From: Terriglobia bacterium
Lineage (GTDB): Bacteria > Acidobacteriota > Terriglobia > Acidiferrales > UBA7541
Length of the DNA stretch: 62,609 nt
Reading direction: 5' to 3'
Assembly: GCA_020073585.1 (NCBI GenBank)
Contig: JAIQEV010000020.1
Location: 1 to 62,609, forward strand
Position numbers and translations under genes: made by a program. The number at the start of each line of letters is the position of its first letter. Within the stretch, counting starts at the first letter, position 1. The notes under the pieces are model-generated. The model saw only the letters and a program-made list of their open reading frames with translations. It made no database searches and had not been told where the DNA came from. Positions 1 through 62,609 of this stretch are shown piece by piece.

Positions 1-146
1 CCGATCAAAACGACAACGATCATTTTGATACCCATGGAGAGAAGGATCTCTATCGGATGAAAGCGAACTCCTGTGGTGACATCGATATCCATATCGGAAT
101 GGTGGACCATATGGAGCCGCCAGAGCAGGGGGGCGGAATGAAGCAT
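1..146 (-). pseudogene. Sterol desaturase / fatty-acid hydroxylase fragment, running off the window
   Basis: The reverse strand from about 146 to the left edge reads, in one open frame, as the C-terminal half of the fatty-acid hydroxylase family. The diiron-binding signature is clear: HxVHH (HMVHHSDMDIDVTTG) followed by RFHPIEILLS and the start of a hydrophobic helix (GIKMIVVVLIG). The N-terminal half of such a protein (membrane segments and the first His boxes) is absent. Instead the sequence passes directly into a CoA-transferase gene read in a different frame. No start codon or ribosome binding site belongs to this fragment. It continues beyond position 1, so its 3' end cannot be judged. 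It is either the remnant of a real deletion or fusion, or an assembly join. Confidence 0.7.
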
Positions 147-1128
147 CCCCCAGCGCTTCGCCCGCCGTGTGAATCGCCGCCGCCGGAATGTCCGCCGCCG
201 CCAGCCGCTCCCGCCACACCTCCGCCGGCTCCTGCGCAAAACGCTTCTGCAGCCTCGCGATCAGCTCCCCCCGGTTCGCGATGCGCAGCGCGTTGCTCGC
301 AAACCGCGCGTCGCTCCCCAGCTCTTCCTGCAATCCCATCACCTGTAACAGCCGCTTCCACTGCTCCGGCGTCCCCACCCCCACCACGAAGTGCCGCGCG
401 TCGCTGCCGCGGAACACCTGGTACGGCACGATGTTGGGGTGCGCGTTTCCCCAGCGCCGCGGCAATTCCCCCGCGTTCAGGTAGCTGCTGCCCGCGTTGG
501 CCAGCCAAGTCAGTTGCGCATCGAACAGCGCCACATCCACGAACTGTCCCTGCCCGCTTCTCTCCCGCGCGAACAGCGCTCCCAGTATCCCCATCACCGC
601 GTACATCCCGCAGGTCATGTCCGCGATGGCGATCGGATAGCGCATCGGGCTGCCGTCCGGCTCCCCGGTAAAGCTCATCACTCCCGCTTCGGCCTGCGCC
701 AGGATGTCGTACCCCGGCATCCCCGCCTTCGGCCCCGTAAATCCGTACCCGGTGATGCCGCAGTAGACCAGCCGCGGATATTTCGCGCACAGCGTCTGCG
801 GATCGATCCCCCGCTTCTCGAGCGACGCCAGCACCGGCTGGTTCACCACAAACACGTCCGCCGTCGCCAGCAGCCGCTGCAGCATCTCCGCGCCGCGCGG
901 CCGGGCGTAGTTCAGCGTCAGCGATCTCTTGTTGCGATTGGCGGCCAGGAAGTACGCCGATTCGCTGCCCACAAACGGCGGGCCCCACCCGCGCGCCTGG
1001 TCGCCCACGCCCGGCCGCTCCACCTTGATCACGTCGGCGCCAAAATCGCCCAGCAGCATGGCGCAATACGGCCCGGCCAGGGCTTCGGTAAGTTCTACCA
1101 CGCGGATGGAATCGAGAACGGGGGCCAC
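133..1128 (-). CDS. CaiB/BaiF (class III) CoA-transferase, 3'-truncated
   Basis: Class III CoA-transferases move CoA between carboxylic acids and often activate substrates of degradation pathways. A GTG start at 1128 gives the family N-terminus (VVELTEALAGPYCAMLLGDF, then GADVIKVERPG). The frame is continuous through the catalytic-Asp region GQFVDVALFDAQ (Asp about residue 198) to about residue 330, ending in IHTAGEALGDASF. The usual 380-400 residues are not reached, because after about position 133-146 the homology changes to a sterol desaturase in another frame. The CaiB frame stays open to the window edge but no longer resembles the family. The gene is last in the operon with the reductase subunits, about 100 bp after the D-type subunit, and would fit activation of the pathway acid. 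The C-terminal loss probably makes it non-functional if the junction is real. Confidence 0.8.
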
Positions 1129-1225
1129 AGGCGGGAATTATAGCCGACATCTGAAACAACGCGCGCGCTCCGCGGCAGGAAGCCCCCCTTCCCCCGCGCC
1201 TGGCCCGCGCCTGCCGCTCGCCGCC

Positions 1226-2098
1226 TTAGACGGCGACCGTGGCGGAATTGCCCGCCGTTTCCGTGTGCCGCGCCCTCTCCGTGGCCCGCAGCCGCTGCAG
1301 CCCCAGCAGCGCCGCTCCCAGCGCGCACACGTAATCGGCGTTCTCGGGTACGTGCACCGTCACCTTCAGCCGGTTCTCCAGCGCCCGCAGCATGCCGCGC
1401 TGCCGCGCCACCCCGCCGATGAACACCAGGTCCTGGCCCATCCCGGTGCGCTTCAGCAGCATCCCCGCGCGGTCCGCCAGCGATTCGTAGATTCCCGCCA
1501 GAATATTCTCCAGGCTGACCCCGGCGCTGACGTGGTTGATGATTTCGCTCTCCGCCAGCACCGCGCAGATGCTGCTGATGGCCTGCGGCTTGTCCGCGTC
1601 CAGCGCTTTTTCCCCGGCCTGCTCCAGCGGAATTTCCAGATACTTGGTGGCCCGCGCGATGAAGCTCCCCGATCCGGCCGCGCACTTGTCATTGGACTTG
1701 AACTGGTTGACCCGCCCCGTCTCCGTCAGCGTGATCGCCCGCGTCGTCTGGCTCCCGATGTCCAGCACGCAGGTGGCATGCGGGTAGAGGAACCTCGTGC
1801 CGCGCGCGCTGCTGGTGATCTCCGTGATCTGGATGTCCCGGAACGAGACGGCGTGCCGCCCGAAGCCCGTCGCGGCCACGTAGCGCACCTCCGCATCCCG
1901 CTGCCCGGCCGCTTCCAGCGCCGCGCCCAGCGCTTCCCGCGCCGCCTTCTCCATCTCCACTCCCGTGCGCAGCGATGCGCGCCCCAGAATCTCCGGCGCG
2001 CCCTCCGCCGCGGGCGTCTGCCCGTCCGCCGAAGCCACTCCGATCACCACCGCCTTGGTGAATCCCGTGCCGACGTCAATTCCCGCGATTCGTACCAT
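1226..2098 (-). CDS. BcrD/BadG-like ATPase subunit of a class I benzoyl-CoA-reductase-type enzyme
   Basis: 290-residue ASKHA-fold ATPase of the BadF/BadG/BcrA/BcrD family. The phosphate-1 loop is IDVGTG (residues 7-12), the phosphate-2 region LDIGSQTTR (112-120), and an adenosine-type motif FIGGV lies near 227-231. The two cysteines that bind the subunit-bridging [4Fe-4S] cluster are present in NDKCAAGSG (Cys139) and SSICAVLAES (Cys178). Such subunits couple ATP hydrolysis to delivery of low-potential electrons to the substrate-binding subunits. The ATG at 2098 is chosen because homology starts at once; it overlaps the end of the preceding ATPase gene by 23 bases. The position after the A-type gene matches the C-B-A-D order of known operons. 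The name is by order and similarity; A and D subunits are close paralogues. Confidence 0.85.
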   Translation of the reverse strand: MVRIAGIDVGTGFTKAVVIGVASADGQTPAAEGAPEILGRASLRTGVEMEKAAREALGAALEAAGQRDAEVRYVAATGFGRHAVSFRDIQITEITSSARGTRFLYPHATCVLDIGSQTTRAITLTETGRVNQFKSNDKCAAGSGSFIARATKYLEIPLEQAGEKALDADKPQAISSICAVLAESEIINHVSAGVSLENILAGIYESLADRAGMLLKRTGMGQDLVFIGGVARQRGMLRALENRLKVTVHVPENADYVCALGAALLGLQRLRATERARHTETAGNSATVAV

Positions 2099-2936
2099 GC
2101 GCCCCATCCCGGACTCCCGCTTCGGAATCCTGATCCATTTTTTCCAGAGCGTACAAAGCCGCGCCCATCGCTCCCGCAAAATGCGCCAGCGGGCTGATCT
2201 GCAGTTTCATTCCCAGTACGTCCTCCAGCGCCTTCACCATCCCCACGTTGCGCGATACCCCGCCGGTCATGGTGATCGCCGGCTCCACCGGCACGCGCCG
2301 CGCCAGCGAGATCGTCCGCCGCGCAATCGCCAGGTTCACCCCGCTCAGCACGTCTTCCGCCTTCTTCCCCTGCGCCAGATAGGAAAGAATGTCCGACTCC
2401 ACGAACACCGTGCACACTGTCGTGATCTTCACCGGATTCTTGCCCTTCAGCGAAAACGGCCCCATGTCGTCCAGCGGCATTGCCAGCACGTCGGCGGCGT
2501 TGGCCAGAAACCGCCCGGTCCCCGCGGCGCATTTGTCGTTCATCACGAAATCCAGCACGTTCCCCTCCGCGCCGATGCTGATGGCCTTGCTGTCCTGCCC
2601 CCCCATGTCGATCACCGTGCGCGTGTTCGGAAAAAGAAAATGCGCGCCGCGCGCGTGGCAGCTGATCTCCGTCATCTGCGTGTTGCCGAACTGGATTTTG
2701 TACCGCCCGTAGCCCGTGCCCACCACGTAGCCCACCTGCTCCGGCGCGATGCCCGCTTCCTTGCAGGCCGCCAGGAAACCGTTCTCCCCGGCTTTCTGCA
2801 CGTTGGCCCCGGTGTCCACCAGCGCGCTGGCGATCATCTTCTTCTCGCCTCCGTCCGCCTGCATGATGACCGCCTTGGTCTGCGTCGATCCGACGTCCAC
2901 TCCCGCTGCATAGCGCATCGCTTTCACCTCGCTCAT
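2076..2936 (-). CDS. BcrA/BadF-like ATPase subunit of a class I benzoyl-CoA-reductase-type enzyme
   Basis: 286-residue BadF/BcrA-family ATPase. Motifs seen: DVGSTQTK (14-21), IDMGGQDSK (109-117), and the paired cluster cysteines in NDKCAAGTG (Cys136) and TVCTVFVES (Cys175). The start at 2936 overlaps the stop of the upstream B-type gene by one base (TGATG), a sign of translational coupling. An open frame extends further upstream but lies inside the B gene and is not family-like. With the D-type subunit it should form the ATP-driven electron activase. Homodimeric activators of 2-hydroxyacyl-CoA dehydratases look similar; the presence of two different ATPase genes favours the heterodimeric reductase type. 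Confidence 0.87.
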   Translation of the reverse strand: MSEVKAMRYAAGVDVGSTQTKAVIMQADGGEKKMIASALVDTGANVQKAGENGFLAACKEAGIAPEQVGYVVGTGYGRYKIQFGNTQMTEISCHARGAHFLFPNTRTVIDMGGQDSKAISIGAEGNVLDFVMNDKCAAGTGRFLANAADVLAMPLDDMGPFSLKGKNPVKITTVCTVFVESDILSYLAQGKKAEDVLSGVNLAIARRTISLARRVPVEPAITMTGGVSRNVGMVKALEDVLGMKLQISPLAHFAGAMGAALYALEKMDQDSEAGVRDGAHGTNRGN

Positions 2937-4276
2937 CAATTCAATACCCTCAGTTTCGGGCTCGCCGTCGGAACCATGGGGATGCCCGAGCCTGCCTTTC
3001 CGGCGCTCAGTTGCGCGGCCGTGCGCGCCGGTGCGTGCCCCAGCGATTCGAAAAAGGCGTCCATGCGGTTCTTGATCTGCGCTTCGGAGAAGTAGCGCGG
3101 GTCCTCGATGTCCGACTCCAGATACAGCGTGGGAATGCCCAACTCCTTGGTGAAGTAGTCGCGCATGTCCCCTTGCCCCGCGGAAAACAGCCGGCAGCTC
3201 TTCACGAAGTGGATGATCAGCCCGTCGGCGTCCCACTCCTCCACGTACCGCCGGATCTGGTCGTAGCGCTGCAGGTAGTTGCGGTTGGTCACGTTGTTCT
3301 CGATCATGTGCAGCGCGATGGCCTCAAACGGCTCCTGGGGATCGTGCCGGAAGCCGAACTCCCACAGGCCCCCCACCGTCGAATACGTCGAAGCCACGGT
3401 GCACGCCCCCCACTTCGCGAACATGTCCCGGAACGTGCGAAAGAACGGATACGGCGGCGGCCCTTCCAGCACCACTCGGAATTTCTCCTTTTCGAATGGC
3501 CCCTGTCCCCGTTCCACCATCTGCTCGTATTCCTTCAGCGCCACCTCGAAAAAGTGCACCCCCCGGGGATTCGCGCGATAGACGTACAGCGGCCCCATCA
3601 GCGAGATGGCGTCGAAGTACGCGTCATAGGGCGACGGTTTCTTCTTCGAGAGATGCTTGATGCGCGACCACAGCTCTTCCACCCGCGCCGAATTGCGCAC
3701 CGCCTCCCGGAAACGGTCCATGTCGAATTTCTTCCCGGTGATCTGCTCCAGTTGCTTCACCAGATCGTGCAACTGCCGCACCACGTAAGCCACGTCATCC
3801 TTGCTCGGCGTATCGGTGCGCAGAAACGGCACGTCCAGCATGAACAGCGGCGATTTCTGGAACTCCGCGATGTGCTCGAACCATTTCGTGTACACGTTGC
3901 AGCCCACGAAGTTGCATAGCGCCAGCGCGGCCACCGGAAGCTTTCCTCCGGCCGGCGTGATGCCCTTGACCATCGCCCCGATATCCGCCTTCACGTAGGC
4001 GCAGTTGTCCGTGGCGTAACCCATCTCCTCGGCCACCAGAATCGGCTCCAGCGATTGCCGCCGGATGGCCAGTTGCAGCGCATTGACCTCCGGATAGAGC
4101 GGCAGCACGTCGAACGCCTCCAGCAGCTCGATGCAATTGCCGGATATCATCAGCGACACCGCCGGCGGCTTCCCCGTCGTCGCCGACTCGTCGAGCTTCT
4201 GGTACCACTCGACCATCATCTCCTTCTGCAACTGGTGGATCTGCCCGCGATAGTCGCTCTTTTCGGTGTTGGACAT
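2936..4276 (-). CDS. BcrB/BadE-like substrate-binding subunit (2-hydroxyacyl-CoA dehydratase/benzoyl-CoA reductase family)
   Basis: 446 residues, the usual length for the larger FeS subunit of class I benzoyl-CoA reductases. Candidate cluster and substrate-site cysteines are visible in SGNCIELLEAF (Cys48), CNFVGC (Cys121, Cys126) and FVKSCRLFSAGQGD (Cys361). The middle region EGPPPYP and GGLWEFGFRHD follow the family layout of two Rossmann-like halves. It should sit with the C-type subunit and accept electrons from the A/D ATPases for ring reduction of an aryl-CoA. It follows the C-type gene after about 18 bases. The exact substrate (benzoyl-CoA, a hydroxylated analogue or another cyclic acyl-CoA) cannot be read from the sequence. 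Confidence 0.85.
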   Translation of the reverse strand: MSNTEKSDYRGQIHQLQKEMMVEWYQKLDESATTGKPPAVSLMISGNCIELLEAFDVLPLYPEVNALQLAIRRQSLEPILVAEEMGYATDNCAYVKADIGAMVKGITPAGGKLPVAALALCNFVGCNVYTKWFEHIAEFQKSPLFMLDVPFLRTDTPSKDDVAYVVRQLHDLVKQLEQITGKKFDMDRFREAVRNSARVEELWSRIKHLSKKKPSPYDAYFDAISLMGPLYVYRANPRGVHFFEVALKEYEQMVERGQGPFEKEKFRVVLEGPPPYPFFRTFRDMFAKWGACTVASTYSTVGGLWEFGFRHDPQEPFEAIALHMIENNVTNRNYLQRYDQIRRYVEEWDADGLIIHFVKSCRLFSAGQGDMRDYFTKELGIPTLYLESDIEDPRYFSEAQIKNRMDAFFESLGHAPARTAAQLSAGKAGSGIPMVPTASPKLRVLN

Positions 4277-4294
4277 GACTCCCTCGCTCCCCGC

Positions 4295-5467
4295 TCACTC
4301 AAAGAGCAGTGATTCCACAAAGGTTTCCACTTCCATCCGGAAGCGGTCGAACGTGTAGGCCTTTTCCTCGAATTCCAGCGGCAGATGCGGAATCTTCGCC
4401 GCTTCTAGCTCGCGCTTGAACAGCACGTAATCGAAACACGCCGGCTCGCAGAATTTCGCGGTCAGAAAAACCACCGCCTGGGCCTTCGCCTGCCTCACCT
4501 TCTCCACCAGCTGCTTGTGCCGCGGATTCCGGTTGTCGTGCCGTACCGAGGAATACACCGAGCGGTCCTGATAGCTCTCCGCCAGATTCATCAGCGGATC
4601 CCCCGCCACGGGCACATCCGCGTTGAACCAGCGCCGCCCCAGGATAAAATCGTCGTCCGCGATCGTGCAGCCCGCTTCCTCCATCACCCGGATCAGGTCC
4701 AGCGGCGGCTGCTCGCAGAACGAGCCTTCGATCACCACCCGGATGGCGTCGCGCCGCTTGCCCGTCCGCCCCGGCAGCTCCTCCAGCACTCCGCGCAGCC
4801 ATTCGTTGTGCGTCTCCACCGGCACGAAATTCCCCGCGCGCATCAGCACGTACAGCTCCCAGGTCCGCAGCCGCTCCGGATAATCCCTGCGAAATTCGTA
4901 CAGCCGGCGCAGCAGATTGCGGTTCTCGTTGAATACCGCGATGGAGTTGCGCAGCGCTTCGTCGCTGATCGTTCTTCCGGACAGCTCCTGGAGATGCCCG
5001 ATCAGCCGCCGGTATTCGCTGGCCAGAAAATCGTGGCTGGCCGTCCCGTTGGGATTGTGCGGCAGGTGCAGGAAGTCCACGTACATGCCCGGCTGGTTGC
5101 GCTTGATGACGAAGGCCAGATTGCGCGCCGAATCGCAGATGGTCGAAAACAGCAGCCCGTCCATCAGCGCCAGCCGCTCGGTCATGGCCAGTTCCAGCGT
5201 GCTCTTCACGATCGAGCAGATGAACGAGCCAAAGCGCGCGTCGGCGTGCTGCAGTTCCAACCCATCCCCGGCGCCGTGCAGCGCCACCGGCAGCATCCCC
5301 GCGGCATGGATGATTTCGCTCGGCGCGTACACCGGGAAATAGCCGATCACCCGCCCCCCGGGATGCTCCTGCTTCCAGGCCGCCACCGTGGGGAAGGTCA
5401 GGTCGCCGAGCAGCGTCGCGCATTGGTCGAACGTTCGTTCAAAATCGAAGGCCAACGTTTCCCTCAT
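4295..5467 (-). CDS. BcrC/BadD-like substrate-binding subunit (2-hydroxyacyl-CoA dehydratase/benzoyl-CoA reductase family)
   Basis: 390-residue HgdB/BcrC-family protein with the typical N-terminal signature YAPSEIIHAAGMLPV (47-61). Cysteines that may bind the cluster lie in SFICSIVKST (Cys84), STICDSARN (Cys111) and KFCEPACFDY (Cys340, Cys344). It is the partner of the B-type subunit and the first reductase gene of the operon, about 20 bases downstream of the SDR gene. The ATG at 5467 is used. The size, the paired B gene and two separate ATPases together favour a class I benzoyl-CoA-reductase-type complex over a simple 2-hydroxyacyl-CoA dehydratase, which normally has one activator gene. Confidence 0.85.
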   Translation of the reverse strand: MRETLAFDFERTFDQCATLLGDLTFPTVAAWKQEHPGGRVIGYFPVYAPSEIIHAAGMLPVALHGAGDGLELQHADARFGSFICSIVKSTLELAMTERLALMDGLLFSTICDSARNLAFVIKRNQPGMYVDFLHLPHNPNGTASHDFLASEYRRLIGHLQELSGRTISDEALRNSIAVFNENRNLLRRLYEFRRDYPERLRTWELYVLMRAGNFVPVETHNEWLRGVLEELPGRTGKRRDAIRVVIEGSFCEQPPLDLIRVMEEAGCTIADDDFILGRRWFNADVPVAGDPLMNLAESYQDRSVYSSVRHDNRNPRHKQLVEKVRQAKAQAVVFLTAKFCEPACFDYVLFKRELEAAKIPHLPLEFEEKAYTFDRFRMEVETFVESLLFE

Positions 5468-5488
5468 CCTCTTCCTCCCGCTTCTTCC

Positions 5489-6262
5489 CTACCCCACCAT
5501 CGTCAATCCGCCATCCACGCTGGTGACCTGCCCCGTGATGTACCCCGCCGCATCTGACGCCAGGAACACCGCCAGCGGCGCGATCTCTTCCGCGCGCCCC
5601 AGCCGCTTCATCGGGATCGCTCCGATCACCGCTCCGATCACCTTACCCCCAAACTCTTCCTTCTGGATCTCCCCCAGCAGCGGCGTATCCACCAGCCCCG
5701 GACAGATCACGTTCACCCGGATATTGTCCCGCGCGTGCTCCCGCGCCAGCGTCTTCGAAAACGCCACCACCGCCGCCTTGGCCCCGGCATACACCGCTTC
5801 GCCCATCGACCCCACCCGCGCCGAATCCGAGCTGATGTTCACGATGCAGCCCTGTTTGCGCTCCTTCATATGCGGCAGCACCGCATGGCAGGTGTGAATC
5901 ACCCCGCGATAGTTGATCCCGATGATGCGGTCCCACAGTTCCGGCGTGGTCTTCAGAAACGGCATCAGCCGGTCCCACCCCGCGCAGTTCACCAGCACAT
6001 CGATCCGCCCCAACTGCACGATCCCCGCATCCCGCAGCTTCTGCGCATCCTCCAGCCGCGTCACGTCCGCGCCCGTCGCGAACACTTTCCGCCCCGTCGC
6101 CCGCGCAATCTCCCCGGCCGTGGCTTCCGCCTCTTCCGCGCGCAGATCCCCGATGAGCACATCCGCGCCGGCTTCCGCAAAGGCCTGCGCCAGCGCCCGC
6201 CCGATCCCCCGGGCGCCTCCGGTGATCACCACTGCCTTGCCCTGTACGCTCGCCGTAGTCAT
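5489..6262 (-). CDS. SDR-family dehydrogenase resembling BadH (2-hydroxycyclohexanecarboxyl-CoA dehydrogenase)
   Basis: 257-residue classical short-chain dehydrogenase. It has the cofactor loop TGGARGIG (14-21), NCAG (92-95) and the catalytic Ser145, Tyr158 and Lys162 (S-x12-Y-x3-K spacing). Stretches such as NCAGWDRLMPF, GEAVYAGAKAAVVAFSKTLA, AREHARDNIRVNV and a GLTM-type C-terminus recall BadH of Rhodopseudomonas, which oxidises 2-hydroxycyclohexanecarboxyl-CoA to the keto form. The likeness is recalled, not aligned. A role in oxidising a cyclic hydroxyacyl-CoA made after ring reduction would fit the operon. ATG at 6262 shares one base with the stop of the upstream gene (TGATG). A generic FabG-like ketoreductase remains possible. 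Confidence 0.82.
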   Translation of the reverse strand: MTTASVQGKAVVITGGARGIGRALAQAFAEAGADVLIGDLRAEEAEATAGEIARATGRKVFATGADVTRLEDAQKLRDAGIVQLGRIDVLVNCAGWDRLMPFLKTTPELWDRIIGINYRGVIHTCHAVLPHMKERKQGCIVNISSDSARVGSMGEAVYAGAKAAVVAFSKTLAREHARDNIRVNVICPGLVDTPLLGEIQKEEFGGKVIGAVIGAIPMKRLGRAEEIAPLAVFLASDAAGYITGQVTSVDGGLTMVG

Positions 6263-7185
6263 CACCGTAGGCGGCCTTCCACAATCTGCATCTTGGCGGC
6301 GGGCGCGGCGGCGGCCACTTGCGCGGCCGGCGCTTTTTCCTTCAGCCCGAACAATTCCACCGCGTTGTCGCGCAGCAGTTTCTGCTTCGTCTCTTCCTTC
6401 AATCCCAGTTGCTCCAGTTGCTCCAGGTTCTCTTTCCACGGCAGCCCATTCGTGCCCCACAGGCAGCGGTCTCTTCCCATGCGGCTGTTGATGAACTGCA
6501 GCACCTGCGGCGGCAGGTATTTGGGCATCCAGGCGTCCACCCCCAGCCAGATGTTGTCCCACTTGTAGCAGACCGATACCAGCTCATCCACCCACGGCCA
6601 GCCCGTATGCGCCCCGATCAGCTTCAACTGCGGAAAGTCGCACGCCACGCGGTCCAGGTGCATGGGCCGCCCGCCTTCGCTGGGCATGGCCTCCAGCACG
6701 TGCCCCACCTGCAGCGATACCGGCACGCCCAGTTCCTCGCACCTGGCGTACAGCGGATACATCTTCTTGTCGTCGAGCCCGATGTCGAACCCGTAGATGT
6801 GCACGTACACGCCTTTGAAATTGTGCTTGGTCACCGCGGTTTCGATTTCCCGCAGGCTGTCCTTGATGCGGAAGGGGTTGTACCCGGCGAGGCCCACGAA
6901 GCGCTCGGGATATTTTTCCGTGTACTGCAGCACGTCCTCGAGCTGCGTATCCATGTACATCCACTTGCGCCAGTACGACCACATCTTGCACTGGGTAATG
7001 AAGACCTTCTCCACCCCCGCGGCGTCCATCTTCGCCAGCATGGCCTCGATGGACTCATAGCGCGGCAGCCCGCCGATGGCCCGCTCCATCCGGCACAGCA
7101 GTTCGCCTTCTTTGGCCTTGTCCCAGCGCTCCATGAACTCGCGGGTGGCTACGTAATACATGAAGTCGATCGCCTGGATGCCCAT
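6262..7185 (-). CDS. Amidohydrolase-2 family protein with a degenerate metal site
   Basis: 307-residue TIM-barrel protein of the amidohydrolase-2 (ACMSD/resorcylate-decarboxylase-like) superfamily, first gene of the reductase operon. The barrel layout is clear (VGLAGYNPF, KGVYVHIYGFDIG, PVSLQVGH, KLIGAHTGWPWVDEL). The expected N-terminal HxH metal pair is replaced by IDFMYY (residues 6-11) and the C-terminal Asp of the usual GSDxP motif is Asn (WGTNGLPW, Asn246). His162 and His193 remain. It may therefore bind metal differently or act without it. The likely function is a C-C lyase, hydrolase or decarboxylase step on a cyclic acid, but this is inference. The ATG at 7185 follows GGGAG; a GTG two codons earlier is an alternative. 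The last 35 residues are an Ala/Pro-rich tail. Confidence 0.75.
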   Translation of the reverse strand: MGIQAIDFMYYVATREFMERWDKAKEGELLCRMERAIGGLPRYESIEAMLAKMDAAGVEKVFITQCKMWSYWRKWMYMDTQLEDVLQYTEKYPERFVGLAGYNPFRIKDSLREIETAVTKHNFKGVYVHIYGFDIGLDDKKMYPLYARCEELGVPVSLQVGHVLEAMPSEGGRPMHLDRVACDFPQLKLIGAHTGWPWVDELVSVCYKWDNIWLGVDAWMPKYLPPQVLQFINSRMGRDRCLWGTNGLPWKENLEQLEQLGLKEETKQKLLRDNAVELFGLKEKAPAAQVAAAAPAAKMQIVEGRLR

Positions 7186-7234
7186 GCGCACTCTCCCGGT
7201 TTGGCACAGCCTACGCAGCGCCGCACGCCATTGC

Positions 7235-7262
7235 TGTGACCTGGGTCACACAGGGGGTGTGA
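7235..7262 (-). promoter_or_regulatory. CRP/FNR-family operator-like palindromes upstream of the reductase operon
   Basis: Positions 7235-7250 are TGTGA-CCTGGG-TCACA, an exact match to the TGTGA-N6-TCACA consensus of CRP-type regulators. It overlaps a second palindrome, TCACAC-AGGGG-GTGTGA (7246-7262). The pair ends about 50 bases before the ATG of the amidohydrolase gene, a plausible promoter position. No other gene faces it. In Rhodopseudomonas the FNR/CRP-family protein AadR controls anaerobic benzoate genes, so an oxygen- or effector-responsive regulator of this family would make sense here. Confidence 0.6.
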
Positions 7263-7681
7263 GATTGCACATCGCCGCGCCTCCCCGGCGCACCCCTGGC
7301 CTCCGCCAGAATCCTCCTCCAACGCCTCCAAATAATCCTAAAGACCTTAAAATCAGTTAGTTTCGCTCCTGAAAGAAACTGCCCCGAAACTCCCCGCCCC
7401 GCCTTCCTCCCACCGCGCTTCCGCCCCCCTCGCCTGCCCCCGTCCGCGCACCCCCGCCCCCAACCGCTGCATTTCCCACAGCATTTCCTCCCCCGCCGCC
7501 TTCACCCCGCGCCGCGCCCGCCGCATCCACCGCAATCCGCGCGTCAGGAATCCGTCCGGCTGCTTCCGGCACGCAAATTCTCGCTAGGCTGTCTTGGAGT
7601 TTTCTTCCTGCGCGCGTCGCACTCGCGGACCCTGGAGTGCGCCCTGCGGCTTGATCAGTGGGGATCGTCCGTGCCAAAATA

Positions 7682-7706
7682 CTGACGAGCGGTTTCTGCT
7701 CGTCAG
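7682..7706. promoter_or_regulatory. Perfect 9-bp hairpin upstream of tRNA-Glu
   Basis: CTGACGAGC and GCTCGTCAG pair perfectly around a 7-base loop (GGTTTCT). It ends 24 bases before the tRNA. There is no T-run after it, so it is not a standard terminator; it could be a processing or regulatory structure, or a remnant of mobile DNA. Confidence 0.45.
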
Positions 7707-7730
7707 CGTTCGCTTGTTCCGTTGGCCTTC

Positions 7731-7805
7731 GGCGGTATCGTCTAGGGGTTAGGACGTCAGGTTCTCAACCTGAAAACCGGGGTTCGATTCCCCGTACCGC
7801 TACCA
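7731..7805 (+). tRNA. tRNA-Glu (anticodon CTC), CCA encoded
   Basis: A full cloverleaf can be folded. The acceptor GGCGGTA pairs with TACCGCT (one G-T at the end). The anticodon stem TCAGG/CCTGA holds the loop TTCTCAA with anticodon CTC. The T-arm GGGG-TTCGATT-CCCC is followed by discriminator A and an encoded CCA (7803-7805). It stands alone between non-coding DNA and a convergent zinc-ribbon gene. tRNA genes are common integration sites, but no attachment duplication or integrase is visible nearby. Confidence 0.95.
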
Positions 7806-7876
7806 CACTCGCAATCTCAGCAACCGCAAGCTCTTCCCCATCTCAGGAAGCTCGCGGCCTGCCGCCCCCCGCCCCT

Positions 7877-8227
7877 TCAGCGCTCCGCAGCCGTCATGCT
7901 CCCCGATTCCGGCCGCCGCAACGGCCGGATCGTGAAGAAATTGTTCCGGCAGGGATCGCACCGCAGGGCCGGTAAATGCAAGGCCCGCCCCACAAACGAG
8001 AAGAATCCCACCACGCTCTCGCGCGGAACCCCGCGCAACCCTAAACTTCCGCATTGCCCGCAGTGCGCGTAAAAAAGTTGGCTGAGGGGCACGGCCGTCG
8101 CATAAAACCGCAGTTCGCATCCCGCGCACCGCCAGGGCAGCAGCCCGATCAGCCCCAGCGCGTGATCCTTATAGGACCTGCGCCGCGAGCGCTGGCATTC
8201 CCGATGTTTGCAGACCGGACAGTTCAC
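7877..8227 (-). CDS. Double zinc-ribbon hypothetical protein
   Basis: 116 residues from a GTG at 8227, chosen because AAAGGA lies 7 bases upstream and the protein then begins directly with the first Cys pair (NCPVC). Four CxxC pairs occur: CPVC (3-6), CAGC (34-37), CGQC (56-59) and CDPC (90-93), which suggests two zinc ribbons. The segment VVGFFSFVGRALHLPAL between the last two knuckles is hydrophobic and could be a membrane-dipping helix. Function is unknown; proteins of this layout are common as hypotheticals. It is divergent from queF, sharing about 170 bases of upstream DNA. A TTG at 8383 would lengthen it but has no support. Confidence 0.6.
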   Translation of the reverse strand: MNCPVCKHRECQRSRRRSYKDHALGLIGLLPWRCAGCELRFYATAVPLSQLFYAHCGQCGSLGLRGVPRESVVGFFSFVGRALHLPALRCDPCRNNFFTIRPLRRPESGSMTAAER

Positions 8228-8296
8228 CCGCGTATCCTTTGTGCTTGTGCCCGCCGGGCGCTCAGCGCTTCTCTCCCGGGACACGGCTTTTCCGCA

Positions 8297-8318
8297 TGTT
8301 GACCGTTTCGCGGTCGCC
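8297..8318. repeat. Palindrome of the GTTGACCGC...GCGGTCAC family
   Basis: TGTTGACCGTTTCGCGGTCG is an imperfect copy of a short palindrome that recurs near 40.0-40.2 kb, 42.1 kb and 42.3 kb. Here it lies in the shared upstream region of the zinc-ribbon gene and queF. Confidence 0.55.
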
Positions 8319-8400
8319 CTTACAACAGTAGCACGCGCGCCTCTGGCGCAAGCCTGCTTCCCGGAGTAAGAGTACAATAGCAAGCAACACAGGAGCCATC

Positions 8401-8811
8401 ATGAAGGCTTATACGGCGGACCACGCGCACTCCGGCATCCATACCAAGCTCCCCAAGCTTGATACCTGGCCCAATCAGTTTCCCGCCTATGTCATCACCA
8501 CCCGCTTTCCCGAATACACCTCCGTCTGCCCCAAGACCGGCCTCCCCGACTACGGCGCCATCACCATCCAGTACATGCCCCGCAAGGCCTGCCTCGAGCT
8601 GAAAGCCCTCAAACTCTATCTCCTCGCCTACCGCAATCTCGGCATCTTCTACGAAAACGCCGTCAACCGCATGCTGCGCGATATCGTTGCCGCCATCCAC
8701 CCCGAGTGGTGCGTCGTCCGCGGCGAATTCACTCCCCGCGGCGGTCTCTCCACCACCGTCCTGGCGCGCTGGCCCCGCCTCGCCCCGCGCCGGGAAAGAA
8801 ACTCCCGCTGA
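8401..8811 (+). CDS. queF: NADPH-dependent preQ0 reductase (7-cyano-7-deazaguanine reductase)
   Basis: 136-residue unimodular QueF of the tunnelling (T-)fold superfamily. It reduces the nitrile preQ0 to preQ1 in queuosine biosynthesis in the cytosol. The nucleophilic Cys is in TSVCPKTGLPDYG (Cys43, with Asp50 following), and the family's NADPH-binding motif appears as CLELKALKLYLLAYRN (64-79). The length fits the short single-domain type. AGGAGC precedes the ATG by about 5 bases. No other queuosine gene is next to it, so it is probably a single-gene unit; I saw no preQ1 riboswitch-like structure upstream. The C-terminal dozen residues are Arg/Pro-rich and unconserved. Confidence 0.95.
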   Translation: MKAYTADHAHSGIHTKLPKLDTWPNQFPAYVITTRFPEYTSVCPKTGLPDYGAITIQYMPRKACLELKALKLYLLAYRNLGIFYENAVNRMLRDIVAAIHPEWCVVRGEFTPRGGLSTTVLARWPRLAPRRERNSR

Positions 8812-8895
8812 ACAATTGTGGACAGACCTGCCCTCCCTGGGGATAATCGGGGGCATTCCGGGCCACCACACCAGCCCGTTGATTGAGGAGGCAAA

Positions 8896-9774
8896 ATGAG
8901 TACGTCCCCGAATGTGCCGAGTGCGGAAGAGTCGCATCACTACGAGGCCGCCGGCACCCCGCGGTGGATTTCCTTGCTGTTCGTTGTTCTTTTTCTGGGA
9001 CTCGCGGCTGTCGCCGTTGTGGGCCACTTGGCCAATACCAAGGTCGCCCAGGATCTCGCCAAAGCCCAGGATCAAAGCAAGATTCTCGCCGCCCAGTTGG
9101 ATCAGGCCAATTCCCGCCTGGCCGATATCAAGGGCCACATGGAAGTCACCGAGCAGAAACTCGGCATGACCCAGACGGAACTGGCCGAGGCCAAAAGCCG
9201 CGCTGAATCCATTCGCAAGGAACAGAAAGCCTCCGATCAGCGCCTCACCTCCCAGCTCGGCCAGGTCAAGCAGGAGAGCGAGGAAAAGATCGGTGCCGTG
9301 GCCACGGAAGTCGGCGGCGCCAAGAAGGACATCGAAGCGACGCGCACCGACCTGGAAGCCACCAAGTCCAAGCTCGAGCGCGCCCTCGGCGACATGGGCG
9401 TTATGAGCGGCCTCATCGCCCGCAACCGCGACGATCTCGAAGACCTCAAGCGCCGCGGCGATCGCAACTACTTCGAATTCACCATCCAGAAGTCCAAAAA
9501 CGCCGAACGCGTCGGCCCCGTGCAGATCTCCCTGCAAAAGGTGGACTCCAAGAAGGGCCGCTATACCATGACCGTCTTCGCCGATGACAAGTCCATCGAG
9601 AAGAAGGACCGCACCGTTGGCGAGCCGGTGCAGTTCTACACCAAGGGCGCCGGGCGCACCATGCCCTACGAAATCGTCGTCTTCGAAGTGGGCAAGAACT
9701 CGGCCTCGGGCTATCTGGCGACGCCCAAGGAAGCCGCGCCCGCTGCGGCGCCCGCGCCCAAGCCGGCCTCCTGA
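8896..9774 (+). CDS. Membrane-anchored coiled-coil hypothetical protein
   Basis: 292 residues. A short cytoplasmic N-terminus is followed by one transmembrane helix (WISLLFVVLFLGLAAVAVVG, residues 24-43), then about 130 residues of heptad-like Ala/Lys/Glu/Gln sequence (coiled coil), then a compact C-terminal domain (FEFTIQKSKNAERVGPVQIS to YEIVVFEVGKN) and an Ala/Pro tail. The order suggests a rod projecting into the periplasm with a small beta-rich cap. No family name can be given with confidence. GAGGAGG lies 6 bases before the ATG. A strong terminator follows, so it is probably monocistronic. Confidence 0.85.
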   Translation: MSTSPNVPSAEESHHYEAAGTPRWISLLFVVLFLGLAAVAVVGHLANTKVAQDLAKAQDQSKILAAQLDQANSRLADIKGHMEVTEQKLGMTQTELAEAKSRAESIRKEQKASDQRLTSQLGQVKQESEEKIGAVATEVGGAKKDIEATRTDLEATKSKLERALGDMGVMSGLIARNRDDLEDLKRRGDRNYFEFTIQKSKNAERVGPVQISLQKVDSKKGRYTMTVFADDKSIEKKDRTVGEPVQFYTKGAGRTMPYEIVVFEVGKNSASGYLATPKEAAPAAAPAPKPAS

Positions 9775-9807
9775 TTCCGGCCACCGGCGCGCTTCGTTCC
9801 ATTGCCG

Positions 9808-9863
9808 CGAAAGCCCTGTCCCGCTCCTGGAAATTTCAGGCCGGACAGGGCTTTCGTCTTTTC
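9808..9863 (+). terminator. Rho-independent terminator
   Basis: CGAAAGCCCTGTCC pairs with GGACAGGGCTTTCG, followed by TCTTTTC. It lies about 35 bases after the coiled-coil protein gene and before the VWFA gene. Confidence 0.85.
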
Positions 9864-9886
9864 CCCCGCCGGGCTACGATTCGGCC

Positions 9887-10951
9887 ATGCGCCTCCAGCG
9901 CCCCGCTGCGTCGCTCGCTCTCCTCGCTACTCTCTTCTTGCCCGCGGCTCCTTACTCCTCCGCGCAGCAGCCCTCCCCGCAATCCCCTGCTTCCATCCGC
10001 GTCGAGGTCAATCGCGTCAATGTCGGCGTGATCGTCACCGATGCCCAGGGAAAATTCGTCGAGGGCCTGCGCCAGCAGGACTTCCATGTTTTCGATGACG
10101 GCGTCGAGCAGCCCCTCACCAACTTTGCCGCCATGGACGAACCCGCGCAGATCGTTCTGCTCCTCGAGACCGGCCCCGCCGTCTATCTCCTCGAGGGCAG
10201 CCACGTGCGCGCCGCCTCTTCCCTTCTCGACGGCCTCGCCCCCGGCGACCGCATCGCCATCGTAGCTTACGCCGACCGCCCCTCGCCCCTGCTCGACTTC
10301 ACCGCCGACCTGCCGTCCGCCGCGGCCGCCCTTTCCTCTTTGCGCTTCAATCTCGGCTTCGGCCAGCTCAATCTCGCTTCCAGCCTCATCGCCCTCTACG
10401 ACAGCCTGGCCTCCCTGCCCGGCAAGAAAACCATCGTTCTGCTCTCCACCGGCGTGGACACTTCCCCGCAGCCCGCCTGGGACGCTCTTCCCGCGCGCCT
10501 GCTCACCGGCGACGTGCGCATCCTCGCCGTCTCCCTCGGCGGCGAATTGCGCGCTCCCCCTCCCACCGGCAAATCCGGCAAGCGCAGCAAGCAAGACAAG
10601 AAAAATCCTTCCCCGAATGCCGTTTCACCGGAAAAAGCCGCCGCCGCGGAACAGGGCTTCGCTGAAGCCGATGCCCGCCTCTCCGCCATCACCGCCGCCA
10701 CCGGCGGCCGCGTCTTCTTCCCCAAAGGCCCCCGCGAGTACCCCGCCGTCTACGCCCAGATCGCCCAGCTCGTCCGCCACGAATACAGCCTCAGCTTCGC
10801 CCCGCCCGCCCGCGACGGCCACGTCCACTCCCTCGAAGTCCGCGTCAGCTCCGCGCCCACACCGCCGGGTACACCCTCCGCCCCGCCCGCTCCCGCCACA
10901 CACCCCGTCTACCGCGTCGACCATCGCCGCGCCTACCTCGCTCCGCGCTAG
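9887..10951 (+). CDS. VWFA-related acidobacterial protein, secreted
   Basis: 354 residues. A signal peptide (RLQRPAASLALLATLFLPAA to SSAQ) is followed by IRVEVNRVNVGVIVTDAQGK, then FVEGLRQQDFHVFDDG, the N-terminal signature of the VWFA-related Acidobacterial domain family. A von Willebrand A-like fold follows (VLLLETGPAVY, GDRIAIVAYAD, KKTIVLLSTGVDT); the usual DxSxS metal site is weak (ETGPAVY). The C-terminus carries GGRVFFPKGP and HEYSLSFAPP, also typical of this family. Function is unknown; a periplasmic or surface adhesion or receptor role is guessed from VWA folds. The ATG at 9887 is preferred over an upstream in-frame start that lies inside the previous gene. Confidence 0.85.
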   Translation: MRLQRPAASLALLATLFLPAAPYSSAQQPSPQSPASIRVEVNRVNVGVIVTDAQGKFVEGLRQQDFHVFDDGVEQPLTNFAAMDEPAQIVLLLETGPAVYLLEGSHVRAASSLLDGLAPGDRIAIVAYADRPSPLLDFTADLPSAAAALSSLRFNLGFGQLNLASSLIALYDSLASLPGKKTIVLLSTGVDTSPQPAWDALPARLLTGDVRILAVSLGGELRAPPPTGKSGKRSKQDKKNPSPNAVSPEKAAAAEQGFAEADARLSAITAATGGRVFFPKGPREYPAVYAQIAQLVRHEYSLSFAPPARDGHVHSLEVRVSSAPTPPGTPSAPPAPATHPVYRVDHRRAYLAPR

Positions 10952-11018
10952 TCACACCTCTCCCCGCGCCGCCCTGTTTCCTGTTTGTCTGCTTGTACCG
11001 CGGAACTCTTGAGGGTTT

Positions 11019-13466
11019 CTACTCAAACTCTTTCAGCGTCTGCGCCATCTTCGTCAGCCGCTCGTCCGCCAGCGCAAACACCGTGCCCGCTTCGTACTTC
11101 CCGTCGCTGCCCAGTTGTCCCGCCGCCACCCCGGACAAAATCTCCAGCCCCTCTTCCACCTTGCCCACCGGATAGATGTGGAATTTCCCCGCGCCCACCG
11201 CCTCCAGCAAATCCTCGCGCAGCATCAGGTCTTCCACGTTCTCCACCGGTATGATCACTCCCTGCGTCCCCGTCAGCCCCTTGATCCGGCACACATCGTA
11301 AAACCCTTCGATCTTTTCGTTCACCCCGCCGATGGCCTGCACGTCCCCCTGCTGGTTCACCGACCCGGTCACCGCCAGCTCCTGCCGCAGCGGCAGTCCG
11401 GAAAGCGCCGAGAGCAGCGCGTAGATCTCCGTGATGCTGGCGCTGTCCCCGTCCACCCCCGCATACGACTGCTCGAAGCAGATGCTCGCCGCCAGCGATA
11501 GCGGCTTGTCCTGCGCGAACCGGCTGCGGATATACCCCGAGATGATCTGCATCCCCTTGTCGTGGAAGCGTCCGCTCAGGTTCGCTTCGCGCTCGATGTT
11601 GATCAGCCCCGCCTTGCCCAGCGCCGCCGACGCCGTGATGCGCACCGGCTTGCCGAACGAATACCCCCCGATCTCCAGCACGCTCAGCCCGTTCACCTGC
11701 CCGATGCGCGCGCCCCCTACGTCGATCAGCAGCGTGCCTTCATCAATCATCTCCCGGATGCGCGTCTCGATCAGGTTGTGCCGCTCCACCTTCAAGTCCA
11801 GCGCGCTGCGCACGTGCCCCGCGCGCACCTGCGCCTCGCTCGCTCCCCGCGCCGCGTACGACGCTTCCCGCGCCAGGTCCGCGATGTCCACGAACCGCGC
11901 CGTCACCTTGTTCCGCCGCCCCGCGCGCCGCACCCCGTACTCCAGCATCGCCGCGAACGCCCCGCGATCGAACGGCAGCAGCTTCTCCTGCTCGCACAGC
12001 GCCCGCAGCCGCCCCGCGTATTCCGCGATGACCCCGTCGCTCATGTGCATCTCTTCGTCGAATTCCACGCGCACCTTGAAAATCTTCTGGAAATCTTCCT
12101 CGTACTCGTACAGCAGCTCGTACATCTGCCGGTCCCCGATCAGGATCACCTTCACGTTCAGGTCCACCGGCTCCGGCTTCAGCGCGCTGCCCCCGAACGG
12201 AAAAAACATCTCCAGCGCCTGAATCTCCAGCCGGTTGTGGTTCAGCGTGCGCTTCAGCGCCCGCCACACCCCGGTCTCCGACAGCGCTTCCACCGCGTAC
12301 ATGATCAGGAATCCCCCGTCCGCCCGCAGCAGCGACCCTGCCCGCAGGTCCATGAAGTCGCTGCTCCATCCCCCGCGCGCGTCGTACGCCCGCTGAATCG
12401 TCCCGAACAGATTCGCGTACGTCGGCATGGTCTCGAAGATCACCGGCGATTCCTTCTCGTCGTTGTGCGCCAGGATCACGTTCACCCCGTACACCCGGAA
12501 AGGATCGCGCTCCGGCCCCGCCGGCTTCAACAGCCCTTCCACCGCCTCCCCGCTCTCCTCCTGCTCCCCCTCGCGCTCCTTGAACGGCTCCAGATTGTCC
12601 AGCAGGTGGTGCCGCACCTCTTCCAAATAATCGATCACCCCGTCGCCCGGATATTTCTCCTTCAGCTCTTCGATGAACCCGTCCAGCAGCACCGACGCCG
12701 CTTCCTGCTCCAGATAGCTCAGCTCGCTGGCCAGCTCCCGCGACAGCGTCAGCGTCTTCCGATACACCACCGTGAATTCCTGCCGGAACTGCTCGTACTT
12801 CCGCTCGATCCCTTCCGCCGCTCCCGCCTCCAGCTTGCCCTCGTGCACCATCTTGGCGATGTCCTCGATGGGCACCATCTGCCCGTCCAGCACCGGGAAA
12901 ATCTCCGGCAGCGCCACCGCCCCCACCTGCATGTGCCCCAGCGCGAACTGCTCCCGCGCGATGCGCCGCGTGAAGTCGTCCATCAAATCTTTCTCGCGCG
13001 CCGTGAAGCGCTCCACGATCCGCGCCTTCTGCCTCTGGAACGGCTCCCCCTCGAACACCTGCGGTATCCGCCGCCGCAGAAAATCCACTCCCGCCTGCAT
13101 GTCCTTCTTGAAGGAATTGGCCTGCCCCCGCTGCAGCGATAGCAGCCGCGGCCGGTCCGCGCTCTTGAAGTTGTTCACGTAGCAGCGGTCCAGCGAAGGT
13201 TTGGTCTCCGGGTGCACCTCGCGGATCATCCGCGCGATCGTGCCCCCGCGGCTGGTTCCCGCCAGCCCGCACACGAACACGTTGTACCCCGGCGCCGTCA
13301 GCTCCACCCCCATCTTCAGCGCCCGCAGCGCCCGCTCCTGCCCGATGAACCCTTCGCGCAGCTCCGCCTGCGCCGTCGTTTCAAACGGCAGCCGCGCCGG
13401 ATCGCACCGCCAGCGCAACTTCTCCGCCGGCAGCCCCCCGGGTAACGATGCTGGTTTGTTTGCCAT
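11019..13466 (-). CDS. Lon-like ATP-dependent protease (AAA_32 / LonB-like type)
   Basis: 815 residues, matching the Lon-like proteases whose N-terminal AAA region carries an inserted domain (AAA_32 family). The N-terminus has the GYNVFVCGLAGTSRGG nucleotide-binding loop. The C-terminal Lon protease domain has the catalytic dyad Ser675 in VDGDSASITE and Lys718 in GGVNEKIEGF, 43 residues apart as in Lon. It would degrade misfolded or regulatory proteins in the cytosol. Unlike canonical Lon there is no LAN substrate-binding domain. It is transcribed alone, convergent with the VWFA gene, and the ATG at 13466 fits the family start (KLRWRCDPARLPFETT near residue 18). Confidence 0.9.
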   Translation of the reverse strand: MANKPASLPGGLPAEKLRWRCDPARLPFETTAQAELREGFIGQERALRALKMGVELTAPGYNVFVCGLAGTSRGGTIARMIREVHPETKPSLDRCYVNNFKSADRPRLLSLQRGQANSFKKDMQAGVDFLRRRIPQVFEGEPFQRQKARIVERFTAREKDLMDDFTRRIAREQFALGHMQVGAVALPEIFPVLDGQMVPIEDIAKMVHEGKLEAGAAEGIERKYEQFRQEFTVVYRKTLTLSRELASELSYLEQEAASVLLDGFIEELKEKYPGDGVIDYLEEVRHHLLDNLEPFKEREGEQEESGEAVEGLLKPAGPERDPFRVYGVNVILAHNDEKESPVIFETMPTYANLFGTIQRAYDARGGWSSDFMDLRAGSLLRADGGFLIMYAVEALSETGVWRALKRTLNHNRLEIQALEMFFPFGGSALKPEPVDLNVKVILIGDRQMYELLYEYEEDFQKIFKVRVEFDEEMHMSDGVIAEYAGRLRALCEQEKLLPFDRGAFAAMLEYGVRRAGRRNKVTARFVDIADLAREASYAARGASEAQVRAGHVRSALDLKVERHNLIETRIREMIDEGTLLIDVGGARIGQVNGLSVLEIGGYSFGKPVRITASAALGKAGLINIEREANLSGRFHDKGMQIISGYIRSRFAQDKPLSLAASICFEQSYAGVDGDSASITEIYALLSALSGLPLRQELAVTGSVNQQGDVQAIGGVNEKIEGFYDVCRIKGLTGTQGVIIPVENVEDLMLREDLLEAVGAGKFHIYPVGKVEEGLEILSGVAAGQLGSDGKYEAGTVFALADERLTKMAQTLKEFE

Positions 13467-13565
13467 GGATTTCTTCCGAGCGCGCTACTCTAGCACAAGC
13501 CGGCCCGCCGTGGATGCTCCCGGCTCAAGACGCTTGCTTATCAATAGCCATCAACTTATGCAACC

Positions 13566-13692
13566 CCGTCATCCCGAGCGCGGCGAGGGATCTCTCTTCG
13601 TTTTTCGCATTTACGCGATGGCCTCTAGCCCGCCTTTCTTCTCTGCGTACCCTCCGCGTCCTCTGCGTCTCGGCGTTATCTTTACTCTTCCC
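13566..13692. repeat. Dispersed intergenic repeats
   Basis: Two repeat types lie side by side here: a CCGTCATCCCGAGCG...GAGGGATCTC motif (13566-13600), familiar from many acidobacterial genomes, and a CTCTGCG(T/C)CCTCTGCG-type tract ending GCGTTATCTTTACTCTTCCC (about 13640-13692). The second recurs near 16.1 kb and 16.9 kb, and in reverse orientation near 36.06 kb. The remaining bases of this 290-bp gap show nothing else. Confidence 0.6.
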
Positions 13693-13758
13693 CCGCCCGC
13701 TGCAGCACGAGCACGCTTGCATGTTCACGCAGCTTTACTTCCCACCGGAACAAATCCC

Positions 13759-15372
<1,614 letters not shown>

Positions 15373-15410
15373 ATCCCAGCCGCCCCGCCCCTTCCGCCAC
15401 TAGTTTTTAC

Positions 15411-15455
15411 CCCTGCGCTCGCGCGAGCATATCACTTCCGCACTTCCCCGCCGCG
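15411..15455. repeat. Degenerate copy of the repeat that flanks the toxin-antitoxin pair
   Basis: GCGCGAGCATATCACTTCCG and the following CACTTCCCCGCCG closely match the middle part of the two longer repeats at 16031-16176 and 16811-16964. Only about 45 bases are recognisable. Confidence 0.5.
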
Positions 15456-15575
15456 CTGTGTGCCGAGGAATGAAACAAGCGTGCTCCTTACGCCTGTTTT
15501 TGGCTTTCGCAGCTGTACCAAAAAGCGAGGCCCTCATTGTCTAGATTAGCCAGGTGCACTACAGAGGGACTTCGT

Positions 15576-15914
15576 TTACCTCGACCCAGCGAAGAATGCG
15601 TCCGGAATAATGATGGCCAGTGATATAAGCAAGCACGTGACGACCATCGCTTTGTCAACTGTGGACACGAAATGCCACCGTCTAAGAGCGTAAATTACAG
15701 CCGGAATCAACCACAACATAAGCAAGTAACAGCACAAAACCCCGATGATAGATAAAAACGGGTGAGTGTGCATCAAGCTGAATCCCACCATCTGAGGCCC
15801 GCTAGCCAATGTCCAGACTGTTTTCTCCCACGCGATCCGGGCGGCAAACAGAGGCCCAAAAGGCGAGAGGCACAACCAGACTATCCGTAGCCAATGTGGA
15901 AAGGCACTTCGCAT
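15576..15914 (-). CDS. Small membrane protein, hypothetical
   Basis: 112 residues with three predicted membrane segments: one near the N-terminus (LRIVWLCLSPFGPLFAARIA), one around FLSIIGVLCCYLLMLWLIPAV and one at the C-terminus (AMVVTCLLISLAIIIPDAFF). No family recognised. The ATG at 15914 is used; no strong ribosome site was seen. The DNA is lower in GC than its neighbours and sits between repeat copies, which hints at recent arrival. It could be a chance frame, but the membrane pattern and length argue for a real gene. Confidence 0.5.
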   Translation of the reverse strand: MRSAFPHWLRIVWLCLSPFGPLFAARIAWEKTVWTLASGPQMVGFSLMHTHPFLSIIGVLCCYLLMLWLIPAVIYALRRWHFVSTVDKAMVVTCLLISLAIIIPDAFFAGSR

Positions 15915-16291
15915 GTCACGTCTCCCTCAAATTGTCTGAATTCGAACACAGCTACCACTAAGAAGGGCCAGCAATAATGTCCACGAAGGCATCGCATCAA
16001 CGTCGGCGATTCATTAGATCGGCGGGCGGCCCACGCCTTCCGACTTTTCTCTTTTTGACGCCTGCGCACGGCGCGAGCATCCCACTTCTGCACTTCACCC
16101 TAGAGACCGCTCCGCTCTGCGCTCTCCGCGTTATCTTTTTCTCTCCTTTGCTCCCCTCTTCCTCGAATCCCATTCGGCGGCTGCGGGTGCTCACTGCTTT
16201 TCTTGCCGCCGTTGGCATTGTCCCCAGTCGACGAATCGGATCCGCGTTTCATCCTCTTGCCTCCACCACTAATACCGGCTACCATCGGCAC
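15915..16291. other. Non-coding stretch holding the left direct repeat of the TA locus
   Basis: About 377 bases. The open frame that runs through it in front of the antitoxin is not protein-like (Arg/Pro/Leu-rich and made of repeat DNA). The only clear content is the repeat at 16031-16176. Confidence 0.6.
16031..16176. repeat. Direct repeat, left copy, flanking the toxin-antitoxin pair
   Basis: About 146 bases running from CCACGCCTTCCGACTTTTCT to TCGAATCCCATTCG. It matches, with scattered changes and a short indel, the copy at 16811-16964. Shared blocks include GAGACCGCTCCGCTCTGCGC and GCGTTATCTTTTTCTCTCC. The two copies are in the same orientation, about 780 bases apart start to start, and bracket the antitoxin and toxin genes. 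Confidence 0.8.
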
Positions 16292-16480
16292 ATGGGGAAG
16301 GCCAAGGAATTCGACTTCGAGAAACCGGCTCCTGTCATTGATGAGGAAGACGAGGCTACCCTCGCCGCCATCGATGAAGGCATCCGCGATGCCAAAGCTG
16401 GGCGAGCCGTTCCCATCGAGGAAGTTCGCAAACTCTTGTCACAGTGGATTACCGCCTCCTCTTCACGCAAAGGGCGCTAA
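16292..16480 (+). CDS. Antitoxin of a ParE/RelE-type module
   Basis: 62 residues from the ATG at 16292: an acidic N-terminus (KEFDFEKPAPVIDEEDEATL) followed by AAIDEGIRDAKAGRAVPIEEVRKLLSQW, the helix pattern of small antitoxins encoded with ParE-like toxins. Its 3' end overlaps the toxin gene by 37 bases, the usual arrangement. A longer frame upstream is repeat DNA and is not part of the gene. It should neutralise the toxin and repress its own operon; no operator could be singled out. Confidence 0.8.
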   Translation: MGKAKEFDFEKPAPVIDEEDEATLAAIDEGIRDAKAGRAVPIEEVRKLLSQWITASSSRKGR

Positions 16481-16734
16481 ACGATCTCGCCTCGATCATC
16501 GGCCACATTGCCGAAGACGACGCTGAGGCCGCTTCCCGTTTTGGCACTGCTTTGCTCGACCACGTGGACTTGCTGACTCGCTTTCCCCGCATGGGCAGCA
16601 CCATCCGAAAACGGTCGCGGGTGCGCAAATTGTTGCATAGCCCGATTTTGGTCTACTACCAAATCCGCGAAGATAAGCGCCTCGTGGAAGTGCTTCACGT
16701 CCGCCATGGATCACGCAAGTCGCCGGCATTTTGA
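16444..16734 (+). CDS. ParE/RelE-superfamily toxin
   Basis: 96 residues from a GTG at 16444 that lies inside the antitoxin gene. The fold signature is typical: YRLLFTQRALNDLASIIGHI (residues 3-22), then HVDLLTRFPRMGSTI and VYYQIREDKRLVEVLHVRHGSR, the C-terminal beta-hairpin with Arg/His residues. ParE members block DNA gyrase and RelE members cut mRNA; the RxxLxDL-like start favours ParE. Translation is probably coupled to the antitoxin. The whole module lies between two long direct repeats, as if moved or deletable as a unit. Confidence 0.88.
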   Translation: MDYRLLFTQRALNDLASIIGHIAEDDAEAASRFGTALLDHVDLLTRFPRMGSTIRKRSRVRKLLHSPILVYYQIREDKRLVEVLHVRHGSRKSPAF

Positions 16735-16810
16735 AACCGCTGTTGGCTTCACCCTGATTTCGAGCCATCGCGACTTCGCCGGGCTATTTCCCTGCAATTC
16801 GCCAGGTAGT

Positions 16811-16964
16811 CCACGCCTTCCGATTTTTCTCTTTTTTACGCCTGTGCGCGGCGCGACCATACCACTTCCAGACTTCACCGCCGAGACCGCTCCGCTCTGC
16901 GCTCTCCGCGTCTCTGCGTTATCTTTTTCTCTCCCTCGTTCCCCTCTTTCTCGAATCCCATTCG
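16811..16964. repeat. Direct repeat, right copy, flanking the toxin-antitoxin pair
   Basis: About 154 bases from CCACGCCTTCCGATTTTTCT to TCGAATCCCATTCG, the partner of 16031-16176. It carries an extra GTCTCTGC-like insertion in the CTCTGCG tract. Confidence 0.8.
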
Positions 16965-16980
16965 ACCGGTACGCGTGCTC

Positions 16981-18045
16981 TCATGCGCCGCCCGGCTCCC
17001 GCTGCTGCATGTACCCCCGGAAAACGCCCAGCGCCGCCGCCACGATCGTCGGCCCGATCACCAGCCCCAGCATCCCGAAGGCGTCCAGCCCGCCCAGCAC
17101 CCCGATGAACAGCAGCAAACTGTTCAACTGCGTGCGGTTGCGCAGCAGCAGCGGCCGCAAAAAATTGTCCACCACTCCGGCGATCCCTCCGCAAAACGCC
17201 ACCACCACCAGCGCCTTGCCCCAATGCCCCGTCAACCCCAGCCACAGCGCCGCCGGCACCCACACCAGAGCCGAACCCACCACCGGCACCAGCGACAGAA
17301 ACGTCAGCAGCACCCCCCAGAACACCGGCGTCGCAAAGCCCACGACGGCAAACGAGATGCCCCCCAGCGTGCCCTGCACCGCGGCAATCAGCAGCCCCAC
17401 GGCCACCCCCGCGAAGATCAGGTCCCGCGATTCCCGCATCACGCTCTCCTGCAGCGCATCCTCGAAGGGCAGCAGGCGCCGCACCCCGCGCACGATGCTC
17501 TCCCCGTCGCGAAAAATGAAAAACAGCGCGAACAGCAGCAGAAACAGATTGAACAGAAACGCAAAGACGTTGCGCACCAGCGCCGCCAGTTGCCCGGCCA
17601 GAAACGACGCGGTCCTCTCCGCCGCCTGCTGCAGCGGCCCCGAAAGATCCGCCTGCTGCCACGCCGCCGGTAGCACGTGCCGCAGCCAGCCCAGCACCTG
17701 CGCCGGCAGCTGCGTCTGCGGGTCCCGGAACAGTTTCTGCGCCGCCGCCGAGGCTTCCAGCGCTTCCCGCGCCGTCAGCGTCAGCACCACCAGCGACGGC
17801 ACCACCAGAAACAGCGCCACCGCCAGCGTGCTCAGCAGCGACGCCGGGGTCGCGGAAAACCGCCTCGCCAGCCGCTTGTGCATGGGATAAAAGAAGATCG
17901 CCAGGATCGCCGACCACGCCAGCGGCACCAGAAACCCTTCCGTGATCCGGTACACCAGGTAGCCGAGCAGCAACAGCCCGCCATAGGACAGCACCGTGGC
18001 GAGACGGTCACTCGTGTTCTTGGCCGGGGATTCGGGTCTGCTCAT
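16981..18045 (-). CDS. AI-2E family transporter (PerM/TqsA-like permease)
   Basis: 354-residue multi-span inner-membrane protein of the AI-2E transporter (UPF0118) family. Hydrophobic segments are arranged in the family pattern: a pair near the N-terminus (VLSYGGLLLLGYLVYRI, FLVPLAWSAILAIFFYP), one at about 70-90, a periplasmic stretch, then a C-terminal bundle with GTLGGISFAVVGFATPVFWG, and a final GPTIVAAALGVFRGYMQ. Members export small molecules or act as ion antiporters; the substrate here is unknown. The family's start (residues 20-40) supports the ATG at 18045. It is divergent from the MFS gene, with about 64 bases between the starts. Confidence 0.88.
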   Translation of the reverse strand: MSRPESPAKNTSDRLATVLSYGGLLLLGYLVYRITEGFLVPLAWSAILAIFFYPMHKRLARRFSATPASLLSTLAVALFLVVPSLVVLTLTAREALEASAAAQKLFRDPQTQLPAQVLGWLRHVLPAAWQQADLSGPLQQAAERTASFLAGQLAALVRNVFAFLFNLFLLLFALFFIFRDGESIVRGVRRLLPFEDALQESVMRESRDLIFAGVAVGLLIAAVQGTLGGISFAVVGFATPVFWGVLLTFLSLVPVVGSALVWVPAALWLGLTGHWGKALVVVAFCGGIAGVVDNFLRPLLLRNRTQLNSLLLFIGVLGGLDAFGMLGLVIGPTIVAAALGVFRGYMQQREPGGA

Positions 18046-18109
18046 GCGCGGTATATACTCCTAGAAGTCGGTGCATGCAGGCCCCTCGCCGGGCCGCCGG
18101 CGCAGCCGC

Positions 18110-19354
18110 ATGAACTCCAGCTCCACTTCGCTCACAGCCTATCAGGTTCGCCTGCTGGTTGTGCTTTCCTTGATCAATTTTGTCAATTTTGCCGACCGCC
18201 ACGTGATCGTGCCCCTGCTGCCCATCCTCCGCGAGCAGCTCCACGTTACCGACGCGCAGCTTGGCTCCCTGCAGACCTCCCTGCTCGTCGTCCTGGCCGT
18301 GGCCAGCGTGCCCTTCGGCTTTTTCGCCGACCGCATCAGCCGCACCCGCATCATCGCCGCCGGCGTCGCCTTCTGGAGCCTGGCCACCATCGCCGGCGGA
18401 TTCGCGCCCTCCTTCGCCATGCTCCTGGTGGCCCGCGCCCTGGTCGGCGTCGGAGAAGCCGCCTATGCCCCGGCCGCCCAATCCCTGATTTCCGGCGCCT
18501 TTCCCAGGGAGCGCCGCGCCTGGGGACAAGCCATCTTTGCCACCGGCATGCTCCTCGGCGGCGCTTCCGGCCTGGCTCTCGGCGGCCTCATGGGCCAGAT
18601 TCACGGCTGGCGCTACGCCTTCTTCCTCGTCGGCCTGCTCGGCCTGATCCCCGGCCTCAGCGTGCTCAAGCTGCAGGAGCCGCCGCGCGTCCCGCGCATC
18701 GAAGTGGTGCCCTTCCGCCAGTTGCTCAGCGTCCCGGCCTTCCTGGCCATGATTCTCGCCGGTGTATTTATCACTTTTTCAAGTATGTCTCTGCTTACCT
18801 GGGGCATCGACTTCGCCGTCAGCTACAAGGAATTCAGCCTCCGCGAAGCCGCCCTCTACCTCGCCGCCATCGCCCTGTTTTCCCTGCTCCTCGGCGTTTT
18901 GACCGGCGGCTACGTCGCCGACCGCCTGCAGAAAAAATTCGCCTACGGCCGCCTCATCGCCATTGCCGCGGCCTTCCTGCTGGCCGCGCCGTTCGTTCTG
19001 CTGGCCATCCAGTCCGACGAAAAATGGGTTGTGCTCGCCGGATTGTTCATCGCGGAATTTTTCATGTCCTGGTATCACGGCCCGGTCACCGCGGTGATTC
19101 ACGACATGATGCCGCAGCGCGCGCATGCCACCTCCATCGGGGTGTACATGTTCGTGACGCAACTGGTCGGAGCGTTCGGCCCGCAACTGGTGGGCAAGAT
19201 TTCCGATCTGCGCGATCTGCAGGTGGGGCTGCAGGTGGCCGTGGGGGTAATGGTTTGCGGGGCGCTGCTGCTGTTTCTGGTGATCTACTTCATCCGGCGC
19301 GACGGCTTGCATCATCCGCGGCTCGATGCGTTCCGCGCGGAGCACGACTACTGA
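18110..19354 (+). CDS. MFS transporter (Spinster/NarK-like 12-TM permease)
   Basis: 414 residues with 12 hydrophobic segments. The N-terminal half has NFADRHVIVPLLPILREQL and the loop-2/3 signature GFFADRISRTRI. A GEAAYAPAAQSLISGAFPRE segment resembles Spinster-type and hexuronate-type MFS carriers. The substrate is unknown. The ATG at 18110 begins just before TM1. Codon third positions change from C-rich to G-rich within the gene at about 19.0-19.1 kb; the reading frame is intact across the change. Confidence 0.88.
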   Translation: MNSSSTSLTAYQVRLLVVLSLINFVNFADRHVIVPLLPILREQLHVTDAQLGSLQTSLLVVLAVASVPFGFFADRISRTRIIAAGVAFWSLATIAGGFAPSFAMLLVARALVGVGEAAYAPAAQSLISGAFPRERRAWGQAIFATGMLLGGASGLALGGLMGQIHGWRYAFFLVGLLGLIPGLSVLKLQEPPRVPRIEVVPFRQLLSVPAFLAMILAGVFITFSSMSLLTWGIDFAVSYKEFSLREAALYLAAIALFSLLLGVLTGGYVADRLQKKFAYGRLIAIAAAFLLAAPFVLLAIQSDEKWVVLAGLFIAEFFMSWYHGPVTAVIHDMMPQRAHATSIGVYMFVTQLVGAFGPQLVGKISDLRDLQVGLQVAVGVMVCGALLLFLVIYFIRRDGLHHPRLDAFRAEHDY

Positions 19355-19361
19355 GCGCGGC

Positions 19362-19700
19362 TCAGCGCAGGCCGAGCTGGGCGATGAGGCGCAGGATGTC
19401 TTCGCGGGAAACGTCATACAGCGCGCGCTCGTCTTCTTCCTCGAGGCGCTCGCGGAGAAATTCGGCGGCGAGGAAGCTGGCCTCGCGGTCGCTCAAGTCG
19501 CGGCCGCTCTTGGCGCGGAATTCGACGAAGGCGGGATGCGCCAGGCCGAGAATGATGCCCGCACCATCCACGAAAAACTTGGTGTCAATCGTATCGCTGT
19601 GGCGGGTGGCGATGCCGTTCCACATATGCGAAAAGCGGCACTGAAAGACGCGCCCGGTGAGTTTGGAGACCACGTCAAACGGGCCGACGAACTGGCTCAT
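19362..19700 (-). CDS. Hypothetical protein
   Basis: 112 residues from the ATG at 19700: a beta-rich N-terminal half (FDVVSKLTGRVFQCRFSH, TKFFVDGAGIILGLAHPAFVEF) and an acidic helical C-terminus (LSDREASFLAAEFLRERLEE, then DISREDILRLI-like DVSREDILRLI). No family recognised. The segment DTIDTKFFVDGAGIILGLAH is internally consistent and the composition is protein-like. It lies tail-to-tail with the MFS gene, 7 bases apart, and downstream of the aminotransferase gene on the same strand after a 65-base gap. A longer start at 19808 would overlap that gene. Confidence 0.6.
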   Translation of the reverse strand: MSQFVGPFDVVSKLTGRVFQCRFSHMWNGIATRHSDTIDTKFFVDGAGIILGLAHPAFVEFRAKSGRDLSDREASFLAAEFLRERLEEEDERALYDVSREDILRLIAQLGLR

Positions 19701-19765
19701 CGGACCGGTATTGGCTAGCTGAGGCTTTGAGGCCACGAGTAGTTTTCCCTTTCCCCTGAAAAAAA

Positions 19766-20974
19766 TCAACGGCTGACGGCGGCGGCCGTCTCCGCTTCCG
19801 AATAGCACTTGATGGCCGCGGCCACGCCGGCGCCGGCGGGGGCGCGATAGCCGTTTTCCAGCAACACCTTCTCGAAAGCCGCGAGGAAGAGCAGCACGTT
19901 GCCCTTCTGGCTGACGTGGCCCATCAGGCCGACGCGCCAGATCTTGCCCTTGAGCGGGCCGAAGCCGCCGGCGGTTTCGATATTGAATTCGTCGAGCAAC
20001 TGGTTGCGCACCTTCACTTCGTCAATGCCGTCGGGGACCAGCACCGCGGTGACGGTGGGCAGGCGGTCGGCGGGATTCTTCACGAGCAGGCCGATGCCCA
20101 TGGCTTCCAGGCCGGCGGTAAGCGCGTGCTCATTCTGACGGTGGCGCTCCCAGCGCTTTTCCAGGCCTTCCTCGGCGACGATGCGCATGGCTTCGCGCAG
20201 CGCGTAGATGAGGGAGATGGGCGGGGTGTGGTGATAGAGGCGATCCTTGCCCCAGTAGTTCATGGCCGAGGAAAGATCGAAATACCAGCTCTGGACCTTG
20301 GATTTGCGCGCGCGGATGGCTTCCTCGGCGCGGGTGCTCACGGTGATGGGAGACATGCCCGGGGGCGCGCTGAGGGCCTTCTGCGAGCCGCTGAAGCAGA
20401 TGTCGATGCGCTGACGGTCCACATGCAGGGGCGCGCCGGCGAGGGTGGCCACGGTGTCCACGACCAGCATGGCGCCGAGCTCGTCGGCGACCTTGCGGAA
20501 GGCGTCGATACTGGTGAGCACGCCGGTGGAGGTTTCGCCGTGCGCCAGGCCGACAATCTTGACCTTCTTGCCTTTGCCCGCGCGGCGCACATCCTCGGGA
20601 TCCACCGGGCGGCCGTAGGGGGCCTCGACGCGGGTGACGCGCGCCGGGGTGCGCTCGGCGATGATGGCCATGCGCTCGGAGAAGACCCCGTTCACGCAGA
20701 TGAGCGCTTCGTCGCCCTCTTCCAGGGGATTGAGCACGGCGGCTTCGATGCCGCCGGAACCGGAGGCCGAGAGCGGAAAGGTGATGCGGCTCTCGGTCTG
20801 GAACATCTGGCGCAGCAACTGCTGGGTTTCGTCCATGACCACGCGGAAATAGGGGTCCAGATGGCCGACCAGGGGCGTGGCCAGGGCGCGGTAGACGCGC
20901 GCGTCTATGGACGAGGGTCCGGGGGTCATCATCAATCGCATGGGGGGATTCAGTTCGCCGATGTGTTGGGTCAT
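19766..20974 (-). CDS. Alanine/serine--glyoxylate aminotransferase (class V PLP enzyme)
   Basis: 402 residues, class V aminotransferase fold. MTPGPSSIDARVYRALATPLVGHLDP is the family start; SGSGGIEAAVLNPLEEGD binds the cofactor phosphate region and Lys199 in FSGSQKALSAPPGM should form the internal aldimine, with Asp173 (VVDTVAT) contacting the pyridine. It should transaminate glyoxylate with alanine or serine in the cytosol. ATG at 20974 fits the family; the frame stays open upstream but is not homologous there. It is followed by a hypothetical gene on the same strand. Its upstream side faces the largest non-coding gap of the window. Confidence 0.93.
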   Translation of the reverse strand: MTQHIGELNPPMRLMMTPGPSSIDARVYRALATPLVGHLDPYFRVVMDETQQLLRQMFQTESRITFPLSASGSGGIEAAVLNPLEEGDEALICVNGVFSERMAIIAERTPARVTRVEAPYGRPVDPEDVRRAGKGKKVKIVGLAHGETSTGVLTSIDAFRKVADELGAMLVVDTVATLAGAPLHVDRQRIDICFSGSQKALSAPPGMSPITVSTRAEEAIRARKSKVQSWYFDLSSAMNYWGKDRLYHHTPPISLIYALREAMRIVAEEGLEKRWERHRQNEHALTAGLEAMGIGLLVKNPADRLPTVTAVLVPDGIDEVKVRNQLLDEFNIETAGGFGPLKGKIWRVGLMGHVSQKGNVLLFLAAFEKVLLENGYRAPAGAGVAAAIKCYSEAETAAAVSR

Positions 20975-21804
20975 GGCGTGCCTCGCAGTTTGCCGGGGAG
21001 TCGCCCCAGGGACCAAGGGGGCTCGACGGGAAGGGTAATTTTGGCGCAAACGAAGGGGAGGCGCAACCGACAAATTGGCCGGGAGACGGGAGCCGCGGAG
21101 ACGACGAAATGGGTACCAGGACCCAGGAGGCACACCCACCCCCACCCCCGTTGTTTTTTGTAAAGAGTGCGCTTCTGCCTGATTCCAAGGGAGTTGCGCT
21201 GCGCTCTTGGGGAAAGAGTGCGTAAGAGCAGAAAACAAAGGAGGTTGAAGTATTGCGATTTCAATCAGATGCGCACTCTTTGCGTAAGAGCGGAATCTAA
21301 AGGAGTTAGAGGAGCAGTTCACAGTTGACAGTTTACAGTTGAAAGCAAGAAGAGGCGGGCGGGACGCGGGGGAAAGTTTTCGAACGGGAGATTGGCGTAA
21401 CACAAAAAAAGATACCAGAACGATTTCTAACTTTCAATAGGCAACTGAGTGGTATTCGAATGGATGTGGGAAAGTGTTTGGGAAGATGTACTCTTGTAGT
21501 GTTGTGTCCCTAAAATTCACCACATATGTTCAGCGGATCCTCATGGGTAAAAACCCCTGAGTTTTCAACATGTTCGTGTTGGGCTGCAGCTCCGACCACC
21601 TAATAGAGAAATGCAATGAACTTCCGGGACACAATAGTAGTTTGAAAAGTCAAAACCCACACGCTTTGACTTCGTCAAACCATGCGGCACTCAAAGCTTG
21701 CCGAATCACAAAGGGTGCCCCACCAACTGACCGACAGAAAATCCTCAGAAAACCTCCGACTCGCAGACATGACTGGACCTAGCGGATCCGCGTGCAATGG
21801 GGGC
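20975..21804. other. Longest non-coding stretch of the window, AT-richer, with short repeats
   Basis: About 830 bases between two divergent genes. Motifs such as GCGTAAGAGC(A/G)GAA...AAAGGAG(G/T)T occur twice in tandem-like fashion (about 21221-21245 and 21282-21310), AAGAGTGCG occurs in both orientations, and GTTCACAGTTGACAGTTTAC (from about 21318) is a short internal repeat of the CAGTTGACAG type. No protein-like frame is seen before 21682-21805, and no clear DnaA boxes. Confidence 0.55.
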
Positions 21805-24009
21805 ATGAACAAGGTCCGGAAAATGACGAGTGTGGTGGTTCTGTGGATTCTCCCGGTGGTTGCGGGTAGCACCCTTCTGAACGCGCAGGTCGAGCTCCCA
21901 AGGGAGGGAGCACAAGTAGCCATCGCGGTGCGGGCTGCACACCCACCCCGGCTGGATGGGACTCTGGATGATCCGATTTGGGGGACCGCTCCGACGGTGG
22001 ATGACTTCCGGCAGCGAGAACCGATCGAGACCCGCCTGGCCAGCGAGAAGACAGAGGTTCACATTCTGTATGACGCTCGCCACGTTTATTTCGGGATCCA
22101 CTGCTATGACGACGACACCAAAGGTATTGTCGCCACCCAGCTACGGCGGGATATCTCACAAGACCTTGATGACAACTTCGCCGTCGTGATTGACCCCACC
22201 CTGAGCCACCGTAACGGGTATGTCTTCCAGGTAAACCCACTCGGTACCCAACGGGACGGAGAAATTGTTGAGGAGCAATCTCCGCCACAGACCGATTCCA
22301 TTGTCGACCCTAGTTGGGACGGCCTCTGGATTTCGGCGGCGAAAATTACAAATGATGGCTGGACGGCGACGATCGAAATTCCGTTCAGCACGCTGAATTT
22401 TCGTGGTGCCACGGAAGTGACCTGGGGCGTAAACTTCCGCCGCTTCATCCGGCGAAAGAACGAAGAAGACGAATGGTCGGGCTTCCGCAGAGTTTTTGGT
22501 TTCTGGCGTGTGTCCCAGGCTGGAGTACTGCAAGGACTGAGCGGGATTGAGAGCGGGCGTTTGCTGGTGGTTAAGCCGTATGGGTTATTAGGTGTCCGGG
22601 AATTTTCTAGACAGCCGTGGAGTGCGCTCCACACCGGCGGCGTGGACGTGAAATATGGGTTGGCCAGCAACCTGATTGCCGTGGGCACGGTGAATACCGA
22701 CTTCTCCGACGCCGACGTGGACCAGCAGCAGTTCAATCTCACTCCATATCCGGTGTTGATTCCGGAAAAGCGGCGCTTCTTTCTGGAGGACTCCGACATC
22801 TTCGATTTTCTGCTGTGGAACCAGGACCTGCTTTTCTTCACCCGCCAGATCGGGATTGACCCGGTCAGTGGGCAGGAGGTCCCGATTGACGCCGGTGGCA
22901 AGATAGCTGGGCACGCGGCAGGGCTCGATTTGGGGGTCATGGACGTGCGAACGCGCGCCGAGGGACCGAACCCGTATGGAAACTACGCCGTAATGCGGGT
23001 CAAACGTCCGCTGATGCCTGGCTCTTATGTCGGGTTCATGGCGACGGACCAGGAATCAGGGAATCCGCTCAATCCTTATGACCGCTCCGGCGGTCTGGAT
23101 GCCAAGTTCGTGCTCTTCGGAAACCTGAACTTGCGTGGATACTACGCCAAATCCTGGAGCCCCGGATTGAACGGCGACAATGCCGCTTTTGGCGGCCGCC
23201 TGACTTACGCGAACAATTGGTTCAACATTTATGCCGGCCACGGTGTAACGGAAAGGAATTTCAACGCAGAGATGGGATTTGTGACCCGCACTGACGACCA
23301 GCCTACGATATTCCAGTTCAATTTCACGCCACGTCCGCACGTCCTGAATATTCGCGAACTCGATCTTGGCGGATTTGTGAGCTACGACCCGGATACGGCG
23401 GACAAACTGATCTATCGGGAGTCGACTGCCAACATTCGCGTGTTGTTCAACAACAGCGCTGAAATTGATTCGTCTCCCGCGGACGTCGTTTATCAATATC
23501 TAAGCCAGCCCTTGCACTTGTACAAGAATATTTCCATCCCTGCCGGCAGCTACCGGTTTGACTCCCACCAGTTGGCCTACACCTCCGCCGGCAATCGCCG
23601 TTTGACGTTTACCCCATCGTTTCAATGGGGTGGCTACTACACAGGAACGTTGAAGACGGCCGGGGTGACCGCGCAGTACCGGCCGAATCCGCACCTCGCC
23701 CTAGCGATCAATAACACGCTGAATGTATTTCGGTTGCCGCAGGGCAACTTCAACATTGAATTGGCGGGACTGCAGGTCAGCTGCGCTTTCAACCGTTTCG
23801 TGAGCCTGACGACATTCATGCAGGTCGATACCGCCCAAACTCAGGCGGCCAGCGCCAATGTCCGTTTACGCTACACGTTCCACCCCGATAGCGACCTCTA
23901 TGTGATCTACAACCGGGGCACTCGTTTCCAAAGTCTTGCGGCAGGCAATCCGCTGCCCGTGCGCGAACAGAAATTTGCGGTGAAGGTGACCTACTCCTGG
24001 TCAAAGTGA
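21805..24009 (+). CDS. DUF5916-type outer-membrane protein with N-terminal CBM9-like domain
   Basis: 734 residues. A signal peptide (VRKMTSVVVLWILPVVAGST) is followed by a CBM9-like sugar-binding-type domain (PPRLDGTLDDPIWGTAPTVD, residues about 45-190, ending in the WTATIEIPFSTLNF strand), then a long region with the hallmarks of DUF5916: QFNLTPYPVLIPEKRRFFLE, LFFTRQIG and alternating beta strands to a C-terminal aromatic-rich end (KVTYSWSK), consistent with an outer-membrane beta-barrel. Function unknown; such proteins are common in Acidobacteria and Bacteroidota. The ATG at 21805 fits the signal peptide best; earlier in-frame starts at 21769 or 21682 are possible. GC is lower than in neighbouring housekeeping genes. 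Confidence 0.85.
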   Translation: MNKVRKMTSVVVLWILPVVAGSTLLNAQVELPREGAQVAIAVRAAHPPRLDGTLDDPIWGTAPTVDDFRQREPIETRLASEKTEVHILYDARHVYFGIHCYDDDTKGIVATQLRRDISQDLDDNFAVVIDPTLSHRNGYVFQVNPLGTQRDGEIVEEQSPPQTDSIVDPSWDGLWISAAKITNDGWTATIEIPFSTLNFRGATEVTWGVNFRRFIRRKNEEDEWSGFRRVFGFWRVSQAGVLQGLSGIESGRLLVVKPYGLLGVREFSRQPWSALHTGGVDVKYGLASNLIAVGTVNTDFSDADVDQQQFNLTPYPVLIPEKRRFFLEDSDIFDFLLWNQDLLFFTRQIGIDPVSGQEVPIDAGGKIAGHAAGLDLGVMDVRTRAEGPNPYGNYAVMRVKRPLMPGSYVGFMATDQESGNPLNPYDRSGGLDAKFVLFGNLNLRGYYAKSWSPGLNGDNAAFGGRLTYANNWFNIYAGHGVTERNFNAEMGFVTRTDDQPTIFQFNFTPRPHVLNIRELDLGGFVSYDPDTADKLIYRESTANIRVLFNNSAEIDSSPADVVYQYLSQPLHLYKNISIPAGSYRFDSHQLAYTSAGNRRLTFTPSFQWGGYYTGTLKTAGVTAQYRPNPHLALAINNTLNVFRLPQGNFNIELAGLQVSCAFNRFVSLTTFMQVDTAQTQAASANVRLRYTFHPDSDLYVIYNRGTRFQSLAAGNPLPVREQKFAVKVTYSWSK

Positions 24010-24061
24010 TCGGGGACAGCTGCATCCCCAGCGGATATAATGTCACAAGGGGAAAGCTAGG

Positions 24062-25939
24062 TTGAATGGCGACTTTAAAATAGGCGAGTGGTTGGTCAGT
24101 CCGGCCCTGAACCAGATTTCCTGGGAAGGCACCGGTACCCGTGTGGAGCCAAAAGCCATGCAGGTGCTGATTTATCTCGCCGAGAATCCCGGCGTCGCCA
24201 GCAAAGACCAGTTGATCTCGGCGGTGTGGCCCGACGTTTTCGTCTCCGATGACGTCCTAACGGGCTGTATCTCGGCCCTGCGCAAAGTTTTCAACGATAA
24301 CGCCCGTCGTCCGCGGGTCATCGAGACTATTCACAAGAGTGGCTACAGGCTGCTTCTGTCGGTCGAACCAGTCAATCAGAATGGCCATGAGCGACCCGTC
24401 GGCGAGTCGGTCGAAGTCTCATGGTGGCGACGCGCGCTTGCCCATCGTCCGGCTGTGGCCATCGGTGTGATTGCCTTAGCTGCTGTTCTGGTGTCCGCGC
24501 TCGCCTGGGTGCCATCTCGGCGCCACTACGACTCCATTGCCGTACTGCCTTTTCTGAATGCTACCGGTGATTCCGCCACGCAGTACTTAAGCGACGGCAT
24601 TGCGGAGCAGATTGTCAATGATCTTTCCAAGGTAAGTACGCTGAAAGTCATGGCCTGGGCGACTGTGTCCCGCTACCGCCAGCCGCAAATAAGCGTACAC
24701 GCGGTGGGCCGTGAACTGGGTGTAAAAGCAGTTCTCACCGGCCGCCTGCTCCGCCAGGGGAATCGCGTTGTCTTGCAGACCGAACTGGTCGATGTGAGCA
24801 GCGGGTCACAACTTTGGGGACAGCAGTACGACCGCAACATGTCCGATATCCTAGCACTACAGGAGCAGCTTTCTCAGGATATCGCCGCAAACTTGCGAAT
24901 TCGGCTCACCGGAACCGAGCAGTACAGAATCCTGCACCACTACAACGCCTCGCCCGCGGCCTACGAGCTGTACCTAAAGGGCCGCTTCTTTTGGGGCAAG
25001 AGGACCAAACAGGGGCTTCAGCAGGGCATCGACTACTTCCAGCAGGCGATTCACGTCGATCCCAACTACGCTCTCGCCTACGCCGGCCTAGCCGACTGCT
25101 ATAACCTGCTAGATGATTGGGGCGAGACTGCGCCCCGTGATTCTTTTCCGAAAGCTCGGGCCGCAGCGGAAAAAGCCATCGCGCTCGATGACTCTCTCGC
25201 GGAGGCGCATGTCTCGCTAGCGATGGTCCGCGAAGCTTATGACTGGGATTGGGTAGGCGCCGAACAGGAATTCAGGCATGCGATCCAACTGAATCCCAAT
25301 TATGCTACGGCGCACCAATGGTACGGCCTGCTGCTCGCAACACTCGGACGCTTTCCCGAAGCCGAGGCGGAAGTGAGACGCGCGCAACAACTGGACCCGC
25401 TCTCCCCCATCATCAACATGGCGGTCGCGGAAGTGTACGCCTGGGAGCGCCGTTACGACGAGGCTGCCGCCAAGTACAAGAAAGTCATCGAACTGAACCC
25501 CTCGTTCATTGGCGCCTATGGCAATCTGGCGGACGTTTATGAACAGAAGCATATGCATGTCGAAGCTGTGAAAGCCTTGCAGCAAAAATGGAATTTGAAC
25601 GGGGATCCGAATTTTGCTCAGGTGCTCGATGGCACCTACTCACGTTCCGGATTCCCCGCTGTGATTCGCGAAGAACTGAATCGTGAGCTGCGAGAGCGCG
25701 GCAGGGGTCAATACACGAATCCGACGGGGATTGCCGAATACTATGCCGCACTGGGCGACGAACCCCATGCCTTTCAGTGGTTACAAAAAGGGTATGAGGA
25801 ACATTCCAGCGGGATGCAGTATCTGGCCGTATCCCCTGGTTTCGATCCCATCCGATCGAGCACTCAATACCAATACTGGCTCATCGTTCTCGGTCTGCCA
25901 ACTTCCGTCAAGATCACCACAAGAGATCCGAATAGATAG
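24062..25939 (+). CDS. CadC-like winged-helix, TolB-like and TPR transmembrane regulator
   Basis: 625 residues from a TTG at 24062 preceded by AAGGGGAAAG. Residues 5-100 are an OmpR/CadC-type winged helix (PKAMQVLIYLAENPGVASKD, VFVSDDVLTGCISALRKVF, RVIETIHKSGYRL). One membrane helix follows (131-150), then a TolB-like/FlgO-like domain (157-290; IAVLPFLNATGDSATQYLSD, LTGRLLRQGNRVVLQTELVD) and TPR repeats (about 300-560; YALAYAGLADCYN, NPNYATAHQWYGLLLA, NPSFIGAYGNLADVYE). It should sense a periplasmic signal and control transcription directly. It lies 52 bases after the DUF5916 gene on the same strand, which may be a target or partner. The architecture is greatly expanded in Acidobacteria. Confidence 0.88.
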   Translation: MNGDFKIGEWLVSPALNQISWEGTGTRVEPKAMQVLIYLAENPGVASKDQLISAVWPDVFVSDDVLTGCISALRKVFNDNARRPRVIETIHKSGYRLLLSVEPVNQNGHERPVGESVEVSWWRRALAHRPAVAIGVIALAAVLVSALAWVPSRRHYDSIAVLPFLNATGDSATQYLSDGIAEQIVNDLSKVSTLKVMAWATVSRYRQPQISVHAVGRELGVKAVLTGRLLRQGNRVVLQTELVDVSSGSQLWGQQYDRNMSDILALQEQLSQDIAANLRIRLTGTEQYRILHHYNASPAAYELYLKGRFFWGKRTKQGLQQGIDYFQQAIHVDPNYALAYAGLADCYNLLDDWGETAPRDSFPKARAAAEKAIALDDSLAEAHVSLAMVREAYDWDWVGAEQEFRHAIQLNPNYATAHQWYGLLLATLGRFPEAEAEVRRAQQLDPLSPIINMAVAEVYAWERRYDEAAAKYKKVIELNPSFIGAYGNLADVYEQKHMHVEAVKALQQKWNLNGDPNFAQVLDGTYSRSGFPAVIREELNRELRERGRGQYTNPTGIAEYYAALGDEPHAFQWLQKGYEEHSSGMQYLAVSPGFDPIRSSTQYQYWLIVLGLPTSVKITTRDPNR

Positions 25940-26199
25940 ATGCTGCTGGAGTTGTTTCAAGTCCCGCACTTACCGCGGCAATGGCCACTCGGTGGCGTAA
26001 CGGGCATCGCATAGAAGTAAATCCGCCGAAACGGGCCAGAAGTCCGCTTGTGGGAAGTCGGAAGCTGCATTTGGAGCTCGCCGCCGATTGCGGGCGGATG
26101 ACGGCGCACTCGGAAATACTGCACAACGGGCTTTCCGGAAACGGGCAGCGCGGCTGCGGAAAGGATTTCGCAGCAAATATTTGCGTGACCGCGCAGCGG

Positions 26200-26466
26200 T
26201 CAACGCCGCGCGCGCTTTCCCTCCATCGCTTCGCGCAGCAATTTGTTAATCCGGGTCTGATAGCCTTTCCCGCGGCGCTTCAGCCAAGCCAGTACATCGG
26301 CATCCACGCGAATGGTCACCGGTCTCTTGATCGGCCGGTAAAACTTCCCCACCACCGCCCCCCGCCACTCCCGCATTTCGGGTGCGTCCGTCAAATCGAT
26401 TTTCTCGTCCGGCATCCGCGCCAGCGATTTCAGCTCTTTGGCCTGTTTCTTAGAGACCTTCTTCAT
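26200..26466 (-). CDS. brnA: BrnA-family antitoxin without a BrnT partner
   Basis: 88 residues from the ATG at 26466. The C-terminal half is a BrnA-like ribbon-helix-helix: KRPVTIRVDADVLAWLKRRG (residues about 48-67), then KGYQTRINKLLREAME. The N-terminal half is basic then acidic (KKQAKELKSLARMPDEKIDL). BrnA normally represses and neutralises the RNase toxin BrnT encoded just upstream. Here the gene directly upstream (37 bases) is the AhpD-like protein, and no BrnT is within reach on either side. It may be a stand-alone regulator or a leftover. The 260 bases between this gene and the TPR regulator show nothing. Confidence 0.82.
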   Translation of the reverse strand: MKKVSKKQAKELKSLARMPDEKIDLTDAPEMREWRGAVVGKFYRPIKRPVTIRVDADVLAWLKRRGKGYQTRINKLLREAMEGKRARR

Positions 26467-26503
26467 AGATCTTCCTCTCCCGGGGCGCGGCAAGACCGCG
26501 GGG

Positions 26504-27100
26504 CTATCCCCCGAGGTAGCCGAAGCGGGCGAGGCGTTTGCCGGATTCCGCGAATTCCTGCGGGGAGAGGGCGTGAACGCCGGCGCCGTCGCACCAGCGA
26601 TTATAGAAATTGAAGAGGCTGCAGACGGTGATGGCGTCGTAGACGGCTTCGTCGGGCCAGCCGGCGGCTTTGAGCGCGTCCGCGTCCTGCTGGCCGATCC
26701 CGTGCGGCTGGTCATTGAGTTTTTCGACGAAGGCAAAGAGGGCCTTTTCGGGCGCCGAGAGAGGCGAAGAACGGAAGTCGCGAAGAACCGCGTCCACCAG
26801 TTCCCGGTCGCCGAGGAGTTCCGCCGCACCGGCGGAATGGGTGCCGGTTCAAAACGGGCAATGGTTGCGGCTGGAGGTGAAAGCGGAAATCAATTCGCGC
26901 ATGCCGGGGGAGAGCGGCGAGGGGCCGCGCATGACTTCCTGGGTATAGCGCTCGAGATGGGCCGTGGCGCCGGGCTTGAAGGCAAACATGTGGAAAATCT
27001 GGGGGACGCTCCGGCCGGCTTCGCGCATTTTGGCAATCATTTTGGCGCGGGATTCGCTGCCCAGCGCCTGTTCCACGTCTTTCAGGTACATGGGTTCCAT
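26504..27100 (-). CDS. AhpD-like/carboxymuconolactone decarboxylase-family protein, probable selenoprotein (in-frame UGA)
   Basis: An AGGAGG site 6 bases before the ATG at 27100 starts a frame that runs to 26504 with a single internal TGA at 26851-26849. On both sides the protein belongs to one AhpD/CMD-family domain. The internal TGA is codon 84, in the redox motif: CPF-TGA-TGTH corresponds to CxxCxxxH, so TGA stands exactly where the second Cys belongs (Cys81-Pro-Phe-Sec84, His88). Read through, the product is 198 residues, a normal length for a peroxidase-related AhpD-like protein (SSRNHCPF before, GAAELLGDRELVDAVLRDF after). An RNA hairpin ACCGGC/GCCGGT follows the UGA directly and might act as SECIS. 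AhpD-like selenoproteins are known in other bacteria. A plain nonsense mutation or sequencing error from TGC/TGT is the alternative. A gene caller would split this into two pieces. Confidence 0.78.
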
Positions 27101-27265
27101 GGAGGGCCTCCTGTGAGCCGGCGTGCGCGGCGGGCGTTGCCCAGCCGCGCTTCGCGAGATGACGCTGCAGGGTAGCAGAAAATCGGAAGCAATGGGAATG
27201 GCCGCCGCGCGCGGGGACGCATCCCGCGGGGGCGCAGGCAAGACGGAAAGAAAAAGAAAGACGGG

Positions 27266-28117
27266 CTAGGCGGAGGCGTGGTCTTCGGCGAGGAGGTGCG
27301 GGGGCACGGGGCGGAGGTCGCGGACGATGCGGACCCAGGACATGACCTTGAGCACGTAGTAGGTGATGTCCACCTCCCACCAGAAGAAGCCCTGGCGGGC
27401 GGCGGCCATGTAGTGGTGGTGATTGTTGTGCCAGCCCTCGCCGAGGGTGACCAGGGCCAGGACGAAATTGTTCTTGCTGGTGTCCGTGGTGAGATAGCGG
27501 CGCGAGCCGAAGAGGTGCGAGAGCGAATTGATGGTGAAGGTGCCGTGCCAGAGGAGCACGGTGCTGAGGCAGAAGCCCCACAGGAAAAGACCCCAGCCGC
27601 CGATGAGAAAGAGCGCCACGGCGAGAACCACGGGGGGCAGGAGATGATATTTGTTGAGCCAGCGCAGCTCGGGAAATCTGGCGAAGTCGCCGATGTATTC
27701 GATGCGCGTGTCGTTGTACATGTCGGAGATGAACCAGCCGACGTGGGACCAGAAGAAGCCGAAGAGCGTGGGGGAGTGCAGATCCTCGTCGGTATCCGAA
27801 TAGCGGTGATGATGGCGGTGATGGGCGGCCCACCAGAGGACGCCCTTCTGGCTGGAGGACATGGCCATCCAGGCGATGACGAACTGGAAGACGCGGCTGG
27901 TCTTGAAGGAGCGGTGCGCGAAGTAGCGGTGATAGCCCGCGGTGACGAAGAACATGCGCACCCAGTAGAGCGCCAGGCAGACGATCAGATACGACCAGTG
28001 AAATTTGACCCAAAAGACCGAGAGTGCGGCCAGGTGAATCAGCGCAAACGGCAGGGTATGCAGTATGGAAATGCGCGAGCCATTCGGCAGGGGTATGAAT
28101 AAGGCCCGTGAAGCCAT
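27266..28117 (-). CDS. Acyl-CoA desaturase (delta-9, SCD/OLE1-like)
   Basis: 283-residue membrane desaturase with all three histidine boxes: HRYFAH (63-68), HHRHHH (99-104) and HNNHHH (230-235), which hold the diiron centre that inserts a cis double bond into an acyl chain. Hydrophobic segments (residues 20-60 and 160-195) place it in the inner membrane. It should adjust membrane fluidity and needs oxygen and electrons; no reductase is adjacent. ATG at 28117 fits the family start (PNGSRISILHTLPF). Two earlier in-frame starts exist but add an unconserved leader. Confidence 0.92.
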   Translation of the reverse strand: MASRALFIPLPNGSRISILHTLPFALIHLAALSVFWVKFHWSYLIVCLALYWVRMFFVTAGYHRYFAHRSFKTSRVFQFVIAWMAMSSSQKGVLWWAAHHRHHHRYSDTDEDLHSPTLFGFFWSHVGWFISDMYNDTRIEYIGDFARFPELRWLNKYHLLPPVVLAVALFLIGGWGLFLWGFCLSTVLLWHGTFTINSLSHLFGSRRYLTTDTSKNNFVLALVTLGEGWHNNHHHYMAAARQGFFWWEVDITYYVLKVMSWVRIVRDLRPVPPHLLAEDHASA

Positions 28118-28365
28118 CCAGCGAGTTTCCTTTGCGTCCTGACGGATGAGGACTGATAATCTTGCGCCAACCGCGAGCGCGCAACCTGCCGGAAACGCCG
28201 TCACGAGTAAGCAGGATAAGTTTACGGGGCGGGGGGAGGCGGGTCAAGGAATGGTTGCCGGGGGGTAACCTGTGCGGCGCGCGCACGGATATGTTATCGT
28301 CACGACGGGCGCGGAAGTTTGCGGCTGCGCCGCCGCGCAACGCGGCTGGAAGGGTGAATCGAGCG

Positions 28366-28641
28366 ATGGCGGAACGTCCGGTGCTGGTGGGATTGATCCC
28401 GCAGGTGGTGGTGCTGGAGGCCGGGGACCAGGTGTCGTGGATCTCCGATGCGGGCAATCTGCGCGTGGAGTTCGACGTGAACCGCTGCCCGTTCTCCTCG
28501 AACGTGTTTCAGGCCCCGATGGGGATGCGGCTGCTGAGCGGGCCGCCGCGCGTCGGGACGAAAGCCGGGATCTACAAGTACCGGCTGTGGCTGAACGACC
28601 AGATGGTCGGGCAGGGCGAAGTGATCCTGCGCGAGGCGTAA
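28366..28641 (+). CDS. Small cupredoxin-like hypothetical protein
   Basis: 91 residues: VLVGLIPQVVVLEAGDQVSW, then a beta-strand pattern (RVEFDVNRCPFSS, AGIYKYRLWLNDQMVGQGEVI) that resembles small cupredoxin-like domains found in Acidobacteria. There is no signal peptide, and the copper ligands (His..Cys..His..Met) are not complete, so copper binding is doubtful. ATG at 28366 is chosen because the strand pattern starts there; the longer upstream frame is Arg/Gly/Pro-rich. A 13-bp hairpin follows at 28657-28687. Confidence 0.65.
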   Translation: MAERPVLVGLIPQVVVLEAGDQVSWISDAGNLRVEFDVNRCPFSSNVFQAPMGMRLLSGPPRVGTKAGIYKYRLWLNDQMVGQGEVILREA

Positions 28642-28656
28642 GATTTACGAAGGGTT

Positions 28657-28687
28657 CACGGTTCAACCGTTACGCGGTTGAGCCGTG
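28657..28687 (+). terminator. Strong hairpin after the cupredoxin-like gene
   Basis: CACGGTTCAACCG pairs with CGGTTGAGCCGTG (13 pairs, one G-T) around TTACG. There is no T-run, so it could equally be a dispersed palindrome of the REP type acting as an attenuator or mRNA 3' end. Confidence 0.5.
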
Positions 28688-28820
28688 GAAGAGCTGCTCT
28701 TCGATCCCACCGCGGATATTTCCAAACAGATTGCAGACACTCGCAGTTGAGATCCGGAGGCCCCGCAAGAAAGCGTGGGACCTCGGGATGACTGCCCGTA
28801 GATAGTCTTGCGCGCCGCGG

Positions 28821-29186
28821 CTACGGCTTGGGGGCGGGCTTTTTTGCCGCGCGGGCGGGCTGCTTGGCGATGACCAGGTCCTTGATCTTGTCATAGGTGG
28901 CCTGGGGAATGATCTTCCTGCGGACGAGGTCGTTCTTGGCGCGGTAGGGGCGGCCGTCCACGATTTTCTGGGAGTAGGCGTCGCCGATGCCGGGGAGAAC
29001 CTTCAACTGGTCGAGGGTGGCGGTGTTGAGATCCAGGAGGCCCTTGGCGGGAGCGGCTTGCTCCGCCTTGGCCGCGGGCTTCGCGGCGGGCTCGGGGGCC
29101 GGCTTGGCCTGGCCCAGGGCCAGATTGGCGCCCAGGAATAGCAGGGCTGCGGCAAACAGCAGGCGTGTGCGGTACTGCTTCTTCAT
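28821..29186 (-). CDS. ComEA-like secreted helix-hairpin-helix protein
   Basis: 121 residues. A signal peptide ([20 protein letters not shown]) is followed by an Ala/Pro/Lys linker and a helix-hairpin-helix domain: [20 protein letters not shown], then [18 protein letters not shown] and [20 protein letters not shown]. ComEA-type proteins bind DNA in the periplasm during natural transformation; similar small HhH proteins are also found outside competence. The C-terminus is Lys/Ala/Pro-rich. The next gene upstream on the same strand is a hypothetical protein that ends 35 bases before this start. ATG at 29186 gives the clean signal peptide. Confidence 0.8.
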
Positions 29187-29220
29187 CTCTCTCTCCTTAT
29201 ATGGGGTGCGTTCGAAAATG

Positions 29221-29649
29221 TCAGTCGCCGACGGCGGCGACGCTGCGGGTGCTTTCGACGGACTCGGCCAGGCCGCGGCGCACGGGTCCCAGGAGGAAGG
29301 CGGGGACGGGGCGCTCGGGGACCAGGCTGAGGTTGGCGGATTTGCGGGGGAACTCGACGCGGAGGTCGAGCTTGAGCCCGGCTTCGCGGAGGAATTCGGC
29401 GGAAAAGCCGAGGTCGGCGGCGCGGTCCACGCCCCAGAACCAGAGCTTTTCTTCATTGTGCTGGAGAAAATTGACGGCCTGTTCGAGCTTGATCATGGCC
29501 CGGTCGAAGGAAGAGGCCATGAAGAAGGCGGCCAGGGTCCAGGCATGGCGGGGATAATGGACGCGGATGCGCACGCAGTATTTGCCGGCCTGATTGCGTT
29601 CCATGCTGCAACGATAGTCGTTGCGAACCGTAGTGGTGCGAGCGGGCAT
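29221..29649 (-). CDS. Hypothetical protein
   Basis: 142 residues, no signal peptide. The composition is protein-like: [20 protein letters not shown], a helical middle ([30 protein letters not shown]), and [19 protein letters not shown] near the C-terminus. No known family recognised. ATG at 29649. It lies 35 bases upstream of the ComEA-like gene on the same strand, so the two may be co-transcribed. Confidence 0.6.
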
Positions 29650-29748
29650 AGGAGTCTCACGCGACGTAGGAATAGCCTAGCTGGCCGGCCGGAGAATGGC
29701 AAGAGGGGCCGTCAACATAAATAACACGTTTGTTTACAGGCAATTAGA

Positions 29749-31668
29749 CTAACTTTGCCCGGTGAAATTCTTCATGCGCTCGGGCATCAACTGCAACTTT
29801 CCTTCCTGCTTCAGGCGGTTCTGGAGGCCTGTGCGGAAGGCTTCGAAGGCCAAGTTGCGCTTGTTCTGGAGGACTTGCTCGGCCAGCGACTGCTTGTCCC
29901 TGTCGAAGTTGGCCGGGTCGGGCTCTTCCTTGGCGACCACCTGGTAGACCAGCCAGTTGTTGCCGAGACTGAGCGGGGCGCCGGCTTCGCCAGAGTTCAA
30001 GCGGAAGGCGGAAGCTAACTGGCGGCCGCTGGCGACGCCGGAAATGGAGCCGTTGCGGGCAAAGGAGTCGCTGGTCTTGGACTCCAGGCCCAGGGACTTG
30101 GCTGCGGCGGGGAATTTCTCGCCGGCCTTGACGCGGCGGGCGAGCTCCTCGGCGCGGGAGCGCGCGGCGGCGGCGGCCATGGTGCGCTTGAGGTCGGCCA
30201 GGACGCGGTCGCGAACTTCGGAGAGGGTGCCGGCATGAGCCGGCAGGATCTCTTTCACGGTCAGCACGACGTAGCCGCGGTCGGTGCGGATGGGCAGGCC
30301 GAGTTCGCCCTGGTGCAGGCGGAAGATGGCGTCCTTGATCTCCTGGGAATTGCCGAGTTCGAGGAGCACGTCGGTGGCGGCCACGGGGCGGGTCTCCGCG
30401 ACGCTCAGATGGAACTGGCCGGCGAGGTCCTCGAGGGAGCCGCGGTTGGATTTGCGGACGGCGGCGGCAATCTGTTCGGCCTGGTCGGCGGCGCGCTGGT
30501 CGGCCTTCTCGAGGGAGAGCGGGGCGCGCAGGGACTCCTTGACCTCGTCGAAGGACTTGGTGTGCGCGGTCTCCCGGTCCACGGCCTTGATGATGTGAAA
30601 GCCGAACTGGGTGCGCACCAGGGGGGAGATGCCGCCCTTGGCGAGGCTGAAGGCGGCCTTTTCAAACTCCGCCACGGTCTGGCCCTGCTCGATCCAGCCG
30701 AGGTCGCCGCCCTTGTCCTTGGTGGTGTCCTCGGAATATTTTTTGGCCAGATCCTCGAACTTCGCGCCCTTCTGGGCCAGCTTGAGGACGTCCTCGGCCT
30801 TCTTGCGGATCTCGGCGACTTCCGCGTCGGTCTTTCCGGTGGTGCGGAAGAGGATGTGCTGGACGTGCACGCGGTTGGGCACCTGATAGAGCTGGATGCG
30901 GGACTGGTAGAGGGCCTTCAGTTCGTCGTCGGAGAGTTGGATGCTCTGGCGGAGCTGGTTGAGGTCGGCGAGAGCATAGCGCACGACGCGGCGCTCGGGA
31001 ACCTGGTATTTGGCTTTGTTCTTTTCGAATTCGGCCTGGATGGCGACGTCGCCGGGAGCCTGCTGGGCATCGAGATCCTCGGGTTTGATATAGGCGTAGG
31101 CCAGGGTGATCTTCTGATTGCGGTAGCGGAACTCCTCCTGGATCTCGAGGGGGCTGACGCTGATGCCGTCGGTGACCAGGCGGCGGAACTTTTCCTCGAG
31201 CAGCCCCTGGCGGACAAGTTCTTCGAATTGCGGAACGTTCATGCCGAAGCGGCTCTGCACTTCGGCCGAGTAGCGGTCCATGCCGACAAAGGTGCCGCCG
31301 CTGAAGGCGGTGGGGAGAAACTGGCGGATGCGGTCGGCGCGTTCTTCGTCGCTGACGTGGATGCCGAGGCGGCGGCCTTCGAGCTCCAGCTCTTTCTGAA
31401 AGACGAGCTGGTTCAGTATCTGCTGGGCATAGAGGCCTTCGAGCTGTTTGGGGATCTGGCCGCGCGAGGAGATCTGCGCGAGTTGCTCGCGCACGTCGCT
31501 GACGGTGACGCTCTGATCGCCGATGCGGGCGACGGTATCGGGAGCGGCATCGCCCGTCGCGGGGCCTTGCGGCACGAGGTAGAGCAGCATGCTCACGGCG
31601 AGCAGGCCGATCACGATGCCGATAAAGATGCGAACCAGGGTCTTGCGATTGTCAAGAATGCCAGCCAT
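29749..31668 (-). CDS. PpiD-like membrane-anchored peptidyl-prolyl isomerase (SurA_N and PPIC domains)
   Basis: 639 residues, the usual size of PpiD. It has one N-terminal membrane anchor (LVRIFIGIVIGLLAVSMLLYLVP, about residues 11-33), a SurA_N-type chaperone segment (residues 45-230) and a parvulin PPIC domain (about 270-370: HVQHILFRTTGKTDAEVAEI, GGDLGWIEQGQTVAEFEKAA, FGFHIIKAVDRETAH), followed by a second parvulin-like region (about 430-560). It should help fold outer-membrane and secreted proteins at the periplasmic face of the inner membrane. ATG at 31668 begins with the family's DNRKTLVRI. It is transcribed alone. Confidence 0.9.
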   Translation of the reverse strand: MAGILDNRKTLVRIFIGIVIGLLAVSMLLYLVPQGPATGDAAPDTVARIGDQSVTVSDVREQLAQISSRGQIPKQLEGLYAQQILNQLVFQKELELEGRRLGIHVSDEERADRIRQFLPTAFSGGTFVGMDRYSAEVQSRFGMNVPQFEELVRQGLLEEKFRRLVTDGISVSPLEIQEEFRYRNQKITLAYAYIKPEDLDAQQAPGDVAIQAEFEKNKAKYQVPERRVVRYALADLNQLRQSIQLSDDELKALYQSRIQLYQVPNRVHVQHILFRTTGKTDAEVAEIRKKAEDVLKLAQKGAKFEDLAKKYSEDTTKDKGGDLGWIEQGQTVAEFEKAAFSLAKGGISPLVRTQFGFHIIKAVDRETAHTKSFDEVKESLRAPLSLEKADQRAADQAEQIAAAVRKSNRGSLEDLAGQFHLSVAETRPVAATDVLLELGNSQEIKDAIFRLHQGELGLPIRTDRGYVVLTVKEILPAHAGTLSEVRDRVLADLKRTMAAAAARSRAEELARRVKAGEKFPAAAKSLGLESKTSDSFARNGSISGVASGRQLASAFRLNSGEAGAPLSLGNNWLVYQVVAKEEPDPANFDRDKQSLAEQVLQNKRNLAFEAFRTGLQNRLKQEGKLQLMPERMKNFTGQS

Positions 31669-31932
31669 CCGCGATGTCTCCAGGGTACGGGAACAAACGT
31701 TGCATTATAGGAGAGAGAAGGCATGCGCCACAACCGGAAAGGCGCAAGGACGGCTCCCGGGGCGAAAGGAGGGCCGGGACGCCAAGCGACGGGGAAGCCG
31801 CGGCGGGGCCGCAGGAGGGGATAAGAAGCGCAACGGGTGTTTGCTGATAGTGTACGCGGAGGCGCAGGCGTTGGACGCTCCCGGAGGGCTGTGCTAAATT
31901 CTTAAATTAGCGCAAAAGCCGCGCCCCAAACC

Positions 31933-33210
31933 GTGAGCACACAACAACCGTCCGACCCGCACCAGCAGAAGATACCGCGCGTGGAAGTGGTGTGGACCGC
32001 GGTGACGTACAAGACCGTGGCGGTCTACACGGGATTGCTTGCCGCGGTGCTGCTGGCGGGCGCGTACCTGCTGGTGCCGGACTGGTATTCGGCGGCCTAC
32101 CGGAAACTCACGAACGCCATGATCGGCAGCGGCGAAGGGGACGTGGCGCCGATGGAGAAGAAACAGGCGCGCTTCGTGAACCTGGACGGCAAGGTGCAGA
32201 TCAAGAAAGTGAATTCGGTGGAATGGGTGGATGCGGACTACCGCACGACGCTGGACAAGGGCGACCAGGTGAAGACGTCGGGGGAAGGGGCGGCGCGCAT
32301 CGCCTTCGCGGACGGCACGACGTACACGGTGAAATCGGACTCCTTCGTCACCGTGGAGGAAAACTCGACCGAGCACGACCGGCCCACGAGCGTGGCCATG
32401 CGCGTGACCTCCGGCGCGCTGGACCTGGCGACGCCGAACCTGACGCCGGGTTCGCTGGCGGTGGTATCGGTGGATGACGCGAAAGCGCAGGCGCGGCAGA
32501 ACAGCCGCATGAGCGTGAAGAACGACCCGACGAAGAACGAGCATGAGATCGTGGTGGCGCAGGGCAGCGCGGACGTGCAGCGCGGGTCGGAACACATCGA
32601 ACTGGCGCAATGGGAGAAGGCCAGCTTCGCGACGGGCGGAGCGCTCCAGAAATCGACGGTGCTGGCGCCGCCGGACCTGGTGGAACCGCTCAATCTGCAG
32701 CCGCTGATCGTGGCGGACCCGAAAGCCGCGGCGGTGCATTTCGAATGGAAAGCGGTGCCGGACGCGGTATCGTATACGCTGCGGATCAGCACCTCGACGG
32801 TCTTCGCGAAGTACGTGGAGAAGAAGGTGACGGGGACCAACGCGGAGGTCAGCGGGCTGGAAGCGGGGGAGTATTTCTGGAACGTGACGGCGATGGACGT
32901 GAAGAAGCGCACCAGCGAGGTGAGCGATACGTTCAAGTTTTCGCTGGTGGCGCAGGGCAAGACGCAGGAGATGGTGCTGGAAGTGGACGGCACGCAACTG
33001 CACGGACGCGTGGTGGAGATCATCGGACGCACGGAGCCGGGGGCGGCGCTGATCGTCAACGGGCAGCCGGTATCCATGATCGCGCCGGACGGAAAGTTCC
33101 GGCACTTCACGGAACAACTGCAGCCGGGGCAGCAGACGATTGTGATTACCGGGCAGAACCGGCGCGGAGGCACGGCGATTCTGCGGGTGCCCATCGTGAT
33201 ACCGAAATAA
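31933..33210 (+). CDS. FecR-domain protein with C-terminal beta-sandwich domains
   Basis: 425 residues from a GTG at 31933. One membrane helix (VAVYTGLLAAVLLAGAYLLV, about 29-49) anchors a periplasmic FecR-like domain (GDQVKTSGEGAARIAFADGT, YTVKSDSFVTVEEN; residues 80-200). Two Ig/fibronectin-like modules follow (VHFEWKAVPDAVSYTLRIST; QLHGRVVEIIGRTEPGAALI). Upstream of mreB by about 90 bases on the same strand, it may belong to the mre operon and have a cell-envelope role; this is inference from position. Without an anti-sigma N-terminal domain or a sigma-factor neighbour, a FecR signalling role is unlikely. Confidence 0.8.
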   Translation: MSTQQPSDPHQQKIPRVEVVWTAVTYKTVAVYTGLLAAVLLAGAYLLVPDWYSAAYRKLTNAMIGSGEGDVAPMEKKQARFVNLDGKVQIKKVNSVEWVDADYRTTLDKGDQVKTSGEGAARIAFADGTTYTVKSDSFVTVEENSTEHDRPTSVAMRVTSGALDLATPNLTPGSLAVVSVDDAKAQARQNSRMSVKNDPTKNEHEIVVAQGSADVQRGSEHIELAQWEKASFATGGALQKSTVLAPPDLVEPLNLQPLIVADPKAAAVHFEWKAVPDAVSYTLRISTSTVFAKYVEKKVTGTNAEVSGLEAGEYFWNVTAMDVKKRTSEVSDTFKFSLVAQGKTQEMVLEVDGTQLHGRVVEIIGRTEPGAALIVNGQPVSMIAPDGKFRHFTEQLQPGQQTIVITGQNRRGGTAILRVPIVIPK

Positions 33211-33302
33211 GGACCGAGGCGCGGCCGGCGCGCTGTCCGGGGCCTGCGGGAAATTCCCGCGGGCTGCGGAGAACCATTTCTCCGCGGAGGGACTGAGGGG
33301 AC

Positions 33303-34343
33303 ATGAACAAGAACGGATATAACCTGCGGTCGATTTTCAGCCTGTTTTCATCGGACCTGGCGATCGACCTGGGCACGGCGAACACCCTGGTGTTTTCCGC
33401 GGGCAAGGGGATCGTGGTGAACGAGCCCTCGATCGTGGCCATCAACAAGAACAGCGGCGAAGTGGTGGCGGTGGGGCGCGAAGCCAAGGAGATGCTGGGG
33501 CGGACGCCGGGCAACGTGGTGGCCATCAAGCCGATGAAGGACGGAGTCATCGCGGACTTCAAGGTCACCGAAAAGATGCTGACCTACTTCATCCAGAAGG
33601 CCCACAACCGGCGGGTGCTGGTGCATCCGCGGATCGTCATCGGCGTGCCCAGCGAAATCACGCCGGTGGAAAAGCGCGCGGTGCAGGACTCGGCGTACCG
33701 GGCGCGGGCCAGCGAAGTCTTCCTGGTGGAGCAGGCCATGGCCGCGGCCATCGGAGCGGGGCTGCCCATCGAGGAGCCCAGCGGCAACATGGTGGTGGAC
33801 ATCGGCGGAGGCACCACGGACATCGCGGTGATCTCCATGAGCGGGATCGTCTATTCGCGGTCGGTGCGCGTGGCCGGAAACGAGATGGACGAAGCGGTGA
33901 TGCAGTACCTGAAGCGCAAGTACAACATGCTGGTGGGGGAGCGCACCGCGGAACAGATCAAGATGGAGATCGGGTCGGCGTACCCGCTGGAAAAGCCGCT
34001 GACCATGGAAGTGAAAGGGCGCAACCTGATCGAAGGGGTGCCGCGCACGGTGACCATCGACGACAGCGAGATCCGCGAAGCGCTGAGCGAATGCGTGTCC
34101 ACGATTCTGAACGCCATACGCGTGGCGCTGGAGCGCACGCCGCCGGAGCTTTCGGCGGACATCAGCGACCGGGGCATCGTGCTGACGGGCGGGGGCGCGC
34201 TGCTGAAGAATCTGGACAAGCGCATCCGCGAGGAGACCGGGTTGCCGGTGTCCATCGCCGACGATCCGCTGGCTTCGGTGGTGCTGGGCACGGGGAAGAT
34301 GCTGAGCGACTTCCGGCTGCTGCGGCAAGTGTGCATCGACTAA
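33303..34343 (+). CDS. mreB: Rod-shape-determining actin homologue MreB
   Basis: 346 residues. It has the actin-fold ATP-binding motifs: DLAIDLGTANTLV (phosphate 1), VVDIGGGTTDIAVIS (phosphate 2) and GIVLTGGGALLKNLD (adenosine). Membrane-associated MreB filaments guide the elongation machinery of the lateral cell wall. GAGGGGAC precedes the ATG. mreC and mreD follow on the same strand, with 161 bases between mreB and mreC. Confidence 0.98.
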   Translation: MNKNGYNLRSIFSLFSSDLAIDLGTANTLVFSAGKGIVVNEPSIVAINKNSGEVVAVGREAKEMLGRTPGNVVAIKPMKDGVIADFKVTEKMLTYFIQKAHNRRVLVHPRIVIGVPSEITPVEKRAVQDSAYRARASEVFLVEQAMAAAIGAGLPIEEPSGNMVVDIGGGTTDIAVISMSGIVYSRSVRVAGNEMDEAVMQYLKRKYNMLVGERTAEQIKMEIGSAYPLEKPLTMEVKGRNLIEGVPRTVTIDDSEIREALSECVSTILNAIRVALERTPPELSADISDRGIVLTGGGALLKNLDKRIREETGLPVSIADDPLASVVLGTGKMLSDFRLLRQVCID

Positions 34344-34504
34344 GAAGAGTTGGCCGCTTCGCTGTCACCCAGAACAGAGTTGCGGCAGCAAAGCAGGACG
34401 GCGGCATCCCGGGCGGGCCGGGATAAAAGCCGCGCCCCGAGCCCGGCTGCGCCAAGGCGCCGCCGGGCGGGCGAAGAGTTACAGATTGCGAGTTTCGATC
34501 TCCC

Positions 34505-35410
34505 ATGGCTACCATTGCTTCGCGTCACCGGTCTTTGGTCCTGCTGGCGATAGCCATCGTCGCGCAGGTGCTGCTGCTCGCCGTGCAGATTCAGCGGGCG
34601 CAGCAGAACCGGCATGACCGGCTGGTCCGCGTCTGGACGGTGGCGCTGATCTCGCCCTTCGAGCGCGCCGGGTCCTGGGGCGTGGGCAAAGTCCGCGGCA
34701 CCTGGAACCATTACTTCGCGCTGCGCTACACGGCGCGGGAAAACGAGAGCCTGCGGCGCGAGCGCGACACCCTGAAGATACAGGTCAACGAGTTGCAGAG
34801 CCGGGCTGCGGAAGCCGGGCGCCTGGCCGCGCTGCTGAACTTCCGCCAGGAGCATCCCAGCGCTCCGCTGGTTCCCGCGCGGGTCATCGGCACCAGCGCG
34901 GAGGCCGCCAGCCAGACCATCTACATTGACCGCGGGAAACGCGACGGGGTCCTCCCCAACATGGGGGTGATCACGCCGGACGGGGTGGTGGGCAAGGTGA
35001 TCGAGGCCTACTCCAGCGTCTCGCAGGTGCTGCTGCTCACGGACAAGGAGAGCGGGGTCGGGGCCATGCTCGCGGATTCGCGGCTGCAGAGCCCGGTGAG
35101 CGGGATGGGCGAACCGCTGCTACAAATGAAGTACGTGAGCGAGAGCGACGTTGTGAATCCCGGGGATCGCGTGGTGACCAGCGGGATGGACCGGATATTT
35201 CCGAAGGATCTGCCGGTGGGCACGGTGGTGGACGTGAAGCCCGGCGTGCCCTTCAAGCTGGTGCGCGTGCGGCCGTCGGCGGGGCTGCAGCGGCTGGAAG
35301 AGGTCCTGGTGCTGCGGTCGCTGCAGCCGCTGGAGTTGAAGAAAGAAGCGGAGCCTGCGGGAGCCGCCCCGGACAAGAGCCGGCCGGCGCCGGCGGTCGC
35401 CAAGCCATGA
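34505..35410 (+). CDS. mreC: Rod-shape-determining protein MreC
   Basis: 301 residues: an N-terminal membrane helix (LVLLAIAIVAQVLLLAVQIQ), a coiled coil (YTARENESLRRERDTLKIQV) and the two MreC beta-barrels (VPARVIGTSAEAASQTIYID, GVITPDGVVGKVIEAYSSVS, DLPVGTVVDVKP). The Pro/Ala-rich C-terminus is normal for the family. It links MreB to PBP2 in the periplasm. The stop overlaps the mreD start (ATGA). Confidence 0.95.
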   Translation: MATIASRHRSLVLLAIAIVAQVLLLAVQIQRAQQNRHDRLVRVWTVALISPFERAGSWGVGKVRGTWNHYFALRYTARENESLRRERDTLKIQVNELQSRAAEAGRLAALLNFRQEHPSAPLVPARVIGTSAEAASQTIYIDRGKRDGVLPNMGVITPDGVVGKVIEAYSSVSQVLLLTDKESGVGAMLADSRLQSPVSGMGEPLLQMKYVSESDVVNPGDRVVTSGMDRIFPKDLPVGTVVDVKPGVPFKLVRVRPSAGLQRLEEVLVLRSLQPLELKKEAEPAGAAPDKSRPAPAVAKP

Positions 35411-35940
35411 ACAACGATACCTTTGACCTGCGCCTGAACACGGAATCGCACATCGAGGTGCACAAGTTTCGCGCCGGCGCGGTGGTGGCGACGATGGTGG
35501 CGGCGCTGGTGCTGCAGGCGCTGCTGCCCGTCTATTTCCCCAAAGCGGCCATCCTGGACCTGCCGCTGCTGCTCACCACGTATTTCGGGCTGAGCCGGCG
35601 CAATCCCTCGACGGGGCTGCTGCTGGGGATGGTGATCGGGCTATTGCAGGACAGTCTCAGCAAATCGCCGCTGGGCCTGTACGGCATCGCCAAAACGCTG
35701 ATCGGGTTCATCGCTTCGTCCATCGGCGGGCGCCTGGACACCGAACACCCGGCGAGCCGCTTCGCGCTGGTGATTGTCTTCTTCGGCGTGCACCAGGGCG
35801 TGATCGTGCTGATCAAGCGGCTGCTGCTGGCGCAGCCGGAGATCTGGTTCACGATGCGGCTGGGGCTGGCGGCGGTGGTCAACGGCGTGGTGGCCGTGGG
35901 GCTGTTCTTCCTGCTGGACCGGCTGCGCAAGCCTTCCTGA
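35407..35940 (+). CDS. mreD: Rod-shape-determining protein MreD
   Basis: 177-residue integral membrane protein with five to six hydrophobic segments (AVVATMVAALVLQALLPVYF, LLLTTYFGLSRRNPSTGLLLG with the family's GLLQDSLS, then FALVIVFFGVHQGVIVLI). It overlaps mreC by four bases, so it is translationally coupled. It completes the MreBCD set; PBP2 and RodA follow 4.3 kb downstream on the same strand. Confidence 0.93.
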   Translation: MNNDTFDLRLNTESHIEVHKFRAGAVVATMVAALVLQALLPVYFPKAAILDLPLLLTTYFGLSRRNPSTGLLLGMVIGLLQDSLSKSPLGLYGIAKTLIGFIASSIGGRLDTEHPASRFALVIVFFGVHQGVIVLIKRLLLAQPEIWFTMRLGLAAVVNGVVAVGLFFLLDRLRKPS

Positions 35941-36053
35941 GCGGTATTTCCCGTTTCTGAAAATTGGCAGACGGACAGGCATTCGGGCTGCGCGATTCCC
36001 TGCCCGGCGGCCGGCGGATTCGGGTGTGCGCGGAAGCAAAGATGAAGAAGACG

Positions 36054-36080
36054 AACGCAGAGGCGCAGAGGGCACAGAGA
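36054..36080. repeat. Reverse copy of the CTCTGCG intergenic repeat
   Basis: AACGCAGAGGCGCAGAGGGC followed by ACAGAGA is the reverse complement of the tract seen near 13.65 kb, 16.12 kb and 16.90 kb. Confidence 0.55.
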
Positions 36081-36121
36081 TGGGGAGGAAGCGAGGTGCG
36101 GGGTTGCGGGAAAAGCCCGCT

Positions 36122-36550
36122 CTAGTCCGCGAGGCTCAGCTTTTCGAGAAAGGTATTGAAGGCCGCTTTGACCTTGGCGGGGTCCGGCGCCTTGGTCTTG
36201 GACTCGATGAGCGGCGCTACAAACTGGTCCATGGCTTTGTCGATCTCGTCGAACAAGGCGCGGTTCGTTTTGGACAGCGCAGCATCCCCGCCGTAATCCT
36301 CGGCTTTGTCCCAGAGGCGTTCCAGCACGCGGGCCAGTGTGGCAGCCGTGGCCAGATCGCCCTTCTGGAAATCGCGGTAAATCACCTGGGCAAGGGCGCG
36401 ATAGGCGCCCATCTTGGTGTTGTCCACGCCCGCCACCTGCGGGGCATGCTTCTCCTGGGGAACAGCCGCAGAAAGCGAAACGGCTGCGAATAAAAAGACC
36501 ACGAGCAGAGCCGGGAACAATCTTGAAGTTCGGCGCGCAAAACGTGACAT
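36122..36550 (-). CDS. Secreted hypothetical protein
   Basis: 142 residues with a clear signal peptide (RLFPALLVVFLFAAVSLSAA) and a helical mature part rich in Lys/Asp/Ala (GAYRALAQVIYRDFQKGD, LARVLERLWDKAEDYGGD, KAAFNTFLEKLSLAD). It resembles small four-helix periplasmic proteins in general layout but no family can be named. It stands alone between mreD and thrC on the opposite strand from mreD. Confidence 0.72.
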   Translation of the reverse strand: MSRFARRTSRLFPALLVVFLFAAVSLSAAVPQEKHAPQVAGVDNTKMGAYRALAQVIYRDFQKGDLATAATLARVLERLWDKAEDYGGDAALSKTNRALFDEIDKAMDQFVAPLIESKTKAPDPAKVKAAFNTFLEKLSLAD

Positions 36551-36714
36551 CTTTCCTCCCTTCGCGGCAGTGCATCCCGTCAGAAATATGAGGCCACGAG
36601 CCTATGCCCGCGGATTTAAGCATGAAACGCCAATGTCGTCTGCTACGGCGCACGCGGGCTGTCCGCAAAGAGACACTGGGATGCCGGGGAAAAGGGGCCC
36701 GCGCGGGGCGCGGA

Positions 36715-38016
36715 TCAGCGGGTGAGCAGGAACTGCTTGAACTCCTCGTAGGCGGCGGACATGGGGAGGGAGAGCTTGGGGCGCTGGAGGTAGACGGCGA
36801 GGCGCTCGGGGAGCTGCGGGGCGGTGCCCACGGCGCGCAGGACCACATCGGCGAATTTCGCGGGGTGCGCGGTGGAAAGAACGATGCCCTGCGAGGGTTC
36901 GGGATGCTCGCGGCGGTAGGCTTCCCAGCCGAGAACGCCGACGGCGGTGTGGGGATCGACGAGATAGTGGTGGCGCTCGTGAATCTGGCGCATGGCGGCG
37001 AGGGTTTCCTCGTCGGTGGCGGCGTGGCCCCAGATTTCGCGGCGCACTTCGTCGAGGCGATTGCGGCAGAGCGCGAGGAGGCGCGGGAAATTATTGGGAT
37101 TGCCGACGTCCATGGCGTTGGAGTAGGTGGCGGTGGCCGGGCGCGGGCGGAATTCGCCGGTGCGCAGGTATTCAGGGACGGCGTCATTGACGTTGGTGGC
37201 GGCGACGAAGCGGGCCACGGGCATGCCGATGCGCTTGGCGAAGATGCCGGCGGTGAGATTGCCGAAATTGCCGCTGGGGACGGCGACGATGAGCGGGGTG
37301 GAGGTGGCCGGGAGCAGGCGGTAGGCGGCCACGTGATAAAACATCTGCGGGAGCAGGCGGGCGATGTTGATGGAGTTGGCGGAAGTGAGAAAGGCGCGCT
37401 GGTTCAGCTCGGCGTCGGAGAAGGCCTGCTTGACCAGGCGCTGGCAATCGTCGAACGTGCCGGTGACTTCCAGGGCGGTGATGTTCTCCCCGAGGGTGGT
37501 GAACTGCTTTTCCTGGGCTTCGCTGATGCGCCCGCGGGGATAGAGGATGACGACGCGGATGCCCGGGACGCGCAGAAAGCCGTGGGCCACGGCGCTGCCG
37601 GTATCGCCGGAGGTGGCCACGAGCACGGTGAGCGGGCGGGTCTCGCTGCGGACGAAATAGGCCATGAGGCGGGCCATGAAGCGCGCGCCGAAATCCTTGA
37701 AGGCCAGCGTAGGGCCGTGGAACAGCTCGAGAATGTGCAGGCCGGGGGAGAGCGAAACGAGGCGCACCGGAAAATTGATGGATTCGCTGACGATCTGCCA
37801 GAGCACCTCTTCGGGGAGTTCCGAGCCGGTGAAGGGGCGCACCACGCGGTAGCAGACTTCGGTGAAGGGCAGGCGGCGGAACTCCTCGAGCTCTTCCGGG
37901 GAATGGCGCGCGATCTCCACGGGCATGTACAGGCCGCCGTCGGGCGCCAGGCCGCGCAGGACCGCGGAGCGCAGCGAAGTGAGCGGAGCCTGGCCGCCGG
38001 TGCTGCGGTACCTCAT
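36715..38016 (-). CDS. thrC: Threonine synthase
   Basis: 433 residues, fold type II PLP enzyme that converts O-phosphohomoserine to threonine. The PLP lysine is Lys107 in FHGPTLAFKDFGARFM; LVATSGDTGSAVAHGF and the phosphate loop PSGNFGNLTAGIFAKRIG are characteristic of the ThrC class that begins YRSTGGQAP. ATG at 38016 overlaps the stop of the upstream kinase-like gene by four bases (ATGA), so the two are translationally coupled. No thrA or thrB is in the window. Confidence 0.96.
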   Translation of the reverse strand: MRYRSTGGQAPLTSLRSAVLRGLAPDGGLYMPVEIARHSPEELEEFRRLPFTEVCYRVVRPFTGSELPEEVLWQIVSESINFPVRLVSLSPGLHILELFHGPTLAFKDFGARFMARLMAYFVRSETRPLTVLVATSGDTGSAVAHGFLRVPGIRVVILYPRGRISEAQEKQFTTLGENITALEVTGTFDDCQRLVKQAFSDAELNQRAFLTSANSINIARLLPQMFYHVAAYRLLPATSTPLIVAVPSGNFGNLTAGIFAKRIGMPVARFVAATNVNDAVPEYLRTGEFRPRPATATYSNAMDVGNPNNFPRLLALCRNRLDEVRREIWGHAATDEETLAAMRQIHERHHYLVDPHTAVGVLGWEAYRREHPEPSQGIVLSTAHPAKFADVVLRAVGTAPQLPERLAVYLQRPKLSLPMSAAYEEFKQFLLTR

Positions 38017-38675
38017 CGGGCACGCTCGAGGGCTTGCTGAACGAGGGCGAGAAAGGCCGGGGCGTCGAGAGCGGCTTCGCGCAGGGCGCTAATGGGAATG
38101 GTGCCATGGGCGAGAGCCGCATAGCTCTGGCGGCGCGCGGCGATCAGCGCGGGATAGCAGCGGGCCACGGTGTCGCGCGGGGTTTCGCCGGGGCGCGGCT
38201 GAAACGCGCCGCGCCAGAGGACCGGCTTGGGATTGGAGAGATAGCGCTCGATGAGGAGCTGCTGCTCTTCGGCGGAGGCCGCGAGATAGACGACCTTCAT
38301 CTGGCGGCGCAGGCGCATGAGCAGGTGGTTGCCGGTGTAGATGACGCTGCCGGTGGTGTCCAGGATCAGGGATTTTTCGGGCTGGCGCGCGAGGTCCGCG
38401 AGAACTTCGTCGAGGACGGCGGTCTCTTCGCGGAGATACTGCGCTTCGCGCTCGCCGTAGTGCGGGCTGTCCGGCCAGCCCATCCAGGCGGCCACGCCGC
38501 CGATGCCTGCATAGCCGCCGGCGGCGAGGAGCGGCTGGAGGCGCGCTTCGATGAGGTCGTCGCAGGAGAGCGCGGGATAGCCGGCGGCGGCCAGCTTCTG
38601 GGTCCAAAAAGTTTTGCCCGCGCCGGACATGCCGATGAAGGCCAGGCGCAGCGGAGCGTGAGAGATCGTGGTCAT
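38013..38675 (-). CDS. Shikimate-kinase-like P-loop kinase coupled to threonine synthase
   Basis: 220 residues, P-loop GMSGAGKT (15-22) and an Asp pair in SCDDLIEARL that matches the shikimate-kinase DxD region. Where shikimate kinases have the GGG shikimate-binding motif this protein has ILDTTGSVIYTG, so shikimate is an unlikely substrate. A lid-like Arg region (ERYLSNPKPVLWRGAF) is present. Its four-base overlap with thrC suggests a role in threonine synthesis, possibly as a non-GHMP homoserine kinase, or in making or repairing the ThrC substrate. In animals THNSL1 joins a shikimate-kinase-like domain to a threonine-synthase-like domain in the same order, which supports a functional link. 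Activity is not known. Confidence 0.75.
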   Translation of the reverse strand: MTTISHAPLRLAFIGMSGAGKTFWTQKLAAAGYPALSCDDLIEARLQPLLAAGGYAGIGGVAAWMGWPDSPHYGEREAQYLREETAVLDEVLADLARQPEKSLILDTTGSVIYTGNHLLMRLRRQMKVVYLAASAEEQQLLIERYLSNPKPVLWRGAFQPRPGETPRDTVARCYPALIAARRQSYAALAHGTIPISALREAALDAPAFLALVQQALERAR

Positions 38676-38773
38676 CGCCGGGTAGACAAGATTCTACGAT
38701 AACGCGGCGATTGGCAGTCCGGCAAGGCGCGCGGCCATTCGAATTGCGGCCGCGGTCTTCAGAGCGCGGAGAT

Positions 38774-39691
38774 TTATTTTGGCGCGGGCAAGGCGGAAGC
38801 GCTGGAGGGCGGCTCCATGGTGGTCTGCTGGCCGAAGGCGATCTGCCAGTGCCCTTCGCGCTTGACGAAGACGCGGGTGACGTGGAGGGTCTTGCCGCTG
38901 CGCGGCCGGTGCTCCGAGCGCATGACCGCGGAATCGCCGAAAGGCCACACCTGCATGGACTGCACCTGGGGCGGGATCAGCACGGTCGAAGTGCGCTTCA
39001 GCTCCTTGATCATGGCAATGCGGTCGGCCTTGTCGAGGGGCGGGCCGCCGTCGGGAGTGACGAAGAGAAAGTCCGCGGTGAAGTTGGGGATCCAGGCGTC
39101 CACGTCATTGTCCAGGACGCTGCGCTCCACGGCCTGCCACATGGCGACCACTTCCCGCGCGGCCGGATCTTCCGGCTGGTAGGGCACGCTCTTGCAGGGA
39201 TTTTCGCACTCCACCGGGGCGCCGCCGCTCGGGGAGCCGAAACCCTGCCGGTGTTCCGGGAGGTGCTCAGCCAACTTGGTTTCCTGATAGACGAGGGTGC
39301 GCCAGCCCGCGGGCCGCTTCACCCAGGCGCGCACAAAACGCACGGCCAGATTTTGCGCGGGAATGCGGTGCGCGCCGCGGACCAGGATGACCCGGTCGTA
39401 GTCGCGCACCTGCAGATCCGTGTCGCTCTCCGCGGCGAGCGCCGGCAAGTCCTGGAGGATTTCGGCCCTGGTCCGGGTTTTCCCGGTGCGGTCCGTCCAG
39501 GTGAAATCCGCGTCCAGCAGGGCGCCGGCCGCGGCTGCGTCGTCCTTCGCGATGGCCTGCAGCAGAGCGTGGTCGGCTTGCAGCACGGCCTGGCTCTCAC
39601 CCGCAGCGACAACGGTGCCGCTGGGCAGAACAGCAACCAGGGCAGTGCCGAAGATAGCGGCGAAGAAGGCAGAGGAGACGAAGCGTTTCAT
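38774..39691 (-). CDS. Secreted protein with two NTF2/SnoaL-like (DUF4440-type) domains
   Basis: 305 residues. A signal peptide (VSSAFFAAIFGTALVAVLPS) is followed by two NTF2-like cone folds: AVLQADHALLQAIAKDDAAA, then ADFTWTDRTGKTRTRAEILQ (about 30-145), and EVVAMWQAVERSVLDNDVDA, then FTADFLFVTPDGG and VTRVFVKREGHWQIAFGQQT (about 185-290). Such domains bind small ligands or act as isomerases; no catalytic residues can be assigned. ATG at 39691 gives the signal peptide; the longer frame upstream is intergenic DNA. Function unknown. Confidence 0.75.
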   Translation of the reverse strand: MKRFVSSAFFAAIFGTALVAVLPSGTVVAAGESQAVLQADHALLQAIAKDDAAAAGALLDADFTWTDRTGKTRTRAEILQDLPALAAESDTDLQVRDYDRVILVRGAHRIPAQNLAVRFVRAWVKRPAGWRTLVYQETKLAEHLPEHRQGFGSPSGGAPVECENPCKSVPYQPEDPAAREVVAMWQAVERSVLDNDVDAWIPNFTADFLFVTPDGGPPLDKADRIAMIKELKRTSTVLIPPQVQSMQVWPFGDSAVMRSEHRPRSGKTLHVTRVFVKREGHWQIAFGQQTTMEPPSSASALPAPK

Positions 39692-40002
39692 GCGCCCTCC
39701 ATGATGCGGGAATAGCGGGAAGGCGGATTCTAGACTGGTAACGGTGGCGAAAACAACGGCATTCTGCGACCGGGGCGCGATGTATGTGCCCCTACGGGCG
39801 CTGTGAACAGGGAGCGGGCGGGGCCCCGACGGCTGTCCCCGATAGCGGTTCGGGGCGGGGCCGGGGCCAGGCGGCCCGGCCCTTGCGGAGGAGAAAAGTT
39901 CCCCGGATGGTGCACGGTGCAGTCTGCGAACCTGTACCGGCAGGCAGCTTGCGCGGGTATGCGGCAGGTGATACGTTAAAAATGTCTTCCTTTTGAGCGG
40001 GT

Positions 40003-40191
40003 GTGAACGCTTTGCGGTCACGCAGAAGAAGGAAGGCCGGACGGCGGTTCGGAAGCTTTGCCGGGCTCCTGCGGGAGTTTCGCGAGCCATGCGCCGTGGA
40101 AGATTTGGGTATGACGCGAGCAGGCCAATGTGGGCCGGGCCGGGTTGACCGCTTTGCGGTCGCCGAAATAGTTGACCGCAGAGCGGTCACC
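40003..40191. repeat. Three GTTGACCGC/GCGGTCAC palindromes
   Basis: Copies: GTGAACGCTTTGCGGTCACG at 40003-40022, GTTGACCGCTTTGCGGTCGC at 40144-40163 and GTTGACCGCAGAGCGGTCAC at 40171-40190. Each folds into a hairpin of 7-8 pairs. The last two are 27 bases apart in the same orientation. Further copies are at 8297, 42107 and 42265. Confidence 0.75.
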
Positions 40192-40206
40192 GACATTGGT
40201 GAGGCT

Positions 40207-40224
40207 CCCCCGATTGCAATCGGG
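40207..40224. promoter_or_regulatory. Perfect 18-base palindrome before mrdA
   Basis: CCCCGATTGCAATCGGGG reads identically on both strands. It ends about 20 bases before the preferred mrdA start and could be an operator or an mRNA hairpin near the ribosome site. Confidence 0.5.
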
Positions 40225-40243
40225 GCTCGCGCGCGGGGTCCCT

Positions 40244-42253
40244 GTGTCGTACTGGTTCCGCAACGATAATCGATTGCCACAAGGGCGGCTGTCGGTCGCC
40301 TCCTACGTCATCATCGGGATGATCGCGCTGCTGCTGCTGGGATTCTGGAAGCTGCAGGTGATCGATTCCGACAAGTATGCGCTGATGGCGGAGCGCAACC
40401 GGGTGCGCTCGATTCCCATCATCGCGCCGCGCGGCCGGCTGCTGGACCGCGACGGGCGCGTGCTGGTGGACAACTACCCTTCCTTCAGCGTGCTGCTGCT
40501 GCGCGACGATCCCGGGCAGGTGGAAAAGAGCCTGCCGCAGATCGCCGAGGGACTGAACGTGCCGCTGAGCGACCTGCGCGAGCAGTGGGACGCGGCGCGG
40601 GGCCTGCCGAAATTCCAGCCCATCGTGATCAAGCCGGAAGCGACCAAGGCGGACGTGGCCTTCATCGAATCGCACCGCACCGATGTGCCCTACCTGGAAA
40701 TGCTGATGGTGCACCGGCGGCGGTATCTGCCGGGCGGGTTCATGGCCCACGTGAGCGGGTACGTGGGAGAAGTGAGCGAGAAACAGATTGAAGCCAGCGA
40801 CGGACGGCTGCGGCCCGGGGACATCGCGGGAAAAACGGGGCTGGAGCGGCAGTACAACGATCTGCTGATGGGCACCGACGGGATGCGCCGGGTGATCGTG
40901 AACAGCATCGGCAAGGAAGTGGGGCGGCTCTCGCAGCAGGAGGCGGTTCCCGGCAAGCAGATCCAGTTGACGATCGACTACGACCTGCAGCAGGTGGCCG
41001 AACAGGCGCTGCAGGGGCGCAAGGGCGCGATCGTGGCGATGGACCCGCGCACCGGGGAAGTGCTGGCCATGGTCAGCCGGCCCGCGCCGGACCCCAACGA
41101 TTTCGCGATCCGCGTCTCCAAGGAAGAGTGGAAGCGGCTGAACGAAGATCCCGACCGGGCGCTGCTGAACCGGGCGATCCAGGCGCAACTGGCGCCGGGG
41201 TCGGTGTTCAAGATCGTGATGGCCACGGCGATGCTGGAAACCAAAGCGGTGCCGGAAAACTTCAGCGTGTTCTGCCCGGGGTACGCGACGTTTTACGGGC
41301 GGATGTTCAAGTGCCACATCTTCGGCAAGGGCGGGCATGGGGTGGTGGATTTCCACAAGGCCATCGTGCAGTCTTGCGACATTTTCTTCTACAACCTGGG
41401 CATGCGCATGGGGATCGACAAGATATCCTATTACGCGATGAAGCTGGGGCTGGGCCACCGCACGGGGATCGACCTGCCGAGCGAAGAGCCCGGGCTGGTG
41501 CCGTCGGAAGAGTGGGTGCAGCGGGTCTTTCATCGCAAGTGGTACGCCGGGGAAACCATCTCCGTGTCCATCGGACAGGGGGCCCTCACGTCCACGCCGC
41601 TGCAACTGGCGCGGATGATCGGCGGGGTGGCCATGGGCGGGGTGTTCAAGCAGCCGCATCTGGTGAAGGATGCGCGCAACGTGGGCGAGGAGCGCTTCGC
41701 GATCGCCGATGCGACGGTGGAAAAAGTGACCCAGGGGATGTATGGAGTGGTGAACGAGGGCGGAACGGCGGCGGGGGCGCGCCTGCAGGGCATCGAATTG
41801 TGCGGGAAGTCGGGGAGCGCGCAGGTCATCGGGTACAACACGCGGGACAAGGTGGGCCGGCAGGCGCGCTTCAAGGATAACGCGTGGTTTGTGGGCTATG
41901 CGCCGCGGCGCGACCCGGAGATCGTGGTCTCCGTGCTGATCGAGGAAGGCGAGCACGGGGGCGCCGTGGGAGGACCCGTGGCGCGGGATATCATCAAGGC
42001 CTACTACGACAAAAAGGCCAAGAAGACGCAAGGGCAATACACCGTGGACTATAAGCGGTATGATCTCGGCGACGGGAGCCCCGCGGCAGGAGCCGCCAAG
42101 CCGCCCGTTGACCGCTTGGCGGTCACGCATACAAAGGAAGCGAAGGCGCCGCAACAGCCCGGGGGAGCGAACCGGCCAGCGGCGCGCAAGCCGGCAGAGC
42201 CGGCGGTGAGCGTGGCGCCGCTGCCCGCGGCAGACATCGAGAACCCGCACTAG
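40244..42253 (+). CDS. mrdA: Penicillin-binding protein 2 (elongasome transpeptidase)
   Basis: 669 residues from a GTG at 40244, which sits just before SYWFRNDNRLPQGRLSVASY and the single membrane helix (VIIGMIALLLLGFWKLQVID). A longer frame from 40172 would translate the upstream palindromes and is less likely. The transpeptidase motifs are present (numbering from 40244): SVFK (Ser320, Lys323), SCD (Ser377) and KSG (Lys522; KTG in many PBPs). The pedestal domain carries APRGRLLDRDGRVLVDNYPS. It crosslinks peptidoglycan with RodA during elongation. The Ala/Pro-rich C-terminal tail contains a translated copy of the GTTGACCGC palindrome (residues PPVDRLAVTH), probably a later insertion tolerated in a disordered tail. 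Confidence 0.95.
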   Translation: MSYWFRNDNRLPQGRLSVASYVIIGMIALLLLGFWKLQVIDSDKYALMAERNRVRSIPIIAPRGRLLDRDGRVLVDNYPSFSVLLLRDDPGQVEKSLPQIAEGLNVPLSDLREQWDAARGLPKFQPIVIKPEATKADVAFIESHRTDVPYLEMLMVHRRRYLPGGFMAHVSGYVGEVSEKQIEASDGRLRPGDIAGKTGLERQYNDLLMGTDGMRRVIVNSIGKEVGRLSQQEAVPGKQIQLTIDYDLQQVAEQALQGRKGAIVAMDPRTGEVLAMVSRPAPDPNDFAIRVSKEEWKRLNEDPDRALLNRAIQAQLAPGSVFKIVMATAMLETKAVPENFSVFCPGYATFYGRMFKCHIFGKGGHGVVDFHKAIVQSCDIFFYNLGMRMGIDKISYYAMKLGLGHRTGIDLPSEEPGLVPSEEWVQRVFHRKWYAGETISVSIGQGALTSTPLQLARMIGGVAMGGVFKQPHLVKDARNVGEERFAIADATVEKVTQGMYGVVNEGGTAAGARLQGIELCGKSGSAQVIGYNTRDKVGRQARFKDNAWFVGYAPRRDPEIVVSVLIEEGEHGGAVGGPVARDIIKAYYDKKAKKTQGQYTVDYKRYDLGDGSPAAGAAKPPVDRLAVTHTKEAKAPQQPGGANRPAARKPAEPAVSVAPLPAADIENPH

Positions 42254-42288
42254 GCGGGGAGCGGGGTGTAACCGCTTGGCGGTCACAC
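42107..42288. repeat. Two GTTGACCGC/GCGGTCAC palindromes, one inside mrdA
   Basis: GTTGACCGCTTGGCGGTCAC at 42107-42126 lies within the 3' coding part of mrdA. TAACCGCTTGGCGGTCACAC at 42269-42288 lies between mrdA and rodA. The two share the CTTGGC centre, unlike the CTTTGC copies further upstream. Confidence 0.75.
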
Positions 42289-42341
42289 CTCTGCAGGTTG
42301 CCAGCCGCACAGGCTTGGCGAGAGGGCCAGAAGAGTTTGCA

Positions 42342-43430
42342 ATGAAAGACGCTCCGGGAAGCCGCGAATACGACTGGTGGCTGCTGACGCTGGTGCTGGC
42401 CATCTGCACCATCGGGGTGGCGGAGATCTACTCGGCGACGCACGCCAGCCATCTGGCCGGGATGCACACCAAGCAGATGTGGTGGCTGGGACTGGGGCTG
42501 GTGTGCCTGTTCGTGGTCTCGCGGATCGACTATCACCTGATCCTGGACCAGGCGCCGGTGTTCTACCTGATCGGGCTGGCGGCGCTGGTGGCGGTGCTGG
42601 CGGTGGGACATACCCGGTTTGGGGCCAAAAGGTGGATTCCCGTGCTGGGGCAGTTTCTTCAGGTGTCAGAACTCGTAAAGTTGATTATAATTATTCAGTT
42701 GGCACGCTTCTTCAGTGAAGTGCGCTCGGACCAGCTCTCGTTGGGGGATTTGCTCAAAGCGGGAATGCTGGTCGGCGTGCCGCTGGGACTGATCCTGCTG
42801 CAGCCGGATCTGGGCACGGCGCTGGTATTGGTGCCCATGCTGGTTGTCGGCGCGTTTCTGGCCGGGTTACAATGGAAGCATGCTGCGGCGATCGCCCTGA
42901 TCGGAATTCTCCTGTTGCCAGTGGGCTGGCATGTTTTGAAGCCGTATCAGAAGGAAAGGATTACCTCTTTCCTGCGCCCGGAAGAAGACCCGAAGGGATC
43001 CGGCTACCAGTTGTTGCAGTCCAAGATCGCCGTGGGCTCGGGGGGTTTCTGGGGCAAGGGGTTTGGCAACGGCAGCCAGAATCAACTGGGCTTCGTGCCC
43101 GTCCGCTATTCGGATTTCATCCTGGCGGCGTGGGCCGAGGAACAGGGTTTTAAGGGCGTGCTGCTGGCTTTAGGTCTGTACATGGCTTTGCTTCTGCGTT
43201 TGGTGCAAAATGCCCAGCGCGCGAAAGATCGCGCGGGAATGTTTTTAGTCATGGGCGTTGCAGCGGCGCTGGGGTTCCATGTTTTGGTGAATGTGGCCAT
43301 GGTCATCGGCTATATGCCGGTAACCGGCATCCCGCTGCCGCTGATGAGCTACGGGGGTTCGGCCACGTTGTTTGTGTTTTTGGCGATGGGCCTGGTCATG
43401 AACGTACGGTTGCGCCGTTTCGTCAACTGA
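42342..43430 (+). CDS. rodA: RodA, SEDS-family peptidoglycan glycosyltransferase
   Basis: 362 residues with ten membrane segments. SEDS signatures: GAKRWIPVLGQFLQVSELVK (with the W and S/E residues of the family), LLQPDLGTALVLVPM with the conserved Asp, GSGGFWGKGFGNGSQNQLGF, RYSDFILAAWAEEQGF and the C-terminal GIPLPLMSYGGSATLF. It polymerises lipid II together with PBP2 (mrdA), whose gene ends 88 bases upstream. The ATG at 42342 starts before TM1 (DWWLLTLVLAICTIGVAEIY); a TTG at 42276 would begin inside the palindrome. Confidence 0.95.
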   Translation: MKDAPGSREYDWWLLTLVLAICTIGVAEIYSATHASHLAGMHTKQMWWLGLGLVCLFVVSRIDYHLILDQAPVFYLIGLAALVAVLAVGHTRFGAKRWIPVLGQFLQVSELVKLIIIIQLARFFSEVRSDQLSLGDLLKAGMLVGVPLGLILLQPDLGTALVLVPMLVVGAFLAGLQWKHAAAIALIGILLLPVGWHVLKPYQKERITSFLRPEEDPKGSGYQLLQSKIAVGSGGFWGKGFGNGSQNQLGFVPVRYSDFILAAWAEEQGFKGVLLALGLYMALLLRLVQNAQRAKDRAGMFLVMGVAAALGFHVLVNVAMVIGYMPVTGIPLPLMSYGGSATLFVFLAMGLVMNVRLRRFVN

Positions 43431-43499
43431 GCCCGTCACCGGTTACCGCCAGCCGCCAGATCACAGCGCGAGCGGCAGCGGATAGGAATTCACGATTGA

Positions 43500-43692
43500 G
43501 GATCGCATCGTCCGCCGTTGGCCCGTCAAGTACCCGGCAACGGAACTACCGCGAAAGCGTGGGGAAACTCTCCCCCACCGGCTTCGAACGTCCGGCTGCA
43601 TCCCTGCGGGTGTGGCCAGCGTACGCCCCGCTCACAACGGGACGCGAATCCGCCGGGCCCAAGCTTGCGGCGATGCCTCCTGAGGAGTCTTT
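43500..43692 (+). promoter_or_regulatory. Structured leader candidate upstream of RNase E/G
   Basis: The 260-bp gap before the RNase gene is rich in nested hairpins: CCGTTG/CAACGG (43515-43543) enclosing CCCG/CGGG-like pairs, CGC-GAAA-GCG (a GNRA-type tetraloop), GTGGGG/CCCCAC, and a CCGG-TCGA-CCGG element. The order resembles a structured 5' UTR. RNase E genes in other bacteria autoregulate through such leaders. No known riboswitch consensus was recognised. Confidence 0.4.
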
Positions 43693-46539
43693 ATGGCAAA
43701 GGAACTGGTTATCTCCGCACCCGCCCACGAACGGCGAGTCGCGATTCTGGAAGAAGGACAACTCGTAGAGATTTACATCGAGCGCGAGAAAGAGTTCGCG
43801 CTGGTCGGCAGCATCTACAAGGGGCGGGTCACCCGCGTGCTCCCGGGCATGCAGTCGGCTTTCGTGGATATCGGGCTGGACGGCGACGCCTTCCTGTACG
43901 TCAGCGACGTATTCGAAAACCTGGAAGAGTACGAACCCGCGGGCACGCATGCGGAAGCACCGGCGCCGCTGCCGGCAGCCCCCGGGCTGCCCGAACGGGC
44001 GGCAGCACCACCGGAAGCCGCGGCTCCGCAGGAAGCGGAAGCGCAGGCGGAAGGCGAGGGCGAAGGCCAGCCGCAGGAAAATATCGGCAACAATGAGGCC
44101 GCGCACCGGCAGCAGAGCTTCCAGCCGCGCCCCGAGGGCGGGCAATACCGTGGCGGCGACCGTGGTGGTGACCGCGGCGGGGATCGTGGCGGCGACCGTG
44201 GAGGACGCGGGCGCTTTGGACGGCGTGGCGGACGGCGCCGCGGCGGGCGCGGACCCGATCGCGGACACACTCTGCCGCCTTCCAAGTACGCCTCTCCGCA
44301 GGGTTCCGAACCGCGGCCGTTCGAGCCGCGTGGTCCGGAGCAGCGGCGTCCGGAGACGCCGCGCTTTACGGCGCCCCCCGAACCCGTGGCCGGCGGCGAA
44401 GAGCCGATCGTGCTGCCGGGCGAATCGCTCGCGAAGTACCGCGGGCGCACCCCGGCGACCATGCTGCCCCCCGATGAGCCGGTGAAAGCGCCGAGCGAGC
44501 CGCACGCGGAAGCCGCGGAAACCACGGCGCCGGTGGCCGAAACGCCGGGCACGCCAGGCATGCCGCAGCGCCCCAAGCGCAGCCTGCCCAGTTGGCTGCT
44601 CGCCAATGCCGAGGCCGAGACGGCCGCGGAAAGCGCTCCGGAAGAGACGGCCGCAGCGGCCGAAGCCCCGGCGGTAACCCGCGCGGAAAGCAATCTGACC
44701 GAGGAAGACGTCGCGGCGCTGGCCACCCGGCTCGCCGAAGCCAAGCACGAAGAGACCCAGGCGGAAGCGAAAGCCGACGCAGTCGTGGGCGGCGCAGCGT
44801 TCGAGGAAGAGAACGGCGGAATCTCGACCGAGGAAGAGGCCGAGGAAGAAGCGGCCGAAGTCGCCGAGGCCCTGGGCGAACCGATTCTCGAGCCGGGCGA
44901 GGAAGAAGAGCTCACGGAAGAGGAAGCACACGAAGAGCGGCTGGCGGAAGCCGAGGAGCACGAAGCCGCGGCCGCCGAAGCGCACGAGCAGGCGCATGCG
45001 GAAGCCGAAGCGGAAGCGGCGGCGGGCGGCGAAGCGCCGCCGTTGGAACTCGAGAGCGGCCTGCTGCCCGGCGAAACCCGCGCGCAACAGCGCGCGCGCT
45101 TGCCGCTGGGCGAGCAGCAGCCCGGGGAGGAACAGCCCCGGGAAGAGCAGCCGCGGGAATCCGCGCGCATCGGCGGAGATCCGCGCGCGCGCTTCCAGCG
45201 TCCGCAGCGCGGAGGGCGCGACCGCGGAGGTCCGCGGCACGGCCGCCGCGGGGATCGCGGAGGGCGTCCGCGGCCGGGGTTCGAACGGCGTCCGCAGGGC
45301 GGACCGGGCGGGCATGCCGCGCCGTCGCGCCGTCCGCAGCTCATCTCCGAAATGCTGAAGGCGGGCCAGGAAGTGATCGTGCAGATCGCCAAGGAACCCC
45401 TGGGCAAGAAGGGCGCGCGGATTACCAGCCACGTGGCCCTGCCCGGACGTTTCCTGGTGTACATGCCGACGATCGACCACGTGGGCGTGTCGCGGAAGAT
45501 CGGGACCGCGGAGAACCGCTCGCGGCTGCGCCGCCTGGTCAGCGAAGCCAAGGGCAGCTTCCCCGGCGGGTTCATCGTACGCACCGCGGCGGGCGAAGCG
45601 ACCGACGAAGAAGTGCGCGCGGACATCGAGTTCCTGGGACGCACCTGGAACGAGATCAAGAAGCGCGGGGAAGACCGCAAGGCGCCGGCGCTGCTGCACC
45701 GCGACCTGAACCTGGTGGAACGCATCCTGCGCGACTACGTCAACGACGAATACACGGCCATCTGGATCGACAACGAAGAGGAGTTCGGCAAAGTCGTGGA
45801 GTTCGTGAACCGCTTCCAGCCCAAGATGGTCAACCGGGTGAAGCTGTACACCAAGGAAACGCCGATCTTCGAAGAGTTCGGCATCCAGCACGACCTGGAC
45901 AAGGCCCTGCGCCCCAAGGTGTGGCTGAAGTCCGGCGGGTACATCGTCATCAACCACACGGAAGCGCTGGTGGCCATCGACGTGAACACCGGCAAGTACG
46001 TCGGCCGGGGCTCCACGCGCCTCGAGGACACCATCGTCAAGACCAACCTCGAAGCGGTGAAGGAGATCGTGCGGCAGATCCGCCTGCGCGACCTCGGCGG
46101 CATCATCGTCGTGGACTTCATCGACATGGAGGAGCGGCGCAACCGCGAGCGGGTGATGTCCGCGCTGCAGCAGGCCCTGGACGAGGACAAGGCGCCGTCG
46201 AAGGCCCTGGGCTTCAACGAGTTCGGCCTGGTGGCCATCACCCGCAAGCGCACCAAACAGGCGCTGGAGCGCGTGCTGTGCCAGCCCTGCCCCTCGTGCT
46301 CCGGCTCCGGCATGGTCAAGTCCATCCCCACGCTGTGCTACGAGATCCAGGCGGAAGCGCGGAAGATGGCCACGGACCAGGATGCGCCGAACCTGACCCT
46401 GCGCGTGCATCCGGAAATCGCCAAGGCGCTGAAGACGCGCGAGGCGATGCTCATGGACGAACTGGAACAGACCTCGCACAAGCACGTGATCATTCAGTCC
46501 GACGCCACGCTGCACTGGGAGCAGTACGATATTTACTAG
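43693..46539 (+). CDS. Ribonuclease E/G family protein with a very long insertion in the S1 domain
   Basis: 948 residues, ATG at 43693 after TGAGGAG. Residues 1-82 are the first half of the S1 RNA-binding domain (VGSIYKGRVTRVLPGMQSAF, VDIGLDGDAFLYVSD). Residues about 83-546 are low-complexity (Ala/Glu/Pro/Arg/Gly, with RGGD repeats and acidic runs). The S1 fold resumes at RPQLISEMLKAGQEVIVQIA. The RNase H-like and DNase-like catalytic parts follow, with Asp763 (VAIDVNTGK) and Asp808/811 (VVDFIDM) for magnesium and the zinc-link Cys866/Cys869 (CPSCSGSG). Length without the insertion (about 485) matches RNase G. It should process rRNA and degrade mRNA; the insertion may act as an RNA- or protein-binding scaffold like the C-terminal half of E. 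coli RNase E. Confidence 0.93.
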   Translation: MAKELVISAPAHERRVAILEEGQLVEIYIEREKEFALVGSIYKGRVTRVLPGMQSAFVDIGLDGDAFLYVSDVFENLEEYEPAGTHAEAPAPLPAAPGLPERAAAPPEAAAPQEAEAQAEGEGEGQPQENIGNNEAAHRQQSFQPRPEGGQYRGGDRGGDRGGDRGGDRGGRGRFGRRGGRRRGGRGPDRGHTLPPSKYASPQGSEPRPFEPRGPEQRRPETPRFTAPPEPVAGGEEPIVLPGESLAKYRGRTPATMLPPDEPVKAPSEPHAEAAETTAPVAETPGTPGMPQRPKRSLPSWLLANAEAETAAESAPEETAAAAEAPAVTRAESNLTEEDVAALATRLAEAKHEETQAEAKADAVVGGAAFEEENGGISTEEEAEEEAAEVAEALGEPILEPGEEEELTEEEAHEERLAEAEEHEAAAAEAHEQAHAEAEAEAAAGGEAPPLELESGLLPGETRAQQRARLPLGEQQPGEEQPREEQPRESARIGGDPRARFQRPQRGGRDRGGPRHGRRGDRGGRPRPGFERRPQGGPGGHAAPSRRPQLISEMLKAGQEVIVQIAKEPLGKKGARITSHVALPGRFLVYMPTIDHVGVSRKIGTAENRSRLRRLVSEAKGSFPGGFIVRTAAGEATDEEVRADIEFLGRTWNEIKKRGEDRKAPALLHRDLNLVERILRDYVNDEYTAIWIDNEEEFGKVVEFVNRFQPKMVNRVKLYTKETPIFEEFGIQHDLDKALRPKVWLKSGGYIVINHTEALVAIDVNTGKYVGRGSTRLEDTIVKTNLEAVKEIVRQIRLRDLGGIIVVDFIDMEERRNRERVMSALQQALDEDKAPSKALGFNEFGLVAITRKRTKQALERVLCQPCPSCSGSGMVKSIPTLCYEIQAEARKMATDQDAPNLTLRVHPEIAKALKTREAMLMDELEQTSHKHVIIQSDATLHWEQYDIY
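44149..44205 (+). repeat. 12-base coding repeat (RGGD units) in the RNase E/G insertion
   Basis: Four consecutive 12-base units, CGTGGCGGCGAC with small changes, encode RGGD four times and are followed by RGGR. RGG-type repeats bind RNA and promote phase separation in other proteins. Confidence 0.85.
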
Positions 46540-46744
46540 TGACTCGTGGTCATTGGTGACTGGTGACTCGTGGAAGAGTCCTGGTTATAGCGATTCTTGC
46601 AAGAGCAGAACGCCCGGGCGCAACAGCGGCCCGGGCGTTCTGCTTTGTAGCCCAAAGCGAGCCTTGCGGGGATCTCGCCACGTTACGCATCGGCAAGTGC
46701 TCTTCACCAGTCACAAGTCACGAATCACGAGTCACGAGTCACGC
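46540..46744. repeat. Inverted GTGACTCGTG-type repeats around a terminator
   Basis: GTGACTCGTGGTCATTGGTG followed by ACTGGTGACTCGTG (46540-46573) and, in reverse, CACCAGTCACAAGTCACGAA followed by TCACGAGTCACGAGTCACG (46706-46744) form inverted, internally tandem repeats. They enclose the terminator hairpin. Confidence 0.7.
46604..46648 (+). terminator. Terminator after RNase E/G
   Basis: AGCAGAACGCCCGGGC pairs perfectly with GCCCGGGCGTTCTGCT (16 pairs), followed by TTG. It lies about 65 bases after the stop codon. The T-run is short. Confidence 0.75.
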
Positions 46745-46813
46745 CTGCCTGTTTTGCGTGTGCTATGATTTCGATTTGCGCAGCGTGGAAGCTGCGCAGA
46801 GAGCGAGCGACGC

Positions 46814-47773
46814 ATGACGGCACGCATCCTGGACGGGATCAAGATACGCGAGCAGGTGTTCGCGGAGCTGGCGGTGGAGATCCGCGCGCTGGGCGCGGAG
46901 GGCATCCAGCCGGGACTGGCGGCGGTGCTGGTGGGGGAAGATCCGGCCTCGCAGGTCTACGTGAAGAGCAAGATTGCGGCATGCGTGCAGCTCGGCCTGG
47001 CGGGGTGGGTGCATACGCCCGCGGCGAGCATCACGACCGAAGAACTGCTGAGCCTGGTGGCCCGGCTCAACGAGGATGACGCCGTGGACGGCATCCTGGT
47101 GCAGTTGCCGCTGCCGCCGCAGGTGGACACCAAGCGCGTGCTGGAAGCGGTGGACCCGGCCAAGGACGTGGACGGCTTTCACCCGGTGAACCTGGGGCGG
47201 CTGGTGAGCGGGCGCACCGGCCTGGTGGCCTGCACCCCGGCGGGGTGCATGGAGATTCTGCGCCGCAACGACATCCCCATTGCCGGGGCCAACGCGGTGG
47301 TGCTGGGGCGCAGCGACATCGTGGGCAAACCGATGGCGCTGCTGCTGATGCACGCCAACGCCACGGTGACCATCTGCCATTCGAAGACCCGCGACCTGCC
47401 GGAAGTGGTGCGGCGCGCGGATATCGTGGTGGCGGCGATGGGCAAGGCCGGGTACGTGCTGGCGGAGTGGATCCGCCCGGGCGCGGCGGTGATTGACGTG
47501 GGCACCAACCGGGTGACCGACGCGGCGGAGGCGGAGCGGCTGTTCCGCAATCAGCCCGAGCGGCTGGCGAAGTTCCGCGCCAAAGGCCAGGCGCTGGTCG
47601 GCGACGTGCACCCGGACGCGGCCAACGTGGCCGGGGCGCTGACGCCGGTGCCGGGCGGCGTGGGGCCCATGACCATCACCATGCTGATGAGCAACACGGT
47701 GAAAGCGGCGCGGCTGCGCCGCGGCGCGCCCGCGGCGGTCGTGCATGGGGCGCCGGCGCGCGGCACGCGCTGA
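46814..47773 (+). CDS. folD: Methylenetetrahydrofolate dehydrogenase / cyclohydrolase
   Basis: 319 residues. Bifunctional FolD interconverts 5,10-methylene-THF and 10-formyl-THF with NADP. Signatures: LVGEDPASQVYVKSKIAACV (with the catalytic Lys of YVxxK), GILVQLPLPPQVD, DPAKDVDGFHPVNLG, VLGRSDIVGKPMALLLMHAN and the C-terminal PVPGGVGPMTITMLMSNT. The Ala/Arg-rich tail beyond that is unconserved. coaE follows after 9 bases and is probably co-transcribed. It complements the formate-THF ligase at 13.8-15.4 kb. Confidence 0.97.
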   Translation: MTARILDGIKIREQVFAELAVEIRALGAEGIQPGLAAVLVGEDPASQVYVKSKIAACVQLGLAGWVHTPAASITTEELLSLVARLNEDDAVDGILVQLPLPPQVDTKRVLEAVDPAKDVDGFHPVNLGRLVSGRTGLVACTPAGCMEILRRNDIPIAGANAVVLGRSDIVGKPMALLLMHANATVTICHSKTRDLPEVVRRADIVVAAMGKAGYVLAEWIRPGAAVIDVGTNRVTDAAEAERLFRNQPERLAKFRAKGQALVGDVHPDAANVAGALTPVPGGVGPMTITMLMSNTVKAARLRRGAPAAVVHGAPARGTR

Positions 47774-47782
47774 CACACGCAC

Positions 47783-48388
47783 ATGCTGAAGCTCGGCCTC
47801 ACCGGGGGAATCGCCTGCGGCAAGAGCGTCGTGGCGGCGATGCTGCGCGAGCTGGGCTTTCCCGTGCTGGACGCGGATGCCCTGGCGCACCGCCTGATGG
47901 AGCCCGGGCAGCCGGCGCACGACGCGGTGCTGCGCGAATTCGGCGCGGGCATCGCCGACGCCGGCGGGCGCATCGACCGGGCGCGGCTGGGGGCGCTGGT
48001 CTTCGGGAACCGCGAACGCCTGGAGCGGCTGAACGCCATCGTGCACCCGCGGGTGGCGGAGGCCATGCAGCGGCAGTTCGCGGAGTGGGAGCGCGGCGGG
48101 CAGGCCGTGGTGTTCGTGGAGGCCGCGCTGATCGTCGAGGCGGGCTTCGAGCGGCAGCTCGACGGCGTGCTGGTGGCGTGGTGCCGGCCGGAGCAGCAGA
48201 TGGAGCGGCTGCTGGCGCGGGGGCTGAGCGAGGAAGAGGCGCGGCGGCGCATCGCTTCGCAGATGCCGATCGAGGAGAAGCTGCGGCACGCAACGGAAAC
48301 CATCGACTGTTCCGGCACGATGGAGCAAACGCGGAGCCAGGTGGAAGCGCTGGCGGCGCAGCTGCGGCCTCACGAGTCGCACAGTTAG
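47783..48388 (+). CDS. coaE: Dephospho-CoA kinase
   Basis: 201 residues, last step of CoA biosynthesis. The P-loop is GGIACGKS (8-15); DADALAHRLMEPGQ, FGNRERLERLNAIVHPRV and VFVEAALIVEAGFERQLDGV are family motifs, and RMAxQ-type RIASQMPIEEKLRHATETID near the C-terminus is the lid/base region. ATG at 47783. It sits between folD and the HtrA gene on the same strand. Confidence 0.96.
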   Translation: MLKLGLTGGIACGKSVVAAMLRELGFPVLDADALAHRLMEPGQPAHDAVLREFGAGIADAGGRIDRARLGALVFGNRERLERLNAIVHPRVAEAMQRQFAEWERGGQAVVFVEAALIVEAGFERQLDGVLVAWCRPEQQMERLLARGLSEEEARRRIASQMPIEEKLRHATETIDCSGTMEQTRSQVEALAAQLRPHESHS

Positions 48389-48438
48389 GGAATTCTCGTC
48401 CGGCGCGGATTTTGCGAGCGGAAAGGAAGGAAACGGCC

Positions 48439-49611
48439 ATGAGAGCAGAACAAATGGGCAATCGCATCCGCTGGGCGGCGCTGGCGCTGCTCGTGCTGCT
48501 GGGAGGCTTTTACGCCGGGTCCAAGTGGGGCCCGCGGCAAGCGGAGCGCGTGGAAGCGCTGCCGCTGGGCGGGGAAAGCGCGGCGAAGCCCGGCCAGAGC
48601 CAGCGCGACGCGGGGCTGACGGACGAAGAGACCATCAACGTGCGCGTGTACCGCGAGGCCTCGCCGGCGGTCGCCAATATTCTCACCAAGGCCACGCAAT
48701 ACGATTTCTTCATGGACCCGGTGTCGGTGCAGGGCGCGGGGTCGGGCTTCGTGATCGATCCGCGCGGCTACATCCTGACGAATTTTCACGTGGTTGCCGA
48801 GGCGCAGTCCATCGAAGTGGTGCTCGGCGACCGCACGCGCTACCCGGCAAAATTCATCGGGGCGGACCAGCGCAACGACGTGGCGCTGATCAAGGTGGAG
48901 ACCAAGGGCAAGCCGCTGGCAGCCCTGCCGCTGGGGGACTCCTCGCTGCTGCAGGTGGGGCAGAAGGTCCTGGCCATCGGCAACCCCTTCGGATTTCAGA
49001 GCACGCTGACCACCGGCGTGGTGGGCGCGCTGGGGCGCACCGTGCAGACCAGCGAAACCACCATCATCGACGGGGCCATTCAGACCGACGCGGCCATCAA
49101 CCACGGCAACTCCGGCGGACCGCTGCTGAATTCGCGCGGCGAAGTGATCGGAATCAACTCCGCCATCTACACCCCGAGCGGCACGACGGCGGGGATCGGC
49201 TTCGCCATCCCCATCAACACCGCCAAGCTCATCGCCCACGACCTGATGACCGAAGGGCGCGTGCGCCGCGCGTATCTGGGCGTGAGCACGCTGCCGGTGG
49301 GCGGGTGGCTGGCGGAAGCGCTGGACCTGCCGGTGCCCGACGGCCTGCTGATCGAATCGGTCACGCGCGGAGGCCCGGCGGAACGCGCGGGGCTGCGCGG
49401 GGGCGACCGCGCGGTGGTGGCCGGAATGCGGCGGATCCTGGTGGGCGGCGACGTGCTCGTCGGCGTGGACGGGCAGCCGGTGGCCAACCAGCTGGACATG
49501 AACGTGGCCATGAACCGCAAGCGCCCGGGGGACAAGATCACGGTGACCATCTACCGCGGCGCGAAAAAGATGGACATTGCGGTGACTCTCGGCGAGCTGG
49601 CCGCCAAGTAG
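48439..49611 (+). CDS. HtrA/DegP-type trypsin-like serine protease with one PDZ domain
   Basis: 390 residues. An N-terminal membrane anchor or signal (WAALALLVLLGGFYAGSKWG) precedes the protease domain with the triad His117 (LTNFHVV), Asp147 (RNDVALIK) and Ser225 (NHGNSGGPLL), and one PDZ domain (about 285-385: YLGVSTLPVGGWLAEALDLP, SVTRGGPAERAGLRGGDRAV). It should act in periplasmic protein quality control. The single PDZ and anchored N-terminus are DegS-like, but without sigma-E genes nearby this is not decisive. ATG at 48439 follows AAGGAAGG. Confidence 0.93.
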   Translation: MRAEQMGNRIRWAALALLVLLGGFYAGSKWGPRQAERVEALPLGGESAAKPGQSQRDAGLTDEETINVRVYREASPAVANILTKATQYDFFMDPVSVQGAGSGFVIDPRGYILTNFHVVAEAQSIEVVLGDRTRYPAKFIGADQRNDVALIKVETKGKPLAALPLGDSSLLQVGQKVLAIGNPFGFQSTLTTGVVGALGRTVQTSETTIIDGAIQTDAAINHGNSGGPLLNSRGEVIGINSAIYTPSGTTAGIGFAIPINTAKLIAHDLMTEGRVRRAYLGVSTLPVGGWLAEALDLPVPDGLLIESVTRGGPAERAGLRGGDRAVVAGMRRILVGGDVLVGVDGQPVANQLDMNVAMNRKRPGDKITVTIYRGAKKMDIAVTLGELAAK

Positions 49612-49649
49612 TCTCCGCGCCGGCGGCGGGACGCGCCGGAACGCCGGTC

Positions 49650-50426
49650 CTACCGGTCGAACTCGGCGCGGTACTTTTCGCGTTCGGCCTCGGTGAGGGA
49701 AAACCAGGATTCGGCGATGTCGCGGACGCGCTCGAGGGCGCGCTGCATTTCGGCGTGCTTGGCTTCGAGGGTCTCGCGGTCGGCGTCCCGCGGGACATGG
49801 ATGGGCGGGGCGAAGAGGATGACCGCGCGCGCGAAAGGCTTGGGCAGGAGGAAGTGGTCCCAGGTCTTTTCGAAGGTGATGCCGCGGTCCACGCCGATGT
49901 GGAAGACCATCACCGGGCAGCCGGTGCGGCGGGCGAGCATCACCGGGCCGGGCTTGGCCACGTAGCGCGGGCCGCGCGGGCCGTCAATGGTGAAGCCCAC
50001 GTCCAGGCCCTCTTCCAGGCGCTGGGCCATCACCGCAAGCCCGCGCAACCCGCCCCGCGAGGAGCTTCCCTGCGCCGTTCCGAAGCCCAGCCACTCGATC
50101 ACCTTGCGCGTCCATTGCCCGTCGAACGCCGTGGTGTTCAGGATCACGATGCCGCGGTTGCGCGCCCACCAGGCGATGGGAATAATCACGCGGTGCCAGA
50201 AGGCCCAGATGCAGCGCTGCCGCGCGGCGTAGACGCGCGCGGCGTGCTGCCAGCCGTGGACTTCGTAGCGCAGTGTGGGGCCGAGCGCGCGGATCACGCT
50301 GTAAACGGCGGCGGCGATGAACGGAATCTGCACGCGCCGGGTCAGCGGCAGACGGGGCAGCCGCGTATCGTAATGTGTACCGACGGGCTCCGGAGGAGCG
50401 CCGCCCTCTGCCGGCAAAGTGCTCAT
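49650..50426 (-). CDS. DUF374-type lysophospholipid acyltransferase
   Basis: 258 residues. The glycerolipid-acyltransferase-like motif appears as FWHRVIIPIAWWAR (His about residue 76), then SSSRGGLRGLAVMAQRLEEG and FTIDGPRGPRYVAKPGPVML, the hallmark of the DUF374/KDO-like acyltransferase group. It should act at the inner membrane on lipid A-like or phospholipid precursors; the substrate is not known. ATG at 50426 is chosen because the region upstream overlaps the promoter of the next, divergent gene. It is convergent with the HtrA gene. Confidence 0.82.
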   Translation of the reverse strand: MSTLPAEGGAPPEPVGTHYDTRLPRLPLTRRVQIPFIAAAVYSVIRALGPTLRYEVHGWQHAARVYAARQRCIWAFWHRVIIPIAWWARNRGIVILNTTAFDGQWTRKVIEWLGFGTAQGSSSRGGLRGLAVMAQRLEEGLDVGFTIDGPRGPRYVAKPGPVMLARRTGCPVMVFHIGVDRGITFEKTWDHFLLPKPFARAVILFAPPIHVPRDADRETLEAKHAEMQRALERVRDIAESWFSLTEAEREKYRAEFDR

Positions 50427-50479
50427 CAGCGTATAGTATAGGCGAGCTTTCCGGCCGGTGCTTGTGCCGGCTTCCCGAA

Positions 50480-51490
50480 ATGCGCCGCAACTCCCAAGAC
50501 GGGCTGCCATCGCCCCGCCGCGTGCTGCTAGCCGCGGGCGGCCTGCTCTGCTGCGCGGCTGCGGTGGCCCTGGCGCGCGTTCCGGCAGCCCCGCCTGCGG
50601 ACGAGCCGCCCAACGACGCCGTGGGCGTCATTGACGGCAACTCCATCGCGGTGCAAGGCCCGCTGACGGTGAAAGTGGCGGGCGCGGAAGTGCGCACGAT
50701 CCTGCTCAGCGGCGGCGATGTGCGGGTGAAGTCCGGCAGCGCGCGCGTGGATTTGAGCGAAGGCGGGCATCTGATCATCTGCGGGCCGGCGCATTTTTCG
50801 GTGCTGAAGTCCGGCGGGGCGCTGACCGTGGCGCTGGATTCCGGGACGATTCATGCGCGCATCGAGGGCGAACCGGCGCTGACGATTTACACGCCGCAGA
50901 TCCAGGCGCGGCCGGTGGCCATCGGCGGAGACGCGCAGGACCTGCTGCTCGGGCTGGACGCGGCGGGGGCCATGTGCGTGCGCGCCAATTCCGGCGCGGT
51001 GCGCATCGAGCAGCAGCTCACCGGGCAGAGCGTGCTGCTGCCGCAGGGCGCCAACGTGCAACTGCGGAACGGGCAAATCGATTCGCTGCAAACCGGCGGC
51101 GGGCGCTGCTCCTGCGAGCTGCAGACGGGTCCGCCGGAAATCAGCCGGCTGGCCTCGGCCGACGAGGTGCGGGCCGCCAAACCTCCCGCGGAAAAAACCG
51201 CGGCCAAGGAAGAGCCGGTCTACCAGGTGTTCATGCCCCCGCTGGCGTTCAATGCCTCGGCGGCCGTGCAGCCGGAGCCGGACCCCCGGCTGATCCTGCT
51301 GGTGCGGCGGGTGCGCGTGCGGCCCACGCTGATTTTCCAGGGGCGCGTCGAGGGCGAAGCGGTGGCTTCGGCCGCCGCCGCGCTGCCACCCGCCGCCGCG
51401 CCGCCCGCTCCGCGGAAACCCGCCGCCGGAGATTCCGTCGTGGATCGCGTGCGCACTCTGCTGCACCGCATCTGGCCGCGCAGTTCCTGA
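50480..51490 (+). CDS. FecR-like secreted hypothetical protein
   Basis: 336 residues. An N-terminal membrane or signal segment (VLLAAGGLLCCAAAVALARV) is followed by a beta-rich region like FecR domains (VRTILLSGGDVRVKSGSARV, HLIICGPAHFSVLKSGGALT, IHARIEGEPALTIYTPQIQA, LPQGANVQLRNGQIDSLQTG), then an Ala/Pro-rich C-terminus with VFMPPLAFNASAAVQPEPDP. Function unknown; similar proteins are common in Acidobacteria. ATG at 50480; the frame extends upstream but overlaps the divergent acyltransferase gene. Confidence 0.7.
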   Translation: MRRNSQDGLPSPRRVLLAAGGLLCCAAAVALARVPAAPPADEPPNDAVGVIDGNSIAVQGPLTVKVAGAEVRTILLSGGDVRVKSGSARVDLSEGGHLIICGPAHFSVLKSGGALTVALDSGTIHARIEGEPALTIYTPQIQARPVAIGGDAQDLLLGLDAAGAMCVRANSGAVRIEQQLTGQSVLLPQGANVQLRNGQIDSLQTGGGRCSCELQTGPPEISRLASADEVRAAKPPAEKTAAKEEPVYQVFMPPLAFNASAAVQPEPDPRLILLVRRVRVRPTLIFQGRVEGEAVASAAAALPPAAAPPAPRKPAAGDSVVDRVRTLLHRIWPRSS

Positions 51491-51570
51491 ACGCTCGCAG
51501 CATCCATTGTTGAAAACACCGTTGGTTGGGATTCTGAAGGCCGGTGCGCGCAAGCGCCGCGCGCGGCGCG

Positions 51571-53226
51571 TCACATTCCTTCGTAGTTGGGGCCGCCGCC
51601 GCCTTCGGGGACGACCCAGGTGATGATCTGGTAGGGGTCAGCGATGTCGCAGGTCTTGCAGTGCACGCAGTTGGCGGGGTTGATCTTCAGCCGGGTCTCG
51701 CCCTTTTCCTGGGCCATCTCATAGACCGCCGCGGGGCAAAAATACTGGCAGGGATTGCCGTATTCGGTGACGCACTTCGTGGCGCAGACATTCGTGTCCG
51801 CCACGCGGAGATGGCATGGCTGGTCTTCGTCGTGGCGCGTGCCGGAGTGGTAGACGTCGGTGAGGCGGTCGAAGGTGAGCTTGCCGTCGCCCTGGAAGCG
51901 CTCCGGAGCGGGGCGGCCGTTGATCTTGCGGTAGGCTTCGTGGCCGGCGTGCGCGCGCATGGGATCGATCAGCCCGCGGCCGCCGGTGAGCATCTGCAGC
52001 CCGGCGTGGAAAAATCCGCCGAGGAAGCCGTGCTGGAACGACTGGTGGAAATTGCGCACGGCGCGCAGCTCCTTGCGGATGTAGCTCTGGTCGATCTTCT
52101 GCTTGTAGGCGGAGAGTTTCGCGGCCGAGGTGTCGCCGGCGACCAGCGCTTCGAAGATCGTTTCCGCGGCGAGCATGCCGCTCTTCATCGCTAGGTGGAT
52201 GCCCTTGAGCCGCTGGGAATCGAGGAAGCTGCCGGAATCGCCGACGATCAGCCCGCCGTCCACGTAGTTGCGGGGCATGGCGTACCATCCGCCGTAGGGC
52301 AGGGTCTTGGCGCCGTAGCGCACGATCTTGCCCCCGTCGAGCATTCGCTTCAGCACCGGATGCGTCTTCCAGGTCTGGAACGCCGCGTGGGGATCGAACT
52401 GCGGGTCGGCGTATTCCAGGGCGATCACCAACCCGATCGAAACACGGTTGCCCGTGAGGCCGTAGATCCAGCCGCCGCCGTACATGTCGGTCGAAACCGG
52501 CCAGCCCATGGTGTGCGCCACGTAGCCGGGCGCGACCTTCCCCGGCTGCACTTCCCACAGCTCCTTGATGCCGAGGCCGTAGCTCTGCGGATTGATGTTG
52601 CCGAGATTTTTCCTGGCGACGAGGTCCTTCGTGAGCGAGCCCCGCGTGCCTTCGGCCAGCACCGTCACCTTGGCGCGCAGCTCGTAGCCCGGCGTGTAGT
52701 TGTCCTTGGGCTTGCCGTTCTTGTCCAGGCCCTTGTCCTCGGTGATCACGCCGGCGATGCCCTCGCGCTCGTAAATCAGTTGCGCCCCGCCGAACTGCGT
52801 GAAGAGGTTCACGCCGGTCTTCTCCACCAGCCCGCCCAGCCACTTCGTGAGCTTGTTCAGCGAAACGACGTAGTTGCCCTTGTTCTGGAACGGCGGCGGG
52901 GTGATGGGAAAGCGGAAAGAATCGCTTTTCGAAAAGAAGAGCGAGGCGCTGTCCGTCACCGGCGTATCCAGCGGCGCGCTCTTCTCGAAGTCCGGCACCA
53001 GCTCGCGCAGCGCCGCGGGATTCAGGATGGCCCCGGAAAGTTGGTGCGCCCCGATCTCCCGCCCCTTCTCCAGCACGTAAATGTTTTCGGCGGAAAGCTC
53101 GGGCTTGGCGCCGGAAGCGTTGTGCTTCTGGATGAGGTTGGCGAGGTGCAGCGCGCAGGAAAGTCCCGCGGGCCCCGCCCCGACGATCAGTACATCCGCT
53201 TCCAGTTGTTCGCGTTGGACACTCAT
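51571..53226 (-). CDS. Electron-transfer flavoprotein:ubiquinone oxidoreductase
   Basis: 551 residues. An N-terminal FAD-binding motif (VLIVGAGPAGLSCALHLAN, residues about 11-29), an ETF-QO middle with membrane-surface regions (HTMGWPVSTDMYGGGWIYGL), and a C-terminal [4Fe-4S] domain with CPAAVYEM and NCVHCKTCDIADP (ending KTCDIADPYQIITWVVPEGG). It passes electrons from reduced ETF to quinone at the inner membrane. ETF alpha and beta genes lie just upstream on the same strand with only a HicB-like gene between, so this is an acyl-CoA-dehydrogenase electron branch. The gene would serve fatty-acid or aromatic-derived acyl-CoA oxidation. Confidence 0.95.
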   Translation of the reverse strand: MSVQREQLEADVLIVGAGPAGLSCALHLANLIQKHNASGAKPELSAENIYVLEKGREIGAHQLSGAILNPAALRELVPDFEKSAPLDTPVTDSASLFFSKSDSFRFPITPPPFQNKGNYVVSLNKLTKWLGGLVEKTGVNLFTQFGGAQLIYEREGIAGVITEDKGLDKNGKPKDNYTPGYELRAKVTVLAEGTRGSLTKDLVARKNLGNINPQSYGLGIKELWEVQPGKVAPGYVAHTMGWPVSTDMYGGGWIYGLTGNRVSIGLVIALEYADPQFDPHAAFQTWKTHPVLKRMLDGGKIVRYGAKTLPYGGWYAMPRNYVDGGLIVGDSGSFLDSQRLKGIHLAMKSGMLAAETIFEALVAGDTSAAKLSAYKQKIDQSYIRKELRAVRNFHQSFQHGFLGGFFHAGLQMLTGGRGLIDPMRAHAGHEAYRKINGRPAPERFQGDGKLTFDRLTDVYHSGTRHDEDQPCHLRVADTNVCATKCVTEYGNPCQYFCPAAVYEMAQEKGETRLKINPANCVHCKTCDIADPYQIITWVVPEGGGGPNYEGM

Positions 53227-53294
53227 AGGCTTTCCGCCATTCTAGCAAAAGAAGTGCGATCCCTCGACCGCGCAGGATGCATGAAGCTCGGACT

Positions 53295-53483
53295 TCAGGT
53301 GGGAAGCGGAAGACCCTTCTCGCCATACTCTTCCGAGATCATCCGATAGACGAGACGCAACTCCTCCAGTGCGGCTTCTCGCGTGTTCATCAGCGCATAA
53401 CAACCGGGGATGGCAGGAACCTCCGCAACCCACGAGCCGTCTTCCTGCCGGTAGAGAATGGGTTTGTACTCTTCGAGTTTCAT
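53295..53483 (-). CDS. HicB-family antitoxin-like protein, no HicA seen
   Basis: 62 residues: EEYKPILYRQEDGSWVAEVP, then AIPGCYALMNTREAALEELR, the partial RNase-H fold of HicB-type proteins (UPF0150). The DNA-binding C-terminal domain of full HicB is missing and no HicA toxin gene lies on either side. It sits between etfA and the ETF-QO gene on the same strand. It may be a stand-alone regulator or a relic of a toxin pair. ATG at 53483 is preferred to an upstream start at 53501. Confidence 0.8.
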   Translation of the reverse strand: MKLEEYKPILYRQEDGSWVAEVPAIPGCYALMNTREAALEELRLVYRMISEEYGEKGLPLPT

Positions 53484-53526
53484 GGCCGTGCGTCTGCTCA
53501 ATACGCAAACGATCGCTGCCGAACGT

Positions 53527-54516
53527 TTACGCGGATTTGGCTTTTTCCAATGCTTCCGTGAGCGCGGGCATGATCTCGAAGATGTCGCCGACGATGCCGT
53601 AGTCCGCGATCTCGAAGATCGGGGCGTTCTGATCCTTGTTTACGGCCACGATGGTGCGCGAGCCCTTCATGCCCACCACGTGCTGGATGGCGCCGCTGAT
53701 GCCCAGCGCCAGGTACAGCTTGGGGGCCACGGTCTGCCCGGAGCTGCCGATCTGGCGCTCCATGGGCAGCCAGCCTTCGTCGCAGATGGGCCGCGAGGCG
53801 GCGAGTTCCCCGCCGATAGCCTTGGCCAGCGCTTCGGCCTGGGCGATATTTTCCGGGGCCTTGATGCCGCGCCCGATGGCTACGATCACCGGGGCCTGGG
53901 TGAGGTCCACGGCCTGCTTCGCTTCGCGGAAAAGCTCCAGCGGCTTGGTGCGGATCTGCTTGGGCTGCAGGGCGATGGCGGCCTGGTTCACCGGAGCTTT
54001 GCCGGAGGGATGCGCGGCGAGCAAATCCGCGCGAAAGGCCCCGGTCTGGAAGGAGGCGAACCACGGGCCCGCGCCCTGGAAGGTGACGTCGGCGGCGGTT
54101 TTGCCCTGGAACATCTGGCGGACGAAGGTCAGCTTGCCGGCTTCGTTGCGCACCCCGATGCAGTCGGCGACCATGCCCTTATTCAGGGAAGCGGCGAGCT
54201 TGGGAGCGAAGTCGCGCACCTGATAGGTGTGCGGAAAAAACACCAGGTCCGGCTTCGCCGACTCAATCACCTGCTTGAGCGCGAGGCAATATCCGTCCGG
54301 CGTGTAGGCGTCGAGCAGGTCGTGCTCGGCGAGGATGACTTCGGAGACGTTTTTCGCCGCCAGCTCTTCCGCCAGTCCGGCGACGCCTTTCCCAATCACC
54401 ACGGCGCTCACGCTGCCGGAGGTCTCCTTGGCGATCTGCTGCGCCGCGGCCAGCGTCTCGAAGCTCGTGCCATTCCACTTCCCCTGCCGCTGTTCCGTAA
54501 TCACCAGTATTTTCAT
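53527..54516 (-). CDS. etfA: Electron transfer flavoprotein alpha subunit
   Basis: 329 residues, FAD-binding alpha subunit. The N-terminal half (KILVITEQRQGKWNGTSFET, LVFFPHTYQVRDFAPKLAAS) is the ETF domain and the C-terminal half has the FAD signature: ERQIGSSGQTVAPKLYLALG, ISGAIQHVVGMKGSRTIVAV, PIFEIADYGIVGDIFEIMPA. It accepts electrons from acyl-CoA dehydrogenases with EtfB. The ATG at 54516 lies two bases after the stop of etfB, so the two genes are coupled. The ETF-QO gene follows downstream. Confidence 0.96.
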   Translation of the reverse strand: MKILVITEQRQGKWNGTSFETLAAAQQIAKETSGSVSAVVIGKGVAGLAEELAAKNVSEVILAEHDLLDAYTPDGYCLALKQVIESAKPDLVFFPHTYQVRDFAPKLAASLNKGMVADCIGVRNEAGKLTFVRQMFQGKTAADVTFQGAGPWFASFQTGAFRADLLAAHPSGKAPVNQAAIALQPKQIRTKPLELFREAKQAVDLTQAPVIVAIGRGIKAPENIAQAEALAKAIGGELAASRPICDEGWLPMERQIGSSGQTVAPKLYLALGISGAIQHVVGMKGSRTIVAVNKDQNAPIFEIADYGIVGDIFEIMPALTEALEKAKSA

Positions 54517-54518
54517 GG

Positions 54519-55283
54519 CTAGATCACCCGCGCTTCGAACTTCAGTTTTTCCACCAGCTTCGCGGCCACTTCCTTGGCTGGGCCGCTCAGGAACTCGGTC
54601 TGCTTGGACTTGGTGGGCACGTAGAGGCGCTCCACGCGCTGCGTAACCTCGCCGGAAACGCCCAGCGATTCGCGGGTGACCGTGGCGATCTCCTTCTTCT
54701 TGGCCGCCATGATGCCCTTGAGCGTGGCGTAGCGCACCTTGTTGATGCCGGACTGGATCGAGAGCACGGCGGGAAGCGGGCATTCCATCCACTGGAACCA
54801 CCCGGCCTCCAGCTCGCGCTTCAGCTTCAGCTTTCCGCCGTCCGCTTCGATCTGCATGATGATCGTGGCGTGCGGCAGATCGAGAATCCCGGCGAGGAGC
54901 ACGCCGGTCTGCCCGAAGCCCTGGTCGTCGCTCTGCAGCCCGGTGAGCACTAAGTCGCACTTTTCCTTCTGGATGGCGGCGGCCAGGGCCCGCGCCGTGC
55001 CCAGGGGATCGAGTTGGTGGAAATTGTCGTCGGCGACGTGGATGGCGCGGTCCGCGCCCTTGGCCAGCGCTTCCTTGATGGTCTGCTTGACGCGCTCCGG
55101 CCCCAGCGACAGGGCGATCACTTCGCCGCCGTGCTTTTCCTTGAGGCGCAAGGCCTCTTCCAGGGCGTAGCTGTCCGGCTCGTTCATCTCGAAGCCGATG
55201 TCCGTTTCCTTGATCCAGCTTCCGGCCATGGTCAGCGGGGCGTCCTTGGCCGGCACTTGCTTGATGCAGACGATGATGTTCAC
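54519..55283 (-). CDS. etfB: Electron transfer flavoprotein beta subunit
   Basis: 254 residues from a GTG at 55283 (NIIVCIKQVPAKDAPLTMAG). The AMP-binding loop is VLTGLQSDDQGFGQTGVLLA, and the recognition-loop region KTIKEALAKGADRAIHV is also family-like. It forms the EtfAB heterodimer with the gene that follows. A REP-like palindrome lies in the gap upstream. Together with etfA and the ETF-QO gene it forms a complete electron route to quinone. Confidence 0.96.
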   Translation of the reverse strand: MNIIVCIKQVPAKDAPLTMAGSWIKETDIGFEMNEPDSYALEEALRLKEKHGGEVIALSLGPERVKQTIKEALAKGADRAIHVADDNFHQLDPLGTARALAAAIQKEKCDLVLTGLQSDDQGFGQTGVLLAGILDLPHATIIMQIEADGGKLKLKRELEAGWFQWMECPLPAVLSIQSGINKVRYATLKGIMAAKKKEIATVTRESLGVSGEVTQRVERLYVPTKSKQTEFLSGPAKEVAAKLVEKLKFEARVI

Positions 55284-55323
55284 GGGATGTTCCTTTTCGA
55301 AATCATGAGGGGGCTCTTCTTGC

Positions 55324-55357
55324 TGTAGCCGCGGTCTTCAGACCGCGGGCCTTTCCG
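55324..55357. repeat. REP-like palindrome, copy 1
   Basis: GCCGCGGTCTTCAGACCGCG folds into a 9-pair hairpin, with TGTA before and GGCCTTTCCG after. A near-identical copy lies at 57931-57966. It lies between fabF and etfB on the same strand as both genes' transcripts. Confidence 0.75.
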
Positions 55358-55444
55358 CTCCCCCGCCCGGACGGAAACGTGGAAGCGTTACCCGCGCCCT
55401 CGGAAGAGTGCGGCTACGGCACAAACCTTGCTCAACCTCCGGCG

Positions 55445-56689
55445 TTACTTCCCGCTCCAGCGCTTGAAAATCAGCGCGGCGTTGGTTCCGCCAAAACCGA
55501 AGGAATTCGAGAGCGCGTACTCGACCGCCGCGGGCCGCGCGTGATTGGGAATGTAGTCGAGGTCGCAGGCCGGATCCGGCGTCTCGTAGTTGATGGTGGG
55601 GGGCAGGATCTGGTCGCGCAGCGCCAGGACGCTGATGCCGGCCTCCAGGCCGCCCGCGCCGCCGAGCAGGTGCCCGGTCATGGATTTCGTCGAGCTGATG
55701 GGCACCCGTTTGGCGCGCTCGCCGAAGACGCGCTTGAGCGCGGTCGTTTCGATGGCGTCGCCGAGCGGCGTCGAGGTGCCGTGGGCGTTGACGTAGCCGA
55801 TCTCTTCGGGCGTGAGCTTGGCGTCCTTCATCGCCGCGCGCATCACCCGGTAGGCGCCGTCGCCGTTCTCCGCCGGAGAGGTGATGTGGTAGGCGTCGCC
55901 GGACATTCCGTAGCCCACGATTTCCGCGAGGATGGGAGCATTGCGCTTCTGGGCGTGCTCCAGGGACTCCAGGATGAGAATGCCCGCGCCTTCGCCCACC
56001 ACGAAGCCGTCGCGGTTGGCTTCGAAGGGCCGGCTGGCATGCGTGGGATCGTCGTTGCGCGTCGAGAGCGCCTTCATGGCCGCGAAGCCGCCGACGCCCA
56101 TGGGCGTGATGGTGGCCTCGGTGCCGCCGCAGATCATCATCTCCGCGGCGCCGCGCTCGATGATCTTGAAGGAATCGCCGATGGCATGCGCGGAAGCCGA
56201 GCAGGCCGTGGCCGTGGCGGAGTTGGGCCCCCGCGCGCGGTAGCGGATGGAGACGTGCCCGGAGGCCAGGTTGACGATGGACGCGGGAATGAAAAAGGGC
56301 GAGATCCGGCTCGGGCCGCCGTGGATGAGCTTGCTGTGCTCGCGCTCGATGACGTCGAACCCCCCGATGCCGGAACCGATGTACACGCCGATTTCGTCGG
56401 CGTCTCCGTCATTGGGCGTCCAGTTGGCCATCTTGGCCGCGAAATCCGCGCCGGCCAGCGCCACCTGGATGTAGCGGCCCATCTTCTTCAATTCTTTCTT
56501 CTCGACCCAGTTGAGGGGATCGAAATTCTTGATCTCCCCGGCGATGCGGCAGTCGAATCCCGTGGTATCAAAATGCGTGATCGGGCCTACGCCGCTTTGC
56601 CCGGCGCGGAGGTTCTTCCAGGTCTCCTCCGTGCCGATGCCCAGCGCGCAGACCAAACCAACGCCCGTAACGACAACCCGGCGTGTCAA
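55445..56689 (-). CDS. fabF: 3-oxoacyl-ACP synthase II
   Basis: 414 residues from a TTG at 56689 (RRVVVTGVGLVCALGIGTEE), with CAGGAG about 10 bases upstream. Catalytic Cys163 (TATACSASAHAIG), His303 (VNAHGTSTPLGD), Lys335 and His340 (KSMTGHLLGGAG) are present. It condenses malonyl-ACP with acyl-ACP in fatty-acid elongation. acpP is 39 bases upstream, then fabG and fabD, the usual order of the acyl-chain cluster. Confidence 0.97.
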   Translation of the reverse strand: MTRRVVVTGVGLVCALGIGTEETWKNLRAGQSGVGPITHFDTTGFDCRIAGEIKNFDPLNWVEKKELKKMGRYIQVALAGADFAAKMANWTPNDGDADEIGVYIGSGIGGFDVIEREHSKLIHGGPSRISPFFIPASIVNLASGHVSIRYRARGPNSATATACSASAHAIGDSFKIIERGAAEMMICGGTEATITPMGVGGFAAMKALSTRNDDPTHASRPFEANRDGFVVGEGAGILILESLEHAQKRNAPILAEIVGYGMSGDAYHITSPAENGDGAYRVMRAAMKDAKLTPEEIGYVNAHGTSTPLGDAIETTALKRVFGERAKRVPISSTKSMTGHLLGGAGGLEAGISVLALRDQILPPTINYETPDPACDLDYIPNHARPAAVEYALSNSFGFGGTNAALIFKRWSGK

Positions 56690-56728
56690 GGTATGCTGGC
56701 TCCTGTAAGGGCTTTATTGGGCCTAGGC

Positions 56729-56971
56729 TTACTTGCCCTTGGCGTGCTTCTCGATGTACTCGACGGCGTCCTTCACGGTGGCCATCTTTTCCGCGTCCTC
56801 GTCCGGCACCTCGATGCCGAACGCCTCTTCGAAAGCCATGACCAATTCCACCTGATCCAGGGAATCGGCTCCCAGATCGTCCACGAACGACGCCGTGGGT
56901 GTCACTTCCGCTTCATCCACGCCGAGTTGCTCGACGATAATCTGCTTGACGCGCTCTTCCACGCTTGGCAT
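56729..56971 (-). CDS. acpP: Acyl carrier protein
   Basis: 80 residues, acidic, with the phosphopantetheine serine Ser37 in [19 protein letters not shown]. The length and the flanking helices match bacterial AcpP. Very short gap to fabF. It carries the growing acyl chain. Confidence 0.98.
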
Positions 56972-57156
56972 GCGTATCCTCCGCCTTCTGCGAACTTGTG
57001 CGAAACTCGTGCTGTGCTGCGGTGCTGCCGGCCGGCCTTCGCGCCGCCGTTATCAGGCCCTTCGGAATAACCCGACTATTCTAGTGAGGCCCTGCGGCTA
57101 GGTCAACTTCGCTTCTCCACCGGCTCCCGCACCCCGGCGCTCCGGAGAAGAATTCC

Positions 57157-57903
57157 TCACGCCAGGTACATCCCCCCGTTGACGTCCAGGACGTGCCCGG
57201 TGATGTAACCCGCTTCGTCGCTGGCCAGAAACACGATCGCCGCCGCCACGTCCCGCGCCGTGCCCATCCGTCCGAGCGGAATGCGCCCCTTGAGATCTTC
57301 CTTCACTTTGTCCGGCAGCACGTCGGTCATGGCCGTCTCGATGAACCCCGGCGCGATGGCGTTCACGGTGATATTGCGCGAAGCGATTTCGATGGCGATG
57401 GCCTTGGTCAGGCCGATCAGGCCGGCCTTCGCCGCGACGTAATTGGCCTGCCCGGCGTTGCCGGACTCCGCCACCACCGACGAGATATTGATGATCCGCC
57501 CGGCGCGCTCCCTCATCATCGGGCCCAGCGCCTGCTGGATGCACAGATGCGCGCCGGTGAGGTTGGTGCGCAGGACGGCGTCCCAGTCCTCGAGCTTCAT
57601 GCGCAGGGCCAGGCCGTCGCGCGTGATGGCCGCGTTGTTCACCAGGATGTCCAGGCGCCCGAATTTCTCGAGCACCTGCTTGAAGCCAGCCTTGACCTGC
57701 CCGGCGTCGGCGACATCCATCTTCACCACCAGTGCGTGGCCGCCCGCGGCGGCGATCTCGGCGGCGAGCGCGCCGAGCTTTTCTTCGTTGCGTGCGGCGA
57801 CGGCGACCTTCGCGCCCGCCTGCGTCAGGGCCAGCGCCGTTTCGCGGCCAATGCCCTGCGACGCGCCGGTCACCACTGCCACCTTATCGTTCAAGCTGAA
57901 CAT
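57157..57903 (-). CDS. fabG: 3-oxoacyl-ACP reductase
   Basis: 248 residues, SDR fold. TGASQGIG cofactor loop near residues 12-19, NNAA, and the active-site run INISSVVAESGNAGQANYVA then AKAGLIGLTKAIA, ending in AGYITGHVLDVNGGMYLA as in FabG. ATG at 57903 gives the family start; 8 further residues would come from 57927. It reduces beta-ketoacyl-ACP with NADPH in the cytosol. A 185-bp gap without features separates it from acpP. Confidence 0.95.
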   Translation of the reverse strand: MFSLNDKVAVVTGASQGIGRETALALTQAGAKVAVAARNEEKLGALAAEIAAAGGHALVVKMDVADAGQVKAGFKQVLEKFGRLDILVNNAAITRDGLALRMKLEDWDAVLRTNLTGAHLCIQQALGPMMRERAGRIINISSVVAESGNAGQANYVAAKAGLIGLTKAIAIEIASRNITVNAIAPGFIETAMTDVLPDKVKEDLKGRIPLGRMGTARDVAAAIVFLASDEAGYITGHVLDVNGGMYLA

Positions 57904-57930
57904 GCCGCTACCTCGTCTCTGCCGCAAGGC

Positions 57931-57966
57931 CTGTAGCCGCGGTCTTTAGACCGCGGGCCTTTTCCG
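57931..57966. repeat. REP-like palindrome, copy 2
   Basis: GCCGCGGTCTTTAGACCGCG with TGTA before and GGCCTTTTCCG after, the partner of the copy at 55324-55357. It lies between fabG and fabD. Confidence 0.75.
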
Positions 57967-58005
57967 AAGTCCGGACCGCGTGTTGACCGCTTCCCTGCTC
58001 GCGCT

Positions 58006-58944
58006 TTAATTCTGCGCCAGCTTCTCCAGCGCGGCGTTCAGGCTCTTCTCGTCCTCGACATTGAGGGCCTGCACCGAGCGCTCGATCTGCCGCAGGATGC
58101 CGGTGAGGGCCCTGCCGGGGCCGACCTCCACGAACGTGGTCACGCCCTCTTCGATCAGCAGGCGCACGGACTCTTCCCAGCGCACCGGCAGGGAGACCTG
58201 GCGGATCAGCGCTTCGCGGGCCTGCTCGCCGGTTTCGATGGTGTCGGCGTCCACGTTGCAGACCAGCGGCACTTGCGGATTCGCAAACGTGGTCCGGCGC
58301 AGGTCCTTCTCCAGGCGCTCCTGCGCGGGCATCATCAGCGCGCTATGGAACGGCGCGGAAACCGGAAGGATCACGGTGCGCTTGGCGCCCTGCTGCGAAG
58401 CGATCTCCACGGCGCGCTTCACGGCGGCCGCGCTCCCGGAGATCACCGTCTGGTCCGGGGAGTTGAGGTTGGCGGGCGAGCAGACTTCGCCTTCCGCCGC
58501 GCGCTTGCAGGCATCGGCCACCACTGCGGGCGAGAGGCCCAGGATCGCGGCCATCGCTCCGGCCCCCGCGGGCACGGCTTCCTGCATGTACGTGCCGCGC
58601 TGGCGCACCAGCTTCACGGCGTCGGAAAATTGCAGCGCTCCCGCGGCCACCAGCGCGGAGTATTCGCCCAGGCTGTGCCCGGCCACGAAATCGGGCTTGC
58701 TGCCCTTCTCCGCGAGGATCCGGTAGAAAGCCACCGAACAGGTGAGGATGGCCGGCTGGGTGTTGGCGGTCTGCTTCAACTCCTCTTCGCTGCCCGCGAA
58801 GCAGATCTGGGAAATGGAAAAGCCCAGGGCGCGGTCGGCTTCCGCGAAGACCTCTTGCACCGCGGAGTATTTCTCCGCCAGCTCTTTGCCCATGCCGGGG
58901 TATTGCGAAGCCTGCCCCGGAAACACGAATGCGATTTTTCCCAT
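58006..58944 (-). CDS. fabD: Malonyl-CoA:ACP transacylase
   Basis: 312 residues starting GKIAFVFPGQASQYPGMGKE. The catalytic serine is Ser91 in GHSLGEYSALVA; the catalytic His is in SAPFHSALM and QVSLPVRWEESVRLLIEEGV follows the family pattern. The ATG at 58944 is used; a longer frame upstream overlaps plsX. It loads malonate onto ACP. plsX lies 28 bases upstream; a fabH gene, often placed here, is absent. Confidence 0.97.
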   Translation of the reverse strand: MGKIAFVFPGQASQYPGMGKELAEKYSAVQEVFAEADRALGFSISQICFAGSEEELKQTANTQPAILTCSVAFYRILAEKGSKPDFVAGHSLGEYSALVAAGALQFSDAVKLVRQRGTYMQEAVPAGAGAMAAILGLSPAVVADACKRAAEGEVCSPANLNSPDQTVISGSAAAVKRAVEIASQQGAKRTVILPVSAPFHSALMMPAQERLEKDLRRTTFANPQVPLVCNVDADTIETGEQAREALIRQVSLPVRWEESVRLLIEEGVTTFVEVGPGRALTGILRQIERSVQALNVEDEKSLNAALEKLAQN

Positions 58945-58972
58945 GCTCGATTCTCTTTCCGGCGGCGCCGCT

Positions 58973-59980
58973 TCAGGCGTGCACTGCCGTCCCCGTAAGT
59001 TCCTGCTCGATTTTTTCGTTAATGCGCGCGCGCGCCAGCCCGGCGGCCACCCGGATGGCATTTTTGATGGCGTTGGCGTTGGAGCGCCCGTGGCCGATGA
59101 CGCAGACTCCGCGCACCCCGAGCAGCGGCGCCCCGCCGTATTCCGTGTAGTCAATGTGCTTGCGCAGGCCCTTGAAGGCTCCGCGCGAGAAGAGGTAGCC
59201 GAGCTGCGCGGAGAGCGTGCTCTTCAGGGCCTTCTTGAGCAGGCCGAAAATCTGCAGCGCCAGTCCCTCGCAGATCTTCAGCGCGATATTGCCCACAAAG
59301 CCGTCGCACACGATCACGTCCACGTCCCCGGAGAAGAGGTCGCCGCCTTCCACGTTGCCCACGAAATGCACGGGAATTTTTTTCAGCCGGTTGTTGACCT
59401 CGCGGGTGAGCTCGTTGCCCTTGCTCTCTTCCTCGCCGATCGAGAGCAGTCCCACGCGCGGGCGCCGGCTGCCGAACACCGCGCGGTGGTAGATCTCCCC
59501 CATCACCGCGAACTGCACCAGATGCTCGGGCTTGGAATCGACGTTGGCGCCCACGTCCAGGAGCACGGAGACTCCGCCCTTGGCGTTGGGAAAGGGCGCG
59601 GCCAGGGCCACGCGGTCCACCGAGGAGAGCGCGCCGAGCAGGAAGCGTGCCACGGTCATCACCGCCCCGGTGTTGCCGGCGCTGATCATCCCGTCGGCCT
59701 TGCCCTCCTGCACCAGCCGCGCGGCCACGTGCACCGAGCTGTCCTTCTTGCGCCGGAAGGCCTGCGCCGGGTGATCTTCCATGGTGATCACCTCGCTGGC
59801 CGGCACCACTTCAATGGCCAGATTGGGCGTGGCGTGCTTGGCCAGCTCCGCGCGCACCGCCGCGGGCTGCCCCACCAGCAGGATGCGCACGCCGAATTCA
59901 CGAGCGGCCAGAACACTGCCCTCGACCTCGGGGCGGGGTGCCTGGTCTCCGCCCATGGCGTCCACTGCGATGGTAATCAT
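58973..59980 (-). CDS. plsX: Phosphate acyltransferase
   Basis: 335 residues starting ITIAVDAMGGDQAPRPEVEG, the PlsX signature. It makes acyl-phosphate from acyl-ACP for phospholipid synthesis. GMISAGNTGAVMTVARFLLG and ALAAPFPNAKGGVSVLLDVG are also family motifs. It is preceded on the same strand by rpmF (30-base gap), the common rpmF-plsX order. Confidence 0.97.
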   Translation of the reverse strand: MITIAVDAMGGDQAPRPEVEGSVLAAREFGVRILLVGQPAAVRAELAKHATPNLAIEVVPASEVITMEDHPAQAFRRKKDSSVHVAARLVQEGKADGMISAGNTGAVMTVARFLLGALSSVDRVALAAPFPNAKGGVSVLLDVGANVDSKPEHLVQFAVMGEIYHRAVFGSRRPRVGLLSIGEEESKGNELTREVNNRLKKIPVHFVGNVEGGDLFSGDVDVIVCDGFVGNIALKICEGLALQIFGLLKKALKSTLSAQLGYLFSRGAFKGLRKHIDYTEYGGAPLLGVRGVCVIGHGRSNANAIKNAIRVAAGLARARINEKIEQELTGTAVHA

Positions 59981-60010
59981 GGGAGCTTGAACCCGGCGGT
60001 CCGGGCGCTG

Positions 60011-60193
60011 TTAGGCCTTGGCGTCCTGAACCGCGCGGCCTTTGTAATGCCCGCAATGCGGACAGCTGCGGTGCGGCTGCTTCTCTTCATGGCAGTTCGG
60101 GCACTTGCCGCCGCTCGCCGGAGCCGTCAGAAAGTCGTGGGCCCGGCGCTTGTTCTTGCGCGCCTTGGAATGCCGTCGTTTTGGGTTAGGCAT
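60011..60193 (-). CDS. rpmF: Ribosomal protein bL32
   Basis: 60 residues: NPKRRHSKARKNKRRAHDFL then zinc-type CPNCHEEKQPHRSCPHCGHYKG (four Cys, C+ type with two CxxC pairs). It belongs to the large ribosomal subunit. The yceD-rpmF-plsX order is a standard bacterial arrangement. Confidence 0.97.
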   Translation of the reverse strand: MPNPKRRHSKARKNKRRAHDFLTAPASGGKCPNCHEEKQPHRSCPHCGHYKGRAVQDAKA

Positions 60194-60254
60194 GACACTA
60201 CTCCTCGTTCCCGGACTCGCCGGGGCGGATTCTATGGGCTTTTGGCCCCAAACA

Positions 60255-60818
60255 CTATTGTTTTTTCAGCCACTCTTGCTTGAGGCGCGCGAGGGGAGCC
60301 AGCCGTGGGTCCGTCGCGTGGGTCTCACAGCGGCACTCTTCGTGATTCAAATTGGCGCCGCAGTTGGGGCACAAGCCCCGGCAGTCGCTCCGGCAGATCA
60401 CCTTCATCGGTAGCGCCAGCAGCACCTGTTCGGTCAGCACCTCGGCGAGGAACAGCCCCTCGCCCTGGTAGAAGCCGATCTCCGTATCATCATACTTCAG
60501 CCGCTCTTCCTCCGGCTTCGCGCCCTTGGGCAGCGGCCGGTAGTACAGGTCGAACGGCCGGTGCACTTCCTCGATCACCGGCTCCAGGCACCGCGCGCAC
60601 ACCAGCTCGACCTTGGTCTGCAGCTCCCCTTCGATGTGGATCTGCCCTTCCACCAGCTCGGCCGACGCCCGCACTTCCAGCGGCTCCGCCTGCTTCAGGT
60701 CCGCCGCGCCATAGTCCAGGCTGCCCGGAGCGTAGCTGCGCTGAATGCGCAGCTTGCGGACAGCAAGGTCCTTGACGTCCAGAAACATGCTCTCGCCGCC
60801 TCCAGCGCTCCCGTTCAT
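60255..60818 (-). CDS. YceD/DUF177 family protein
   Basis: 187 residues. DUF177 core: KVELVCARCLEPVIEEVHRP, and a C-terminal zinc-like cluster CRSDCRGLCPNCGANLNHEE then CRCE. The family is linked to 23S rRNA accumulation and is usually found right before rpmF, as here (61-base gap). The start at 60818 is given; an internal ATG at 60788 is equally possible. Confidence 0.9.
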   Translation of the reverse strand: MNGSAGGGESMFLDVKDLAVRKLRIQRSYAPGSLDYGAADLKQAEPLEVRASAELVEGQIHIEGELQTKVELVCARCLEPVIEEVHRPFDLYYRPLPKGAKPEEERLKYDDTEIGFYQGEGLFLAEVLTEQVLLALPMKVICRSDCRGLCPNCGANLNHEECRCETHATDPRLAPLARLKQEWLKKQ

Positions 60819-61034
60819 GCCTCTTCATTATCGAGGCCCCCGCCGCCGCAAGTCAAGAAAACCCCCACCCCCGCCCCCCGCCACGCCACCTCCCCGCCCG
60901 CCCGCCGCCTCGCCATCGCAAAGCCCAGCTACGAATATTCGAGCTGGTCACTGTATTCCACACCCGAGACAGTGGGTGAATTTGGCTCGAATTGTCGGGG
61001 CGGGTGGCCCGGACATGAAGTGCGGAGATGAATT

Positions 61035-61073
61035 GGGGTGCCCCACACGTCGTTTTTACGTGTGGGGCTTTTG
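61035..61073. repeat. REP hairpin, left of the RAYT gene
   Basis: GTGCCCCACACGTCGTTTTT then ACGTGTGGGGC forms a stem of CCCCACACGT/ACGTGTGGGG. It is an inverted copy of the hairpin at 61637-61675, sharing the CGTCGTTTTTACG loop. Confidence 0.85.
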
Positions 61074-61096
61074 TTCTCGTTGTTTCAAGCTTTTCA

Positions 61097-61627
61097 TTAT
61101 CCGACCGGATCGATAGTCACCAATCCACTCTCTCCCTTCGCGTAGAACGACCAACTGCTCCACGGCCAGTCCTTCGGATGCTCCACCAGCTTCCTTGTAA
61201 CCGGATTGGCATGCATGTAGTCGAGCTTCTCGCGAATTTTCCTTTCACTCCAAACATTGAAGTCATAGAAGCGGGGCTGCCAGAAGCGCGGCAGGCTCCG
61301 GTCGCCTTTTGTAAATGCCAAGCGCAGTTGCCCTGTAGGCGCGCGGCGCCTGCTTCTCCGCAGGTCCCGCGAGACGCGCTGCTTCAACACCTTCAATACA
61401 ACGGATGGCGTGGCCTTCGGGGATTCGCTGATGAGCAGATGCACGTGATTGGGCATGACCACGTATCCAACCAGCAAGAATCCATACCGTTCCCGAATCT
61501 TGCCCAGGGCGTTCACGAAGAGATTGCGCGCCCGCATCGTGTCGAGCAGCGGCAACCGCCGGTAGCAACTGAACGTCAGAAAGTGCAGTTCCCCGCGCCC
61601 GTAGTAACGCTTCAGACCCTTCGGCAT
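61097..61627 (-). CDS. REP-associated tyrosine transposase (RAYT, IS200-like)
   Basis: 176 residues. HUH nuclease motif: VVMPNHVHLLI (His61, His63); KLDYMHANPV and HPKDWPWSSWSFY are typical of the RAYT branch. Such proteins cut single-stranded REP hairpins at their flanks. The gene is bracketed by two inverted copies of one hairpin (61035-61073 and 61637-61675), and a 12-base inverted pair CGGGTGGCCCGG (61001) and CCGGGCCACCCG (61759) lies further out. ATG at 61627. Confidence 0.93.
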   Translation of the reverse strand: MPKGLKRYYGRGELHFLTFSCYRRLPLLDTMRARNLFVNALGKIRERYGFLLVGYVVMPNHVHLLISESPKATPSVVLKVLKQRVSRDLRRSRRRAPTGQLRLAFTKGDRSLPRFWQPRFYDFNVWSERKIREKLDYMHANPVTRKLVEHPKDWPWSSWSFYAKGESGLVTIDPVG

Positions 61628-61636
61628 CGAACACCA

Positions 61637-61675
61637 CCAAAACCCCCACGCGTAAAAACGACGCGTGGGGCACCC
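61637..61675. repeat. REP hairpin, right of the RAYT gene
   Basis: CCCCCACGCGTAAAAACGAC then GCGTGGGGCACCC is the reverse complement of the left hairpin apart from paired base changes in the stem (ACACGT versus ACGCGT), which keep the stem pairing. Confidence 0.85.
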
Positions 61676-61840
61676 TCGTTTCAGTGTGTCATGGTGTATT
61701 GCAATAGTGGTATCCTCTCTTCGATGAACGTCGTCAAGAGAAATGATCGGGAGATAGCCCGGGCCACCCGCCCATGGACTGGGGGCTCAGCCGTGCACGA
61801 CACATACGCCTGCTACAACAAGCCCTGAGAGGTAGAGACT

Positions 61841-62281
61841 TTGTTCGGATATCGTATAGAATCAGACTTCGACCCTGCCAAAGAGCAAAGAAGGGACCGC
61901 CTCGGATGGACCCTTATCGGCGGTACCGCGCTAGGCCTTCTGTACCTATTTTCGGGGCGATCCTTTTCCACCGAAATCTTCCAGAGTTGGGTCGCAACCA
62001 GTCTATTTTACGGCGACAATTTCTATGTCCGGCGAAGAGACGATCTCGGCAAGCCGTGGCTTTGGAAAGCGATCTTCGCAACCATTCCATTTCATGTTTT
62101 TTATTTAGTTGGCATATTTTGGTCGGACCGGGCGTTTCCAGAAGTAATGACCAAGGCAATCGTGTTCATCCCAGTCCTCGCGCTAGGTTTTGCAATTGAG
62201 TCTATTCAAATGCAAAGGGTTATAGATCGCTTCAAACCCTCAAAAGCAAACCAAATAGAAGGGCCGATGACACAAACGTAG
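61841..62281 (+). CDS. Membrane protein, hypothetical
   Basis: 146 residues from a TTG at 61841 with GAGAGGTAG upstream. Three hydrophobic segments: LGWTLIGGTALGLLYLFSG, AIFATIPFHVFYLVGIFW and AIVFIPVLALGFAIESIQ. No family recognised. The GC content is clearly below that of the core genes, and it lies between a RAYT unit and an IS element, so it may be acquired DNA. Confidence 0.6.
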   Translation: MFGYRIESDFDPAKEQRRDRLGWTLIGGTALGLLYLFSGRSFSTEIFQSWVATSLFYGDNFYVRRRDDLGKPWLWKAIFATIPFHVFYLVGIFWSDRAFPEVMTKAIVFIPVLALGFAIESIQMQRVIDRFKPSKANQIEGPMTQT

Positions 62282-62380
62282 TGGCGGCAATAGCAGCGGT
62301 TTCACTCTCGGCATCCGCGCACCCGGCCAAACATATAGGCAGTGCTTGGCTGCGAATGCTCATACATATAGTGCTGGCGG

Positions 62381-62609
62381 TGACCTGCTCCCCTCAATCC
62401 GCAGGGAAGTGTATATGATTCTGCGGAATGAGGAGGAGTGTGATGTCGAAGGGAAAGCACAGCGAAGCGGAGATGATCGGAGCGCTGAAACAATTGGAAG
62501 CGGGGCGGCGGGCTGAGGATGTAGGCCGCGAGATGGGCGTCTCGAAGCACACGATCTACGCCTGGAAGGCGAAGTACGGGGGCTTGGATGTGAACGAGGC
62601 GCAGCGGCT
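62381..62609 (+). mobile_element. IS3-family insertion sequence, left end, running off the window
   Basis: TGACCTGCTCCCCTCAATCC at 62381 looks like the left terminal repeat of an IS3-family (IS51/IS407-like) element, about 60 bases before the first transposase gene. The rest lies outside the window, so the right end and target duplication cannot be seen. Confidence 0.65.
62443..62609 (+). CDS. IS3-family transposase OrfA, partial
   Basis: The frame from the ATG at 62443 reads SKGKHSEAEMIGALKQLEAG then RRAEDVGREMGVSKHTIYAW and KAKYGGLDVNEAQR, a typical helix-turn-helix OrfA of the IS3 family. AGGAGGAG precedes the start. It continues past the window edge; the DDE nuclease OrfB is not visible. 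Confidence 0.9.
   Translation, partial: MSKGKHSEAEMIGALKQLEAGRRAEDVGREMGVSKHTIYAWKAKYGGLDVNEAQR

Follow-up and report, generated by a model that had tools for sequence, protein, structure and literature searches.

A predicted AhpD-like selenoprotein with a Cys-x-x-Sec motif in a Terriglobia genome

The locus and its reading frame

The window, i.e., the whole stretch of 62,609 nucleotides that was analysed, comes from a Terriglobia bacterium (contig JAIQEV010000020.1 of assembly GCA_020073585.1). The gene studied here and the features around it lie on the minus strand:

26504..27100, minus strand: AhpD-like (CMD / TIGR01926 peroxidase-related) gene, a predicted selenoprotein gene of 198 residues with UGA84 read as selenocysteine (Sec), plus the stop codon TAG
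26849..26851, minus strand: UGA codon 84, the probable Sec of the redox motif C81-P-F-U84, placed by the frame and by homologous sites
26819..26837, minus strand: candidate SECIS hairpin UUCCGCCG-GUG-CGGCGGAA, 8 bp, loop 19 nt after the UGA, -12.2 kcal/mol
27107..27112, minus strand: Shine-Dalgarno sequence AGGAGG, 6 nt 5′ of the ATG
27266..28204, minus strand: fatty acid desaturase (PF00487), upstream neighbour, assigned by Pfam
26200..26466, minus strand: BrnA-type antitoxin (PF14384), downstream neighbour, assigned by Pfam

The frame runs from the ATG at 27100 to the TAG at 26506-26504 and is open apart from a single in-frame TGA at codon 84. Read through, it gives a product of 198 residues with the motif C81-P-F-U84-T-G-T-H88 inside the AhpD/CMD domain. 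Three matches span the TGA. The first is PF02627 (CMD) at residues 44-109, with 30.2 bits and a gathering cut-off of 23; the second is TIGR01926 at residues 6-169, where 111.8 bits against the curated cut-off of 81.8 places the protein in that family. The third is PDB 3c1l at residues 15-170 (E 1.4e-20). If the UGA were taken as a stop, the gene would be split in two. A sequence-only reading of this DNA had proposed Sec at 26851-26849, in one AhpD/CMD domain whose second motif Cys is replaced by the TGA (Cys81-Pro-Phe-UGA, His88), with frame and homology unbroken on both sides and an AGGAGG site (27112-27107) before the start. These particulars are borne out, and the proposal itself is supported by the machinery, the homologues and the SECIS element.

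The next two orthologues, at 91% and 74% identity, both have TGA at codon 84. The dN/dS ratios, taken from the computed dN and dS values, were ~ 0.21 before and ~ 0.23 after the UGA for the 91% pair (L025), and 0.20 and 0.35, respectively, for the 74% pair (L026). The stretch 3′ of the UGA behaves like translated sequence under purifying selection. The earlier argument that a random nonsense change would hardly fall on this very codon is strengthened by the shared TGA and by the low ratios on both sides of it.

Codon 84 and the selenocysteine machinery across genomes

Homologues were found in 70 of the 101 genomes in the search of relatives, and at E ≤ 1e-25 in 103 of the 399 genomes in the class-wide search, in which at most eight candidates per genome were scored, so paralogues may be missing. 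A site was counted when 60 bases before and 75 after the codon start were available, which drops pieces at contig ends, and merging of identical sites reduced 171 to 170. Codon 84 was TGA at 114 of these distinct sites, TGC at 46 and TGT at 7 (Cys at 53 altogether), and something else at 3; neither TAA nor TAG occurred among the 170. UGA or Cys, the alternatives that an alignment of homologues had been expected to show, therefore stand at 167 of 170 sites. Of the other three, L153 reflects an alignment shift and actually reads CPF-UGA, L176 has Ser, and the last belongs to a weak secondary match within L053. The close group (≥ 130 bits) contained 75 TGA and 18 Cys sites, plus L153 and L176, and all such UGA and Cys counts are phylogenetically non-independent. 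The same TGA recurs in independent assemblies at 91%, 74% and 47-63% identity. This is the pattern by which a selenoprotein is recognised, i.e., an in-frame UGA replaces a conserved redox Cys, and Cys homologues exist. A scan of the genome-contig collection gave a single locus, L024, whose encoded protein is identical to that of L026.

Some loci differ from this general picture. L176 (genome G121) has Ser at the Sec/Cys place, in the motif CEFS, and G121 has no selA or selB match. L124 (G134) carries two distinct AhpD-like genes with an in-frame TGA, at 515-940 and 2501-3079, ~ 1.6 kb apart and 29% and 55% identical to the window protein. L079 and L174 hold tandem Cys-type AhpD paralogues (CFYC, CYFC, CYYC, CFFC), which form a separate clade without UGA.

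The source genome (G000; 4.03 Mb in 113 contigs, 96.7% complete, 3.3% contaminated) has selA, selB, selC and selD, for which a search had been advised. The selB gene (C108:14865-16745, 359.7 bits) encodes the C-terminal SelB winged-helix domains, selA is located on C30 (555.5 bits), and tRNA-Sec (selC), with the anticodon TCA, on C17. There are two selD genes, at C56:62495-63427 (L020) and C45:18594-19559 (L021), 43% identical over the compared part; each has an in-frame TGA, located near the N-terminus of the protein in the context AG-UGA-A. selB is also present in the nearest relative (G009, an assembly of ~ 10 contigs), whose orthologue is 91% identical, and this argues that the machinery of the source genome is not a mere contaminant. 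We also observed that the DNA around the selD copy on C56 has a G+C content of 0.585, compared with 0.61-0.67 in five other loci, and this copy could be foreign or a contaminant. Just after it, at the contig end, lies a second selB start of ~ 43 residues (C56:63577-63702, L007), beyond which the SelB match is lost; it is a fragment or an assembly edge.

The UGA form was then compared with the machinery in a cross-table built on class-wide matches at E ≤ about 1e-40, in which the Ser form (G121/L176) is listed with Cys. Among the 72 genomes with a close UGA form, selB was over the cut-off in 67. The other five, assemblies of ~ 390 to 990 contigs, have selA, over the cut-off in four and as two pieces under the cut-off in one. 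In 17 genomes, every close form is non-UGA (Cys in 16, Ser in 1); selB is present in 7 of these and absent from 10. The selA search gave no match in those ten genomes (9 Cys, 1 Ser), one of which, G354, is only 55% complete. Fisher's p for the UGA form versus selB was 7e-6, with kinship ignored. Two genomes, G218 and G233, have both UGA and non-UGA forms. As many as 206 of the 310 remaining genomes have selB, so selB alone does not predict the gene. In the search of relatives, a more distant match with an in-frame TGA was present in 55 genomes, four of them without selB (G006, G020, G058 and G063); selA was over the cut-off in three of these four. For G058 (59% complete), which has a distant UGA homologue, neither selB nor selA was matched, and this genome counts against the Sec reading.

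Taken across genomes, the comparison shows conservation of the UGA, presence of the machinery, a hairpin of the SECIS type and interchange of Cys and UGA at the same place. It is very improbable that the UGA works as a functional stop ending an 83-residue product, or that it is passed by leaky or regulated read-through with an ordinary tRNA. In favour of such a reading, a shortage of selenium is expected to cause some termination at Sec codons, and the hairpin could be a generic stimulator. However, where the codon at this catalytic position is not TGA, it nearly always encodes Cys (53 of 56 sites), and in the ten genomes that have a close homologue but neither a selA nor a selB match, it encodes Cys in nine and Ser in one. 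A pseudogene or a sequencing error, with an AhpD gene disrupted by a chance mutation of TGC to TGA or by a miscall, is harder still to believe: a TGA in an otherwise open frame does resemble a nonsense change and the assembly is a draft of 113 contigs, but the TGA is shared by the independent assemblies mentioned above, purifying selection persists 3′ of it, no TAA or TAG stands at any of the 170 sites, and UGA tracks selA/selB. Genome-wide recoding of UGA as Trp or Cys, in the manner of genetic code 4, has only the in-frame UGA itself in its favour and is just as implausible, since the genome has a dedicated Sec system and the gene has one UGA codon, which aligns with Cys and not Trp.

The hairpin downstream of the UGA

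In the published bacterial SECIS model, as stated in a 2026 review (PMC13188914), a stem of 4-16 bp closes a loop of 3-9 nt with G in its first two positions; the UGA-to-loop distance is 16-37 nt, and the folding energy is at most -7.5 kcal/mol. The hairpin at 26819-26837 fits this model in stem (8 bp), loop (GUG), spacing (19) and energy (-12.2 kcal/mol), and an alternative reading of its bases gives 7 bp around a GGUGC loop. A comparison of the bases after the UGA with such a model had been suggested together with another hairpin, ACCGGC/GCCGGT, which the sequence-only reading had placed directly after the UGA while counting the nearness of its loop as a point against. That hairpin (26828..26848, minus strand) can indeed be drawn, but we rejected it as the SECIS. 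Its loop is 6 nt from the UGA and fails the spacing, it overlaps the stronger 26819-26837 hairpin so that both cannot form together, and the 74% orthologue has ACGGGC, with one pair broken. The objection about the loop falls away with it, the loop of the more probable element being 19 nt from the UGA.

Counting unbroken stems only, and with the three sites that are neither TGA nor TGC/TGT left out, the model was matched at 108 of 114 UGA sites versus 6 of 53 Cys sites. For 72 close UGA sequences, 425 of the 432 stem cells were paired, versus 65 of 108 for 18 close Cys sequences; the window-type trio, whose register is shifted, is excluded from this count. In the 72 sequences, the stem surrounds GGUC, AGUU and similar loops, with some double changes from C-G to U-A. 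The window and its two nearest relatives keep four of the six common stem pairs as G-C and one as G-U, and offer an alternative stem that is longer and displaced in the 3′ direction.

The folding statistics are less distinctive. Over the 62 nt that begin at the UGA, the fold is no more stable than that of dinucleotide shuffles (z 0.14), and an Rfam scan of 26700-27000 found no SECIS, the only match being to an miRNA at E 2.3. In synonymous recoding (L017), 9 of 200 recodings (0.045) did at least as well as the hairpin, which is only moderately unusual on this measure. Values at or under 0.05 were obtained for 8 of 75 close UGA sites, 30 of 39 distant UGA sites and 2 of 53 Cys sites. The weak signal in the close group implies that the G+C-rich codons for H-A-A-V-A-A-E account for some of the hairpin. 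Given the shuffle result and the few recoding hits in the close group, the case for the hairpin rests mainly on the contrast between UGA and Cys sites and on the distant group.

Function, known relatives and history

We consider it close to certain, on comparative sequence evidence, that the product is an AhpD-like selenoprotein with a single domain, belonging to the TIGR01926 peroxidase-related family, with SelB-mediated Sec insertion at position 84 and a CxxU redox pair. SelB with Sec-tRNA-Sec would bind the hairpin just 3′ of the UGA during translation, and Sec would be inserted at position 84. The resulting CxxU pair, Cys81-Sec84, would stand beside Glu69 and His88, which by spacing occupy AhpD proton-relay places. 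Most likely, a Cys-Sec selenenylsulfide cycle would enable the protein to reduce peroxides or to serve as a thiol/selenol redox adaptor. Both the insertion itself and the enzyme activity are what we infer from the comparison.

Glu69, Cys81, His88, Asn164 and Arg168 are present in 76 of 76 close UGA loci, and Pro82 in 63 of 76; the count takes L024 and L026 as one gene and skips L153, L176 and L045. The relay of M. tuberculosis AhpD is described as Glu118, Cys130, His132, Cys133 and His137 (PMC3141380). Matched by spacing alone, E69, C81, U84 and H88 have counterparts in it, and the place of His132 is taken by Phe83. According to the same source, PA0269 has Tyr at that place and weak peroxidase activity (PMC3141380). 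Our best guess is a peroxidase or redox-adaptor role via the Cys-Sec pair.

The neighbourhood gives no firm inference on function. The desaturase also lies upstream of the orthologue in two genomes of the same genus (L025; L026/L024), whereas the regions flanking the other fetched loci gave no desaturase match at E 1e-5. As a neighbour it would suit lipid peroxides as the substrate, a thought for which the evidence is thin. The BrnA-type antitoxin was not found in the flanks of other fetched loci and is not part of the system. At many other loci, TonB-receptor-like frames lie beside the AhpD gene on either strand, and a functional link between the two is possible. At 11 loci, the AhpD match is preceded on its own strand by such a frame, with 5-55 bases between the end of the frame and the match, as in L127, L149, L151, L152 and L155 (UGA) and L163 and L168 (Cys); the window has none. 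Pfam named the frame in L174 only (OMP_b-brl_4 + CarboxypepD_reg).

The protein is a further member of an already known selenoprotein type, AhpD-like CxxU; the sequence-only reading had noted that AhpD-like selenoproteins occur in some bacteria. The Sargasso Sea study of 2005 reported 27 AhpD-like CxxU sequences (PMC1088965), and the Global Ocean Sampling study of 2008 counted 299 Sec forms of AhpD-like 1 and 70 of AhpD-like 2 (pfam02627), the latter against 207 Cys forms (PMC2398784). TIGR01926 and a CMD-like protein, both with CxxU, are tabulated in the 2026 review together with NF041238 (PMC13188914). Our protein shares with the listed TIGR01926 selenoprotein the curated family and the CxxU motif; the likeness is one of family and motif, and the clade described here belongs to Terriglobia and has mostly Pro82. 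With AhpD-like 2, it is likened by domain and motif, both having the CMD domain PF02627 and CxxU (PMC2398784). NF041238 (AhpD_rel_CFYUT), described as a (seleno)protein with CFYUT, has a related AhpD domain, but the protein lies outside that family, scoring 32.6 bits against a cut-off of 175 and matching only positions 214-335 of the 357-position model. The Cys-type structures PDB 3c1l (Mlr4105), 6k40, 2oyo, 2pfx and 2prr are homologous over most of the chain (E 1.4e-20 to 7.9e-13), and in the alignments of 3c1l, 6k40 and 2oyo, Cys stands where the window protein has Sec. For Acidobacteria, one tabulation gives three families and four selenoproteins (PMC1794560), another study tested one Acidobacteriota genome with three selenoprotein genes (PMC12013277), and the term Acidobacteri- does not occur in the text of PMC13188914. 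In a limited literature, judged by title and the opening of the abstract, we found no published work on AhpD selenoproteins in this group, which leaves absence unproven.

The homologue set is large and well sampled, with UGA and Cys versions and with genomes that have or lack the machinery, which makes it possible to trace how Sec was lost and how the SECIS decayed. In a tree of 107 homologues with the codon-84 site masked, L024 left out and every row without a stop labelled Cys (also the Ser form), 6 changes of the UGA/Cys label are required compared with a shuffled mean of 26.4, and at least 4 changes are forced by well-supported branches. The Cys rows among close UGA rows are a 12-row clade, L161, L032 (weakly supported in its placement), a 4-row clade to which the Ser form belongs, and L063. 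This suggests repeated Sec-to-Cys replacement within the close group, the direction of change being deduced from a midpoint root only. Loss of the machinery cannot be the only cause of the switch, as 7 of the 17 non-UGA genomes still have selB. A broader scenario, which we give an even chance, is that the AhpD-like selenoproteins of this class of soil bacteria form an unusually large and old set, in which Sec gave way to Cys several times, partly as selA/selB were lost, and the SECIS pairing decayed after each switch. In the same scenario, the three-species clade of the window would have moved the register of the hairpin from GCCGC/GCGGC around GGUC to UUCCGCCG/CGGCGGAA around GUG.
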